In this document: positions 1 through 64,000 of the stretch, piece by piece
Numbering within the stretch: the stretch's first letter is position 1
Layout of the letters: the number at the start of each line of letters is the position of its first letter
Assembly: GCA_950022655.1 (NCBI GenBank)
Contig: OX465584.1
Span: forward strand, 45,924,723-45,988,722
Direction: 5' to 3'
Source: Alentia gelatinosa
Lineage: Eukaryota; Annelida; Polychaeta; Phyllodocida; Polynoidae
Length of the DNA: 64,000 bases
Translations under genes and position numbers: made by a program
The notes under the pieces: generated by a model
Databases searched by the model: none
The model's input: only the letters and a program-made list of their open reading frames with translations
What the model was told of the DNA's origin: nothing

Positions 1-1321
1 ACCATTTCTGCCAGGGAGTCAACATTTTTAGTTAAACAATGAGGCAGACTCCCATATTTGTGTTCAACAACAAGACGTTATAATGAAATGCATTCATATC
101 ATATCACAAGAAATCAGCTTAGTTCTACTACTATAGTAATGATTAACGAACAAGGTAACTATGATTGTATCACTCCCTGGAGTTTAGTGTATATAATTAC
201 AGTCCTGTTTCTCTACTGGGATATGGGTGAGCACCCTTCCTCAGTCTGAGAGACTGATATAGAGGGAGATAACAATGGACAAACACTAGTGTTTGTCTTC
301 AACATTAATGAATTAAGAGCATTTATTACAACATCAAGTGCTACAAAACGCCTCTGTTGCTGCTTATTTCAATAAGATTACCATATTTATGGAAGAGCAC
401 TATGAGCAATGAGAACACTTCATTGAGAACTCTACATTGAGTACTTGAAGGGGTTCTGCATTTAAAAATTGGGACTTTGTCTTCCTTCTGTAGTGCCACA
501 CCATGGGTTGATCCCCACATACCAAGGATCAACACACCATACCAGACTATAACAAATTGCCAGAACGTCTGTATATGCATGTCAATGATACTGCTACAAG
601 AAACAGTGAATGCTGCGTGGAAACCCCTATTTGACATATGTATACACCTGGCATATATAGGTATGATTTTGCGTAGACATATATAACGTCCATGTTGCAG
701 TCATATATACGTCATATACACGCCTGATTCTGTTGCATTTATGCCACTATCCAATAATTCTGATATCTGCAACTAGGGGGCACCGCCGTTGTTTTTATTT
801 CATTTGCCATTATTCATTAAGTCCTTGGTATATGATAAATCCAATGTTATATTATCAAATTTGATTATAATTTTTTATTATCAGTATACATACATGTATA
901 TTATTAGGTTCTGGGTAGTCAAGCTTTAGCTTTATGATTGATTAGGCCACTCAAAAAAACTTGTTTCTCATCACCAAGCCATAAAAAATATGACGAGGGG
1001 GCTTTTGTTTTGCTGGATCAGAGATGGCTTTTGAGGTGTCATAAAATGGACTTCAGACAAACTTATTTAGGTCATATCTTGCACTCTCACTCTAATATTT
1101 CATTTATTTTACTGTGTGTAATTGTATTAGATGTTTATTATAACCCTATGTAAGCGGCCACCCCATGTAAGTGGACACCCCGTGTTAAGACAGTTATTTC
1201 GGTACAAAATGTCATTTACTTTTTCCTTTATTCTCATTGTTAAGTATTTTTTAATGAAGGGAATATTGTGGCGATACAGCCATTCTTCCACTCAGGGAGT
1301 CATATATACCCCTCTACTCCT
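1..1321. other. Intergenic, no gene recognised
   Basis: No coding exon is recognisable. Only short chance reading frames occur. The one structured item is a dispersed repeat at about 940-1105, listed separately. Confidence 0.6.
940..1105 (+). repeat. Dispersed repeat, copy 1
   Basis: About 160 bp starting at the GGCCACTCAAAAAAACTTG stretch and running to the CACTCTCACTCTAATA stretch. The same sequence appears in inverted orientation at 23597-23760, and a truncated copy of its first 40 bases is at 22597-22636. No coding capacity and no clear family. Three copies in 64 kb imply a multi-copy element. Confidence 0.75.
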
Positions 1322-1452
1322 CATTCTAATGACGGGTGTTTAGCCGAATGAGCAGCTGGTACCAGTCTTTGGTATAACCTGACCAGGGTTTGAACCCATG
1401 ACCTCCCATGCTTGAGGCGAACACCCCTACCACTTGGCCACCGAGCTTCTCC
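1322..1452 (-). mobile_element. tRNA-derived SINE
   Basis: Read on the minus strand, this begins GGAGAAGCTCGGTGGCCAAG, a tRNA-like 5' half with an A-box region (GGTGGCCAAGTGGTAGGGG). A B-box-like GGGTTCAAACCCTGG follows about 45 bases later. That spacing matches a tRNA-derived pol III promoter. The bases beyond the B box (TACCAAAGACTGGTACC and onward) do not close a tRNA acceptor stem, so this is a SINE head rather than a working tRNA gene. SINE-type heads of this kind are common in invertebrate genomes. Confidence 0.65.
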
Positions 1453-1849
1453 AAAATTTTGACAAATGACTGAATGTAACTGGGTTTGTTCTAAGTTAAA
1501 GAAGAAAGCCTTATTGAAAAAAGGCAACATAATTTTAACCTCCCCTGTGATTTTACTTTATGGCAAAATCTTTTTTAGGGTATTCCAAGGGGGGGGGGCA
1601 ATTTTTGGGAGTAATCCCATGGGGGCAACTTTTTTTTTACCATTTAGCGTTGAAACACCTGCCCCCCCCCCCCTCCTGTTCATAATTAATGAATGTTCCC
1701 TAAGGGCGCTGTGTCATACCATATTGGATTGTGTCAGACAGATGTGTCAGAAGGGGGTGTCCACTGCTATGACAAAACCTCAAAACGTTTGATTCTGTAT
1801 AGGAAGGCTTGTGAAAAGGATTGTCAGAGTGTCACAGTGGACACCCCCA
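1453..1849. other. Intergenic with poly-G and poly-C runs
   Basis: No gene seen. It contains a run of nine or more G near 1590 and a C run near 1662-1675, both liable to sequencing-length error. Confidence 0.5.
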
Positions 1850-2253
1850 TTAAGGCTGAGGACCCACTGCTTCCAACACACTCCGACACAGCTATAATAA
1901 GCCTATGGAATACATTTTCAAATCGCATCCTTGTTGAAAGTGTCGTGTGGCAGTGTGTCAGAATGGGTTTTGCAGAAATAAAAAGGTGACCACGGTACCG
2001 ACACACACCACAACATAAGAGGTGCTTCCGCCACACTCCAACACGGTCTAGTTCACACGATAACTCGAATATGTTCTATCTTGTTTTGCACTTGTGTTGG
2101 GAACATGTCCGAGTGTGTCGGAAGCCGTGTCGGAGCAGCAGGCGCAGTGCTACAATAGACACTTCCGTTCCGACAGAAAACATCATTTTCTGTCGGAAGC
2201 ATGTTGGAACAGTTGTCATAGTGTGTAGGAAGCTCAGTGGGTGCCAGGCTTAA
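1850..2253. mobile_element. TTAA-flanked inverted-repeat element (MITE), piggyBac-like
   Basis: The ends are inverted copies about 40 bp long. The left reads TTAAGGCTGAGGACCCACTG and the reverse complement of the right reads TTAAGCCTGGCACCCACTGA; both continue into CTTCC.ACACACT..GACA. TTAA flanks both sides (1850-1853 and 2250-2253), the target duplication used by piggyBac-type transposons. The 396-bp interior has no transposase and carries many TCGGAAG/CTTCCGACAC motifs. A perfect hairpin sits at 2179-2205 (CCGACAGAAAA, loop CATCA). The piggyBac assignment rests on the TTAA alone. Confidence 0.7.
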
Positions 2254-3101
2254 TACATGTACTCACAAGATCGAAGTGTAAACGTAAACGTAAAGTGTAA
2301 ATTATTTTAACCTACAGAAGTCGATACTCATAACCGTTGAAACTGACATACTGGACACCAAATCATCTTTATACAATCTTAGAGACATAAGTCGCTAATG
2401 TTTATTTTGGAAATTAATCCGACAGCCTAGAGAAAACACCCGCAGTCGAGAACATGGACATGTAGATCGGTCTCAGACCAATTTCAAGATTGCATTGAAT
2501 ATAAATTTGATTTATGTAAGCACAACAGAGTCAGTGAATTTATTTTATATAGAATCTGTCATACTTCAAGAAACGCCCACCACCACCTGTATTCCACAAT
2601 GCCACGGTATTGAAAAAGTCAAATTGTTATCTATGAACCTCTGGGTGACACAAAGAGCCCAAAATGTTGTAATACCTTATCCATCTAATCTATGATGTAA
2701 CACCTTCTATCTGTATCTAAACAATCTTACACGGATGTTATCTAAGCAGCAAAACTGTTCTCAATATTTTGTATAACTACATTTGCATGTAGGCCTAGGC
2801 ACAGAGGTGCCTTATTCTATTATAATCATTCCCATATGATATAAGAAAGCAGGTTCAAATTGTGTTCAATATCGTCCTATGACCTGCCTATAGCCATTTT
2901 AAGCCCATCTCCTGGGCGAAGTCATTTCCAAAGGGTCTGATGAAACTGTAGAGCGGAAGATAGGGGTAGTTTTTTCACCTAATGATAAACTCCAGTTTGA
3001 TAAGTCTTAAACAGTATTTTTGTTGCACATATCCACGTATACGGATGCAAGGATTCAGGAATTTTGCAATAACGTTTTAAAAACTTTATACCCTCCCCAA
3101 G
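2254..3101. other. Intergenic, nothing recognised
   Basis: AT-rich sequence with no convincing exon, RNA gene or structured repeat. Confidence 0.5.
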
Positions 3102-3152
3102 GTTTGTTTGTTTGTTTGGGTAGTTTAACGTCCAATTAGTTCAATTAGACTT
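3102..3152 (-). repeat. SINE 3' tail (GGACGTTAAAC type)
   Basis: On the minus strand this reads AAGTCTAATTGAACTAATTG followed by GACGTTAAACTACCCAAAC and a CAAA-repeat tail. It matches 39541-39600 almost base for base and shares its core with 40275-40313 and with the end of the SINE at 29546-29874. Confidence 0.7.
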
Positions 3153-3230
3153 CCTCCCCAAGGAGCCGTCATTCCGTAGTGTAATCGGAAACAAATAATA
3201 TCATTTAAAACCAAGATAGAAAGTCACATG

Positions 3231-3966
3231 TAAGGCCCGGCATCCTCCTACTATGATAGAAGTTTAGACCTATCGATATGGCTCCGATACAAAAAAAGTA
3301 GAAGTTGGAGACTTATCCGGAAAGTCCATGGACAAATTTTTAGACATGCCACTTCACCAAGCATCATAATTGGTTCTCCTGTAAAAAAGGAGATCATGGT
3401 CCCGATATGCCCCACGATACAAGCAGGGTACAAGTGCATATCTTGAGGTGTTATTTCCATTGTTAGATATAAGATAAACTATAATTCACGAAATATCGCA
3501 TTGATAATATTTACCAGTACACATAAAACAACATTGTATTTTTTCAGGCACTAAAAGCTCTGTTACTAGTCAAACCAAGAAAGTGTTTATTTGAGACACT
3601 TAGACCTAATTAGAAATCACCAAATTTGTAATGCATAAGAACATATGTATCGCCTATACGATTCGAAAATTTCATAATTTTCTGATCAGTATCTCACAGG
3701 TGAGACTGATTTTGTGAAAGAATACTCTACGATGCTCCACATTAGCCACCGCCATTTCAACATTTTGAAATTTTATAGAGATCCAACAATATGGGTTCTT
3801 CATCGGAACGAAATTGTAGACCATTTTAATTGAAGCCTAATCACAGAGACGTTGTCAGCTGCCCCGATGAGATTTCACCTTCCAGACGAATTTCGATTTC
3901 GTATCGGAAGATGCATCGTAGGGCATACCGAAGTGTATCGGGAGCCCAGTGGACGCCAGCCCTTAA
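3231..3966. mobile_element. Probable inverted-repeat element related to the TTAA family
   Basis: The left end reads TAAGGCCCGGCATCC. The reverse complement of the right end reads TTAAGGGCTGGCGTCCACTG and continues to GGGCTCCCGATAC; a GGCTCCGATAC motif also lies inside the left end. TTAA is kept on the right (3963-3966) and altered to GTAA on the left. The interior shows no transposase. The arms are more diverged than in the 1850-2253 element, so the call is tentative. Confidence 0.45.
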
Positions 3967-4198
3967 CATAAAGGGAAAATGTCTACCAAAACCTTGCGTA
4001 AAGTACATTAAGGAGGCTTTGTTCTAAGACAGTCGACAAATTAAGCACTCTGAGGAGTCGATTCTATTTAGGGTTGCTATATTTTTTTTCATAAAATTGT
4101 CATTTTTACCCTGATATACATTATATCCAAGTTTTCCGTATTTCGTTCCACATTACATTGGAAATCACCCATAAGGTGTCAGGGATGGCTTAATTATC

Positions 4199-6004
4199 TC
4201 ATTCTTTTCGAACATTTCTACCGTAAAAACTATTCACATAGAAGGTTCTTGTGTCTGGACAATACTGAAAATGTCTCTTATTAAGCCAATGGACAAACCC
4301 AGGGAAAATGAGGCCAACTCTGTGCTCGCACGTAAGCGCTATACTAAGGCGTTGCACGTAGCAGATCGTCATTTCGTTCTCCATATTTACACTTAATATG
4401 TTACTGAATCTGGCAATGAGGAAATTCAGAAGCAGAATGGAGACAATGAAGACATAAAGTATGTGGTAATAACGGATGGAGGTTGTTTCTGAGAGAGGTA
4501 GGTCATTGAAGTCCACAATGTTGACCATGACGAGGAAACCGCGGTAGAAGGTGTGCTCGTCCGTGCTGACTTCAGGACCACACGGTCCAGAGAGTGTTTG
4601 TATCTTCAGAGCATTCATCGTGAAGGACATGGGAATTACAAACAAGCTGAAGATCACCACGAAACCGAGTACTTCTGAGAATAGGCGTTCAATACTGATT
4701 ACCATTGGTCCGATCCAGGGTAATAACTGCAAGAAAAATAATATGGTCCACAATGAGGACAATCCCAAGGTAGCGTAACCGAAGTTAGACAGGCCCTCAT
4801 TGTCTGATATTACTCCGGTCAACAAGAGTAATGCAGAAATAGCTGTTATTATTTGTGAAACGCGAAATCTGTCCATATTGGTTAGGAGTGACTTTTTCCC
4901 ATTCGGTGTTCGAGTGTACATCTTAAATAAATTTTGTCTCCACTGGAAAATATACTCTCCAATATCAAAAACGATGATAAGTAGTGACAAGGACGCTATG
5001 ACACATCGCATAATGTACGTCAGGGCTTCTGAGAGCACGTAGCCTGATCTTGCATACGAGGTCACCACGCAGTCCGACTCGTTGGCAGACAGATTTCCAT
5101 TGAGCAATCTCCTGATGTCTTCCCTCTCATTGACCTCAAGGAGTCCGCCAGTGGAATCCAAAGAAACTAATAGCAGGCACCAAAGTATTCGGATCACAAA
5201 CCACATTATCATCAGGGGTCTCATTGCCTTCAGCTTTATATCACACCATATTCTCATAGGAGGCCAAGATAACGTGCGCTTACATGCTGGATCACTAAGG
5301 AATTTTTTATCGAAATGTACAATATAGCATAATGGTGATTTCATGTGTCGGCTTTTCGGCAGTTCGTATGACTCATACTCCGTTATGTCAAAATTAAGTA
5401 TTTCAAACACTCCATGTTGCTTGGTCTTAACAAGGTACACATCTTTCGTCATTAGAATCTCATTGAAGAGTTCAAAATTCCCCAGATGAATTGCCAACTC
5501 CAAAGGCCGATACCCATGAACGTTCTCTTGTAAAAGCAATTCACGGAGGTTTTCGGTGGACAAAAGAGCTCTTAATTTCCGAAATGTGTTCAGAAAGCAT
5601 TTATAGTCTTTCATAAAGGAGCCCATCTTCACTAGTCCGTGTATAACATTGTCTTGATAAGTATCCCTCTGGAGTACATCAACTCCTCGTTTGATACACA
5701 GCTCTGCAATCTTCTCCGCTCCATAGCTGGCAGCCATGCACCAGACGTTATGGTACGCCACCGACCTTATCGAAGATAACCTCAACCCTCTGAGTCCCTC
5801 CGCCTCCAGTGAAATGCATAGGTGACCGTCCAGGATCTCATTCTGCCGGACCATGCTGAATTGGGCCAGGTGTTTCTCGACCGTCTCCACATCATCAATT
5901 AATAGAGAATCAAGCAGAAAGTTGAGATCCTCGGGCGTCAGGCATGCGCCATATCTTCTCGGACAGGGCTTTCTCTCCATGTCGATTTTCATCTCCGTGT
6001 TCAA
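4199..6004 (-). CDS. TRP-family ion channel-like protein, intronless
   Basis: A 601-residue single-exon reading frame. Residues about 85-200 look like degenerate ankyrin repeats (NVWCMAASYGAEKIAELCI; GYRPLELAIHLGNFELFNEI). Six hydrophobic segments follow near 260-282, 325-350, 382-400, 410-430, 440-466 and 512-531. Asn-x-Ser sites at about 304 and 308 lie in the S1-S2 loop. A pore-like stretch (GFLVMVNIVDFNDLP) precedes the last segment, which ends LLNFLIARFSNI, resembling the LLNxLIAxF pattern of TRP channel S6. That order (ankyrin, six helices, pore between S5 and S6) points to a membrane cation channel closest in plan to TRPV/TRPA/TRPC types. The subfamily cannot be fixed by eye. A TGA stands in frame 36 bases before the ATG, supporting this start. 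The lack of introns beside intron-rich neighbours suggests a retrocopy or an expanded intronless family. Confidence 0.75.
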   Translation of the reverse strand: MNTEMKIDMERKPCPRRYGACLTPEDLNFLLDSLLIDDVETVEKHLAQFSMVRQNEILDGHLCISLEAEGLRGLRLSSIRSVAYHNVWCMAASYGAEKIAELCIKRGVDVLQRDTYQDNVIHGLVKMGSFMKDYKCFLNTFRKLRALLSTENLRELLLQENVHGYRPLELAIHLGNFELFNEILMTKDVYLVKTKQHGVFEILNFDITEYESYELPKSRHMKSPLCYIVHFDKKFLSDPACKRTLSWPPMRIWCDIKLKAMRPLMIMWFVIRILWCLLLVSLDSTGGLLEVNEREDIRRLLNGNLSANESDCVVTSYARSGYVLSEALTYIMRCVIASLSLLIIVFDIGEYIFQWRQNLFKMYTRTPNGKKSLLTNMDRFRVSQIITAISALLLLTGVISDNEGLSNFGYATLGLSSLWTILFFLQLLPWIGPMVISIERLFSEVLGFVVIFSLFVIPMSFTMNALKIQTLSGPCGPEVSTDEHTFYRGFLVMVNIVDFNDLPLSETTSIRYYHILYVFIVSILLLNFLIARFSNILSVNMENEMTICYVQRLSIALTCEHRVGLIFPGFVHWLNKRHFQYCPDTRTFYVNSFYGRNVRKE

Positions 6005-9000
6005 GACGGAATACAGCGCCCCTCGTGGTTCTCAGTCCTGACTGGAAACTTCTCTGAAGAAAATGCCCTTGTATTGGGCTTGGACTCAACAGCATAGTCC
6101 AGATGTGTCGATCCGTGTTATCCAAACAACGCCTGGCAATCCGGCAAACACCAAGGAACACCGTATACCAGGTAAATATTTGACCTGGCAATTTATATGG
6201 CTAGATCCGATTTCATTTTCAATTAACTACCGCTTTCATTTCCCATGGCGTTGACCGCCCCATGAAGTGTTCTGTATTGCGTAATTCAACAAACACCATA
6301 TGGAGTACTCGTTACATATGGCAGATGGCGGGGGGGTCCTCGGTTTTCGTAGGAGGGGGTCAACTTTGTTTTGTATTTCCATTGCAGGGGCCTACTTTAT
6401 TTCTGGTACTCCTGTGGTGCCAACGTTTTGTTTTTGTTTTCTTTTATGGGTGGTTTTGTATAACCGAGGAGGTAACTTTATTTGTCGATTCATGTTGAAA
6501 AAATTGTGCCCCCTGGCGTAAATAATGAATACTCCCTACTATAATCTCCCTAAATGCTCCGTTCCACTGTTGCAACACCATCATCGTACACGTTTGTGCA
6601 CCCAAGCACACCTTATTAATTGTATTTCATGACACCGATTACGATAGATAGGTCGCCTGAATCACCAGAAAACCCATGTGTATGCCCCGCTGATGCTATG
6701 TGACCATCGCATAATCTGCAAACATGTATGTGCTACTCCATTTCTTGAGATTTTCTATCTACTGAAGAAAATCAGTAGGCGAAGTCGTCATGTGTCTTGT
6801 TGGGTCTTGTTGGGTCTTGTTGTATATAACAGCCTATATGTGTTTCATTCTTGAAACCAGCATTACTAAATTTTGTTACCATTATGTGGAACTAAGCTTT
6901 TCAGAATCATATGACCTGACAATTCCATAATAGAAAACTATAAGAATGAAGTATAAAGACGAGATATTGCATATGAATGTTCAATTGTTTGTCCTGTCCT
7001 GCCTGTCTGTATGATGAGATGCAGTGTATATATGATTCACCCTGCAATGAAAACCTGCCAGAGGGCAGATTGCATGTTGTACCGCGCCCTTCTTGAGTGA
7101 ATAAATAAAATTTGGTTTTTTTTAATCTGTTGGACTTGTATCTGGAAGAATGCCAATTGACCGGCAAATGTACACCATCTATAGATTAAACTGATTTAAA
7201 AAAGGCCTCACTATACATATCAATCACAAATTACTTCTATCACCAATTGGATGTTTCTAGGATTCTATCGACCGAGTAGTACTCAATATATTGAAATGAA
7301 CACGTTTTCTTTTAATTAAAAAGGGTTAGCTTCATGTTGAACATGTTAAATAACAGTTTTAATTTCTATGATGTGTGCCACCTATCATCTTGAAGTGTTA
7401 GAATGTAGACCCAGGCTTGTTACCTAAGACCTCAGACCGCCGTTTTCACAGCATGCTTTGCTATCACACCTGCTGAGACTTAGCATCAGCGGGGAGGCTG
7501 TCGAGTGCGCTAAGTATTGACTGTAGTGGACCCAACCTGGCCGTCGTATTGGCATATAAGGTGTAGCATATAGGCCTTTTCTACACGAGCTTACCATAAC
7601 ATTGCGACGAATCTATCATACATAACGAAAACAGATATCACGATGTGCCGTGCGACACGTTGTATCTATCATCACAATAATTCGCAAGCCCGAACCACTG
7701 ACCAGTGGGATTGAGTGCAATGGCTGCCATAGTTTTTATTGGTTTTCATGGTTTCTGTTACCTTCCATTGTCTTGCTGCGTTCGCATCATATCAGTGGAA
7801 CCAGAAGTAAAAGCGATCATTACTTAAGATCCCTGCCACACTCCCCAAGCCACCAATTTGTTTTAGTACTGTTTCCCACAACAGCATGTTAGAATTACAG
7901 AATATATGCAGCAAAATGATTAAGAATATTGTTCATCCAGCAGCAATTTGAACCTGCAAACTACTTGTACAAATACTGATATGAAATCCAAGGCATAAGC
8001 CCTACTGTGTACCGTCTATCTTTGCAGATTTTATATAAGATATGACATAAGCCGTTACATATAAAAAAAATAAAGGCTATACGTTTGATGTGATTACAGC
8101 GCAGGTAAACTGCGCTGTAAAAACAGCAGGATAAATGCATGCTGGCGCGTAAAAAGAAATAATCAATTAGCCAAGGGGTCATATATTCTTTGGCCCTGTC
8201 CAATTCTGGACACCTTAATGTTTTCCACAAACATCCGAAAGAGATTGAACAGCAAGCCAATATCTGATGGTGTATATAATATAAACGATGTTGTTACAAT
8301 GCATTGGGACATTATAGTGGATATCTTTTGTGTGGCGTATATGTATTCATTTCGCCGAGCGTGAATTGTGTTTGAGCTGGCGCGCTACAAGGCTCTATGT
8401 TTTTATAAGCCATGCGTCCAAGTAATAAACTTTGAGTTACATAAATGTATAAAACCTGCTCATGTTTCCGTCGCATGAGAGGATGCGATAGCTCTGCTCT
8501 GAGCTCTTTTCCAATCATCTGATTTTAAGTATTTCTACATATAACAGCTACCCCTATGGACAGATTCCATGCGGTTAAATATGCTTTCAAAAGAATAGTA
8601 CTCCTCTCCCAACTAGATATTGCGATATGTATATCTTTGCCTGCATTATCTATCATTCCAAGTATCTCGCCCCTTTCTTGAACTTGGCTTCGACAATCAA
8701 AATGTTGTTATAGTCACTTGGGTCATTTTACTTGATAGGAGTGGTTATGAATTATAAAGTGGAACTTATTAGACATGGAACAATTTTGTTACATTGAAAG
8801 TATTATATCAGCGAGGTGTTTTTGATACAGAGATCGATGGTGACTACGATTAGGAACTACCTCAGCGATACCAACTAGGATGTGCATGACTGTTTTTTAA
8901 ACGTGGTCATCAAAAACCCTAGACATCTGTCGAAGTGATCATATCATTTCTCCGTTTGGATGGGAAGACATTTTGTTATGTATGATCCATTGTACAGAAG

Positions 9001-10088
9001 AATGGATCGGAAAAAGGTAAAAGTTAACTCCTTTTCAAAAAATTAAATTTACGATTTTTCAGTTATCGCCCTGTAAGACCGTCCTCAATAAAGACTGATC
9101 AATTTAGGTAACAAGAATGGAACAAAGACAACGAAAGGATCAAATTTTCTATCGTTCCGAGATTTCAGAACACCTCTATGTTATGATGTTAATTTGATCA
9201 GAAAGACTGGTAATCAGAGGGTCCCGAGTTCGAACTCCAGACCGGATTTCATTAGTTTTATCTACTAAGTGATCTCTTTCGTAGTATCTCAATTGTTATA
9301 TGGACCGAAGAATTGTTTTTTAATATATACATAATAGTAATTTAGTGGTTTTGCAGGCTACCAGCTTCACTAAGGACAGCTCTAGAGGTGTCCTATAGAA
9401 GGAAAATACATGGAGCTCAAGGACGATGTGGGTCAGAATGTTTTACATTTATTAAACATTTTACATTGACAAGAAAATAATGTCTATTATTCGGTCTTAA
9501 CCAATTACAATGCTTGTCTGAACAACGAGAACAATATTAAGACTCTCCTGGGATCATAGAAGAAGAATTCCTTCAGCTTTCAATGGGCCCCTGATAACAA
9601 GAGAAGAACAACAATATCAAACCGCTTTTGTGAAAAGGGCCAATTATATATGGCATGGCATTCACACGTATGCCAAGCTGTTCAGCGCTTGCACCAGTTA
9701 CTCGTGATGTACCTGCAAGGAGCTGTTCATACAGGGAATGGTAGTGAGTAAGTCAATTCCCAGTATTTCTTCTTGTTTATATCGACTTGAAAGAAAACGA
9801 ACGATCCTATATTCTTTAAACATCTTTATGCCATTGATAAATACCCGTAGAATGCTAGATTACAGTATTCTTTCAGCCATAATTGTGTATAAGCGAAATT
9901 TCACTAGCATACATCACACACCCGTAAGCACCCATTTAACTTAAAAAAAAAGGTAACACTAATTAATTCAATAAATTAGAGATTATCAACACAACATAGA
10001 TATGTGTGTGCGTCCGGAGTAAATACTGTTGTCCTGAGTAAGCGGTCTTTGTTACTGTCTATGTTTAATGAGAAGTCGGTATATTGCA
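6005..10088. other. Intergenic, no gene recognised
   Basis: About 4 kb between the 5' end of the TRP-like gene and the 3' end of CRY-DASH, made of AT-rich sequence and short chance frames. A TTGGGTCTTG motif is repeated near 6797-6820. A tRNA-like B-box remnant lies near 9205-9247. The 3' untranslated region of CRY-DASH must lie just below 10089, but its end is not visible. Confidence 0.5.
9200..9247 (+). repeat. tRNA-like remnant, possible SINE piece
   Basis: TCAGAGGGTCCCGAGTTCGA followed by ACTCC resembles the variable region and B box of a tRNA. No acceptable A box, anticodon stem or acceptor stem is found upstream. It is probably a decayed SINE head. Confidence 0.3.
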
Positions 10089-13000
10089 CTAGTGAGAGAA
10101 GTAGAAGTCCATGCCACGTTTCTGGCCGGCACTGCCTCCGCGTCCGCCTCCGCGTGCACCGCCACCACGCCCGCCGCCGCCGCCACGCCCGCCGCGCCCA
10201 CTACCCGGGCGCCCGCCACCCTGCAACACACAATACCATCCTTTCAGTGGTTGGAAATACTTCAGTTCTACACAAGTACTCTTCTCCCACTGGCTAATGG
10301 CTGGTATCCAATAGTTGTCTTTTTGTTCATTTAAATCAATCTAGAGGTTAAATGAGACTTACCTTGGTAAAAGGTGATATTTGACCTAAAGTCTACAATG
10401 TTATGAGGTCATCGGATGCAGCCACGGAGATGTAGCGCTCGCTGGGTACCAACAGTATTTAATATCCATAGAAGCAAAAGGTGACCTACCGCTATGAGTA
10501 ACTCAGAATTATGGGTAGGGAGACAACAGGCGAGACCTTTGCCTCAGTGGGGGAGACTTTCATCTCACATGTATCAATGAAATAACCCTAGAACCTTACG
10601 TCCTTAGTTGTTTAGTGGGTGAGGTAAGGTACTTCTGGTCCCTCTTTAGGAGGGGAATAGGTTAGTAGGCATCAGACAGATTTATCGACCATATGAAAGC
10701 CTCCTCATGCACTTTGTTAAAGGCCATTTGTAGGCTCTCGATCTTATAGTGTTTATAAATCACACTCTCATTTAGATCTGAAAGGTCTAAGATCATCCTG
10801 AACTTCCCATTAGGTTTGGGAGGCAGGAAGATATTGGAAATGAACTGACCACTAATTCTGACACATTTCTCCAGAATTCTTTGAAGATTCCTTGATAACA
10901 ATATCAAGGCTAGCCTTAGTTTTTTTTAAATTTAGTTTACTACCCTTTCTCCTACAAGGAAGTTCTTTCGGGCAATTAGTTGGGAGGTTGAGTGAGTATG
11001 GGGAGGGGATGATGGATGATTGGTGAGGCAGGATGAAGATGTGATTCTTGGACATTAAATCATTTTTTGAAACTATCCAGGTTTGTTAATTTGCCATATG
11101 TTGGAAAGAGTAAGGGAGTTACTGCCATAAGTTGGGAAGAGCAAGGGAGTCACTCTCCTGTGGAGCATTTACTATGACCCCTGCTTGTAAACAGCCGACT
11201 TGCGGTTGTACACGTACTTATCTTTGGACACCTTGTTGGACCTCCACTTCTTTTAGTAGGACTTTTGTTTTTATAAAAGTAGTCCTTTTTGAAAAAGTCC
11301 TTCTGCTCAGTTTGTGGTTCATACTTCTTTGTGATCATTTTGTCAGTCTGCCTGATCTCATCTTTGACCTTATTCATGGCTCCATTAAGATCTTCCCCTC
11401 CATAGCTATTTTGGCAGGGTTGTCATCAGACAGCAGGTTACCTCACTTTTTATCAAGGTTTTACTTAAGCAAGTACCTTCTGGTATGTGTCGTATCTGAC
11501 ATGGCTCTAGATAGAATGAGATTTGAATCCACCCTGACCACCATGTCTGAGACATTGGGGCAAGTTTCGTTATCAGCACTGGTGATATCACATAGCCCCA
11601 TCATGGTACGAGTCAGTCATATCAAATTTGTCTTCATCCCAAGCGAGTTGACCACACTCTAGCTCATCATCTGAGCTTAAGCTGGAGTCTGACTGATAAG
11701 CAGTCTTATGCAAGTGCTTTGCCTGTGCTGTCAGCAAAAGCTATGTGGTAACATGCTTCCTCTCTCTCCCATCGAGAAAAGCCAACATCACCTCTTGGAA
11801 TACATTTGTGCCATACAGAGGCCTTAGAGAGTTGGTTCAGGCTGGTCAGAAACCGTTCCCGACATCTCGTAATTTGCAGGAGATTTGGGTTTGTCAACCA
11901 TGGTCTTAGACGAGCCTCGCTTATTCTTTACTTTATCCCTTTGCTCATCTTCCCTGTTGGCAAGGCAGTTGACCTAGTTAACCAGGAGCAAATCAATACT
12001 CAGTAAATGAAGAACAACCCCAGTGGTTCCAAGTTTTCAAAAGCTCCTCAGTTTAAAGACATTGAGTAATGCTTTTCAGGAGACGAAGACCTTGTTTCTC
12101 AAATTATGTAATCCTCCTGAAATCGGTTCTCCAACTGGAACCAAAATGAGTAACTGCCAATGGTTTTACTGTGAGTAAACCACTGCTGGTACCAGGTGAG
12201 TGCTATATCTCCATCTCTCTGACAAACCAGTTACAAGAATTAGATTTATACATTCATTGTGCTGAGAAAAGAAACATATCATTGTACAGCATTTCTTGTT
12301 ATTTCTTTCAAAAACAATTTTTTGGTTTTGACCTCAGAGTATCAAATCTATGAATGGTTCATGCCTGTTATCATTCCCCTAATCAAATGGCAACAATTAA
12401 TTGAGGATGGATTTGTGTTTAGTAACGATTAAGTTTTGTCAGTTATAGATAAGATTTGTAAGACAGCGACAGGTCCAACACTTGAACTCACACTTTGACA
12501 TCGACAGTCTAGCGTAGTGACTTAGAACTTGTGTGTATTTTCAAAATACAAGAATTAAAAAAACACAAAAACAACAAGATTTTCATTGTAATTTGCCATT
12601 GGTAATAGTTATTTGTAACCCTGTGAATATTTTCAAGCTACATGAGGTTCGTTATAATTTGCTATTAGTAATAGTGATTTGTATCTATTCTTTCGAAACA
12701 TGTCTGTTTCGGCCGACTTGGAGGTACAGTATTGTAGAATAGTGATTGTTATTATATGACAATCTCCAATTTTCTGGTCTCTGAATTATCAATTAATCTG
12801 ACTACATGTTGTACTTTCATCCAGAAAATTAGTCTTACCCGTTTCATCCTGCTCCACTCAGGGGCGATGACCATGGGGTTCGGGTAGGTCTCACCCAGGC
12901 TGACATTAGCCCTGGTGAGGGCGGTTGGCGGGAGGGTCCACAGGGTGTGGATGTCTCCACCCTTCACCCCCTCCAACTCAGGCAACCACAACCGTACGTA

Positions 13001-16000
13001 GTCACCCTGAAACCGGATATGAGAGATGTAGGGATGTGTCTCAATGACGGCAGTGGGGACAAAATCATTCTGGAGATCTACAGCTATAGCATATAGTAAA
13101 TTGATATTAACTCTACTTTAAAATTTTCGCTTACTAAATTGTCATAATCATGTCTCATTAATTAATATAAATCATGAATAAATGTAGCAATATCGGTTTA
13201 AACCTATACGAATTATTCTAACAGAACTTGTATAATATGAATCTTTAAGATATACATGCAGCTTATATAGGTGGATCACAGAAATAATTTTTTTGTAAAT
13301 GAGGTCTGTCGTTTAAGATTATTTCCTTCTTAAATTAATTATAACAGATGAGTTTTACTGGATTTAGCGAAGCAATTCATGTTGTATATTCGACACTATG
13401 TAGACGTGTGTTCAATTACATTTTTTCCTCGTTGTTTTGGTCGTAAATATTCACTGAGTTCGAAGATATATTTCTGACCAAAACAACTCGGAACAGATTT
13501 TAGTCAGTCACACTAACCATGTTTCCATATATTACTCTCGCACGGATGTGACAAAAGATCCCGATGAAATATGTTCAACGGTAAGTATAACTTACGTTTG
13601 GGTCGTAATCCAGACCCTGCTTCACCATGTTGAACTTGCGGTCTTGCCTCGGGTCGTTCCCCACACCTGCACTGTACAGCCAGTTCCCGTAGTTACTGCA
13701 CACGTCGTGGTCAATCTGAAAGGAAATTCACCTTAAAAACTGGGGTGGTGATGGTTTCGCTGGTGATGAAATTCTCGGCTCGACCCATAAATATGAGAAA
13801 TCTTACAGGAGAGTGAACATGCATATACATGTATATAAATGGGATTCAAAAGCTGCTGACGCTTATACATCCTTGATTTCACTTCCCATCACTATGAAGC
13901 AATATAGGTTAGATGACGTTATATATACTCTGTGTTATAGACCTTGAAATGAATGATATAATACATTATTGATAATAATCAACTTGGGTTCGCGTATGGG
14001 GGCGGGGGGGGGGGGTGTAGAAATAAGCATACATGGCTTCTTTCACTGTTTTATTTGACAAAATGATGACTTCGCATCATTAAATAATTTGTCAATTGAT
14101 GCTGTCAAGTATGATGGCTATGGTCTGGCTGACTTATCCGCGGTGTGATCTGACAGATATGTATCGCTGCATCTAGATAAAGGTTCCTTACATTTTCTAA
14201 ATTGGTAGTACCTGAAAGTGAACACTCACCAGCATACTTTCAAACCACTCAGCCCCAAGTCGCCAGTCCAGGTGCAAGTCTTTGGTGAGGAAACTTGCCA
14301 CATTCTGCCAAAATGTAAATTCATAATACTGTTATTATTACTTCAGGTAGAGAGAGGCTTATGAAGATTCTCTTTGTAAAGAACATACGAACGTGATACA
14401 CTGAGGATTTAATCTGTACCTAGAAACAATCAAGTCGATAGAAACTGATAAGAATGACAGCAGCATTGTGGAACAGGTATGACGGTCTATAACTGATCAG
14501 AACTTTAGAGTAAATGGACCTGAGATAAGTGGATACCAGTTAATTGAATAAATTAAAAATAAGCCCCACCTGTCGGCCTCTGTTGGACATGAATCCTGTC
14601 TCCTTCAGTTCTCGCATGTTCGCGTCCACAAAAGGTACTCCCGTCTGTCCATCTGGAACCATGTCAGTATTGTCTTTATTATCCATGAACATCATCCATC
14701 AGGAAATTGTAAGATAGCTTAAGTGTGGCCAAATGCGTGGTATCATTTTTTTTTAATCAAATAAAGCTATTCTAATCTCTTTATTGAGAACTACTTTGTT
14801 AAGATTTTCACGAAGAAGGCCTCTAGGTATATAAACGTCATGGAACCAATAAAATAGGCGGGATGTCTATCGTTATGAGACATCTAATACATTGTTGAAA
14901 GGTTCTTTTGCACAACACTTAATGTATATATACCTTATAAATACCTATAACCCTTTACAACTTACCTTTCCAAGCTTTAAATGCCTTCAGATCCTTCTTC
15001 CATGGTATGTCCTTACCCAAAAGCCCTGAAACAAGATGGCGGGATAACCACTAATGCTCAATTTAAGGAGAACGGAATCACGAAACAGCAACGGAACAAG
15101 TTGTAAAAGATGACGTCCACTCTGATGTGAGGCTAAGACCTCGTTTCTCTTACATGGATACCACTAGAAAAACACGTAAAGAAATATCTTATACTACGTA
15201 GGTATGACACAGCGTAAACATGGTAATCTATGATCTTCGTTGAATTATTAGTTAATGACATATCTTTCTGAACTCACCACTTCTGTAAAATAGTCGATCT
15301 CCGAATTTCAGTGCGACAAACTTGAAATAATCTCTCCAGAGAAGTTCGAATATGACCCAGTACGTGGACTGGTTGTTCGTTCGCTCTTTCTCGTAGCGTT
15401 TGATTTCCCAGTATATTTGACGCGGCGATATGTTGCCATTAGCTAACCTGAAATATGAAAAATGAGAATGGGGGTTTATATAGACAGTCACCAGGGTGAG
15501 AACTTGGTGAAGAAATGTAACTGAAACGTACGTTAAGAGAGTGATGTAGGCCATAACAAGCACCAGAACTTGTAGGAGAAGTGCATATTCAAATCTTTAT
15601 GAAGACAGTGATAGAGGCCCTTAACAAGCATAAGAACTTGCTGGAGAAGTGCATATTCAAATCTTGATACATCGTGATTTAACCACTGACCAGGGTGAGA
15701 ACTTGGTGGAGAAGTCGGCACCGATAAGGCCGTTCCTCGTCTCCTTGTAGGTGGCCACCAGGTTGGAGGTCCACAGGTAGTGATGGAGACGTGCTAGTCC
15801 CGCAGTCTCGCCGCCATTGTAGGGGAACGCCGTGCGCGCGTCCCGCTGCGGGGCTAGGGACACAACATGGACGCTTTCTGTTAGTGTTTTCATACAGGAG
15901 ATAAAGTAATGCAGGAATGTTGAAACGTCCAATGGTGTTGTAATAGATTACAAGGATGCAAGTTGCGGTCATGAAAAAAGGAAATATTTTCCATGTGGAT

Positions 16001-19000
16001 TTTACTGCCTTGGAGAGACTGAGAAGAAATGGATGAATGGGTAGGAGATATTAATGTCTATGTCTTCCAGATGTCCGAAGAGGCAAGGTTATTTAACTCG
16101 ATCCCGGTTCAGAGTTACTCAGTGTTCTTTGTATTAACTCATACACTCCTGTCAACTCTTTACAAATAGTCGATAGGACTTCAACATGTTTGCCGACGAT
16201 TACAAAGAGATTTTGTCAAAACCCATCTTGATTGACGACGTTCAACAAGAAAATTTGTAAAAAAGAGAATTCGATTTTCAACGATCCCAGTTAAGGTTAA
16301 CAAGAGCGATGAGACTCACATTCTATGCCGAACTCTTTGATATCAGGTATGTCTCCAACAGTGATACCGTCAGGTAGGGCTGGCAGTGTGTCAGGCATTT
16401 TTATCAGACTTCTTATCACACCCTGAGACTCTACTCTCTTCCTGAACTCTGTGTACACGTTGGGAACTCTGCAAAAGAAGCAACATAATACAATCCAACT
16501 GCTGTGGTCCGACAATAGAGGAACAGTTAATTACACCAAGGATCATTTCACCTTTCAATATTGTATATGGTGAATACCCTCCGAAATGTAAATGCTGCAA
16601 GTATTTGACAACTCTCACTGCGGTATTCCAATGAGGAGTATGACAATGGGTCTGTCGGGTCTTATTGAGCTAAGTGGCATTCACCTTCATCTCAAATAGA
16701 CTGGTCTAGGTGGGAGGAAAAAACACAAACCACATAAACATTCAGTATTTGTTGTCGGTTGACTGATAACTTAAACAGTTTAAGCCTTTCAATACAATCA
16801 CTTCCCTATTCTTGGCGATAAACAGCTGGTTGACCAACTAGTTTCGGCAACTATGAGGTAGTCTTCATTAGGGTCTAGAGCTAAATGGATGGTGGAGGAC
16901 ACTCATCCTCGAGTCTAGGTTTTCAGCTGTGCCCGCTTTACTATTAAGTGACATTCCAGGGTTTCCATTAAATCCATTATTCGTGGCGAGATGGTTTACA
17001 ACTTACTGGCTGGCAGAGAAGGGGACATCTTCAGGGTGATAGAGGGTGGAACTCCACACTGTCTGTACAGGGACGCCGCATTTCTTCACGGCCGCCTCAA
17101 CATCCAACTCTTCCTTGGTCGCCTGTACACACACGTCATCTTAATTTAATACTCGGCATATATTTAAGCATATAGCTGAAGCGGGTTGCGAATAGACAGT
17201 AATAAACTAGAAAAGATATCTGTTTTGTTTGATCTTATTCTGTAAAATACTCATATGTTCTGTTGGGGAAACGAAGCACCAAACATAGGCTTATAAAACT
17301 TACTTTACAATGTTGTCATCTTAACACTTAACATAAACACAAAAGTCAGTCCAGCTTTCTGCCCATTACAATATTTCAGGTAATTATTTGGAGGTCCGTC
17401 GACAACGACATGTTATTTCCATCCCTCAACAGAATTCAATTACAGTTCGATTTCAGTATAGTTGATGAAGCAATGCATTTTAGGTTTTCTACACAGTGAT
17501 ATATGAATTAATTTTATGAAAGCAATAAATTACTTTAAACTGGATATACTTCATTGCCAGTAAAGGGATATTTCATATCTACCGATATCTATTGCAATTA
17601 ATGTTCTAACTACATGCTGATCTTACCTCTTCACTTAAGATTATTGAATGCGTGTTCTGCTTTCCTATGTCACTGATTACTTCAGGAATAACTTCCTCGG
17701 GTTTTCCTTTGCGCACGATCAAGTCACTGTAAAACACAATACATGAATCAAGCACATTTTACAGAGATTAACTTAGGGAAATGAAATTGTTTTGTACGTC
17801 ATTGGGCACAGAATCAATAGTGCTATTCCTTAACCTACCATTTGGAGGATTGACACCAGTGGCGGTCGTGCCTTGAGCCGGGAGATGTTACCACGAGCGA
17901 CTTTGACGGGGTCAGCACTGTGGTTGTTGCTGGCTGACCTTTGGAGCTGGGCCGCCAGCTCTTCACATCGGACAAGGATACTTTCTGGCTAGAGTGCTAA
18001 CAGGAGATGGCAACTAGTGTCTTAGGAGTTATACATCGGTATTACCATCTGATGTTGGGGGATAGTAATCTGAATGAAGGAGTCCAAGACCACGTTCCCA
18101 TTACAAGCTTTATTGGAGGTGTTATCGCAATGATGGCAACCTGCACATTGACAAGTACATCAAGCTGCCGTGCTGTATGATTACTAGGTGTGTATGCGTG
18201 GGGGCAACGGTATTGAACTAAGGGATGCCCCTCGCAGACTGTTATGTGGGGCGAGCTTGGCCACTTAAGGCAAGGAGAAGTGCATGCCTCTTTCTCAATA
18301 GAGAATTTGACTAATTCCTTTCTTTCCATGACAGACAGAATAATCAGTCTGAGTAAAAATTGATCCCTACCTTCCATGTTTGAGTAAAGTCTGCCTCAGA
18401 TCTTGTAGACTCTCCAGAAGAAACTTGAGCCTGTGAGGCCCAGTTTTGGCGAGGTCAAAGTGCCATGTGCCATTGTAGTGTCTGGGGTCGAAGCAATACA
18501 ACGGCAGCACTCTTCCGCCAACTCTAGCTGCTTGGAAAAGCACCTGTATAGACAAAAATACACTTATGAATACATTAAGCTAGTATCTCTCATTTGCACA
18601 TGACAAAACAAGGGGCATATTTAAGGGGCAGGGGACACACCCCCCTCCCCCACCGAAATCTTGTGAAGGATGGACTGTTCCTCCCGTGTACCCCGCCCTT
18701 GGGTACCCCCTGTCTACATACAATCTTGTGGATATGGTGCGAAACTAAGATGTGAAAGCGATGCCGCTTCACTGCTAAAGCGTGAACTGAAAAACAATAG
18801 TGAGACAAACATATAAATAGGCCATGCAGGGCATGTTTCCAATCGAAGTCTTCCTCTTTCGTGAATTTACTTATCTTTTCTTACTCTTATCTGTTTAACA
18901 GAATGTTAATATTTCTTGCAAGTGAAAATATATTATAGAACCCTTGTATACCATTGCATCTAATATCCAAGTCCCTATATGTGTTACTATTAACATGACT

Positions 19001-20184
19001 CACCTACTGTAGGCTGCTGCCATCTGTGAGCAACTCTAACAACTATTCATGTATGACCTCTACGTGGTATTTCTAGGAACAGGGCATTATTACATACTTC
19101 TCTCACTCTGTCCATAGCCTTGGTACCATGAAGACATAGGAAAAAATGCTGCCATATTAATCCACCTTGATCCTGCCTTAGTTCCCATGTTTCACATAAC
19201 CACACACTACATATGCCTTCAAGGCATCAGACTAAATTTTGCTTCTTTTCCAAAACGGTTGGAGTTTTCATTTAAATTACGGGGCAACTTCGTTTCAGGG
19301 AGGGAAGGGGGGAACTCTCCAGTAACCCGTTAGGCTTTAGAATGCCCCTCCCCCTACCAACCCTCCTGGGATGATGATTATGTATAGGCCTCAAGGATCT
19401 TTATGGAAATTCAAAGTTCGGATCAACAAACGAGGAACACGACTGAATATCAAACACATAAGGCTAAAAACAAAACAGTAGAGCCCATTATCAGGGTATT
19501 GCGGTTAACAATAAATCATCATCTTTCATGGTAGATATTTCTTATTCTTGTAAAAAAAAAAAAAAAAAAAAAAAATTGAGGGTCCAAATGTATCGGAATG
19601 TAGATCTATGGAACCCGATCTTTGTGTCTGTGGTTGGCTGTGCAGGATTGTATGGTAGTCATAGAGTATCTTTCTAGACTAAATCTAGACTGTAGATGGT
19701 CAAGGTAAAGTTACTTTAATCCTGTTCTATGTCAATATAAATGTGAGAAACTGCAGAAGACTGTACAGTGTACAAGTGACTGGACTTGAGAAGAAGAAAA
19801 GCTTCATTGGATAACTACTTCTAAATAAACAGATAAAAGAACCGGTAGAACTAGAAGAGCTGTTTTGAAGGTTTACAACTACAAATAGGTAGATACTTAT
19901 TGGTACTAAATTTGTTGATACATGTCAAGTCTGCGCAGCTACGAATAACGACCTCGCTAGTGTGCAGTAAAGAGAGCAACCCGGTCCTGTTTTTGAGTAA
20001 AGGGGTTTGGCTGGCTACAGATCTTCATGCTCATATTATCGCTCACTATTTAAAAACCATAAATAAACTGATTACACTTATCTAGCCTGTCAGTGCTCTA
20101 AACGTAGTATTCGCTGACACTCACCTCATTGTCATGATACCTTAAGTCATTACGCAGCAGACATATTACCGCCTTAGAAGTCAT
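10089..20184 (-). CDS. cry-dash: Cryptochrome DASH (photolyase/cryptochrome family), 13 exons
   Basis: Exons in transcript order: 20184-20125, 18543-18371, 17726-17627, 17122-17007, 16468-16320, 15853-15691, 15447-15278, 15025-14966, 14652-14570, 14304-14230, 13715-13596, 13006-12839, 10220-10089. Every intron is GT-AG and all phases agree, giving 1569 nt and 522 residues, the usual CRY-DASH size. The N-terminal photolyase domain starts [20 protein letters not shown]. The FAD domain carries [55 protein letters not shown] ([19 protein letters not shown] here) and [11 protein letters not shown], all strong CRY-DASH signatures. The family binds FAD plus a folate antenna and repairs UV pyrimidine dimers, mainly in single-stranded DNA; some members also signal light. 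The last exon is a Gly/Arg-rich tail ending GMDFYFSH, like other animal CRY-DASH C-termini. It lies 2.6 kb from exon 12, beyond a DIRS-like fragment. If exon 12 reads through, 31 other residues and a stop at 12752 would replace the tail. Confidence 0.93.
10640..11900 (-). mobile_element. Decayed DIRS-like retrotransposon fragment in CRY-DASH intron 12
   Basis: On the minus strand, 10907-10662 encodes [20 protein letters not shown] and [18 protein letters not shown], ending SINLSDAY. This is the fingers/palm start of a reverse transcriptase with the spacing and wording of DIRS/Ty3-type enzymes (PKxNGxxRxxxDLxxLN and SxDLxDAY). Upstream minus-strand pieces at about 11590-11150 (acidic and Lys-rich, with repeated frame breaks) may be gag-like. 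No YxDD motif, RNase H, recombinase or terminal repeat is seen, so it is a broken fragment. It has the same orientation as the host gene. The outer limits are estimates. Confidence 0.6.
15485..15720 (-). repeat. Local tandem copies of the CRY-DASH exon 6 donor region
   Basis: The bases around the exon 6 donor (15682-15715) recur at 15485-15514, and more loosely at 15553-15597 and 15621-15665. The last two are 68 bp apart and share AGAACTTG..GGAGAAGTGCAT plus ATTCAAATCTT. The copy at 15485 keeps the CACCCTGGTGACTG context and so carries a spare GT. All lie in intron 6. Confidence 0.6.
16469..17006 (-). other. CRY-DASH intron 4
   Basis: Intron between exons 4 and 5. Nothing recognisable beyond the splice sites. 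Confidence 0.7.
17727..18370 (-). other. CRY-DASH intron 2
   Basis: Intron between exons 2 and 3. The GC-richer block at about 17850-18350 has no clear reading frame or repeat partner in the window. It may be an old insertion of unknown type. Confidence 0.5.
18544..20124 (-). other. CRY-DASH intron 1
   Basis: The 1.6-kb first intron. It holds an A run of about 24 bases at 19551-19575 and no recognisable gene. Confidence 0.7.
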
Positions 20185-22851
20185 GTTTCATTCGGGAATT
20201 TATGTAAACACGTACTGCCCCAGACACGTGTGTTACCCGTGTGTCTACACTCCTGCCATATGTTTAGTTTAGACCTCTCCTAATAATATCCCAAGAATCT
20301 GCCTGAAGAGTGTGTGTTGCATAACACGCGGAGGGATAAAATGTACGCTTAGATTACCCCTCAGGGTGTACTCTGTGCTTTGCGACACCTGGTGAGCAAT
20401 GATGATACTAGTTCGTAGCCTTGTGAAATAGCTTATTCTAATCTCGTAATCGTTTCATTATGGAGAGCAATATACATTGAGATAAGTACGATACTAATAA
20501 TTATGATTGCGCTTATTGAATTTAAAATAAAACGACCTACTTTCACACGCAAGGTACAATTCACACTGCACCGCTCCAGTTTATCGCAACGCAAAACGAG
20601 TTTTCCGTATGTTGCTCTAGCGCTGCAGTGTGGGTACAATTCTGTGGAAGGGAGTTTTGCAAAAGGGTGCTGCCACCTCGTGAGCATAGATGTCTCTCCC
20701 CTCCGACCACGTGACCTGATTAGGCGAATCGGAATCGGCAGAAAGTTTTGGTTGTAGCAGACGACATGTAAACACGCGAAAAATTTACGTCAGCACGAAA
20801 ACGCTTTGTGACAAGACATTATATTAATATATATTAATGGTAAACTACAAAAAGAACGTGAACTCTCACTATGACAGGTATGTAAATCAACATTTAGATA
20901 CCGGAAAGGAACTTTAAAGGGACATTTTCTTGAAACTTTGAAGGTTTTGGGAGATGGCATCATGCACTGATGCAGCCTTTTAATTTTTTTGTCTCCGATC
21001 AGCTGTTTCATTGTTTGCCATTTTAATTCAATTACATAGATCTAAACCATTTGAGGTTTCAAACAACCTGCAACTGTCATGATAACTTGGATTCGTGACA
21101 CATTCTTTACCCTTAATTACAATTACTGATGATACTCGTGATATAAATGAACACCAATAACAGTTTGTGTATAAATTATGTGAACTTTTTGCAAATTGAC
21201 GTAGCAATTGATGATAATAGCCGTTACTTTACCCAAGTCATGGTATACAAGTCTGCGAGTGTGATAATAATCATCATAATACTATGTTTGGTAATATGTT
21301 TGGGGCCGGCCATAAACTTGATAGAGTATTTCCAAACATTTTTGGGAAAACCCCTATTGCACAGGATACGCTTCTCATGAAGCCTCCCCCCCCCCCCCCC
21401 CCCAACAAAAAATACAAAACAAAACAACCAACTCCTCGCGAACACCTAAACTTTAAAGACGGATTCACAGTCACACATTGGAAATGATGTACCTAAAGCG
21501 GCTGTTCCACCAAGCCCCAACAATTTATTTTCATTGAGTGGGTTTCTGATTTTATCTCACCCCGTATGACATTATTCATTGATAACAATTTTTACATGAA
21601 TCCCCCCATTAGCTATTGAGTATTGAATTCACGAACTTCGTGACCGTGGAGTACGAGTTCATAATGTTAAGCCTATGGAGAAAAATACCGGGGTGAGACA
21701 AAGCGGCTGTTCCACCAAGCTGGCCCAAGCCCCATCTTGTGGTCGCCTGTTGGTCGTCGGCTGCAGTTGCTAACCCAAATTGCACGTCGGTGGCGATAAT
21801 CTGCTCGGTAGAAGAACAAAAAAAAGGTATCCCAGCCCGGCCCGACTGACAGCCGGCCCATCGCCATGCCTCCAAAACCCCATCGGTGGGGGGAGGGGCG
21901 GGAGTATGAAGATGTTGATATTGGTGGGTGTTGAAAAGGAAAAGGTTTCAAGATAAAATCTCAAGGTGTGCACATATATCCCCTTGCGATATCCATCCCA
22001 CCTCCTGCTGAGCAGACCACATATTGGCGACTTTTACCCTTCCCTGCTGAGCTGAACGACCAGCCCCTGAGACATTTCCCCTGCCATATTGCAAGCACAT
22101 CTCAAGGGAAAAAGTCTCAAAGTGTGCTTTGGTCTTAAAGTACAGTGCAGATTGTATCTGAAATAAGGATCCTCCCCTTGAGTACCCTTGAGACTCAAGT
22201 ACCTTCTGAAAAAAATAGGCACCAAGGAGATCCTTTTGGCTATGTTGAGTACATATTTGGCAACTCAGCGGTGGGTGCATCTGTCTCACCAAAATGCCCC
22301 TCTTTTTAATTTCAAACATGTCTAGAAAAAAAATCTCATGAGATTCTGTACTTGAGGAATGGAATTTATCTGTGACAATTACCCTATCAATCTTGATTCT
22401 CAGAGAAATGATGCAACTCCTGACACAAAATCAATATCGCGTTGGAAAGCCAGCTGTAATAGTAGCCGATACACCTGAGAATGTACCCAGATACACACAT
22501 CAGGGAGCTGTTTCAGAAGTCGAGTGAAGTCTATGGTTTTGAAACAGCTCTCAGGTCTGTTGTAAGATATAGGCAGCTCAGCGGACGCCGGGCCTTAGGC
22601 CACTAAAAAAATACTTGTTTCTCATCACCGCGCGCGTCAGCAAAATAGTTTTGAGAAGTTTTTTGTTTGTTTGTTTGTTTCTAAAAGAAAATGTATCAAG
22701 ATGAAAAAACAAAAAAGGTTTACCCGCCGCATTCTCCTGATACAGTCAAGTGTAAGCTTGTGCATTATAACCAGACTTAGCCTAAACCTCACAGAAAAAT
22801 AGTGTTTTGATAGTAAAAACTATCAAATATTGGTTAACCCATTCACGTCAG
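20185..22851. other. Intergenic between CRY-DASH and FBXO47, first part
   Basis: The CRY-DASH promoter should lie near 20185-20500; no TATA box is evident. A C run of about 17 sits at 21386-21402. An inverted pair GAGCTGTTTCA / TGAAACAGCTC at about 22504-22549 ends near CAGCGGACGCCGGGCCTTAG, which resembles the end of the 3231-3966 element. Confidence 0.5.
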
Positions 22852-22940
22852 GTGATGCCTTAAGGCTTTAACCAGGGCTGGCCAGGTGATGCCTTAAGGC
22901 ATCATCTGGGGCCGGCCAGGTGGTGCCTTGAGGCATCATT
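22852..22940. repeat. Three spaced copies of a palindromic unit
   Basis: CAGGTGATGCCTTAAGGC occurs at about 22850 and again at about 22884, where it is extended to the perfect palindrome GATGCCTTAAGGCATC. A variant CAGGTGGTGCCTTGAGGCAT is at about 22918. The units are about 33 bp apart and separated by GGCCGGCCAGG-type spacers. Confidence 0.65.
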
Positions 22941-23596
22941 TACAAAATATTCGTTTTTGTGAATAAAATTGGAAATATTTGCTCAATAAACATGAAAATT
23001 TCACAGTATGTTGGTGTAACATCATATTTAACATTTTCAGGCAAAATAAAAAATAGTATTAAGGGTCACGTGTCATGTCATGTGATGCAAAGATAAAATT
23101 ATCAGAATTTGGCCTCTAGCAGTATTAACTGGCACTAGAACCCAGCTCCCTGCCTGTGATGTTGCTGTGCGTACCCGGCACACTAGGGTTAAAAAAATAA
23201 AAGAATGCTAGATTTATTTTATGTAATTTATCAATTGATATCCCATCGGGTTTTAGAAATTATTTATGATAAGAATTTGTACTGTAACATTGGATCTTCC
23301 ATATACCACAAACTTTGATGACTAATGAAAACGAAATAAAAACAACAGTGGCATAAACATGATCAATACACAGAAATTAGATATTTGTAAACGGAAATGT
23401 TGGCGTTGTGTATAAAATGTATGGGCATATACATGACACAATCTATGATGACCTTATTCAGATCATACATCACACTTTTGTGTATCTAGGTATTCCCAAA
23501 ACCTTCTTTTTTTAATTCAGTAGAAGCATCTCACAATTTCTTGAGTTTTTTTCAGATACATTCAACCGTGTTATGAGTGAGATATTAGGAGTTTAG

Positions 23597-23760
23597 AGTG
23601 AGAGTGCAAGATAGGACCTAAATAAGTATGTCTGAAGCCCATTTTCTGACACTTCAAAGCCATCTTTGATCCACCACAAAAAACCAAAAAAAAATGTGCC
23701 CTCGTCATATTTTTCATGGCTTGGTGATGAGAAACAAGTTTTTTTTTTGAGTGGCCTTAG
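23597..23760 (-). repeat. Dispersed repeat, copy 2
   Basis: Reverse-oriented copy of the repeat at 940-1105, starting GTGAGAGTGCAAGATA and ending TTTGAGTGGCC, with small indels and an A-rich insertion near 23680. Confidence 0.75.
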
Positions 23761-25242
23761 TAATCGTACTTGCAATCGCCAACTACTAGTACCTGATTCG
23801 GTGACTTGGGGAATCCACAGGCTATAGTCGGCGCCGGTCAGTCCTCTGGGTCTAGTCACAAAAGAAAAACGGTTCGAGCAACGCTTCCTTGCGATTATAC
23901 CCTTGCAACTAATGGACAATGTTGGGTGGTGGGGGTTAGCTGGTGTCAGCTCTTTTGTGGTTGCGCAGTCAACGGCTGTCTCCTGGGTAGCTATCGGTGT
24001 AGTGGAACTGCAACAGCTGATGTTGGCCTATTTCCACGGGCATATTAGTCCAGTCAAAATAAGCTGAAAAAGGGCCTAACCAGCCTCAATAAGCAATAGA
24101 TTAAATTCCAGTGGCATTCACCTCAAAATACCTTACATATATATACTGCCAGAATTAAAATTGAAAATAATCCAGTGTTAGAAGTAAGACAAATTAGCAT
24201 AAATCCAATATGACCAACCACAATCTACGAATTTCCATAATTCTATTTTAACCAATGTATAAACGTGATCTAAAATGCTAAACATATGTTTTCTGAGGTA
24301 GGGAGTTTATATGAATCACACAAAAAAGATCTGTCTGGTATATTTGTATAGATTCAATATCGCTGCCTGAATCATATGAAGTACCTTAATTGTGGTTGGA
24401 ATAAAGGTACAAACATAATTAAAATTAGAATGTATGTTTTCTGAGGTGGGGAATTCATGCACAACACCATGGAAGCCCTATCTGTTGAGTGAATAGGTGC
24501 TATAGGGAATAAACCTAATATGGCTGAAACATAAACATTGAAATATCATTGCCCTCCTTACAAAAATGATAGATATAGTAGTATATCATGGCAAACATAT
24601 ACTTTTCAGCTGAAGGAGCATTATCTATGTGTGTAAGTGATTTTCATTTGGTGATAGCTATTCTGAAAAATGATTTAGTGTTCTGGTGGCCAATTAAAAA
24701 ATGGCTCCCCTAGTTATGTGCCCAAACTCATGCTCCTTTCACTAAAGGCACAATTGTGCTAATATTTGAGTTATATCTGCCCCACAACTAGGCCCTTCCT
24801 ACTAGTACAAGTAGCGGTAGCGTACCCTTAGAACATTAAACCCTTGGGGCAAATTACTGATTCGATATCATTTCTAAAATAGGGCGGGTAAGGTGCCACT
24901 CGAGGGAGGGACTCAAGGGCCTCGAGGGGCCCCAGAGGCTCCCAAAGGTAACACTCTGGGACACTATGAGGCATGCCAGCTGGTTCTCTGGTCCCTGGAA
25001 GTAATGTCAGGATGCCAACAGGTTTACCATAAACTCCGGGGGTGCCTTCTGGAGTCAAGTCTAATCATTTGTACGTTATCATTCTTAACGACATGTAATA
25101 TCAAGGGTAATACAGATATGAAATAATCATCACTTCTTTAAGTGCATGTATCGATTATGTAATTCCTTATTTGTGCATACTCGTGGTAATTGGATTATGA
25201 ATGGATAACTTTACAGAGTAATTATATTTTCAGGCATTTCAG
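23761..25242. other. Region upstream of FBXO47 exon A
   Basis: The first coding exon and promoter of FBXO47 probably lie here or further upstream, but no ATG exon with a matching donor could be fixed. A GC-rich patch at 24890-25045 has short frames on both strands and no recognised product. Confidence 0.4.
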
Positions 25243-28200
25243 GCATTTTCAAACGAGCATTAGCCCCAGACTGTCCCATTCAGCCAGTAATACAATGCAA
25301 GAAACTCCGGCGGTCTACTCGACTAGAAATAAGAGAACAGACAGAAACGAAAGAACGGGCTATACAAGATGAGCCTTTAGGCTATTTTGAAATACTTCCA
25401 CTCGAGTTAAAATTCCTTCTGTTTACATATCTACCAGGTATGTGTATTATTCAACAAGGTTGTAACCTTTCACGTCGGTAAGGATTAATTTAAGCATTTG
25501 CAATTCTGTAACATTCTAATTTGTATATCTATATGGGTCGGGATCATGGGTAATCAACACGATGAACAGGCGATAGAGGATACCTCATGACACAACCGAT
25601 ACGGAGCTCTCACAATTAAAGGATAGATGGCGTTTGTGAGCCTAAAATACCTCAATCCAGAGTCAGTCGAAAGTATAACTACAAAAAATATTAAAGGTTT
25701 TTTAATGTTCCTCCCCACCCCCCAAAAAAGCCCCCAAACTTCCATACAATTGTTGAGACATTGCTACAAGTTTCTCTTGACATTGATTCTTTGTTTTATC
25801 TACAGTGGAGGAACTGAGTCTACTTACCATCACATCGAAGGCCATGCGCAATGCAGTAGAACTTTACAAGAACACTACGTGGTCCCAACAGTACCTTCTA
25901 CCGAAACCACTCAGCCACCAGTTTATTCCAGAGCCAGAACATGTGTACTACAGCACACAGTTTCACCGATTAGGCGAGTAGTATAATTGATCACGTCCAA
26001 AGTTCAGCACCACTGATAAAACTCTTTGAAATCTTTTTACCTATGAGAGCGTTCGTAGTCTCTGGTTTGAGTTAAAAATTCCGTAGAACCTTGATCCGAA
26101 CAAAACGGAATGAGCCAGATAGTCGAACTGAATCTGTTTCAGGTGTGTAATTTATTTTCAGGCCTGGCAATTTATATTTTCTTTTTGCATCTTACTGTCG
26201 TATAAAACGTACTGATATCAACATTGACTCAACATTCAAAGGTTAAACATGTTTTTCGATAAGAATCAGCATTATCTTAATAAGTAAACTCTTATTAATT
26301 GGTCACTTCTTGATGATATCGTTATATCTTTATTTGAATCATAGCATCTTACTTGCAGCATTGTTGATGAAGCGTGCGACATGCCTATACACAACAAAAG
26401 ACAGATTGAAGATTATACAACAGTTCTTGCAAAAGGTAATCCTTTGCGATTTTGGGAACTATATATTACAGATTACACTCAGTTAAAAAAAAAGTGATTC
26501 TAATAAATATCAATGACCTGCTGTTACACTTCATAGTAAGATACACTTTTATGTATCACTTCTTTTAAATGCGTTTTAAATTTGTCATGTCTTGCAACTG
26601 TCTGCTACATCTACTGGTAGCTGACTGAAATATTTACTAACAATGTATAGAAGAGTGCTGGAACTTTTCTGTTCGGGGTCTTCCTACCTTTAATTTCACT
26701 TTGTTTCCCCCTCTGGACCAAATATGCGGGGCACTGATCTATACCCTTTTTTGGACATCTGTCCCTCTATTTTTCCGCAGCACCACACGGTCACTTAAGT
26801 GTGGCTTTTTTGGAATTTGTTCCGAAATATAGACTGATTATATGGCTACACGGAATTTGAAACTATAACAATATATAAAGATACATGGAGAAATTGAAAC
26901 GGAAATCTCGAGTTGGTCAAAGTCTACTCAACATTCTTTATCTTCTTACAAAGCATCTACTTGTTAATCTTCTACAAGGGGTTTGAATCAGACCTGGGGC
27001 CTGTTGAATGATCTAGACTCGTACGTGAAGGCCCTTTTCTATACGCCACGAAGACCAAGGGACGACCTGGTTCAACTTTATTCAATACTTTGTACGAGAT
27101 ACAAAAAAGGGTCTTTATGTACCAGTCTATATCATTCAACAGACCCCAGGCTGGCCTGTACCAGGTGACGACCTGCTGATGGAATAGAGAACTGTAACAA
27201 ATTTACCACATTCACTTAGAAAATAAATACCTGCTGAGAACATATTTTACGTCCTGTTTGTAGTACCTCTGCAACTACCACAAGACGTGCCAGGCCCCGG
27301 AGCGCTGCGTCGCGCTGACGTGCTACGGTAGCTTCGTGCACACCATCATCGCCGGGTGGGACGACAAGGAATGCACCAAGGTCTTTGACACCATCGGCAC
27401 CAACACTTACATGCTGAAACATCTACAAAGCATCATCAAGGCCAAGCCAGGTAGTCAATCATTGGTCTACTATCAACGAGCCATCCATGAAGTATGTACG
27501 CAGAATTTTTGAAATTTTGGACCCACCCCCTCTCAATCTTGTTCGCAAAAGACCAAAGAAGGAACATAGATACAATTTTCAACATATTTGACCCCTCCAC
27601 CCACCCACCCTCTCCCCTCAATATGTACGTACTTTATGGATGACCCTCAAGCAGCACTTGAGGGCGTAGTGAATTCAAAAACATCAAAGTGTAGCATTGT
27701 TTCCTAATGGTAAAAAGATTAAAACAAGATAATTCATGATGATATACAGGATATGTATAATCAAAGTGATTGATTATCATTATTTTAGTATGTTGAAAGA
27801 TCCACATAAATCCCAAAAAGCTGATTTTTGATTAAAGTGATTTATTGGGGTGTAATTTTACATCGGGATAGGGGGCAGTGGTGTAGGGATGGTCGCAACG
27901 TTTCGTCTGCTTTTAGGAGACTTCTTCAGGCAATAATTCTAAATCTTTATTATTCTTAAGCTTTACTGTTTCGCATGCCGTTTACGTTTTAACCATTTGA
28001 TGACATAGGGGTATCTGCTTTGAATATTTTGTACTGGATGGCGCCACTGTATCTCAACAGGATATTGGGGTATACTGAATCCAGTCTCTCCATTTTCCAA
28101 AAAGCACACTAGATGTCGCGACAGCGTTGTCCAAAACCTGCCTCATCGAACTTACCCTGAAACCTTTTTGGGTGCATGTCCACTTGAACTCTCATTGAGA

Positions 28201-31200
28201 GGTTGAAAATCAAACGTAGCAACAGCTCTGACACTGACATGTGGCTTGATAGCAATGTGACGACAGAAATTAAGATGACCAAGAGGAGTAGCCAATATTG
28301 TAACAAATGCCCTTGATCGAGCAAATTCAATTTCAAGAATCACAGGCAATTCATGGATAACACTCTCAAATCCATTATCATTGATGCAATTATAAAGTTT
28401 CATTAAACACATTCCAGGGGATAAAAATGATTCCCCTTAATCCAACCTGTGGATTAAATAATATAGAGGACTTGGTATTTTGAATAAAGTGAGAATAGGT
28501 CATTTCCACAGTGCAAGCCTTCTCTTCACATTTCTTGGCATTGATTTCCCATCAGACCAGTAGTCGAGTCCCCGTGTAGCCATGATTGAGTTTCATTGTT
28601 CTCAAGACTTTGTTCTCCAAATGTTGTATTCGGCGAAATGCGCCGTTGGTAAATGCACACGTGATTTTGTACCTCATCAATATTCCTCAGTCGAATGATG
28701 GATACAGTTACAGTCATCTTCGTATCAGTAATGATACGAAAGATGACATTAAGTATCCATTACTCCAATTCATTTAAAAAGTGATTACCTCATTCGTTCT
28801 AGTAATAAGAGATCAAATTATGCTGTGGCTCACATTAAATGCAATACAAAGGCTACACTAGCCACTATGGTCAACCAAATCCGTGATTTTGCCTATGGAA
28901 CCGAAATATTTATGCAAGATTCAAGCACAGGCCCCGGCCATGACCAACCGACCAACATGAAACAGATTCAAGGCTCATAAAGAAACAGTGAAACAAAGGA
29001 CTAGCAAGGCCACAAGATTAGGTATGCCTCATGTTTATTGGCGCCAGCCGGTACATAGACAGTGTTCCGATATGAATACAGCTAGACCATGTTATTGACC
29101 ATGTAGCTAGACTGAATTAATTAATCAGTATCACAAGTGTCCTTGTGCAATCATGTCCAGACGAGTTGTTATTTTTATGAAGCTAAATACCGTCTGATAG
29201 GTGAAAGGGATTGACGTTACTACAATATATTCAGAGCTTTATACAATCTACTTAAGTTTGATTTTTGACTGGAACCTGAATCAAACAAGTAACTTTTCTA
29301 TCTTTTTAAATGAGACATAGTACCTTCATCAGAGTAGATACTCTTCCTCGCACCGTTTCAACACTTGTGTCTGAGATACACATATATAGTGCCAACAACA
29401 TAGAAATGATTCAGAAGTTATCAGTTAGTCGTTCGGTCTGCTGGGGTGGACAGAAATTACCAACCTGTTCACCCTCTTGGTCGCCTCGCCTCCTCGTGGT
29501 GCAGACCGTATATGCTTGCACGCAAGCACAACTAAAGTGACCAGGGTGGGGAGTTAGCTCAGTAGCAAAAGACTGGACTTGTAATCTCAAGGTTGTCAGA
29601 CTTTGTTGATTCAAGTCCCACTGCAGCCACTTTTCTCCTTCACCCCCAGCAGCGGTAGATTTACTGCCATATCAAAGGCCAATCCTTCTCATGCCATGTC
29701 TATGTGGTGTGGGAAGTAAAATAACTCTCACCTCAGTAAAAGTGTAGGGGTGAGATTTCTACCTAAATTCATCACATAGATTCAATCACCACCCTTGTGG
29801 TGTAAAAGAACCTTAGGAAAGTCTGGTGAGAACCTGAAATGGTTAACTGGACGTTAAATCAAACCAGCAAACAAGTTAGTCGTTCATAATTCGGAATATT
29901 CAAATGATATTTATAGCTGTTTGAGCAGGTCATTTGACTGCTTATACACTTATGTTAATCGCTTTATGTATTTCATATTGTTCTTATAGTTGTTTCTCCT
30001 TACTGCTTGCGATAAACAAATACCACATATAAACAACAACAGCATATGAAATACAATTTTTTTTAGACAAATTGGGAGCAGATCTTTATCCGCAACCATT
30101 AATCTAGGAATTTAGAAACAATTATTTTGAAACCTTGTTTTAAAAACCGGTAGGTTGATATTTATCTCAATTACGGATGTCAAAGACCAAATCTAATTAT
30201 TCCAAAATGCCTGGTTATGGAACAACACGAGAGAGAAGGTCCTCTCTATTACCAAATGTGAATTAGAAAAAAACCACTATTGAATCATGTTCCTGAATAT
30301 TCCGTCTATTGTTGAGTATTTTCTAAACATAATGACAAAAAGCTAAGAAGGGTGTGCCCAGCAAGTTAGCAGTAAGGTCGCGACAAGGAGCTGTGCCACT
30401 TAAATGAAGGAAAGTAGGTGCCTTGGACGTGTGCCACGCGACGTACAACCACCCTTGGTGGCTGCTTCAGGAGTTCAATAGGAGGTTGACCTCACGACCA
30501 AGGTCTTTCATTCTAGTAAGCTACAACGTTCAATAAACCGTATTGCATCTCGTATCTGGACCAATAGATCAGTGTTCCTCTATCGCCGTGGAAAATTTGG
30601 ATATAGGGGTGGTTTTGTAATGATAACCTATTTTCAGCCACATTTGAGGCTGAATAGCCGATTCTGATTTATGATAACACTATCAATCAAATGTCACAAA
30701 GAATCCATTGCTAATATCGCTGTATCAAACTTTTCTAGAATTAAAAAAAGATCTATTGTGCATTTGTCAAGTGTGGACCCCACTTTGTATCATTTCTAGT
30801 TGTACGAGTAGTTAGATTTTCCTAGTTCCAGGATTGAAGCATGTAGAGACTAACCCGCCGTTTACACGAGACGACTAAAAACGTGACGACTGTAGATCGT
30901 AGGGCCAATAGTCGTTAGGTGTTGCTTGATTACACAATATTGACCACAATGGTCGTGCACCCCAGAATGTCCTCAAGCGTTACACTATACGACCTTTTGT
31001 AGGAATAAGTGTAGACGACCAATTCAAGTCTGATTCTGAGTCGCCGTCGTCAGAGCGTGTCGTATAGCCGTCAGGTGGTGTAATTAGACAATCTGTAGTC
31101 GTCACTGGCTTGGCGTTTACACTAGACGATTTCTAGCCTTATACTGCTGAAAGTTGTCTGGTGGTGCTGAAATCAAGAATACCCCGCCTATGATCATCTA

Positions 31201-33542
31201 GTGAAAACGCCGGGTTTCCGAATATTGAATGAGCTAGTTCATATGTATTCTATTGAAAGGCGGGTGCGGAACCTCCAACACAATCGCCGAGTGGCTTATG
31301 TTTTTGGTGCTTATAGGAAAAGGTAGATCATTTTGTGTCCTTCCATTGACATAATTCCGCGTGCATCATATTAGTGATATGGTGTGATGTATGTGGCCTA
31401 AACTTATACAGTTAAGTTCTGCGAACTTACTTCTTACTGGTGGTTGGTAAGATGGTGTGTGTGTTCGAAAAAGAAAGGAGAAGAAAAAAAGTAAGTGATG
31501 TAATTTGGTGTATTTCGCAGCTCTATTCACACATCATTGAGATACAATTATTGCATTGCATACAGTCCTCAGTGCATGTTACGAGTGATATACTGCTTTG
31601 ACTGTCCTACTATTAACATAGTGATGTGTGCCTCACTCATGATATAGATCTTTATGTTTTGCACCTCTGAACATACAACCATTGAGATAATTCCCGCTCG
31701 TTCCAGGGACCTACGTGGGTTTGGAGATGCACGTGCGCCTCTTCTTCCGACGCGTCTTTCTCAACCCCTGCACGACAAGCCCTGATCGTTCATTCTGGTT
31801 GGCACTCACGCTCAAACCCTTCCCGATGGTCCATCAGGCTAGAGTGTTGTTTCTTCTCTTTGGACCAATTAGTGACGGTAAGATCTTACACAATTGTATT
31901 ATAAAGCATTGCAAATGGCTTCAGAATTATTTTCTACTGCCATAATTAAGCCACAACAGAGATGCACAGTGTGTTCACTGATGATAATTACTAGATACCT
32001 GGAAATGATTAAAAACGCAATTTTAGGACAAGCCATGTGGTACGAAGTGCACAAACTATCAGTTCGTGCACATTGTGCAGAATGAAATCCGTACAGCTGG
32101 CCGATAATTGTGAGATATTCCTGCATAAGTATATATTACTATAACAGGGCCTACATATCGAGAAGTCTCACCAAAATACACAGGTAAAGGAATGTGACGG
32201 GCATGACTTGCAAAATTCTCCTAATGCGTTCTTAGCGACTAGATAAAATCCTTATTTTGAAAGATACCATCCCTTTGCAGTCACAGATGCTTTATATTTG
32301 TAAGACCTAACTTTATATGGAAGTGCGTAGAGATATATTTCTAAAAATTATAAGACTACATTTTCCGAACACATTTGATCTGCAATATCTTACTGTCTTT
32401 AGTACATCATAGCTTGAACGGAATGTAACTACTGTCCGAAAAAAGATAGGACAGACATCATCACTTAAAACTTTAAATTGGTCAATCAAAAAATAAAATA
32501 CTTGTGGTTTGGATTTTCATTGACTGTTCCAGATCTGTTAGCTGCTCGCTCCAAACATTAATCATTAATTTCTTGTAGACAATTTGGTGTTATTTTTATG
32601 TCAAATGATTTAATTGGAAGGATCAGATGAGCTGACCTGATTTCTTTCCGTTTTTTTTTAATTCTTTCTAAAAATTTGCAATCAATGCAAGTAAATTGTT
32701 CTTCCATGCGAATTGCTAAATATGGGTATATATAAGGGTGACCCCTTGACTAGATCTAGCCGCATTCAGATTTAAAATCTCTTTTTGCTGCAAAAAATGA
32801 AAGATAAATCATGTCTATTTCTTTATTTTAGACCTCGAGTCGAGAGCTTTGTCTGCAGCCGATGCCCAAATAAATCATGTCTATTTTCAAGTCAGAGTGC
32901 CCCATGGACTTTTGAGACTTATTGAATAGGAGACTATGAAAATAATTACATGTCATATAGTATATACCAAAATGCTAGTAGGGATGTATAAAAACCTTTT
33001 AGAATATAGCATCGTTGGTGCCCATAACAAATTGTGATGAGAAATCCCTATAAAAGAAATATATGATGTCCCACACGCCATAAGTTTTATTTCGCGATAT
33101 AAAACTCATATCTCACATATTAAAGGACTTCAATGAAAAATGTTAAAAGCTATAAATATAGCAATCGCACACCTCGTGAAATAGTATCTTTAAAAAGTAA
33201 TGAATTATTTACGGACAAAATCGGAGCGTACATCACATCTAGATGAAGTAAAAACAAAAAGAGATAATTCTGTTAAAATTAGTTAAAGCTATCTCATTAA
33301 TTGAGAAACATGAATATATATGCGGATGAACTCGAAAATGTATATAAATGGTGAAATTTCAGAGTCAATTGGTTGTGTTCCAGAAGAAATTCAGTGGCAT
33401 GAGATGTGTGAGAGCACGCCGGTGAACCAGGAGCAAGCCGTGCGCTGTTTTACCGACCTGGCCAACGCTTTCCGCGTCCTGCATCACCACAGTACGGAAT
33501 GGACGGAGGACAACATCATCTCCGTCATAGACGAACTCACAA
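25243..33542 (+). CDS. FBXO47: F-box only protein 47, six exons, both ends missing
   Basis: Exons: 25243-25437, 25806-25973, 26359-26435, 27264-27450, 31707-31877, 33363-33542, phase-consistent, 326 codons. After a basic KKLRRSTR stretch, GYFEILPLELKFLLFTYLP then VEELSLLTITSKAM form the F-box. Then come LLMKRATCLYTTKDRLKIIQ, CVALTCYGSFVHTIIAGWDD, SFWLALTLKPFPMVHQARVL, LFGPIS and EWTEDNIISVIDELT. These follow vertebrate FBXO47 segment by segment. F-box proteins bring substrates to SKP1-CUL1 ubiquitin ligases. In vertebrates FBXO47 acts in meiosis in germ cells, at chromosome synapsis or telomeres. The first coding exon and the C-terminal ~130-140 residues (expected to start like VPREWLLENNAR) were not found. 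The exon 2 donor must be GC (TTAG then GCGAGT) for the frame to hold; the nearby GT would break it. Intron 4 (27451-31706) carries several repeats. Confidence 0.88.
26993..27150. mobile_element. Short inverted-repeat element (MITE) in FBXO47 intron 3
   Basis: 158 bp made almost wholly of two inverted arms of about 60 bp. The left starts CCTGGGGCCTGTTGAATGAT; the reverse complement of the right starts CCTGGGGTCTGTTGAATGAT. No coding capacity. Its end resembles GGGGCCCGTTGAATAGTTCA near 44358, suggesting a family. It ends 113 bp before exon 4. Confidence 0.75.
27451..29545 (+). other. FBXO47 intron 4, first part
   Basis: No exon recognised. A near-perfect hairpin lies near 28707-28746 (GTCATCTTCGTATCA and TGATACGAAAGATGAC, differing by one T). 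Confidence 0.5.
29546..29874 (+). mobile_element. tRNA-derived SINE in FBXO47 intron 4
   Basis: The head has an A box (GTTAGCTCAGTAGC, 29553-29566) and a B box (GATTCAAGTCCCA, 29608-29620) at tRNA-like spacing; the arms are too mismatched for a functional tRNA. A body of about 230 bp follows. The end carries GGACGTTAAATCAAACCAGC plus a CAAA-type tail, the 3' core shared with the SINE tails at 3102-3152, 39541-39600 and 40275-40313. It lies sense to FBXO47. Confidence 0.75.
30055..30125 (+). repeat. Remnant resembling the start of the Penelope terminal repeat
   Basis: After a T run, AAATTGGGAGCAGATCTTTA followed by TCCGCAACCATTAATCTAGG matches the first ~65 bases of the 604-bp terminal repeats (ATTGGGGAACGGATCTTTAT then CCACTACCAACAATCTAG) at roughly four bases in five. 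The similarity fades afterwards. It is either a decayed solo end of a related element or a short shared terminal motif. Confidence 0.55.
30852..31216. mobile_element. Inverted-repeat element (MITE) in FBXO47 intron 4
   Basis: The left end reads AACCCGCCGTTTACACGAGA; the reverse complement of the right reads AACCCGGCGTTTTCACTAGA, and both continue GATGA/CGACT. The 365-bp interior is rich in ACGAC/GTCGT motifs, and a second GGCGTTTACACTAGACGATT lies inside the right end (near 31112). No coding capacity. The target duplication is unclear. Confidence 0.65.
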
Positions 33543-36500
33543 GTAAGTCACAATATTCCACTCCTCTCACACACAGATAGATGGTTGTCAGACGAGCGCA
33601 GCATCACCACATGCTCATTTTCTGTTACCAAGGACGGCAGGGTATTGTTACCCCCACCAGCAGAATTCTCCCCGCCAGGTGTGCTGTGTGTAGGCACTAT
33701 CGATGACGACTCACTAGAAAATGGTGCCACAAATAATAAAGATTATTATAAGGTATACAACTGCCGTTATGCAATAACGGATCCATGAGCACACTGTGCA
33801 AAAGCTGGATTGTAAACAAGATGATGATGAAGTAATGATCAATACAGAACAATTATCAATATCGTCTACAGTCGGCCATAATCCATATTAGTCTGACTGT
33901 AACCAGTACGATACCACATTAGGCAACAGCCAATATGGTCCTCACTATTAATGAGTTTTACCATCATGACAATCTTCCAATTAGTTACCACTATCTAGAT
34001 ATCAGTTTATCATCATAAAATCGTGTGAATTCGCGATAGTGAATATACGATGTCAAATATGGTTAACCATCACCAAATTCATATACTACTACAACCTTCA
34101 TGTACTCCCACACTGAATGTATGAGCAATTTGTGGCATTATTTACATGCAGTCCCACGCGGACCTGCTACCATCACCAAATTCATATACTACTACCACCA
34201 TCATATACTACTGACTACCACACTGAAGGTATGGGCGAGTGTGGCAGTGTTTACATGCAGTCCTGTGGGGCCCTGCTAGTGACTGTGCAGGGCCTAGCCA
34301 CTGCTAAAATGAAAGTCTACTGGTGAAAGACGCACCTCTTCGAAAATAAGAACCATTGTAAAGACTTTAAATACAAGCCTTGAACATCTTTAGAAAATAT
34401 CTAAAAAAGGCTCCATCAAATTAAAGAAAATGTTCTTCTTCTCACCACATTTTCTTTTGGTATTTCGTTTATTTACCAAAGATACACAAGAAAAGCAAAA
34501 TCCATTTGAGTAATTTGGGGGGGATGCTACTGATTTTTAAATAACACTTAATACTTTTCAGCGTTTCGAACCTTTCTTCATAGTACTTTTTCTATGTAAG
34601 TTCCATATTTTTGTCTTAGTCGATGAGTTATTTTTCTATCCTTCCTTCTTCAGCCATCTTCTTCGACCAGAATTGTGATAAAAGAACTTAAAACTATTAA
34701 AAGGCTCTCGTAGTCCGGATAATACCGATAATTATGGGTGATTATATCACATTTTAACTCAAAGTAAACCGTATTTGTGTTTTTATTGTTGTAGTCCACA
34801 GCACAGACCCGTTTCTCGCCTCTTTTTTCGCAGGCGTGTTTAATATTGATTGACCTTTAACGAATGATTACATCGGCCTTTTTTTAACCTGATTTGTTCG
34901 ATGCTATGTGCTGCATCGATTTCTCTTTTATACCCCTTTGACCCGGACCGCTTCTTTCTTCCTCTCTAGAACCTTTTAACAAGTTGTTTCAATTGAAGTC
35001 CATGAGGGTTGATATAGTGAGTGAAATTCCTCCTTTAAAATTTACATCATGATATAAGCAAGTTCTTTCTAAAGAATATAGGATGTGTCTGGAGGAGTTA
35101 GGTTCATCCGTACCCCAAGAGAGCAGTGGAAACAAATTCTTAGCTGTAAATGCCACAAGGTAGACTAGGTTAATTAAATATTCCCATTAGCTGCGCTGAG
35201 CACAGATTGCAGCAAGCCGCACGCCCGGCTGAGATGAATGTTAATTGGTTGTTGTGGTGTCCCTTGTCTGATCGCTCCACGCTAGCTCTAATTATTGGAA
35301 TGGGAATTCGATTCTCGAGCAGTTTAACTATCACCTTTAATGGACAAGTCTGAGTCTGTTTTAACCGCCAAGAAACTGTATCATTTAGTGATGTTAACTC
35401 GGACTGCATTTATATATTCTAGAGTTACTGAATTAAAATCAATATTGGTAATTCCAAATGAAGGAAATAGTACACAATTATTAAAAGATGTGAATTTCTG
35501 AACATTTTCTGAACATCCTGAACATTTAGTAGAATAGGAAATTTCAAACAGACAATATCATTTCCGTTTCACTGATACTGTCATTGCTATTGATCGTATT
35601 CTTACACCTATGGCAGTCAAAACACAGCCAGCCAATTATCCGAGATAGTTTTAATCTATATTGTTTTAATTCCCGTCTGAGAGGGTGCAAATAAAAATAT
35701 CCCTCAAATTGTCGAATTTTTGGTAAAAGTTTGCATTTTTTCATTGTTTGTTTGCAATATGCTGAAGCAGAAAGATGGGCGAATGACGTCCATGGGTCCA
35801 TGGAGAAAAATAATTTAGAATACAACACACTTTCATCTCTTTCGCTGGTAGAATGATACTTTAAATGCAAACGTAGACAGTGAGATTCAATCGAGATAAT
35901 GTATATTCAAAAGTTTCTGGAGTTCTTTTGTCTAGTGAAAATGATAGGTTGTTATGCATGCACTCTCCTAGGAAAGCAACAAATTCCACTTACACTTGTG
36001 TTGCGATCAAGTAACAAGATAACAGAAGGAACAACCCAGATAGCAATTCTAGCGGGGTATTCTCAGAAGAGACTAAGAGAGTGAGACTGCGAAGATTGGC
36101 TTATTATCACCTAGATGAGAGAGTGAGGCGGCCTGCACAATGGTCGCTATCAGAGAAGAAGGGGCATCTGTTAGAGAGTACTGCTCGAAAGTCGGACTGG
36201 GTTTCCTTCTCAGCTGGCACAATGCCGCCTGGAGCTGCGAATCAAGGCGCTGACTCCGTAGACTCACTTAGTCTCGTGGCAGGCAGACATGGGAGAAGTC
36301 TAGACAAAGAGGCCGGTTACCCGGAATCAGTAATTACGGAGCTGCTCCGTGGAACTGGGCCTTTGTCCACATCCTGAGTCCATCCTCCCACACAGACATA
36401 ACTTGAGTCAGGCCCAATTAAAATGGCCAGTCATGCCCTGGGAAGAGTATTTTAAAACATGTTTTGAGGCCGAGTCGTTTCCCGGGCAGGTCAGAGGTGA

Positions 36501-36959
36501 GCTGCTCTTGACCTTGGACCTTCAACTTTGCGGTAAAGTGTAATGCCCCTGCGTGACCAATGTTAACTGATCATACTCACTAAACCCGCTTACAGCAGCT
36601 TGGCTACTTTCCAGCTATAAGTGGATTCTTTTTTATATGTATGTTTTTAGACGCAGCCTCAGTCAAAGTCAAACCATTGAGTTTTTTAAGTGTTTGCACC
36701 GTATGGTATTGAATGATTTGATGGTGACAGCTAAAGGTGAACATAATTCGGAGTTCCCATTAAAGAATTAAACCTCGTTGGCACGTATTCCACAGGGTTA
36801 CCTACACATGATGTCCTAATAGGTCAGAAGTCATTGTCCTATGTATTATACAAGAGCCTTGACGGCCAAAAATGCCGTTTAGTTTTGCGGTGTGAAGGCG
36901 CCATTGTGCTTAATTTGTGGATGGTCTGCCTCTGCTTTAAAGATGATGTAAAGCAATTA
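33543..36959. other. Region downstream of the last recognised FBXO47 exon
   Basis: The remaining FBXO47 exons were looked for here and not recognised. A frame at 36349-36543 (containing PWEEYFKTCFEAESFPGQ) in a GC-richer block at 36060-36545 is not similar to anything I know; it may be a conserved noncoding block or a fragment. Confidence 0.4.
34069..34281 (+). repeat. Tandem duplication, two units of about 100-110 bp
   Basis: Unit 1 (34069-34170) and unit 2 (34171-34281) both start CATCACCAAATTCATATACT and share CACACTGAA.GTATG and TTTACATGCAGTCC. Unit 2 holds a small extra CATCATATACTACT insertion. Confidence 0.75.
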
Positions 36960-38985
36960 TAGTCAGGGGGCCAGTTCCCTGAAATCCTGTTATTTAAGGA
37001 GTTTCGTTCTAGTGAAGTATAGCAGCAATTTTATTGTATCAAATGAAAGCTAAGACTTTGGCCATTCCAGATCTGGTAGCCATTTTTCTGTAAATGTGTC
37101 CATTTGACCTTTTATTAGAGGTCAAAGGTCAAAGGACATCAACTTCAAGAGGGTTTTGAAATTGAGACATATTTTGTCTTTTCTCCAAGAGTACTAAGTT
37201 GATTTCTTAGATATTTGGTAAATATATTGAGACACCATAGAGTCATCAGCTTTTGTCACCATCTTGATTTTGATCAAGGTCAAGGTCACCAAATGTAATG
37301 TTTCCATCTAGAATTTCACCCAATTTCCTTTAAAGACTAACAATAGTTTCTGTAACTTATTCTAATATGCCTGTATTTCAACTTGAAATATATATCTAGA
37401 TACCTGACACCATACCCTAGTAAAGACCTAAAGATAGAATTCCCATCATGCACTATTAAGCCACAGCAAGGTCAAAGGTCAACATATATGTTCATCCAAA
37501 AGACCAACATAGGCCACTGCATTTCTCAAAAAGTATTTGGTGGATTTCTTAGATATTTAGCAAAATTATTAGGACACAATAGAGCTATTAGCCTGTGTCC
37601 CCTTCTTGATTTTTTTTCAAGGTCAAGGTCACCAAATGGAATGTTTCCTCCCAAAATTTCACAATATTTCCTATAAGGATTTACAATAGTTTCTATAACT
37701 TGTTCTAATATAGCTATATTTCAACTTGAATAATATATTTGGATACCTGGCACCATGCCCTAGCAATGGTCTAAAGCAAGTCTTCCCATCATATACCATA
37801 TTCAGTTAGAAATTGTAGTGTTTCTATAAATTGACTTAAAATACCTGTAATTTAACTTGCATCACATATTATAGAAATTTATAGAAACACTACAATTTCT
37901 AACTGAATATTTGGTCAAATTTTGAGAAAACATTCCTTTTAGTGAACTTGACCTTGGGAAAAATGTTTGATTGTTGAAGAATCTTAGAGTAACATGGAAT
38001 ATAAATCTTTGTGTCAAATATCTAAGAGATTGGTGATATATTCTTCAAGATATGACGAAATATGTTTCAACATCAGAGGCCTATGTATGAGCAGATACAG
38101 TGACCTTTGACCTCACTGTGGCTTACTGGTGCATGATAGGAAGACTTGCTTTAGACCTTTGCTAGGGCATGGTGCCGGGTATTCAAATATATTAATCAAG
38201 TTGAAATATAGCTATATTAGAACAAGTTATAGAAACTATTGTAAATCCTTATTTATATATATTTATATATTGTGAAATTTTGGGAGGAAACATTCCATTT
38301 GGTGACCTTGACCTTGAAAAAAATCAAGAAGGGGACACAGGCTAATAGCTCTATTGTGTCCTAATAATTTTGCTCAATATCTAAGAAATCCACCAAATAC
38401 TTTTTGAGAAATGAAAAAATATGTCTCAATTTCAGTGGCCTATGTTGGTCTTTTGTATGAACATATATGTTGACCTTTGACCTTGCTGTGGCTTAATAGT
38501 GCATGATGGGAATTCTATCTTTAGGTCTTTACTAGGGTATGGTGTCAGGTATCTAGATATATCATTCAAGTTGAAATACAGGCATATTAGAATAAGTTAC
38601 AGAAACTATTGTTAGTCTTTAAAGGAAATTGGGTGAAATTCTGGATGGAAACATTCCATTTGGTGACCTTGACCTTGATCAAAATCAAGATGGTGACAAA
38701 AGCTGATGACTCTATGGTGTCTCAATATATTTACCAAATATCTAAGAAATCAACTTAATACTCTTGGAGAAAAGAAGACAAACTATGTCTCAATTTCAAA
38801 ACCCTCTTAAAGTTGATGACCTTTGACCTTTGACCTCTAATAAAGGGTCAAATGGACACATTTACAGAAAAATGGCTACCAGATTTGGAATGGCCAAAGT
38901 CTTAGCTTTCATTTGATACAATAAAATTGCTGCTATACTTCCATGGAACGAAAAGCCACTTTTTCAGGGGCTGGCCCCCTGACTA
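36960..38985. mobile_element. 2-kb foldback element with nuclear-receptor-type repeats
   Basis: Two long inverted arms (36960-37833 and 37875-38985) surround a spacer of about 40 bases. The ends are inverted copies (TAGTCAGGGGGCCAG / CTGGCCCCCTGACTA), flanked by a 3-bp TTA duplication (36957-36959 and 38986-38988). Each arm is a tandem of units of about 340-370 bp, two on the left and three on the right. Each unit carries AGGTCAAAGGTCA (37129, 37469; reverse at 38101, 38471, 38817) and TCAAGGTCAAGGTCA (near 37278, 37618; reverse near 38296, 38660). No transposase. TTA duplications occur with PIF/Harbinger transposons (TWA), so a non-autonomous member is possible. Confidence 0.85.
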
Positions 38986-39540
38986 TTAAGCCCAGTTAAC
39001 AAATCCACAGGAGCGCAGAATGGAGCTACCAGGTCCAATTCTCAATTGGGATTAGCGCGGGTCACTGTGCACCAGCCGCACACATGGCCTGTATAACACT
39101 GGCGACGTGTACTGCATTCAGGCCACGTATGAGACCCGTGTTCAATGCTACAGATCAGGCTGGCCTGCCTCAAAGTCGGGGCGTCCTCAGCGCCCTGAGC
39201 ACTAGGATATAAGGCCAGAGACTCGGCAGGGTGATCCAATCAAGCATGGCATATAGGAGAGGGCACACACAGCCGTGGTCACTGACTTATGACATGTGTA
39301 TGGTTCACTGGCACTCTCAGACTCAGTGTGAGTTAGAATTAGTATAGGGTGAGGCTGATATGTACAACTACACAACATGCCATATTTGTTAGAGGGAGTA
39401 TAAGTTATACCTATAGTTATAAACTTGAATTGGACTATCATACTGTATAACTGTGTATGTGTGTTTTACCTGTGTCTGTGTGATTGTGTGTATGGTTGCA
39501 GCTATGACTCTATGAGCACATGTGTGTCCGTCACACAGAA

Positions 39541-39600
39541 TGTCAAGTCTAATTGAACAAATTGGACGTTAAACTACTCAAGCAAGCAAACAAACAAACA
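39541..39600 (+). repeat. SINE 3' tail (GGACGTTAAAC type)
   Basis: AAGTCTAATTGAACAAATTG followed by GACGTTAAACTACTCAAGC and a CAAA-repeat tail. Close match to the minus-strand copy at 3102-3152. A SINE body may extend upstream (39040-39540), but no A or B box was found. Confidence 0.65.
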
Positions 39601-40428
39601 CAGAATGCTGACCTGTGTGATTTTATGGGTGTGTACTATATCTGTGTATCTTTCTATCTTAGTCTGTGTATATGTGTCTGTCTGTTTTCCACTCTGGTTA
39701 TGTCCCACCACTACCTCTTTACACCAAACAATAGAGCTACCTTTTTAAATCATCACTAGGAGTAGTTCCCGTATTTCAGCTTTAAGGTACCGACTGACTG
39801 GTCTAGTGCACTGACGTTGCTTTCCACTGCTCGGCTTGCATACACGCCAGTAGTTAATGATGTTTGATGCTCTTTAAGCACCTTGTTCCTTTTCATAGAT
39901 GGTCACACTAGAGACGGCTTACTTTTAAGTCTATGCACTTGTAAAGCATAGCGATATGTTAAAAGAAGGAGGTATAGGTCTACCTACCCCATGGCGGCTG
40001 CGTGGCACATTTACCCCGCTCCCGGGACCTTGTTATGAAGCATGCCGTGGACGCGGAGAAGTAAAACGTAGAGACAGCCTCTTCTAGGCTGCCGTTGTAG
40101 TTAAACTCTTTTATGTCTAGGCGTGCCAGTCTCATATATATATTGTAGTTCTGTCGCTTGAATATCGCTTAGATATTTACTTTTAAACACTAACTTCTCC
40201 CGTTTTCGGGGGATGGCACAACCTACAACATGCAGTGGTCAAATGGCAATACATAAAAAGATAGTCCTATACTAACAAATTGGACGTTAAACTACCAAAA
40301 CAAACAACCAAACACTATCCGTTTGCTATTTTTAAACGAAAACAAAGAGAACTATATGGCTACTGTTTCGCTGGAGCCCATATTGTCTGTGTCTTTCATT
40401 TAGACTGCCAGGGCAGTAACAACCACTT
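39601..40428. other. Intergenic with a second SINE tail
   Basis: No gene seen. At 40275-40313 is another tail, ACAAATTGGACGTTAAACTA followed by CCAAAACAAAC. Confidence 0.5.
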
Positions 40429-40690
40429 ACATGCCGGACATTATTGCCTCTAATCATACTCCCTGGTGTGTTAGTTGCATAATGGTCCTCGTTTCCTACC
40501 GGAGACCCACGTGTCGTGTGTGCGTCTGGCAGAGTGTAGATACCATCACCTGACAGTCTCCGATAACCACTTCTTGTCGTAAGCTCCCCACTAGACCCAC
40601 TCCAGTCAGACGTATCTTTTGTCTCCTCAGAAGTGGTTCTTATCAAAAGCTTGGGACAGAGTGACAACGATTGTTGAGCCCAACCTCCCC
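40429..40690 (-). CDS. Unrecognised candidate exon
   Basis: A minus-strand open stretch translating to a Ser/Thr/Gly/Arg-rich sequence (for example SGYRRLSGDGIYTLPDAHTT). It is bounded by a CCTTCAG acceptor-like site near 40691 and a GGCAT-GTAAGT donor-like site near 40432. I do not recognise the protein. It could be a cytoplasmic-tail exon of an unidentified gene or a chance frame. Confidence 0.2.
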
Positions 40691-41499
40691 TGAAGGCAAA
40701 CAGGGTAGTTTCGTGCTCTACCATTGTCTATGTATGCGTGTGTATCGATTACGTATGTATATGTGTATGTGAGAAGGGGATGTTTCAACTATAAATTTCA
40801 TTATTCAATAATATTAAAAAAACAACTCTAGAACTGTATTATACTAGTGATTGCCAGCGCTAACGATTCAAGAAAGATAAGGAGGGGCTCAACAATCGTT
40901 GCAATTACATATACTACTAAGTTAATGAAGTATGTATAGGGCACAGAATGATGATTATCATTATTATTTCATCTTAATTCCCCCCAGAAGAGTGATGCAG
41001 TCCAGTGCGACCCGGGAAGATGGTGCCGCTGTAGTCGGGACACGACCGCTGTAATCAGCTGTTATAATCTACTGATAGCTGCACCCTCTACCTAGTATTT
41101 TGTTTGATGTCGGGAGCAAGATGGCGGCCTCGAGGCCTGAACAGCTAAATACAATATATTGCGGACGAAGCGATAGTAATGTCGAGGTACGAAGTGAATA
41201 TACTATTCAGAAAGGAATGGCGATGAATAGGTGATGGAGGGTGAGGAGCGATAACAATTGCGTCTGTTAGGGATCTTATTGCACAGCGTGTATCATGTTT
41301 ATCCCTACGGCCCCAGTGCAGATATATTTCTTGTGTATAGACTGGTGTAGTTGTACTGTTTGCATCCATTCCAGCATAGGCCTTATCTTGGCGAGCAGAG
41401 TGCAAGGCTCTTTTACTTACCGACTGACTGGTTGTACTATACTGTGCACTACACTCTTTCCGGAAATCCTCTCTAATCGCAGGAGTTGAAATCCTCTCT

Positions 41500-42226
41500 G
41501 GAGACATACTTGCCTGGCTGTACAGGTTGAGTCGTCACTGAGTAAGTCTGGCTATACAGGTTGGAGCCGCCTCTCAAAGAGATTGTCTGGCCACCTCTGG
41601 CCACACAGGATACGCCCATATCTGTTTCCGCAGACAGATTATCTGGCCATTGAGGTTCCTGCCATTGCTGCAGAAAGATTGTCAGGCCATACAGGTTACA
41701 ACATTACAGACAAACTTTCTTGCTGTAAAGGTTCCTCCCAATTCGCTGCACAGGTAACGACCCAGTCTCAATACTCAGGTTGCACCCTTCGTTATGTACG
41801 GACCAGTCTTGAAACACAGGTTGCATTACCGTCTGCAGACATGTCTCTCTTGCCATACAGGTTGCATCCCTTCTCTGTTTACAAACCCGTCTTGCCATAC
41901 ATGTTGCGCACGTCTATGCTTTCAGACATATTTTGCCAAACATGTTCCACCCCTCTCTGTATACAGATCTGTCTTACCATAGTTGTTCCATCCCTCTTTG
42001 ATTAGATTCCCATCTTGCCATACATGTTGTATGCCTCTCTGTTTACATACCCATCTTGCCATACATGTTGTATCCCGCTATGAAACAGACCCATCTTGCC
42101 CTACATGTTGTATCCCCCTATGATTACAGACTGATCATGCCATACATGTTGTATCCCTCTCTGTTTACAGACACGAATTGCCACACAGGCTTCATCTCTG
42201 TGTGTATAGACGAGTCTGGCAGTACA
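41500..42226 (+). repeat. 41-bp minisatellite, left block
   Basis: About 17 diverged units. The best-kept reads CTTGCCATACATGTTGTATC followed by CCTCTCTGTTTACAGACCCAT and recurs every 41 bases (for example 42013, 42054, 42095, 42136). Units toward 41500 are more diverged. Because 41 is not a multiple of three, reading frames here shift between units and are not genes. Confidence 0.85.
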
Positions 42227-42534
42227 GGGACCTCTTTCACTAGTTTCATGACATGTCTGTGACACCATACAGACATTGGGGTTGTCTAGTTTCGTGACAA
42301 CACAAGTAGCTGCCATTAGGTAAAGACAGACACCAAACATAAGAATTAGACAAATCTACAGGTCATCGACCTGTTTCACTAGTTTCATGACAAAAGTTCT
42401 AGACAGACATAAAAAGCGGCACCAACAGTGCAAGCAAGAACGGCCAAAAGAAGTCTAATGTCTAGTTCTTATGAAACCGGACACACCATCTAGACGTCTT
42501 CTAGACATGTCACAAAACTAGTGAAACAGGTCCC
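42227..42534. mobile_element. Inverted-repeat element inserted in the minisatellite
   Basis: The ends are inverted: left GGGACCTCTTTCACTAGTTT, right (reverse complement) GGGACCTGTTTCACTAGTTT, both continuing TGACATGTCT. A third copy of the motif lies inside near 42369. No coding capacity. Minisatellite units resume on the right at AGGTTGCACCCC. Confidence 0.75.
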
Positions 42535-42665
42535 AGGTTGCACCCCTCTCTTCATACAGACCCTTCTTGTCGTACAAGTTGCACCCCTCTCTGTTCGCAG
42601 ACCCGACTCACCACGCTGGTTGCACCCCTCTCCTCACACAGACTGCCGGGCTGTACAGGTGGGCG
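42535..42665 (+). repeat. 41-bp minisatellite, right block
   Basis: Three units continue after the inserted element (AGGTTGCACCCCTCTCTTCA then TACAGACCCTTCTTGTCGTAC, and so on) before fading near 42665. Confidence 0.8.
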
Positions 42666-45600
42666 GGGACAGGTGTGTCGGAGACCCAACTCGACCTTGA
42701 TCCGGGGTCAGGCCGCCTGCAGCTGGGCCGTCCTCTCGGTGACCCGCGCGCCCATCAATAGCCAGCCTGGCCGTGCCCTAACGAGCCCCAACCCAGGCAC
42801 TGATGGATCACCTGTACCCGCCACCCCGCGTGTCACTGCTCCAGCTCCTGAACGCTGTTTTTCTCTCTCCTGGAGAGAAATCCGTCAGCATTCCACTAAC
42901 CAGAAAGACAGTGAACGTGAGCTTAGTCTCTACACCCATGGTTTGGAGTGTCAGGATTTCCATGGTGTGTTTTTTTGGGGGGGAGTTGGGTAAGCGGAAT
43001 ACAGGGTGTGGCTCTATACGCCCCTATTCGGCCATGGGCATTTAAAACTAGAAGATAAATACATTCGTCATACGTGTACCACCTCATTCCTTAACACATA
43101 GTGGATAGTTATATGACATCATAATGATTGATCATCAGATGACGACGGATGATATCAATTTGTGTCGGAGGCAGTGCAGAGGGTGTTCAGGAATGTCAGG
43201 ACTCTCTGGGGAAGCAGCACAGAGGAAGCTTAGCAATGTTGGAGAATCTTACCTCGATTTACCTCCTGTCCAACCACGGAATATGACCCGAACTGTATAC
43301 TATTTACTCTTCGGTCGAACCATGGTATAGGCTAAGATTCTCCTCTCTAAGCACAGAGAGTGCATCCCTAAATACATCGGAGCTAGTTCTAGATCCTGAG
43401 GGAGATTGTTATTAGAAAGTGAATGGCATGGCATGTCTCCAGTTGACGTGCCTCAGACAAATTATAGTTAATTAACTTTGTGTTTCTGCTCAGAGAGGAC
43501 AGACAACTATAGCCATCTTTCTTGATCTTTCCGTGATGGATGATAGGAGAAACAAAGGAGGTCAAAAGAAACACGTTAGAATAGATGGTAGATGTAAGCA
43601 AGACCCTCGACCACCACTTACTAAACTCGACCCATACCAGAGACACGTAAAATTAATTGATGTAAACTGATGGCTTAGCTAGTACCTTACCTTCTACTAT
43701 AATGAGAAAAATCATGAATACAAAAAAACATAAGTATTTCTCCAACTGTTGTTGTTATATATGGGGATTTATTTCCAGCTTCCCATTCATATTACAAAGA
43801 AAGAGGAAAGTGCACGACTTGTGTGTACAATTTTTGTTAAATAAAATGTGACCGAGGTTTTTCTGATAATGTGGGGGAGCAGGGTTAATGGTGAAGCTAG
43901 TATCACGAATTAAACCTAGGATTTAAAGGCCCACTAGAAATATGGCCACCCGATTCCACCCCCATCACTAATCGACAGCTTGCTGCTGTGCCTGCAGCAG
44001 CAATGCTGCATGATGAAGTGATCCTGGAGTGTATTTTTATTCACTGCAGCCACAATCTGTGTCTGGAGCACTCCCTTCACTGCACCGCATTCACAACAGC
44101 ATAAAGAGTCCTTAGCCTAATTTTCTACCCGATTTACTCGATTATTACTGCTACCCATGTTCAGTTAGTGCTCGAGGAGGTATGCTGTGAAGATGTCTGG
44201 AGGAAAGGCATGGTTCGAAACCGCTAGTTGGCTCGATAAATATTCATGCCATAGCGACCGGCAGCTGAAGCCTGACACTCCAGATGATGACCTTTAACTA
44301 TTTTCCTAACCAATCTTCCTATCCAATATAGACAGGAATGTGTCAGCTGTGAAGCAGGGGCCCGTTGAATAGTTCAGGCTCATTCATAAATACTATTTTC
44401 TCTACTCCAACAAAACCCATGGGCAATCTGGGTAGAGTTAATTCACGACTTATAAATGACCTTCTGTTGACTAGGACTGCCTTAAGCGGGTGTTCTACCA
44501 TTCCGGCGATGAGTGCCACGTCGTCATAGTTTATAGTGTACGAACCCAACAACCTGGTCGGTGCCTGAAGCCGCTGAGTGGTAACCAGCCGGCAACCGGA
44601 AGGTAACCAGTGTAGCCTAATTTATCAGTTTTGATGGTTCATCAAAAGTTCATGACCAGTTCATGGCAATATGGCCGCTGCTGCTGGGTGTGTGGGGCCG
44701 GTTTAAAAGTACGGGCGGCGCGCGCCGGCCGCCATAGGGCGCCGTTTGGCACACGTTTCATGCCATTTTTCATGCCGTTTCGTTGAACACACGCTTCAGC
44801 AAACAAGCTTGAATATTACGATAACCCTCGTACAAGGTCCCCTTGTGTCCTGCAATTCTATATACATAACTTACTCAACAGTCCCCAGATACCGCTGATA
44901 TGATGACTTATCCAGAGCCAATGTCCCACAATGTCCCTGGTTGAATTCAACATATTCAAACTTGTTTAGGAAGGTTTCTCTATACAATAGTCATTCTTCA
45001 GTGTACCTAATATGTAGATCGCAGTTTCCTTATCTGAAAATATTTGATACAAATGGGACTTTGGAGCTGCACTTCAGTTCTAATGTGTCGACGCGACGCT
45101 GCCCAATTGGTATCCAGTGTTCTCCATTGGTGCTTATAGTCTTTACAAGTTTTCTGTCATGTGTCACAAGCTACCCGTGAGACACGAGGGCGACAATATG
45201 AGTGGAATACAGTCGAGTTTTTGTAAAATCGTCCTTGCCTTATGTTATATATCTGACGCTTTTTAGTACACCTAGCACACATCCATGTTTCATGCTCGCG
45301 CCTTCATAAATAATCTATTTAGGTTATTTCTCTGAACAGAAATGAACCCTTGTCACCTTTGACGGTTTGGCCGTAATTGAATAGTGAAGTACATGTCTGT
45401 ATTTTTACCTATGCTAGACACGGTTTAGCTGTGCTTTGATTCACCCCTATACCCCTGTGGATACACGTCATGTGGCTCATTACAGTGCTGTGCTTCATCA
45501 TGCCTACTTTACCATTCCGGTCATCAATTCGATGTCAGAGCAGAAACAGTCCATCCTTGCTCTCATTCCGGTTGTGCTGTCAGTAGAGATTAACAAAATA

Positions 45601-47137
45601 CTGCGTTGATTCCACGAGGGAGTTGGGGTGTACACTCTAACGGGCTGTTTTTCTCTTAACATTATATCTATATTATGATAATTTTCTAGTTGCGCTATAA
45701 AGGAGAACCCAGAACCCCCCTCCCCCCCCCCCCAAAAAAAAGGATCATGCTATTGAACTTTAATATATAAACACAAAGATGTCCAGAATAGTTGAGGGGG
45801 TCGCACATTATTGTAATTCACCAAAGGCTGGTGCCCTTATGTTGGAGCGGGATCCACACCTTCTGATTTCGTTATAATTTCTTAGGTTGGGGTTCGAAAG
45901 TGGGATCCACACCATTCGAATTCTTCAACAAATTGATTATGTAAACCCAGCGCTCGAGACTCGAATGTGGCATGCGATTCTGTACTACTTTGAAACTTTG
46001 TCTCCCCGAGATAGAATTCAAGGTTGGTCTCGTAAATTGCGTATCAAACGAACGTTATAAAGTAAAACCCGGACCTAGCTGGGACACCTTGACCGAATGG
46101 CAGATATAACGAGTTTAATTACCCCTTTTTAGAGCCCTGCACAACATGCGATGAGGCATCATCCGATGTGAAATCAATTGAGGATGAATGGTATTTGAGT
46201 GTTTCCTTTCTCGTTCATTTACATGCGGCCATTATTTAGATAGCTTTGTCCGTATACACTAAGATTATCTTCAGGAACCCCATTTTACCATATCTACATA
46301 GCCTGGTATTATAACATTGATTTTGCTGATGAACCGATATTATCGATAATATAATGTCACAGTAATAACACAGATAGTCTGAATATGTGATTAAACGCAG
46401 TGAGCGTTATAAACTCGGTTGCTGTGGTCATATTCACCGTATCCTTGTTGGCCATACAGGGCTGGTTGACGCAAAGATCCAATGTCTATTTCACTCCCCA
46501 TTGACTCTGCACGATTCTCCATCTCCCACTCCATTCCTGTCAGGTTCTCTACGATCCATCAGGCCACTTTGTCAGTGCGAGCAGCACCCCATTCAGAACT
46601 AACATACACGGATGTCGCTCCTTTCCCACTGTCTTCCATCATTTGAACATACTTCTCATACGTGATGTGATTTCAACAAAAACAGTCACGAGTCGCAAAA
46701 TGATAAAAACGAAAAAGAATTTGGGCGTTGCAATGTGAAGTGTCGTTCGTGTTTGAATGCTAAGTTTTGCTAAAGGAAAACCAGTATGTCTAAATCGAAA
46801 CTTTGTAAAGAACGATTGGAAAATATAAAAAATGTAGAAAAACCATCATCACCCTTTTTACCATAACATCCCTGCTGCAAGACACGTGCCATGATATATG
46901 TTTTTGTTTGTTTTTGTTTGTTTTTGTCCTTTTTTTTGCCTGCCACATCGTATGTACATCTGTCTGGCCAGATGTTCCAGATGCTCGTGATGGATAAATC
47001 ATTTGATTCTCAGTTTTATCCTACCCCTCATATAAATCTCCATAGACTTAACATGGTGTAACTGTATGCCACGGTTATGGCATAAAATATTTATATGCCA
47101 CTGGTGACATATGAAGTTAAAAATATGTAACAGGGTA
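42666..47137. other. Intergenic, no gene recognised
   Basis: A GC-rich start (42670-42870) has no clear product. At about 44358 a GGGGCCCGTTGAATAGTTCA stretch resembles the end of the 26993-27150 element. An inverted pair TTTTATCCTACCC / GGGTAGGATAAAA lies at 47013 and 47133. Confidence 0.45.
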
Positions 47138-47302
47138 GGATAAAATCTAAACATCACTCAATTTCATATAATTGTTTATATGGCATTCATTGTCTTCCGC
47201 AACAGATATCACTAAGCTCCGCTTCGTGATATCTTGCCGCGAAGACAACTCATGCCAAATAAATAATCATATGAAATTTCGTGATGTTTCATGATAATAT
47301 CC
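47138..47302. mobile_element. 165-bp hairpin element
   Basis: Two inverted arms of about 70 bases (starting GGATAAAATCTAAACATCAC; reverse complement of the right starts GGATATTATCATGAAACATC) meet at AGATATCAC / GTGATATCT around a 13-base loop. Arms match at about five bases in six. This is the shape of a small foldback MITE. Confidence 0.7.
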
Positions 47303-49872
47303 TTTATCACCCCTCCTTCTCTATAGCTACTGCTTAGTGCGGCTAACCCGTCGGTCAGTGCGGGAAAGTAGGGAGTGGTGCACAACCTCTCAGCCCGAGG
47401 TTGGCTGGCTGGGTGGAAGGATGTAGGACTGTCTGGTTGGCTGGGTGCCAGCTGTGTTATAGCAATGACCCACTGAATAGATAACGCCTTCTAATTCTTT
47501 ACTTCTGGAATTCCACAGTCATCCATCAATAATGGACGTACTATTTGTTCCTATTTAGAAATAGTTACAACAATACATTAACAGTCTGTATACAGTTAAC
47601 TAGGGGATTCTAATAGCAGCTATATGTTTCTTTTAACCTGATAGTGCACCATACAAGGCATACAGGGCGGTGCCAGAAATGTGATTACAGGCGCCTATCT
47701 CAGAGAGTGGTGGAATGGCTGGTGGGGTATAGGATTGCTAACTGCAGGGTCCGTATTCTGTTGCCGGTTGTTCCACTTTGTTACATTGATTTCCTCATCT
47801 CAATCTCGCTGTTTAATATTGGTACTTACCACAAGAGGTAATATATTTTCTCATAGATATTTAGCGTGACAAAAATCTACACAATAAATAGCGCCGATTG
47901 CTCGATGATATTTAGTTAATGAATGGAATAATCAGAAGCAGATAATGGCCTGCACAGAGCCTGAAACCGAATTAAGACAATGCAGACATTGGCATGTCTA
48001 TCCAGACCTGGATAGGTATGGGAAGGACTCTGGTGCAATTGCTGACCCATAGAATACGATTGAGGACAACATGATAGGTGGTGGGATGGTTAAAGAATGG
48101 GTAGTTTTATGTAGAAATATACATGGTGAACACACCATTCAGCTGTGTTTGATGAAACGTTGCACGATCCCGACCCCAGACCTATACCACCCTTGTCTGC
48201 GGCTCAAACGTTCTGGCTGGACCGCTGAAAGCTGTCTTGATTTCGAATTCATATTTTCAGGACCCCGTGAATATTGACTATCTGAGCGAAAAGGAAGATC
48301 ACTGTGTGTTTGTTGTCCTCTTTCACTTTATAGCTGTTTTTATTGACGGTTTTACAGGAGAGGGAAGGGGGCTCGCCATGGTGGATAGTGAAAGGTTATG
48401 CTAAATCACAGATGGCAACGTAATTGTTCCACCAGGCCGTTTTTGGTCCACGGTGCAAGGAGATCATTCCTCGATAGAAAATATGTGCAGGGATGTCATT
48501 CATTGACTTGAGTTGTCTTCTTGGTTCATTCGTTGCCATATTTCACAGCCGATTCTGCACGGCAAAGGTTTTAGAATTTTGCCGAGAAATTCGCAAAACG
48601 ATCAGGATGGAATGGTCCATTTCGTGTCTCAGCGCAGGGAGGGGGTAACTAGTAGGAGCAGTCCAAGTGCCAGAGATAGGGGTCAACGGATGGAGGAATT
48701 TTGGACTGATAGATTTGAAATATACCCTTTTTGTTGTGCTTGGTTTGCAATAAGGCACCTGTCATGACTCTCTTTAACCTAGTAGGGGCCGTTTGCTGTG
48801 AGGTAAATGTATCTTCAAAACATGGAGCCTACAAATGGTCTACTTCCGGTTTCCACGACATCGTACCTATTAGCTCCAGTGGTCCTACCAGGGGCCACCA
48901 CCGACACTTTCGTAGCAACAGGTCGAGATCGGGTCAAGTTTTCCTGGTGGAAAAAATCAATCCGTACGCGATCTAGCTCGTCAATGAACGTGAGCAGGTG
49001 AAATCCAGCCTGGCACTATAAGTTTTTACCACAATCCATAGTTGCAAGAAATCGCGTCTGTGGAATACCCGCTTTAAGTAATCAGTTTTAAGTATTGTCC
49101 ACCCCTGGAGAAGGCCACCCTCCCCTGGCTGAAGGAACTGACGTGCTGGAAGAGGGGGTATGAGAAAGGTTATAGTGATCAGCTTGAAGCAATCGGATGT
49201 TTGTCACTGGAGGGCCTGTGGTAGGCGTGCTGTGTGTGCTGGGGTAGGGGTATGAGCTGGGTTATGGCGATCAGCTTTAAGTGCTGGTATGTCCATCTCT
49301 GGTAGTGCTGCATTAGAGGCGCTGGCTGGGTCTGGGGAGAAATGAGGAGTGTTGCATGGCTTACGGTGGTGTGAGGCAATGCATTAGTCTAGCAGAGTTA
49401 CAGGAGGCGGAGGTGAATTGACAGTTAGCTTGCATTATGTATGAAGGTCTGCTGGACTTTGGTCACTGACTGGTGGTGGCTTTGTGCCCGATGTCTGCGA
49501 TATATAGACCTAGCCCGAGCAGCTACCTTCCCTAACCGTGCTATGGGGAGGTTACAGACACCATTTATCCTTGGATTACATAGCTATAATGGCTTAGTAG
49601 CTGAGTCTCTTTGTCTAGTGCTATTGTCCGTATTTCTATAGATAACTTCTATCGATACAAAATAGGGCTTTAAAAAAAGATGTTTTGAGAAGTACATAGT
49701 AAAATTGAATTATAGAACAAGAAGTTATGTATAAGATATATGAACTGGTAGATAACGTGTTCATTCCAGGGGAAGGTCAGGTCAGGTAATGATATAATCA
49801 AATGATTTAGATAAAATTAAAACAATTACAAACGGTTAATGATAAATCTGGTTGCCGCTCATATGGCTATTC
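47303..49872. other. Intergenic, nothing recognised
   Basis: No gene, RNA or structured repeat that I can support. Confidence 0.5.
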
Positions 49873-49893
49873 GAGAATGTAGATAGCTATTAT
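49873..49893. repeat. Target-site duplication, left copy
   Basis: GAGAATGTAGATAGCTATTAT, 21 bases (first 20: GAGAATGTAGATAGCTATTA), recurs at 57636-57656 with one A-to-G change. The pair brackets the whole Penelope composite. Confidence 0.75.
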
Positions 49894-51657
49894 AGGACGA
49901 GGCTTAAACACCTGCACTGCGGCCGACGCAACCGTGAATTTGACCAGAATTCGATCTGATACCAGCCAGTTGCCATGTTATAAACGTAGCAACCATTGTG
50001 AAAAGAGTCAACAATGTTGGGGAGCCTTGGAAGCCGTGATGACTGTCTCCACATCCTCTAAACAGATGTTTTGTTTGGTGGGAGAGTGTAAAAACTCTGC
50101 CATATCTGAAATTTGGATATGGATAGTAGAAAATAGTATTTTCTAAGAGCTCAAACTCAAAGTTTCTTCCGAATCGGACTCCTCAGGCGTCTTTGGGGCT
50201 AACAAGGTCTGGACAGTGTCTAGTTTAAAAAAGATAACCATGGTAAATTGTGTAAAATCCACTTGTCAGTGCAAGTTTGGTGTGTGTTTTGGGTCAATAA
50301 ACAGTTGTTCATGAGAGTCAAAGTTGATTTTAAGAATGTCATACCTGGTTTTAAATTTACAATGGCAAGCCATGTTATGTTTGTTTTCTAACAACCAATG
50401 GACTGTTATAGTAACATGGATTTAAAGGAATGTTGAATCTGCATGAGGTGAAGTTTACCCTCATGGCCTAGAAATAGTTTGATTTTAGAGAGAGGCGGGG
50501 GCAGGGACCTGTAATTTGAAAAATTTTAAACGATGCAGAGGGGTTTGTCCCCATAGTCAGGCTTGTGATTCAACAGTCTGGTCCAAAAGTTAGTAGATGG
50601 GTGCATCTATTAGGTTGAGACCAAAAGGGATTTGGGTCTGTAGTTTGTAGATCCAATTTTTTCAATTCGGTTCCGCGACTGTTGTGCAGTTTTGGAGTCG
50701 GGTGGGGCATGTATGAAATCTACAATAGTGATTTCCACATCATCCAACCCATGATGGTCATTTTGGTTGAAATGATACCTTATATCAGTGTCTACCTTCT
50801 TATACTGGATCCGGTAGAAATGGCCTTGAAAACGATCCATAAGTCATCGTTTTGTCTGGCCTACGTATTGAATGCCGTATGTTTTACAGGTAATACAGTA
50901 AAAATAATGTTGGAGCTCTGGCACGTGATATCGTATTTGGCCGAAAACTCTCGGCCCGTGGAGAACAATTATTTGCAGCCGGTTTTATTCAATCTAGGGC
51001 AGTATCTGCACATGCGATTTGTGCATTCTCTCAGGGTCTTGCCGCTGGTGGCGGCATGTGACTTGGGCTCAGAGCCTGGATGGTACTTCACTTTGGCTCG
51101 GACCAGTTTGCTGCAGAGATTTGGGGGCTTCTTGAGTCTCACTATGTATCCCATATTTTTTAGATTTGCAGTCTTGCTGGACTGTGCCATGAGATGCCAA
51201 TTTGAATCTATAACCTTTCTAGTATTGTTAAAGGTGGGATGGTAAGTGGTCACCAATATGGGCTTTGGTGCCATCTCAGGGCCCCGGTTGTCCTATGTGG
51301 GCAAACCCTTGGGGTCAGGGCGTGGGGTGTGTAGTGCTGAGAGGATAGAATCCGCCACCAGATTGATGGGGTATCCTCTATGAACGAAATGTGCTCCCTT
51401 GAGGAGGTTGTTTCTCAAGAAGTCCTGCACGTTCGTGCAGATTCGTCTAATGCAGAGGAATTGTCCCAGTGGGATACCCCCCCTGCAATGTTTGGGGTGT
51501 GCAGATTGAAAATGCAGAAAATTGTTTGCATCCATCTGCTTAGAGTATAGATCGGTAATGATTTTCCCATCCTCTATCTTAACCAGAGTGTCTAGGAAAG
51601 GGATCTCTACATTGGAGATCTCACTCGTAAATTTGATAGAGGTATGCACATTATTGA
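49894..51657 (-). pseudogene. Decayed Penelope-like element, minus-strand arm
   Basis: Minus-strand coding pieces in broken frames. 51657-51293 gives LNNVHTSIKFTSEISNVEIP, the palm end of a Penelope-type reverse transcriptase. 51274-50969 gives its connector with a Cys cluster (CTNRMCRYCPRLNKTGC). About 50965-50610 gives a GIY-YIG endonuclease (ITCKTYGIQYVGQTKR, then DIRYHFNQNDHHGL), with at least two frame breaks. The 5' part, including the catalytic YxDD region, is missing. 49894-50609 is presumably its 3' untranslated part. It is clearly a different subfamily from the young element nearby (about 40% identity by eye over shared stretches). Confidence 0.8.
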
Positions 51658-51690
51658 GATGTTCAATAATGTGCATACCTCTATCAAATT
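51630..51690. repeat. Perfect 28-bp inverted repeat at the element junction
   Basis: Arms 51630-51657 and 51663-51690 are perfect inverted copies with a 5-base spacer (GATGT). The arm sequence is reverse-transcriptase coding sequence, so the point marks where the old element flips orientation. The young element starts one base beyond the right arm. Confidence 0.9.
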
Positions 51691-51691
51691 C

Positions 51692-52295
51692 TTTAGTTTA
51701 ATTGGGGAACGGATCTTTATCCACTACCAACAATCTAGAAAATTTGAAATAAACATTTCACAAGTCTCCCAATCCAGACTCGCACGATGACCAGGTACAC
51801 CATATGGACAGTGAACATACAAAACATGACAACTGCCCACTGAGTGTGAAGGAAACAACCCCCCACACCCACATAAACAACACACAAAAATGCCAACATA
51901 GACAACAGGCATGACAATAAACACACACAGAAGTAGGATAACACATACACCTACCCACATAGATCCGAAATGTATCTGATGAGCCAGATGATGGCGAAAC
52001 TGCACAGATAAATCAAGTTGGGAAGGGGAAACACAACCTACAAGACCACCATAACAGTGGCCACAAGGTGAAGGTCGAACAGAGAGAACACACCCCTCCG
52101 TTCAACCAACCAAATCCCCCAACCAACAGTGTGTACATGTAACCAAAGACAACCACAGCCTCACCCAATGAGGACGGTTTCAAAACCGGAAACGCAGCGA
52201 AAATGCGCGAATTTCTGTGGTTCAAATCACTTACCTGGTCAGATGTGCAGTCATACTTCGGATTCACCACATGCCCCGTCATAAGATATTCCTAT
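51692..52295 (+). repeat. Penelope-type terminal repeat, left copy (604 bp)
   Basis: Starts TTTAGTTTAATTGGGGAACG and ends CATAAGATATTCCTAT. It is matched by 56966-57569 at a constant offset of 5274 bases. I saw no difference between them, so the insertion or last homogenisation is recent. It contains a hammerhead-like motif. It probably supplies the promoter for ORF1 and ORF2. Confidence 0.92.
51950..52026 (+). ncRNA. Hammerhead-ribozyme-like motif, left repeat
   Basis: The core CTGATGA (51976-51982), a 3-bp stem II GCC/GGC with a 7-base loop, and GAAA (51996-51999) are present. A short stem III CTG-CA-CAG follows. Stem I can form between ATGTAT (51970-51975) and ATAAAT (52008-52013) with one mismatch, and further out between CCTACCCAC (51950-51958) and GTTGGGAAGG (52017-52026). 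Hammerheads are known in Penelope-like elements. The usual U-H cleavage dinucleotide between stem III and stem I appears to be absent, so cleavage may be lost. Confidence 0.65.
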
Positions 52296-52393
52296 CACTT
52301 TTTCCTTTTGAATCCAGTCCTGTACACAGACCACACTGATCGATCTGATTTAGCTCCAGCAGTCCACAGGACGTGTAGCAAAACAGTCACTCA

Positions 52394-54436
52394 GTGCTCT
52401 CAATCTCACCAGTTACTGGGAGATTACAGCAGGTAGAAATAGGCGACATAGTCCTTCATTTCACTGCAACTTCAGTTCCGATCTCGAAGCAGACGGCACT
52501 ATCACACATGTCGGATTCCAACGACGAACCGGCACGCCAAGGGCCATCAGAAATGGTGGTCGAGACGGCGTCGACATCGGCGGACTCCCACACCGGGACG
52601 GCACCGCCGCCCACGCCGACAACGAAGGGGACTAAGAGGAAGTTTTCTTGGACCGCAGAGCCCGAGGAAGCAGACGAAACACCAGTCGAACCGACAACCG
52701 TAAGTACTCCTTCGTTCAAACGCCATAGGCGCAACAAACAATTAAAATTAACTGAATGTCTTTCCCGGCACGCACGCCGCACAACGCTGGTACCTAACCG
52801 CGACAATGCGGAAAACAACGTGATATCGGCGACTGCCGGGAACAAGCTTGTACCAACACACGGAGTTAGCGACACCGATAATTTGCGCATTCTGATCGAA
52901 CTCTCGACGGACTCGCCAAATATCGGATCCGCAACCCACGATAATGTTTATATCGTTAAATCAAAGCCGGATGATGTTTGTTTCGATAACATGCCAAACC
53001 AAATCGGTGTATCAACACCTTGTCAGATCGAATACGAAAGCACCGGCGGTCCACACGCTGAATCCAAGATGGCGGCCCCCACGCGCAATGCGACGGGCGC
53101 CATTATCGAAGCAGAGACACGTCACTGTTTGGTATCTGGAGATGTCTCTCACTTTAACGGTTCCAAACGTGTAAACAACTCGAATTCGATCAATATAAAC
53201 TTGGAAATGCTTCCCCTTACACGTGAAACGACACATACACGTGAAATTTCGGCAACATTCGGAAAATGCGAAAATAACGGCGACAGTCGAACCGAATCCA
53301 AAATGGCGGCTCCCACGCTCGCACAGGGCGCCGCCATTATCGCACACGCTAACGCCTTTGACTTGAACACTACAGACACTGACAACCATACAGGTCTAGT
53401 GAATCATACAGGGCAAGCAAATATTTCGAATGATAATGCACATTATACTTTGATTAAAGTGCCTTCAATACCTACTGAAAGTTCTGTAAATAACTCCAAG
53501 GAGTTAACACAACAACAAAAAGAGTTGAATTCTCCAACAGTTGGGGAAACTTTTGATAATGCCTCTGAGAAATCACACCTGTTGACAAATAAAACTGAAA
53601 AATTGTTTGACACCATGAAAAAAACTCGGAAATTCAATTTTCCAATTTCAGTCAATCATACCACTGCAACTAATTGTGATTTTTCTGCTTCCTCCCCACA
53701 GGCCCCCACAGACAACCGTTTGCCGGATACTGTTTGGGCAGTCTTCAAGCATGCCAGAATAGCAACCCTGGAGGCCATGCGTTCGGAGATGCGTGCTGAA
53801 TGGACAGAGGAGGCGTTGGACGGAGGGTTCATAGAGCCGTGGTGCTACGGTCTGGAGAAGATGCCCCGGAGTTTCGACGGCACACCTCTGGCCAAAAAAA
53901 TCGTGGAGATACGCAAGAATGCGGCTCAGGCTATCATGACCGAGACGGCAAAGTATAGCAAAGACCAAGCGGCTAAATACAAGCGAACCGCTAACGGGTT
54001 CATCTTAGGTGTTAACACGATGCTGACACAGGAAGAACTACCAGACATCGCGAGTAAACACCAGGAGACGGCAAAAACGAGCATGAAGACTCTTATTGCC
54101 TCTGAAGAGAAGAAAGAGAAGTCCGCGCTCAACACAAAGAGTAAGAAAATGGCGGCAAACAAGATAAGAGATGCCGACATTCAGGATCCAGCGAGCTGCC
54201 TGCAGTCGCAGTTCTACAAAAAACAGCAGGCAAAAGCCGACCGGGAAAACACCCAACCACCGAGTAACCAGCTTCAGGGCACCTCGGCTGGGGGCAGTGT
54301 CCTAGAACGCGGCCAACCCCGAGAGACCCACCTGGATTTTTCGGGGCGCGGCCAGCGCGGCCAGTACCGACCTCGCGGGCGCGGCCCAGCGCGCCGAGGA
54401 GGCCGGCGCCCATACAGGGGAAGGCCCCGGTACTGA
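52394..54436 (+). CDS. ORF1 of the Penelope-like element, unknown family
   Basis: A 680-residue frame. The ATG at 52508 (residue 39, MSDSNDEPARQ) may be the real start. Residues about 40-130 are Pro/Thr-rich with basic, NLS-like clusters (KRKFSW, FKRHRRNKQLKL). An internal duplication is seen: ESKMAAPT recurs at about residues 223 and 302, each followed by an AII motif. Residues about 440-600 look more folded and conserved (WAVFKHARIATLEAMRSEMR; EPWCYGLEKMPRSFDG; a Lys-rich helix). The last ~30 residues are Arg/Gly-rich (GRGQRGQYRPRGRGPARRGG), a typical RNA-binding tail. The composition suggests a gag-like nucleic-acid-binding protein, but I recognise no named domain. It ends 2 bases before the first ORF2 start codon called here and overlaps the open ORF2 frame. 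Confidence 0.8.
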   Translation: MLSISPVTGRLQQVEIGDIVLHFTATSVPISKQTALSHMSDSNDEPARQGPSEMVVETASTSADSHTGTAPPPTPTTKGTKRKFSWTAEPEEADETPVEPTTVSTPSFKRHRRNKQLKLTECLSRHARRTTLVPNRDNAENNVISATAGNKLVPTHGVSDTDNLRILIELSTDSPNIGSATHDNVYIVKSKPDDVCFDNMPNQIGVSTPCQIEYESTGGPHAESKMAAPTRNATGAIIEAETRHCLVSGDVSHFNGSKRVNNSNSININLEMLPLTRETTHTREISATFGKCENNGDSRTESKMAAPTLAQGAAIIAHANAFDLNTTDTDNHTGLVNHTGQANISNDNAHYTLIKVPSIPTESSVNNSKELTQQQKELNSPTVGETFDNASEKSHLLTNKTEKLFDTMKKTRKFNFPISVNHTTATNCDFSASSPQAPTDNRLPDTVWAVFKHARIATLEAMRSEMRAEWTEEALDGGFIEPWCYGLEKMPRSFDGTPLAKKIVEIRKNAAQAIMTETAKYSKDQAAKYKRTANGFILGVNTMLTQEELPDIASKHQETAKTSMKTLIASEEKKEKSALNTKSKKMAANKIRDADIQDPASCLQSQFYKKQQAKADRENTQPPSNQLQGTSAGGSVLERGQPRETHLDFSGRGQRGQYRPRGRGPARRGGRRPYRGRPRY

Positions 54437-54438
54437 AC

Positions 54439-56937
54439 TTGAGGTACAACAAAGACTGTAACGAAAAGAAAGCCAAAAAGAACGGTAACATGTACAGGCA
54501 ACTCAGTGAGGAACAAAAGAAACTCTCACTGACTGCCACCACTGCCAATAACATGCGAGAACCGATCAATAAAGAGCCGATCAGTGTTGAAAAAAATGTG
54601 TCAGTTTCTATGTCAACTAGCGAAATCTCAGGTCAAAAGATAATTAACCTGTCAAATCATGTCCTCACAAATGATGAAAAATCTATTCTAGGGAAGGGAC
54701 TGAAATTCTGCCCAACCCAGAACTATGTAGAAAAGGGAGAACTAAGGAAAGACTTAGATACTTTCTCGAACAGGCTTAGAACCAAACAATTCATGGCTAA
54801 AATTGATTCTGAAAAAACAAAAAACAAAAAAATCGGTAGCCTACCACTAGAAAATGTTCTAACCAAAATAAGCCCATATGGCAACACCATAGATTTCATC
54901 AAAATGAAAAAACAAAGTCAATGGAAACCACCACCTGGTTCCACTAATCTCGAGACTTTCATAAGCAATACCGAAACCGATATTACTAAGAGTAGTATTA
55001 AAAGAAACAACAATCAGAATGTGAAAAGGACAGAAAAAGATGCCCTCAGAGACCTAAAACGCAACAAGGAGATAGTAATATTTCCTGCGGACAAAGGGGG
55101 AGCAATTGTAGTACAAAACACAAAAGACTACATCAAAGAAGCACATAGACAACTTGGTGATGAAAACACATATGAAAAACTAGACAAAGATCCAACGAAA
55201 CAACACACAGAAGTAGTGGAACAGCTGGTAGAGGAAATGGTGGAAAATGGAGACATAACCAAGAAAATGGCAAAAACAATATTGGTAATGAAACCAAGAA
55301 CCCCACAAGTATACTTCCTACCTAAAATTCACAAGAATATTCTGCCCCCCCCGGGGAGACCAATCGTATCGGCAAACGACTGTCCTACCGAGCGCATCTC
55401 CGCATTGGTAGACGTTTTTCTGAAACCGCATGTATCAAAAATGAAATCATATGTGAAAGACACGACTGATTTCATCAACAAAATCGAAAAGATTGAAAAA
55501 CTGGAAAAAGACAGCATCATAGGGACAATGGATGTCACCTCTCTATACACCAATATCCCCACGGACGAAGGTATCGAGGTAATACAGGAAAAACTGAACA
55601 AATGCAGAAATCACCTGGAAAAACCATCCAATGAATACCTATGTAAAGCATTAGAAACAGTCCTAAAGAAAAACAATTTCCAGTTCAATGGCACAAACTA
55701 CCTCCAAAAAAGTGGCACAGCAATGGGGACCAGAGTAGCCCCTTCTTTTGCAAACCTCTTCATGGAGAAAATAGAAACAGAAATCCTGGGAAAAACAGGA
55801 AAAAAAACAAAAACATGGTACCGATACATAGATGACATTTTCTTCATCTGGGAGCATGGAGAAAACGATCTAAAAAAGTGGTTAGAGTCAAACAACAAAC
55901 TTCACCACAGCATCAAATTCACAGCCGAATGGTCTAGAGAGAAAATAAATTTCCTTGACACCTGGGTGAAAAAAGATGTAGATGGGAAACTATACACAGA
56001 CCTGTATATGAAACCCACGGATACAAACTCATACCTCAGGTACGAATCGGCCCACCCACCGAGCTGCAAACGTAGCCTACCGGAGAGCCAATTCCTCCGA
56101 ATTAAAAGGATCACTCAAAAAACAGATGACTACGAAAAACATGCAGAAAAGAAAACTGCAGATTTCTTAGAAAGAGGATACCCGTTAGACCTTATCAATG
56201 AGGCCAAGGAAAAGGTAGCAAAAAAGAACAGAACTGACCTTCTGAAACCCAAACCAAAAAGAGACGAAAAATTGGATAGAATTTTTCTCACAACAACTTT
56301 CAGACCGGGCAAAAAACATGTCCAAACAGCTGTCAGAAAAAACTGGGACACCCTGGGCAAGTCAGCAACAACCAAACACATACACCGGGCTGATCTCATG
56401 ATGGGATACCGCCGCCCGAAAAATGTACGTGACCACATAGTGAGTTCAAGGCTGAATTACAACCCAGATGAACCCCTGAAAGGCGAGAGCAGAACCAACA
56501 CTCTAAACAAGTGCAAAAAATCAAACTGCAAATACTGCCAAACACTTGACAGCTCGGGAACTATCACCCAAAAAAGCCGAAAAATGGAATGCAAAAAGAA
56601 TATAACATGCAATAGCTCAAATGTAATCTACTGCATAGAATGCAAAAAATGCAACATCAGATATGTTGGTCAAACCAAACGGAAAATAAAAGAGAGAATC
56701 CGTGAACACATGTACTCTGTGAAAACAAAAAAGGACTCGGACATCGGGTACCACTTCAACAACACCCTACATGAGGGCACCTCAGACATGAAGGTCTACA
56801 TATTAGACTTCATATACGAGCACCCCGAAAGTGACAGAGCAAAAACACTCAGAAACACTATCGAGCATAATTGGATCCATCGACTACAAACTGTAGCACC
56901 TTATGGTCTGAATACAATGGACAACAAATATGGATGA
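54439..56937 (+). CDS. ORF2: Penelope-type reverse transcriptase with GIY-YIG endonuclease
   Basis: 832 codons. Residues about 215-225 carry ADKGGAIVV; 295-315 PKIHKNILPPPGRPIVSAND; 365 DVTSLYTNIP (motif A Asp); then GTAMGTRVAPSFANLFM; about 463 YIDD (motif C); FLERGYPLDLI ends the RT part. A Cys cluster (CKKSNCKYCQTL, about 691-705) precedes the GIY-YIG domain at about 728-760 (VIYCIECKKC then IRYVGQTKRKIKERIREH). This order (RT, Zn-binding linker, GIY-YIG) defines endonuclease-bearing Penelope-like elements, which insert by target-primed reverse transcription. No frame breaks are seen, so it looks competent. The listed start is TTG; the first ATG is 54490. The frame is open from 54268, in -1 relative to ORF1, without an ATG in the overlap, so ORF2 may be made by reinitiation or frameshifting. 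Confidence 0.93.
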   Translation: MRYNKDCNEKKAKKNGNMYRQLSEEQKKLSLTATTANNMREPINKEPISVEKNVSVSMSTSEISGQKIINLSNHVLTNDEKSILGKGLKFCPTQNYVEKGELRKDLDTFSNRLRTKQFMAKIDSEKTKNKKIGSLPLENVLTKISPYGNTIDFIKMKKQSQWKPPPGSTNLETFISNTETDITKSSIKRNNNQNVKRTEKDALRDLKRNKEIVIFPADKGGAIVVQNTKDYIKEAHRQLGDENTYEKLDKDPTKQHTEVVEQLVEEMVENGDITKKMAKTILVMKPRTPQVYFLPKIHKNILPPPGRPIVSANDCPTERISALVDVFLKPHVSKMKSYVKDTTDFINKIEKIEKLEKDSIIGTMDVTSLYTNIPTDEGIEVIQEKLNKCRNHLEKPSNEYLCKALETVLKKNNFQFNGTNYLQKSGTAMGTRVAPSFANLFMEKIETEILGKTGKKTKTWYRYIDDIFFIWEHGENDLKKWLESNNKLHHSIKFTAEWSREKINFLDTWVKKDVDGKLYTDLYMKPTDTNSYLRYESAHPPSCKRSLPESQFLRIKRITQKTDDYEKHAEKKTADFLERGYPLDLINEAKEKVAKKNRTDLLKPKPKRDEKLDRIFLTTTFRPGKKHVQTAVRKNWDTLGKSATTKHIHRADLMMGYRRPKNVRDHIVSSRLNYNPDEPLKGESRTNTLNKCKKSNCKYCQTLDSSGTITQKSRKMECKKNITCNSSNVIYCIECKKCNIRYVGQTKRKIKERIREHMYSVKTKKDSDIGYHFNNTLHEGTSDMKVYILDFIYEHPESDRAKTLRNTIEHNWIHRLQTVAPYGLNTMDNKYG

Positions 56938-56965
56938 GAGACAAACACAGCCACGTCAAAAATTT

Positions 56966-57569
56966 TTTAGTTTAATTGGGGAACGGATCTTTATCCACTA
57001 CCAACAATCTAGAAAATTTGAAATAAACATTTCACAAGTCTCCCAATCCAGACTCGCACGATGACCAGGTACACCATATGGACAGTGAACATACAAAACA
57101 TGACAACTGCCCACTGAGTGTGAAGGAAACAACCCCCCACACCCACATAAACAACACACAAAAATGCCAACATAGACAACAGGCATGACAATAAACACAC
57201 ACAGAAGTAGGATAACACATACACCTACCCACATAGATCCGAAATGTATCTGATGAGCCAGATGATGGCGAAACTGCACAGATAAATCAAGTTGGGAAGG
57301 GGAAACACAACCTACAAGACCACCATAACAGTGGCCACAAGGTGAAGGTCGAACAGAGAGAACACACCCCTCCGTTCAACCAACCAAATCCCCCAACCAA
57401 CAGTGTGTACATGTAACCAAAGACAACCACAGCCTCACCCAATGAGGACGGTTTCAAAACCGGAAACGCAGCGAAAATGCGCGAATTTCTGTGGTTCAAA
57501 TCACTTACCTGGTCAGATGTGCAGTCATACTTCGGATTCACCACATGCCCCGTCATAAGATATTCCTAT
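56966..57569 (+). repeat. Penelope-type terminal repeat, right copy (604 bp)
   Basis: Copy of 51692-52295, beginning 29 bases after the ORF2 stop codon. The first base or two upstream (AAATTTTTTAG versus AAATTCTTTAG) leave the exact left edge uncertain by a few bases. Confidence 0.92.
57224..57300 (+). ncRNA. Hammerhead-ribozyme-like motif, right repeat
   Basis: Second copy, with CTGATGA at 57250-57256 and the same apparent absence of the U-H cleavage dinucleotide. Two copies in one transcript would bracket the ORF-containing unit. Confidence 0.65.
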
Positions 57570-57635
57570 TAACCTAATAGATGCACCCATCTTCTTACTT
57601 TTGGACCAGACTGTTGAATCACAAGCCTGACTAAG
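57570..57635 (+). pseudogene. Plus-strand 3' tail of the decayed Penelope-like element
   Basis: AACCTAATAGATGCACCCAT and the following 45 bases are the reverse complement of 50555-50620, the stop-codon and 3' flank region of the old minus-strand copy, with a few differences. It is immediately followed by the right target-site duplication. With the hairpin arm at 51663-51690 it shows that a plus-oriented arm of the old element once lay here. Confidence 0.85.
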
Positions 57636-57656
57636 GAGAATGTAGATAGCTGTTAT
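57636..57656. repeat. Target-site duplication, right copy
   Basis: GAGAATGTAGATAGCTGTTA plus T; matches 49873-49893 at 20 of 21 bases. Confidence 0.75.
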
Positions 57657-60600
57657 TTGCATTCTATTAAATCAAATAGAGGGAGCAACGGTTTAAGTGG
57701 TTATTGTCTTTTTCTCGGGAAATGCTCAAGTCTCTCAACTATGGCTTCAATGGCATAGGAGATAAAAGGGAAAATATAGAATTAGTGAATCAATGATTGT
57801 GATCATAAAAAACAAGTCATACACTGAACCCAAGTAAGGCTCCGTCTAATACGGTCACCTCACGTTATTCTGAGACCACGAATAGGCCAAAGATTGGAAA
57901 AGCACTAATGAGTCCTAGATACTCTAGAGGTGCTATTAGGTAAGGTGAGCTTGTCTCCCATGGACATCGCAAATAAGCTCCTGTCATCTTGTCCCACAGA
58001 GCTATATTTGTACATTTCATTTCCACCAGCTAATCACATTTACCAGCGGTTCTCCCCTCCATACATACTTTATGCTGGTTGGAAAAGATGCTGCTTTTCT
58101 GAAGTTCCTCCGAAAACTTAGCCATTATCGGAAAAACAATTGAATGTTTATATTTTCCCTAAGGTTTTAAAATAATACAAAATTATCAATGCGCTGGTTG
58201 ATATAATGGCTGCCCAGAAAAGTTCTGTTTGGTGGTAATAGTGGTTTAAAACTAGACCCGATATATCTTAAACTGCTGCATATACAAATTGTATCTAATG
58301 TGATCATGAATGTCTACGAGAAGACAGAACGTCCAATGCTGCTGCTTAGTGATGCTAAATACGAAAAGTTAACTACTCGATAAAACATTCATAACATGGA
58401 CACATAGGTGAGTCATTCAACTAAAAACACTTTTATTTCCGAAAGAAACCGTTTCACACAGGTCTCTCGTAGAAAGGACCGATTGATTTATTATTAATAC
58501 TGTCTGTATATATAGTGGTTGATTCATCAGTACAACTCAAAAAGCATGCATATAAACTTCAAATAAGGCACCTTCTCTAAATTGCATTGTCCCCCAAACA
58601 ATCTATTTGCCGCCTCTTCCTGAAAGATCTAAGCTGCGATCATATCTAAGTTTTAATGGAAAGTGACTCCAGAAAAAAGGTCGTATATCTCGTAGGTACC
58701 TTGAGTGTTAGCACTACATATCCGGGTTTAACTCTACAAATTTTAGTGGCGTTTGTTCACCATCGAGGAAATTTTAGGACGTTATAAGCAAGCCTCTGTG
58801 TGTATTTGTGCAGCACAATCAATATCCAAGGTGCAATCAGAAACCCTGTCTACAGTATGCATCCAAACAATGATACAAACTCATGTCATGTCGAAATGGA
58901 GTACTATGTACAAGTGAGTGTTATTTTTCCATATCCTATGTACCCAATGAAGGGGAGAAAGGAAGGGAACAGGATAACTAACACTGTTTCTTTGATCTTC
59001 CTCCCGAAGCATGACATGTGACCAGACAGTACAGTCCATCATGATAATATAGACCTGTCATTCAGTCCACAGATTGACAGACAGATTCCGAAATAAGTCC
59101 TCGTGCGGTAACATTAAACTGATGAGACTGCACCCATGTTTCTCACAAGGGTGGCTAATGAACATGTCTGGTCACTTGGCCAGCGATTATGAACCTTACG
59201 CCTCGTGAAATGCTTTTATGTACAGTTACTGCAAGTTCCTGTTTCTATTCAGTAACACACACTGTGAACAACTAATGGTTGTCTAAGTCCTTATATTTCA
59301 TATTTGCAAACTAAAGTTAACATAATTAAAAATATAGTGCCACACACCGTAGGGAGCACCATATTGGTATTCTAAAAGGGAAGACTTGCAAATATGCAGA
59401 GAATAAATTTATTGTCTATAACACAAAATATCCTTAGCTAGTAATCACCCGAAGTAGTTATATCCCATTTTGTTGTGAGTTACCATGTACTGAACTAGAA
59501 ATCACCATAGTTTATTCTGATGATAATCAATTACCTGTCCAATTGTCTCACAATATTTTCACATTACGTGATACAACACATTAGGAGAATAAGTTTTTCT
59601 TACTTATTTCAACTTTTTTGATTTTCTATTCCTATGATTATTCACTGAAATCATAAATATTTAAATCAAGACAAGAATCATTGTTAACTGTGTAACCCTT
59701 GTGTATCAGATCATCACAGATGTCCATTGTGAGACTTGTATGACTTACTCGTTACTTAGCAAAGAGTTGAGTGCTTGAGTTTAGCCAACGTAAATGATAC
59801 GGAAAGATAGATAACACTATGATGCAGACCCGCAAGTAATGTTGTAGTCTTGACAAAAATGTGGAAATCACTATTTTGAAAATGCTGTAGCAATCCTAAG
59901 GTTACCTGTGCCTTGAAGAGGAAATAAGCAAAAACTGCACAAAGAGATTCCTGTGATGAGGCATCTTGCCACATTCAGCTTTTACTTTAGTCCAATGCAG
60001 CTATCACAAACATACCTGTGCCAATAAGGAGACGACGATGGAAAAACCGTTCACATGTTCGTTATGTCGATATCATGCCTTCTTTGTTGCGATTTAATGT
60101 TTATTTGGACCGAACCACTGTGGAATTGTAAATTCAGAACACAAGTCCCTATGCTTCAGCCCTCTCCCAAATGATAGCTTTTAAAGAAAAAGAAAAACTC
60201 CTTGATCTTTTGAAAAAGTCGCAGGATTTCCGTCGCCAATGTTCGGACATTACAATGTAATTAGTTCCTCTCCATTACGTTCTTATACAATAAAGGGTGA
60301 TTAGGCCGAACGTCATAATCAAATAAATTACGGAACATGACACATGGGTGAATTATGATGACTGAACAGAAAACCATCATAATTCTGGCTTCTGTTTTTT
60401 AAGTAGTTTAAATCTTGAATATTGTCATACGTATTGATTTTGTTTTACCAAATTAATCAAGGGATTTTTCAGGAGCTGCTATGTATCCATTTAAAGACAA
60501 CGCAAATGTTCTGTATGTTTAAACTTAATAAAATGTATAAAAAAATATAAAAAAAATATTTTGTATTTACGGATGTTAAGACCACATAAAATGGTCTTTG

Positions 60601-62200
60601 TACAAGCACAGTATTTCCGATTTAATAGAAATAAGAAACTATATACATGATTTAAAATCATACGTGTAGGACTATTTAAGGGTCAGGACATAATGGTAGG
60701 TGCCTTGTAGATAAAGTAAATCAGTACTGCAACATTCAGGACATAACCTTTGCCAATGCTGACCACCCTACAGACAGGGTAACTTTGCATAGATATATGA
60801 AAAATGCACCCTTTCTATATGTTTACAAACAAAAACTAACCAAGTAATCACCTACTTGTGATGTTGCACACTCTGTAGCGATACGTTTTACTGTTACTTA
60901 TACACCGAGAAGAAGGGGGCCGATATACCCGATAAGTGTTAAGTTGTTTCTTTCATGGGAGACGTTTAAGTCGCCCAGATCTGTGGTAGAAAACTATTAG
61001 AAATATACCCTGAAAAAACACCATGTGCAGTGTCGATACAGTGAATGAATGTTCGTGACGATATAAGACACACAAGATAAATTAGATTGTAAATACATGT
61101 GAATATATTGAGATAACAGAAGAAATCGTAATATTTGAAATAACTATATATGTATTCCCTACCAATCCCTATTTATTTGTAAGTTATACGTCCTGGACTA
61201 ACCAGCAGTGCAATCAATTACCTCGTGTTGCTACCAAATCCGAAAAGCAGAATATGCACAATTAAATATCATAATCACATCGTCCTTCCTTTGGGATACC
61301 GATTTTAGTGTCCTCCGTTTACAATTAGACAAGACCATATTAAACCTGCCCGATGGCAATGCTTCGATTTCCTTTTAATTCAGTTATACTAAAAACTAAA
61401 TCCTAAAAGTCCTATTTCTGTGTCTCCCCGAGGGAATTGGCAGTGTAAAGTGTAGGTCTGTACCTACACAAAACACAGGCAGATATGCATGAGATACTTC
61501 AAAGTTTTCAGACACCCACCCACACCCCACCCGCAGGTCCTTAGAGATATACCTTTTTAGCTTGAGGAGCGTACCATGAGAGATATCTATCATTCCAACC
61601 CTGATGTTCCCCCTACTACGCTGTCTGCAGGCGTAGTCCTTAAGTACTTTCTCATCAAATAAAGTTCCTCTTTGATGTCGCTCCATGGCAGTCCTGTCTG
61701 AAGAGCTGCTGTGGTCTACGATCGGCGATGACTATTGAAATAACCTTTGAAATCATAGCATCTTGCCCACTTGCCATCGGACTGTTATAAATACGTCTAA
61801 TATAGTCACAAAAGACCGGCAAGAATCATGTGAGTGCTTTTTGGTTAGGAGGATTGTCACTTAGTAGAACCAGAGTGAATCGAAAATAACCACCCTTTTC
61901 CGCTATTTCTATATGCAGTTAGATATATCCAGACCAGACCATGTGTTAACAAACTGCATCACTCTATTGCCTTCATTTCAACCAAATCAATGACCATGCT
62001 GCACGTAGAAGTAACGGCATTTGGTGTTAGCGCAGGCCGCACACACAGAGTGACCACACACACCCTGCTAGTCAATAAGAGGGTTGAACGTCAGCCTGGA
62101 CTCCAACCGCAAAACGCCGCTACCACGACATCCAAATGACCCCTGTTGTCTTTGTCCCGTCTTGTGTATACATATATATATATATATAACAGACACTCCA
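57657..62200. other. Intergenic, no gene recognised
   Basis: AT-rich. An unrecognised minus-strand frame at 61396-61686 (containing VGMIDISHGTLLKLKRYI) is the only one with fairly protein-like composition; I give it little weight. A TA microsatellite lies at 62171-62187. Confidence 0.45.
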
Positions 62201-62760
62201 TTAGGAGCAACAAGTACAGAATATCTTTTTGACGGCCTCATCCTCCTCTCCGCGGTAGCTCTTGGTGAGGATGGGGTTGGGTCCGTCGATGATCACCGTC
62301 TGAATGAGCTCGCTGAAGGCGTCGCGCACGCCGCGGTTGTCCTTGGCACTCGTCTCCGTGAAGGAGTGAAGCTCCAGATCGGCGGCTAGCTTCTCGCCCT
62401 CCTCCCGGCTCACCACCCGCTCCTCCTCCAGGTCGCACTGGTTGCCGATCAGCAGTATCTTGATGTCCTTGTGGCAGTGTTTGCGGATGATGTCCAGCCA
62501 GTCGCGGACATTGTAGAAGGAGTCTCGTTGGGTGATGTTGTACACCAGCATGATGCCGTTGGCACCGCGGCAGAACTTGTAGCAGACGGAGTTGAAGCGC
62601 TCTTGGCCGGCCGTGTCCCAGATGTGCACGCGCACGCGCCGCTTCTCGTACTCCAGCCGCTTTACCCGGAAGTCGAACTCTATCGTCGATATCCGCGTCG
62701 ATTGGAAACCTCCATCGATGTATCTGTGCACCAGGCTCGACTTTCCCACGGCATAATCCC
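62201..62760 (-). CDS. Rab-family small GTPase, last exon
   Basis: The exon begins after an AATTGCAG acceptor at 62760 and encodes the rest of a small GTPase. It has a P-loop GDYAVGKSS; switch I with STIEFDF in place of the common STIGxDF; WDTAGQERF; GIMLVYNITQRDSFYNVRDW; GNQCDLEEE; ETSAK; and the C-terminus FCTCCS. The YRGAxGIMLVYDIT-like stretch and overall pattern place it near Rab8/Rab10-type proteins. Such proteins cycle between GTP and GDP and direct membrane traffic, anchored by prenylated C-terminal Cys. The guanine-binding motif is NQxD rather than NKxD. The first exon (start codon and the b1 strand before the P-loop) is not found up to 64000, so the gene continues upstream or outside the window. 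Confidence 0.88.
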
Positions 62761-64000
62761 CTGCAATTGAAACAAAGGCAACGACAATGAAACGATACCG
62801 TTAGGTTATAACAATTAAGCAAACCTTACTTCAATGAACTATCAGTCCCTGATATACCAAACATTGAAAATTCAGTTTGTCAGCGTTAATGTTTACATCT
62901 ATAATTTGATATTGACCACGGGATATTTTCATAATGATGAGTTTCTAGCACACCGGAAATCACAATTGATTTCTAATGCAGTAATGTTCATGGTGTGAGA
63001 TATCTGATTCAGGAGTATGCACCCTCAAGGGGTGTTTGGAGTCAATGAATCATCACCATCAGAACTAAGGACATATTTATATAGGGAGTTTGTTCTAAGG
63101 AGTAGTTAACATATTTTTAAGGCCTTTTCCCTCGACAGCTTTGTCTTTCTTGAATGTGAAAGATTCAATGTATTACAAGTATATAGCCTGAAACAGAAAG
63201 GCCTTTAAAATGTGATTGAATTTAACCTGTGGGAATATGTGAACAAAGGTTATAGCAAATAAAAACATCTTGTGCACGATCCATGGATTTACCCCCTACA
63301 TAACTATCATATTACTAAGTTATCACTTGAGATTTGGATTCTGAAGTACGGCTTTCTCTCTTTTTTCGTACAACTCTTTCAGTGTTATATGCAGAAATCA
63401 AACTGAGGAGACGCAATATTATCGTTTACCTGATAGAATGCTTATAAAAGTCACCAAAGTATGTGATTGTAATTACTGTTAAACCCGTAATATTCAAATA
63501 GTAGATGTCTCTATTTTGCTATTTCACCAGGACTTTCTTTGGTGGACTTCAACGAGGGCATTTGAATGTAAATTGCCTATGTCAAGGGTTATACCTAAAA
63601 TTTTGGGTAGCAGATTAAATTCATCGACCCACTGTATCCCACATCTGGAAATCAAAAGACACAGCCAATGTCAGAGACCTATACGCAGCGCGTTTTTCTC
63701 GTTCAATATTGGTTACCTCTAATTGTATCATCAAAGTGAGTTCTTTTGGTGAATGAACTACTCAGGAGAGAAATCCAGGAGGAGTAAAGCGAGTTAAGAT
63801 TCCCTAACCCTCGTTGTCAATCATCGCTGGCAATACTGTCTAATCCGAGAAGCCATGAGAGAAGCCATGTCTATTCAAGTCAATAGCCTACACTTTTCGA
63901 TAACACCCCAGTAATCATAAACGAGGGAGAGAGATTCAGTTTGAACATGCAGAATATCCAACAGCCAGGCGCATGCGATAGTGTCGGTCAGAGGGGTTGA
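62761..64000 (-). other. First intron or upstream region of the Rab-like gene
   Basis: No exon ending just before a P-loop could be recognised. No repeat of note. Confidence 0.45.

Follow-up and report, generated by a model that had tools for sequence, protein, structure and literature searches.

Penelope-like elements (PLEs) constitute a third class of retroelements, related to telomerase, and to our knowledge little has been learned about how they move. The RNA of LINEs and LTR elements is coated by their ORF1 or Gag proteins, and gag of the Drosophila element copia is regulated by splicing, the splicing choice separating the mRNA for structural proteins from the genomic RNA. Neptune-like PLEs carry a Cys-rich stretch between the reverse transcriptase (RT) and the endonuclease (PMC3846280), and accessory esterase ORFs are mentioned for these endonuclease-bearing elements in PMC5408684. 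According to PMC11167929, PAc of Anolis, a Penelope/Poseidon element, has a single ORF that starts inside a hammerhead motif, and internal initiation was demonstrated in vitro for the Anolis PLE. Athena and Coprina, which lack the endonuclease, are described with two ORFs in PMC6431247.

The stretch analysed here (the window) is 64,000 nt of Alentia gelatinosa DNA, and positions 51692-57569 of it hold an intact endonuclease-bearing PLE with two ORFs and identical 604-bp direct repeats. The left pseudo-LTR (pLTR; 51692..52295, + strand) and the right pLTR (56966..57569, + strand) agree at 604 of 604 positions with an offset of 5274, and the identity ends exactly at bases 51692/52295 and 56966/57569 on both sides. 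The two open ORFs and the equal terminal repeats at this offset, without visible difference, had been described in the original prediction and are confirmed. A complete sibling on contig C3 (L009) differs from the window copy at 41 of 5878 positions (99.3% identity), and its own two repeats show 0/604 differences; with this second complete copy, the element structure is not a product of chance. Several near-identical copies of the element occur in the one genome. No clear target-site duplication was visible in the flanks of the window copy and L009.

ORF2 (54490..56937, + strand) begins with an ATG at 54490, has a stop codon that ends at 56937, and encodes 815 aa with an RT and a GIY-YIG endonuclease, as indicated by Pfam and by related proteins. 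The Pfam matches are RVT_1 at aa 315-477 (55432..55920, + strand; E 5e-12) and GIY-YIG at aa 712-799 (56623..56886, + strand; E 4.6e-5), in agreement with the proposed assignment to the endonuclease-bearing PLEs. Furthermore, a Cys-rich stretch lies between the RT and the endonuclease (56512..56652, + strand), and its residues C675, C680, C683, C707, C718 and C721 are invariant columns across 14 aligned ORF2 proteins. The two identical terminal direct repeats could also be read as the true LTRs of an LTR retrotransposon. However, ORF2 has a PLE-type RT and a GIY-YIG endonuclease, and neither protease nor integrase has a Pfam match. In addition, a tandem copy is present on C2, and the truncated copies L010, L012, L039 and L017 end in inverted pLTR tails of ~60-90 nt. 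The pseudo-LTRs, the tandem and inverted (head-to-head) copies and the 5' truncation with an inverted tail are hallmarks of PLEs, and the LTR retrotransposon reading is refuted, with a negligible probability left to it.

We found 1638 proteins related to ORF2 at E <= 1e-5. A search of viral contigs for ORF2 relatives gave 42 pattern matches, 0 of them confirmed, and relatives at 6 loci in prokaryote assemblies are taken to be eukaryote contaminants. An RT tree built from unnamed relatives places the ORF1-bearing loci in two RT subclades.

The flanks of the window copy belong to another PLE. Immediately upstream lies a fragment (50413..51690, - strand) from a second PLE family, truncated at its 5' end and not part of the element; its protein identity to ORF2 is 45% and 24%, and it matches L048 on C9 at 80.6% and ends in a 28-nt perfect hairpin (51630-51690). 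Downstream, a 69-nt piece (57571..57639, + strand) is inverted relative to 50548-50616 with a 94% match and is also found within the second PLE's own sequence. Both flanks are thus a different, older PLE, into which the window copy was inserted.

The pLTR contains a hammerhead-like core, CTGATGAG-hairpin-CGAAAC, at 51976..52000 (+ strand), repeated at 57250-57274. Such a core with a hairpin was found close to the element end in 19 of the 20 fetched loci, the exception being L024. A search run with no positive control gave no Rfam match for a hammerhead in the pLTR, and no canonical stem I was seen by eye.

ORF1 extends from its first in-frame ATG at 52508 to the stop codon at 54434-54436 and encodes 642 aa; the frame in L009 is identical to that of the window copy, at 685 aa from stop to stop. 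Its C-terminal part (53702..54436 with the stop codon, + strand; 244 aa) is a conserved domain, recognized by alignment and profile matches, with 14 invariant columns in an alignment of 10 members. The Arg/Gly-rich C-terminal tail noted earlier (54341..54433, + strand) is present in all 10 aligned members. In distant families of the same genome, this part of ORF1 is only 20-26% identical to that of the window copy. The original prediction proposed checking whether ORF1 is always upstream of ORF2. Profile search indeed found the ORF1 domain ahead of ORF2 in 19 of the 20 fetched loci, in both RT subclades, and the only locus lacking it, L017, is 5'-truncated inside ORF2.

ORF1 could instead be an unrelated sequence inserted by chance before ORF2 in the window copy, and it has no recognized homologue outside: protein searches requiring shared 5-residue words, of limited sensitivity, found none outside the genome. 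However, the domain recurs in those 19 loci across families that are ~50% identical in ORF2, and for this genome a chance insertion is refuted and has almost no probability. Judged by this distribution, ORF1 belongs regularly to the upstream part of elements of this lineage and is ancestral to the lineage. The earlier description of ORF1 as a gag-like partner holds as an analogy only. Pfam returned nothing for the ORF1 of the window copy up to E 1, and the 10 members had no significant Pfam match; the PDB likewise gave no significant match, and no homology to a known Gag or LINE ORF1 protein was seen. A fold model of 193 aa of the conserved part was all helical, with a pLDDT of 52.6, too weak for fold comparison.

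Within ORF1 we found a putative in-frame intron of 1002 nt (52700..53701, + strand; GTAAGT...CACAG, phase 0), a feature absent from the original prediction. Its splice sites lie within a coding exon, its length is a multiple of 3, and it contains no stop in the ORF1 frame, as in an exitron. It would separate exon 1 (52508..52699, + strand; 64 codons in an open frame) from exon 2, which corresponds to the conserved domain. The splice-site sequences are conserved. Ranked among the 91-175 AG of each ORF1, the homologous acceptor comes first in 8 of 9 ORF1s and second in the other; the donor, ranked among 68-86 GT, is first or second in 6 of 7 ORF1s and sixth in one. The donor of L037 is weak, and for L022 and L024 a donor and an exon-1 match were not located. 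The intron frame is open in the full-length copies: 9 of 10 ORF1s have 0 in-frame stops (three of these being siblings of others), L018 has one, and the other frames have 12-33 stops each. Between the window copy and L009, the intron carries 9 nonsynonymous and 10 synonymous changes against an expected ratio of 3.36:1 (p 0.005; 0.023 with transition weighting).

A genomic copy on C5 carries the exact exon 1/exon 2 junction, falling precisely on GT...AG. The C5 copy retains just 10 nt of exon 1; the junction pattern matched it with 0 mismatches, inside an element copy, while the backward control gave 1 match at <= 2 mismatches. No further spliced copies with 15 nt of exon 1 were found in the search, nor was the junction pattern for the L028 and L037 families. 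Derivation from spliced RNA was considered for all three 5' truncations at 53697-53702 and fits only C5, those on C13 and C7 being microhomology joins.

These observations can also be accounted for by a native ORF1 that is never spliced. Its only product would be a 642-aa protein whose linker evolves fast, the resemblance to splice sites would be fortuitous or a relic, and slippage at the time of 5' truncation would have created the C5 junction. In favour of this account, the whole frame is open and somewhat constrained, and a single junction copy was found; since GACAACC recurs 9 nt inside exon 2, slippage could imitate the C5 junction over 8 nt. However, the match of the C5 junction to exon 1 extends over 10 nt, exactly at GT...AG, the acceptor is the best AG in nearly all ORF1s despite the divergence of the rest of the intron, and the donor comes close to the best in most of them. 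We therefore regard an unspliced ORF1 as possible but rather unlikely. ORF1 appears to contain an exitron, which would give 308-aa and 642-aa protein forms.

The ORF2 frame is open upstream of its ATG (54268..54489, + strand), and this part overlaps ORF1 by 166 nt in the -1 frame. ORF2 might thus be expressed through -1 ribosomal frameshifting as a fusion to ORF1, in a gag-pol-like unit. The -1 overlap occurs in all 13 tabulated loci, including the distant L042, L043 and L045 (L021, L026 and L027, whose ORF1 frame is broken or unclear, were left out), and 7 of the 13, by raw count, have a strict slippery heptamer in the overlap. In L042 the heptamer is TTTAAAC, and the next 1088 nt contain no ORF2-frame ATG; the first such ATG of L015 and L016 lies 377 nt past the ORF1 stop, within the conserved region. 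However, the strict heptamer is absent in the window copy, L009, L015, L016, L024 and L043. In the window family, where the first ATG of the ORF2 frame (54490) follows the ORF1 stop at a distance of 53 nt, reinitiation would suffice for ORF2, and we consider frameshifting possible but rather improbable.

We conclude that the element is intact and recently active and belongs to a two-ORF lineage of endonuclease-bearing PLEs; its RNA probably has three uses: spliced, unspliced and as template. The spliced RNA would be translated into the 308-aa ORF1 protein (64 + 244 aa), which may coat the element RNA with its helical domain and Arg/Gly tail, and the unspliced RNA would give the 642-aa form with its fast-evolving extra segment and serve as the usual template. 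ORF2 would cut the target and copy tandem RNA from an internal start; such copying would produce pseudo-LTRs at both ends and the short inverted pLTR tails of truncated copies. Tentatively, this PLE lineage may have evolved its own gag-like RNA-packaging protein, controlled by a conserved protein-coding intron, with the spliced RNA for packaging and the unspliced RNA for the longer form and the genome. If true, the telomerase-related class would have arrived independently at a splice-regulated gag of the kind known from LTR elements. Together, a partner protein bearing an RNA-binding-type tail and a conserved splice switch would help to explain how PLE RNA is protected and how the template is chosen, and the switch might bear on why PLEs keep introns.

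In the partial literature searched, no endonuclease-bearing PLE with this type of ORF1 and no exitron in a PLE was found. Compared with published descriptions, the element resembles Neptune-like PLEs in its RT and C-terminal GIY-YIG and perhaps in the intervening Cys-rich stretch; unlike their accessory ORFs, its ORF1 has no esterase match and has an Arg/Gly tail and an apparent in-frame intron. It shares with PAc the pseudo-LTRs, tandem and inverted copies, inverted tails and RT with GIY-YIG, and has a putative hammerhead-like motif near the pLTR as well. However, only a 7-codon ATG frame occurs at that motif in the window copy, and ORF1 starts ~500 nt downstream. A separate ORF1 in the window copy, L009 and their relatives departs from the single-ORF plan, which is the rule among endonuclease-bearing PLEs but has exceptions. 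The original prediction is supported in that ORF1 is regular in the lineage, but it overstated how unusual a second ORF is. Such an ORF has precedents among endonuclease-bearing PLEs in the esterase ORFs of PMC5408684 and in the esterase-type ORF1s of L042 and L043. The latter two, contigs in prokaryote assemblies taken as contaminants, are endonuclease-bearing PLEs whose upstream ORF1 likewise overlaps ORF2 in the -1 frame. A GDSL/SGNH-like domain is common to the two ORF1s (34% identity to each other; weak Pfam match, below cut-off, in L043). Unlike the window element, both L042 and L043 lack the upstream Cys cluster, and the ORF1 of L042 has no similarity to the window ORF1. Athena and Coprina also have two ORFs, but the window element has an endonuclease. 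The comparison with copia is an analogy only: copia is an LTR element, whereas in the window element the unspliced frame stays open.

The Penelope-like element (PLE) occupied 51692-57569, exact to the single base as in the original prediction. Its terminal repeats (pLTRs; 51692-52295 and 56966-57569) were identical at 604 of 604 positions, and the identity began and ended precisely at these bases. ORF1 starts with the ATG at 52508 and encodes 642 aa with no Pfam match up to an E-value of 1, and ORF2 starts with the ATG at 54490 and encodes 815 aa with RVT_1 and GIY-YIG domains (Pfam). An ORF2 search of the 1.23-Gb genome, in which the window lies on contig C6, gave at least 57 matches, a lower bound because 55 of 7943 candidates were scored. 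All 815 residues were found at 100% identity (rounded) in at least six places: the window, C3, C13, C7 (twice) and C8. The C3 copy (L009) is a complete sibling, differing from the window at 41 of 5878 positions. On C2, the arrangement was head to tail, with the terminal part of one unit running into a pLTR and then a complete ORF1. The copies on C13, C8 and C5 were 5'-truncated, and at the truncation each had a pLTR piece in inverted orientation; the two C7 copies abutted head to head, overlapping by 6 nt. Tandem, inverted and truncated arrangements of such kinds are known for PLEs from two reports (PMC3846280, PMC11167929). The 5' truncations of three independent copies (L010 on C13, L011 on C7 and L039 on C5) lay within 6 nt of the putative ORF1 splice acceptor (window-equivalent 53697-53702); among them, exon 1 bases were present only in the C5 copy.

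An older, 5'-truncated fragment of a second PLE lies on the opposite strand at 50413-51690, its protein being 45% and 24% identical to that of ORF2, and a perfect 28-nt hairpin (51630-51690) is located at its end. A 69-nt piece of this second PLE lies inverted on the right side of the element (57571-57639), an arrangement that would result if the insertion had separated the body of that older copy from its inverted tail. No clear target-site duplication was seen. The mitochondrial contig of the same genome (C101, L047) read well with the invertebrate code, and its order (ND3, tRNA-Ser, ND2, COX1, tRNA-Asn, COX2, tRNA-Asp, tRNA-Tyr; proteins named by eye) is the common annelid order, which makes an annelid the most likely host.

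ORF1 is a native component of the element lineage. Twenty loci (L009-L028) were picked from the ORF2 matches, comprising near-identical copies and relatives at 71-81% and 51-54% identity. As a check on whether ORF1 always lies upstream of ORF2, a profile of its C-terminal domain was used and matched 19 of the 20 loci; the sole exception, L017, is truncated within ORF2 (compared with L016). Searching the genome with ORF1 yielded at least 78 matches (69 of 1134 candidates scored). The RT tree had 48 rows, namely the window, eight loci from its own genome, four contaminant loci and 35 of 120 listed relatives. All nine own-genome rows fell into a 19-row group (support 100/100), which also held ten relatives from other contigs, and were spread over two subclades. 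The same ORF1 occurs in both subclades and was therefore already present in their ancestor; we infer that this ORF1 type also occurs in other hosts. The domain had 14 invariant columns in an alignment of ten members, and the predicted Arg/Gly-rich tail was found at the domain end in all ten. The domain gave no significant match in Pfam or PDB, and a protein collection search gave no match within the sensitivity limits of the search tool. A single-sequence AF2 model of 193 ORF1 residues was all helical and poor (pLDDT 52.6).

ORF1 contains a putative intron (52700-53701) between exon 1 (52508-52699) and exon 2 (53702-54436). Its reading frame was free of stops in nine of ten ORF1s and held one stop in L018, as opposed to 12 to 33 in each other frame; the ten include three (L009, L018 and L023) that have a sibling in the set. 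Between the window and L009, the divergence was 1.90% in the intron and 1.56% in exon 1, compared to 0.27% in exon 2, 0.49% in ORF2 and 0.33% in each pLTR. The intron differences were 9 nonsynonymous and 10 synonymous, against an expected ratio of 3.36:1 (p = 0.005; 0.023 with transitions weighted), and pN was also lower than pS in more distant pairs, where pS was saturated. AARATGGCGGC occurs twice within the intron (53066-53076 and 53301-53311; peptide KMAAP), and KMAA recurs in L014 and L016. This motif also provides a good start-codon context and resembles the YY1 site of L1 promoters.

The intron borders lie between codons 64 and 65 (ACC/GTAAGT) and codons 398 and 399 (CACAG/GCC). In the C5 copy, exon 2 was fused exactly to the final 10 nt of exon 1. 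This junction pattern had one match in the genome, with zero mismatches; the backward control likewise had one, at up to two mismatches, and the unspliced donor had three exact matches (C2, C3 and C6) and one at two mismatches. When the pattern was extended to 15 nt of exon 1, it had zero matches in the genome, which means that spliced copies retaining more of exon 1 were not seen, and no junction was found for the L028/L037 families. Slippage could mimic the C5 junction over 8 nt, since GACAACC recurs 9 nt into exon 2. The comparative splice-site data are stronger evidence for an intron than this junction. The homologous acceptor is a CAG codon behind a mostly pyrimidine-rich run and, scored with base frequencies taken from general knowledge, ranked best among the AGs of ORF1 in eight of nine ORF1s from distinct families and second in the ninth. 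The donor ranked first or second among 68-86 GTs in six of seven ORF1s and sixth in the other; it was not located in L022 and L024. The intron lengths in seven families (1002, 816, 693, 672, 996, 723 and 675 nt) are multiples of three because both sites fall between codons of a single open frame. The open frame, pN below pS, the splice-site conservation and the C5 junction together point to an exitron, a rapidly evolving segment with signs of translation that can apparently also be removed by splicing. The spliced ORF1 would be 308 aa long.

ORF1 and ORF2 overlapped in the -1 frame in all 13 tabulated loci, including the distant L042, L043 and L045; the table excludes L021, L026 and L027, in which the ORF1 frame is broken or unclear. 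A strict slippery heptamer lay within the overlap in seven of the 13 and was absent in the window family. L042, a tandem PLE on a contig filed under Epulopiscium and presumably DNA of the host fish, has TTTAAAC in the overlap (position 3119) with no ORF2-frame ATG in the next 1088 nt, which makes this PLE a candidate for expression by -1 frameshifting. The ORF2s of L015 and L016 are stop-free, and their first ORF2-frame ATG lies 377 nt beyond the ORF1 stop, by which point the conserved part has begun. The conserved N-terminus thus precedes the first ATG, indicating that ORF2 starts there without ATG, by frameshift or splicing. In the window family, the ORF2 ATG lies 53 nt beyond the ORF1 stop. 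Either frameshifting or reinitiation may serve for ORF2 expression.

A CTGANGA-hairpin-GAAAC core resembling the hammerhead ribozyme was found close to the element end in 19 of the 20 loci (absent in L024), and its hairpin varied across families yet kept pairing, as judged by eye. Chance matches to the core also occurred within ORF2, no canonical stem I was seen by eye, and an Rfam search run without a positive control gave zero matches. In the Anolis element PAc, the ORF begins within the hammerhead motif and ribozyme cleavage requires protein, as stated in PMC11167929.

The element is an endonuclease-bearing PLE. A Cys-rich stretch lies between RT and EN and may correspond to the mark of Neptune-like PLEs given in PMC3846280. 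In L045 (1255-2361), a further PLE-like RT has an upstream ORF1 of 369 aa that ends in a basic tail and stands in the same -1 frame relation, and this ORF1 showed no similarity to that of the window. Neither this ORF1 type nor its exitron was found in the part of the literature that was searched. The original prediction held a separate ORF1 to be unusual. The rule given in PMC6431247 is one ORF when EN is present and two when it is absent. However, a second ORF is not novel per se, since esterases are reported in Neptune-like PLEs (PMC5408684), and in L042 and L043, in contigs taken as eukaryote contaminants of prokaryote assemblies, the upstream ORF1 contains a GDSL-like domain, by a weak match.
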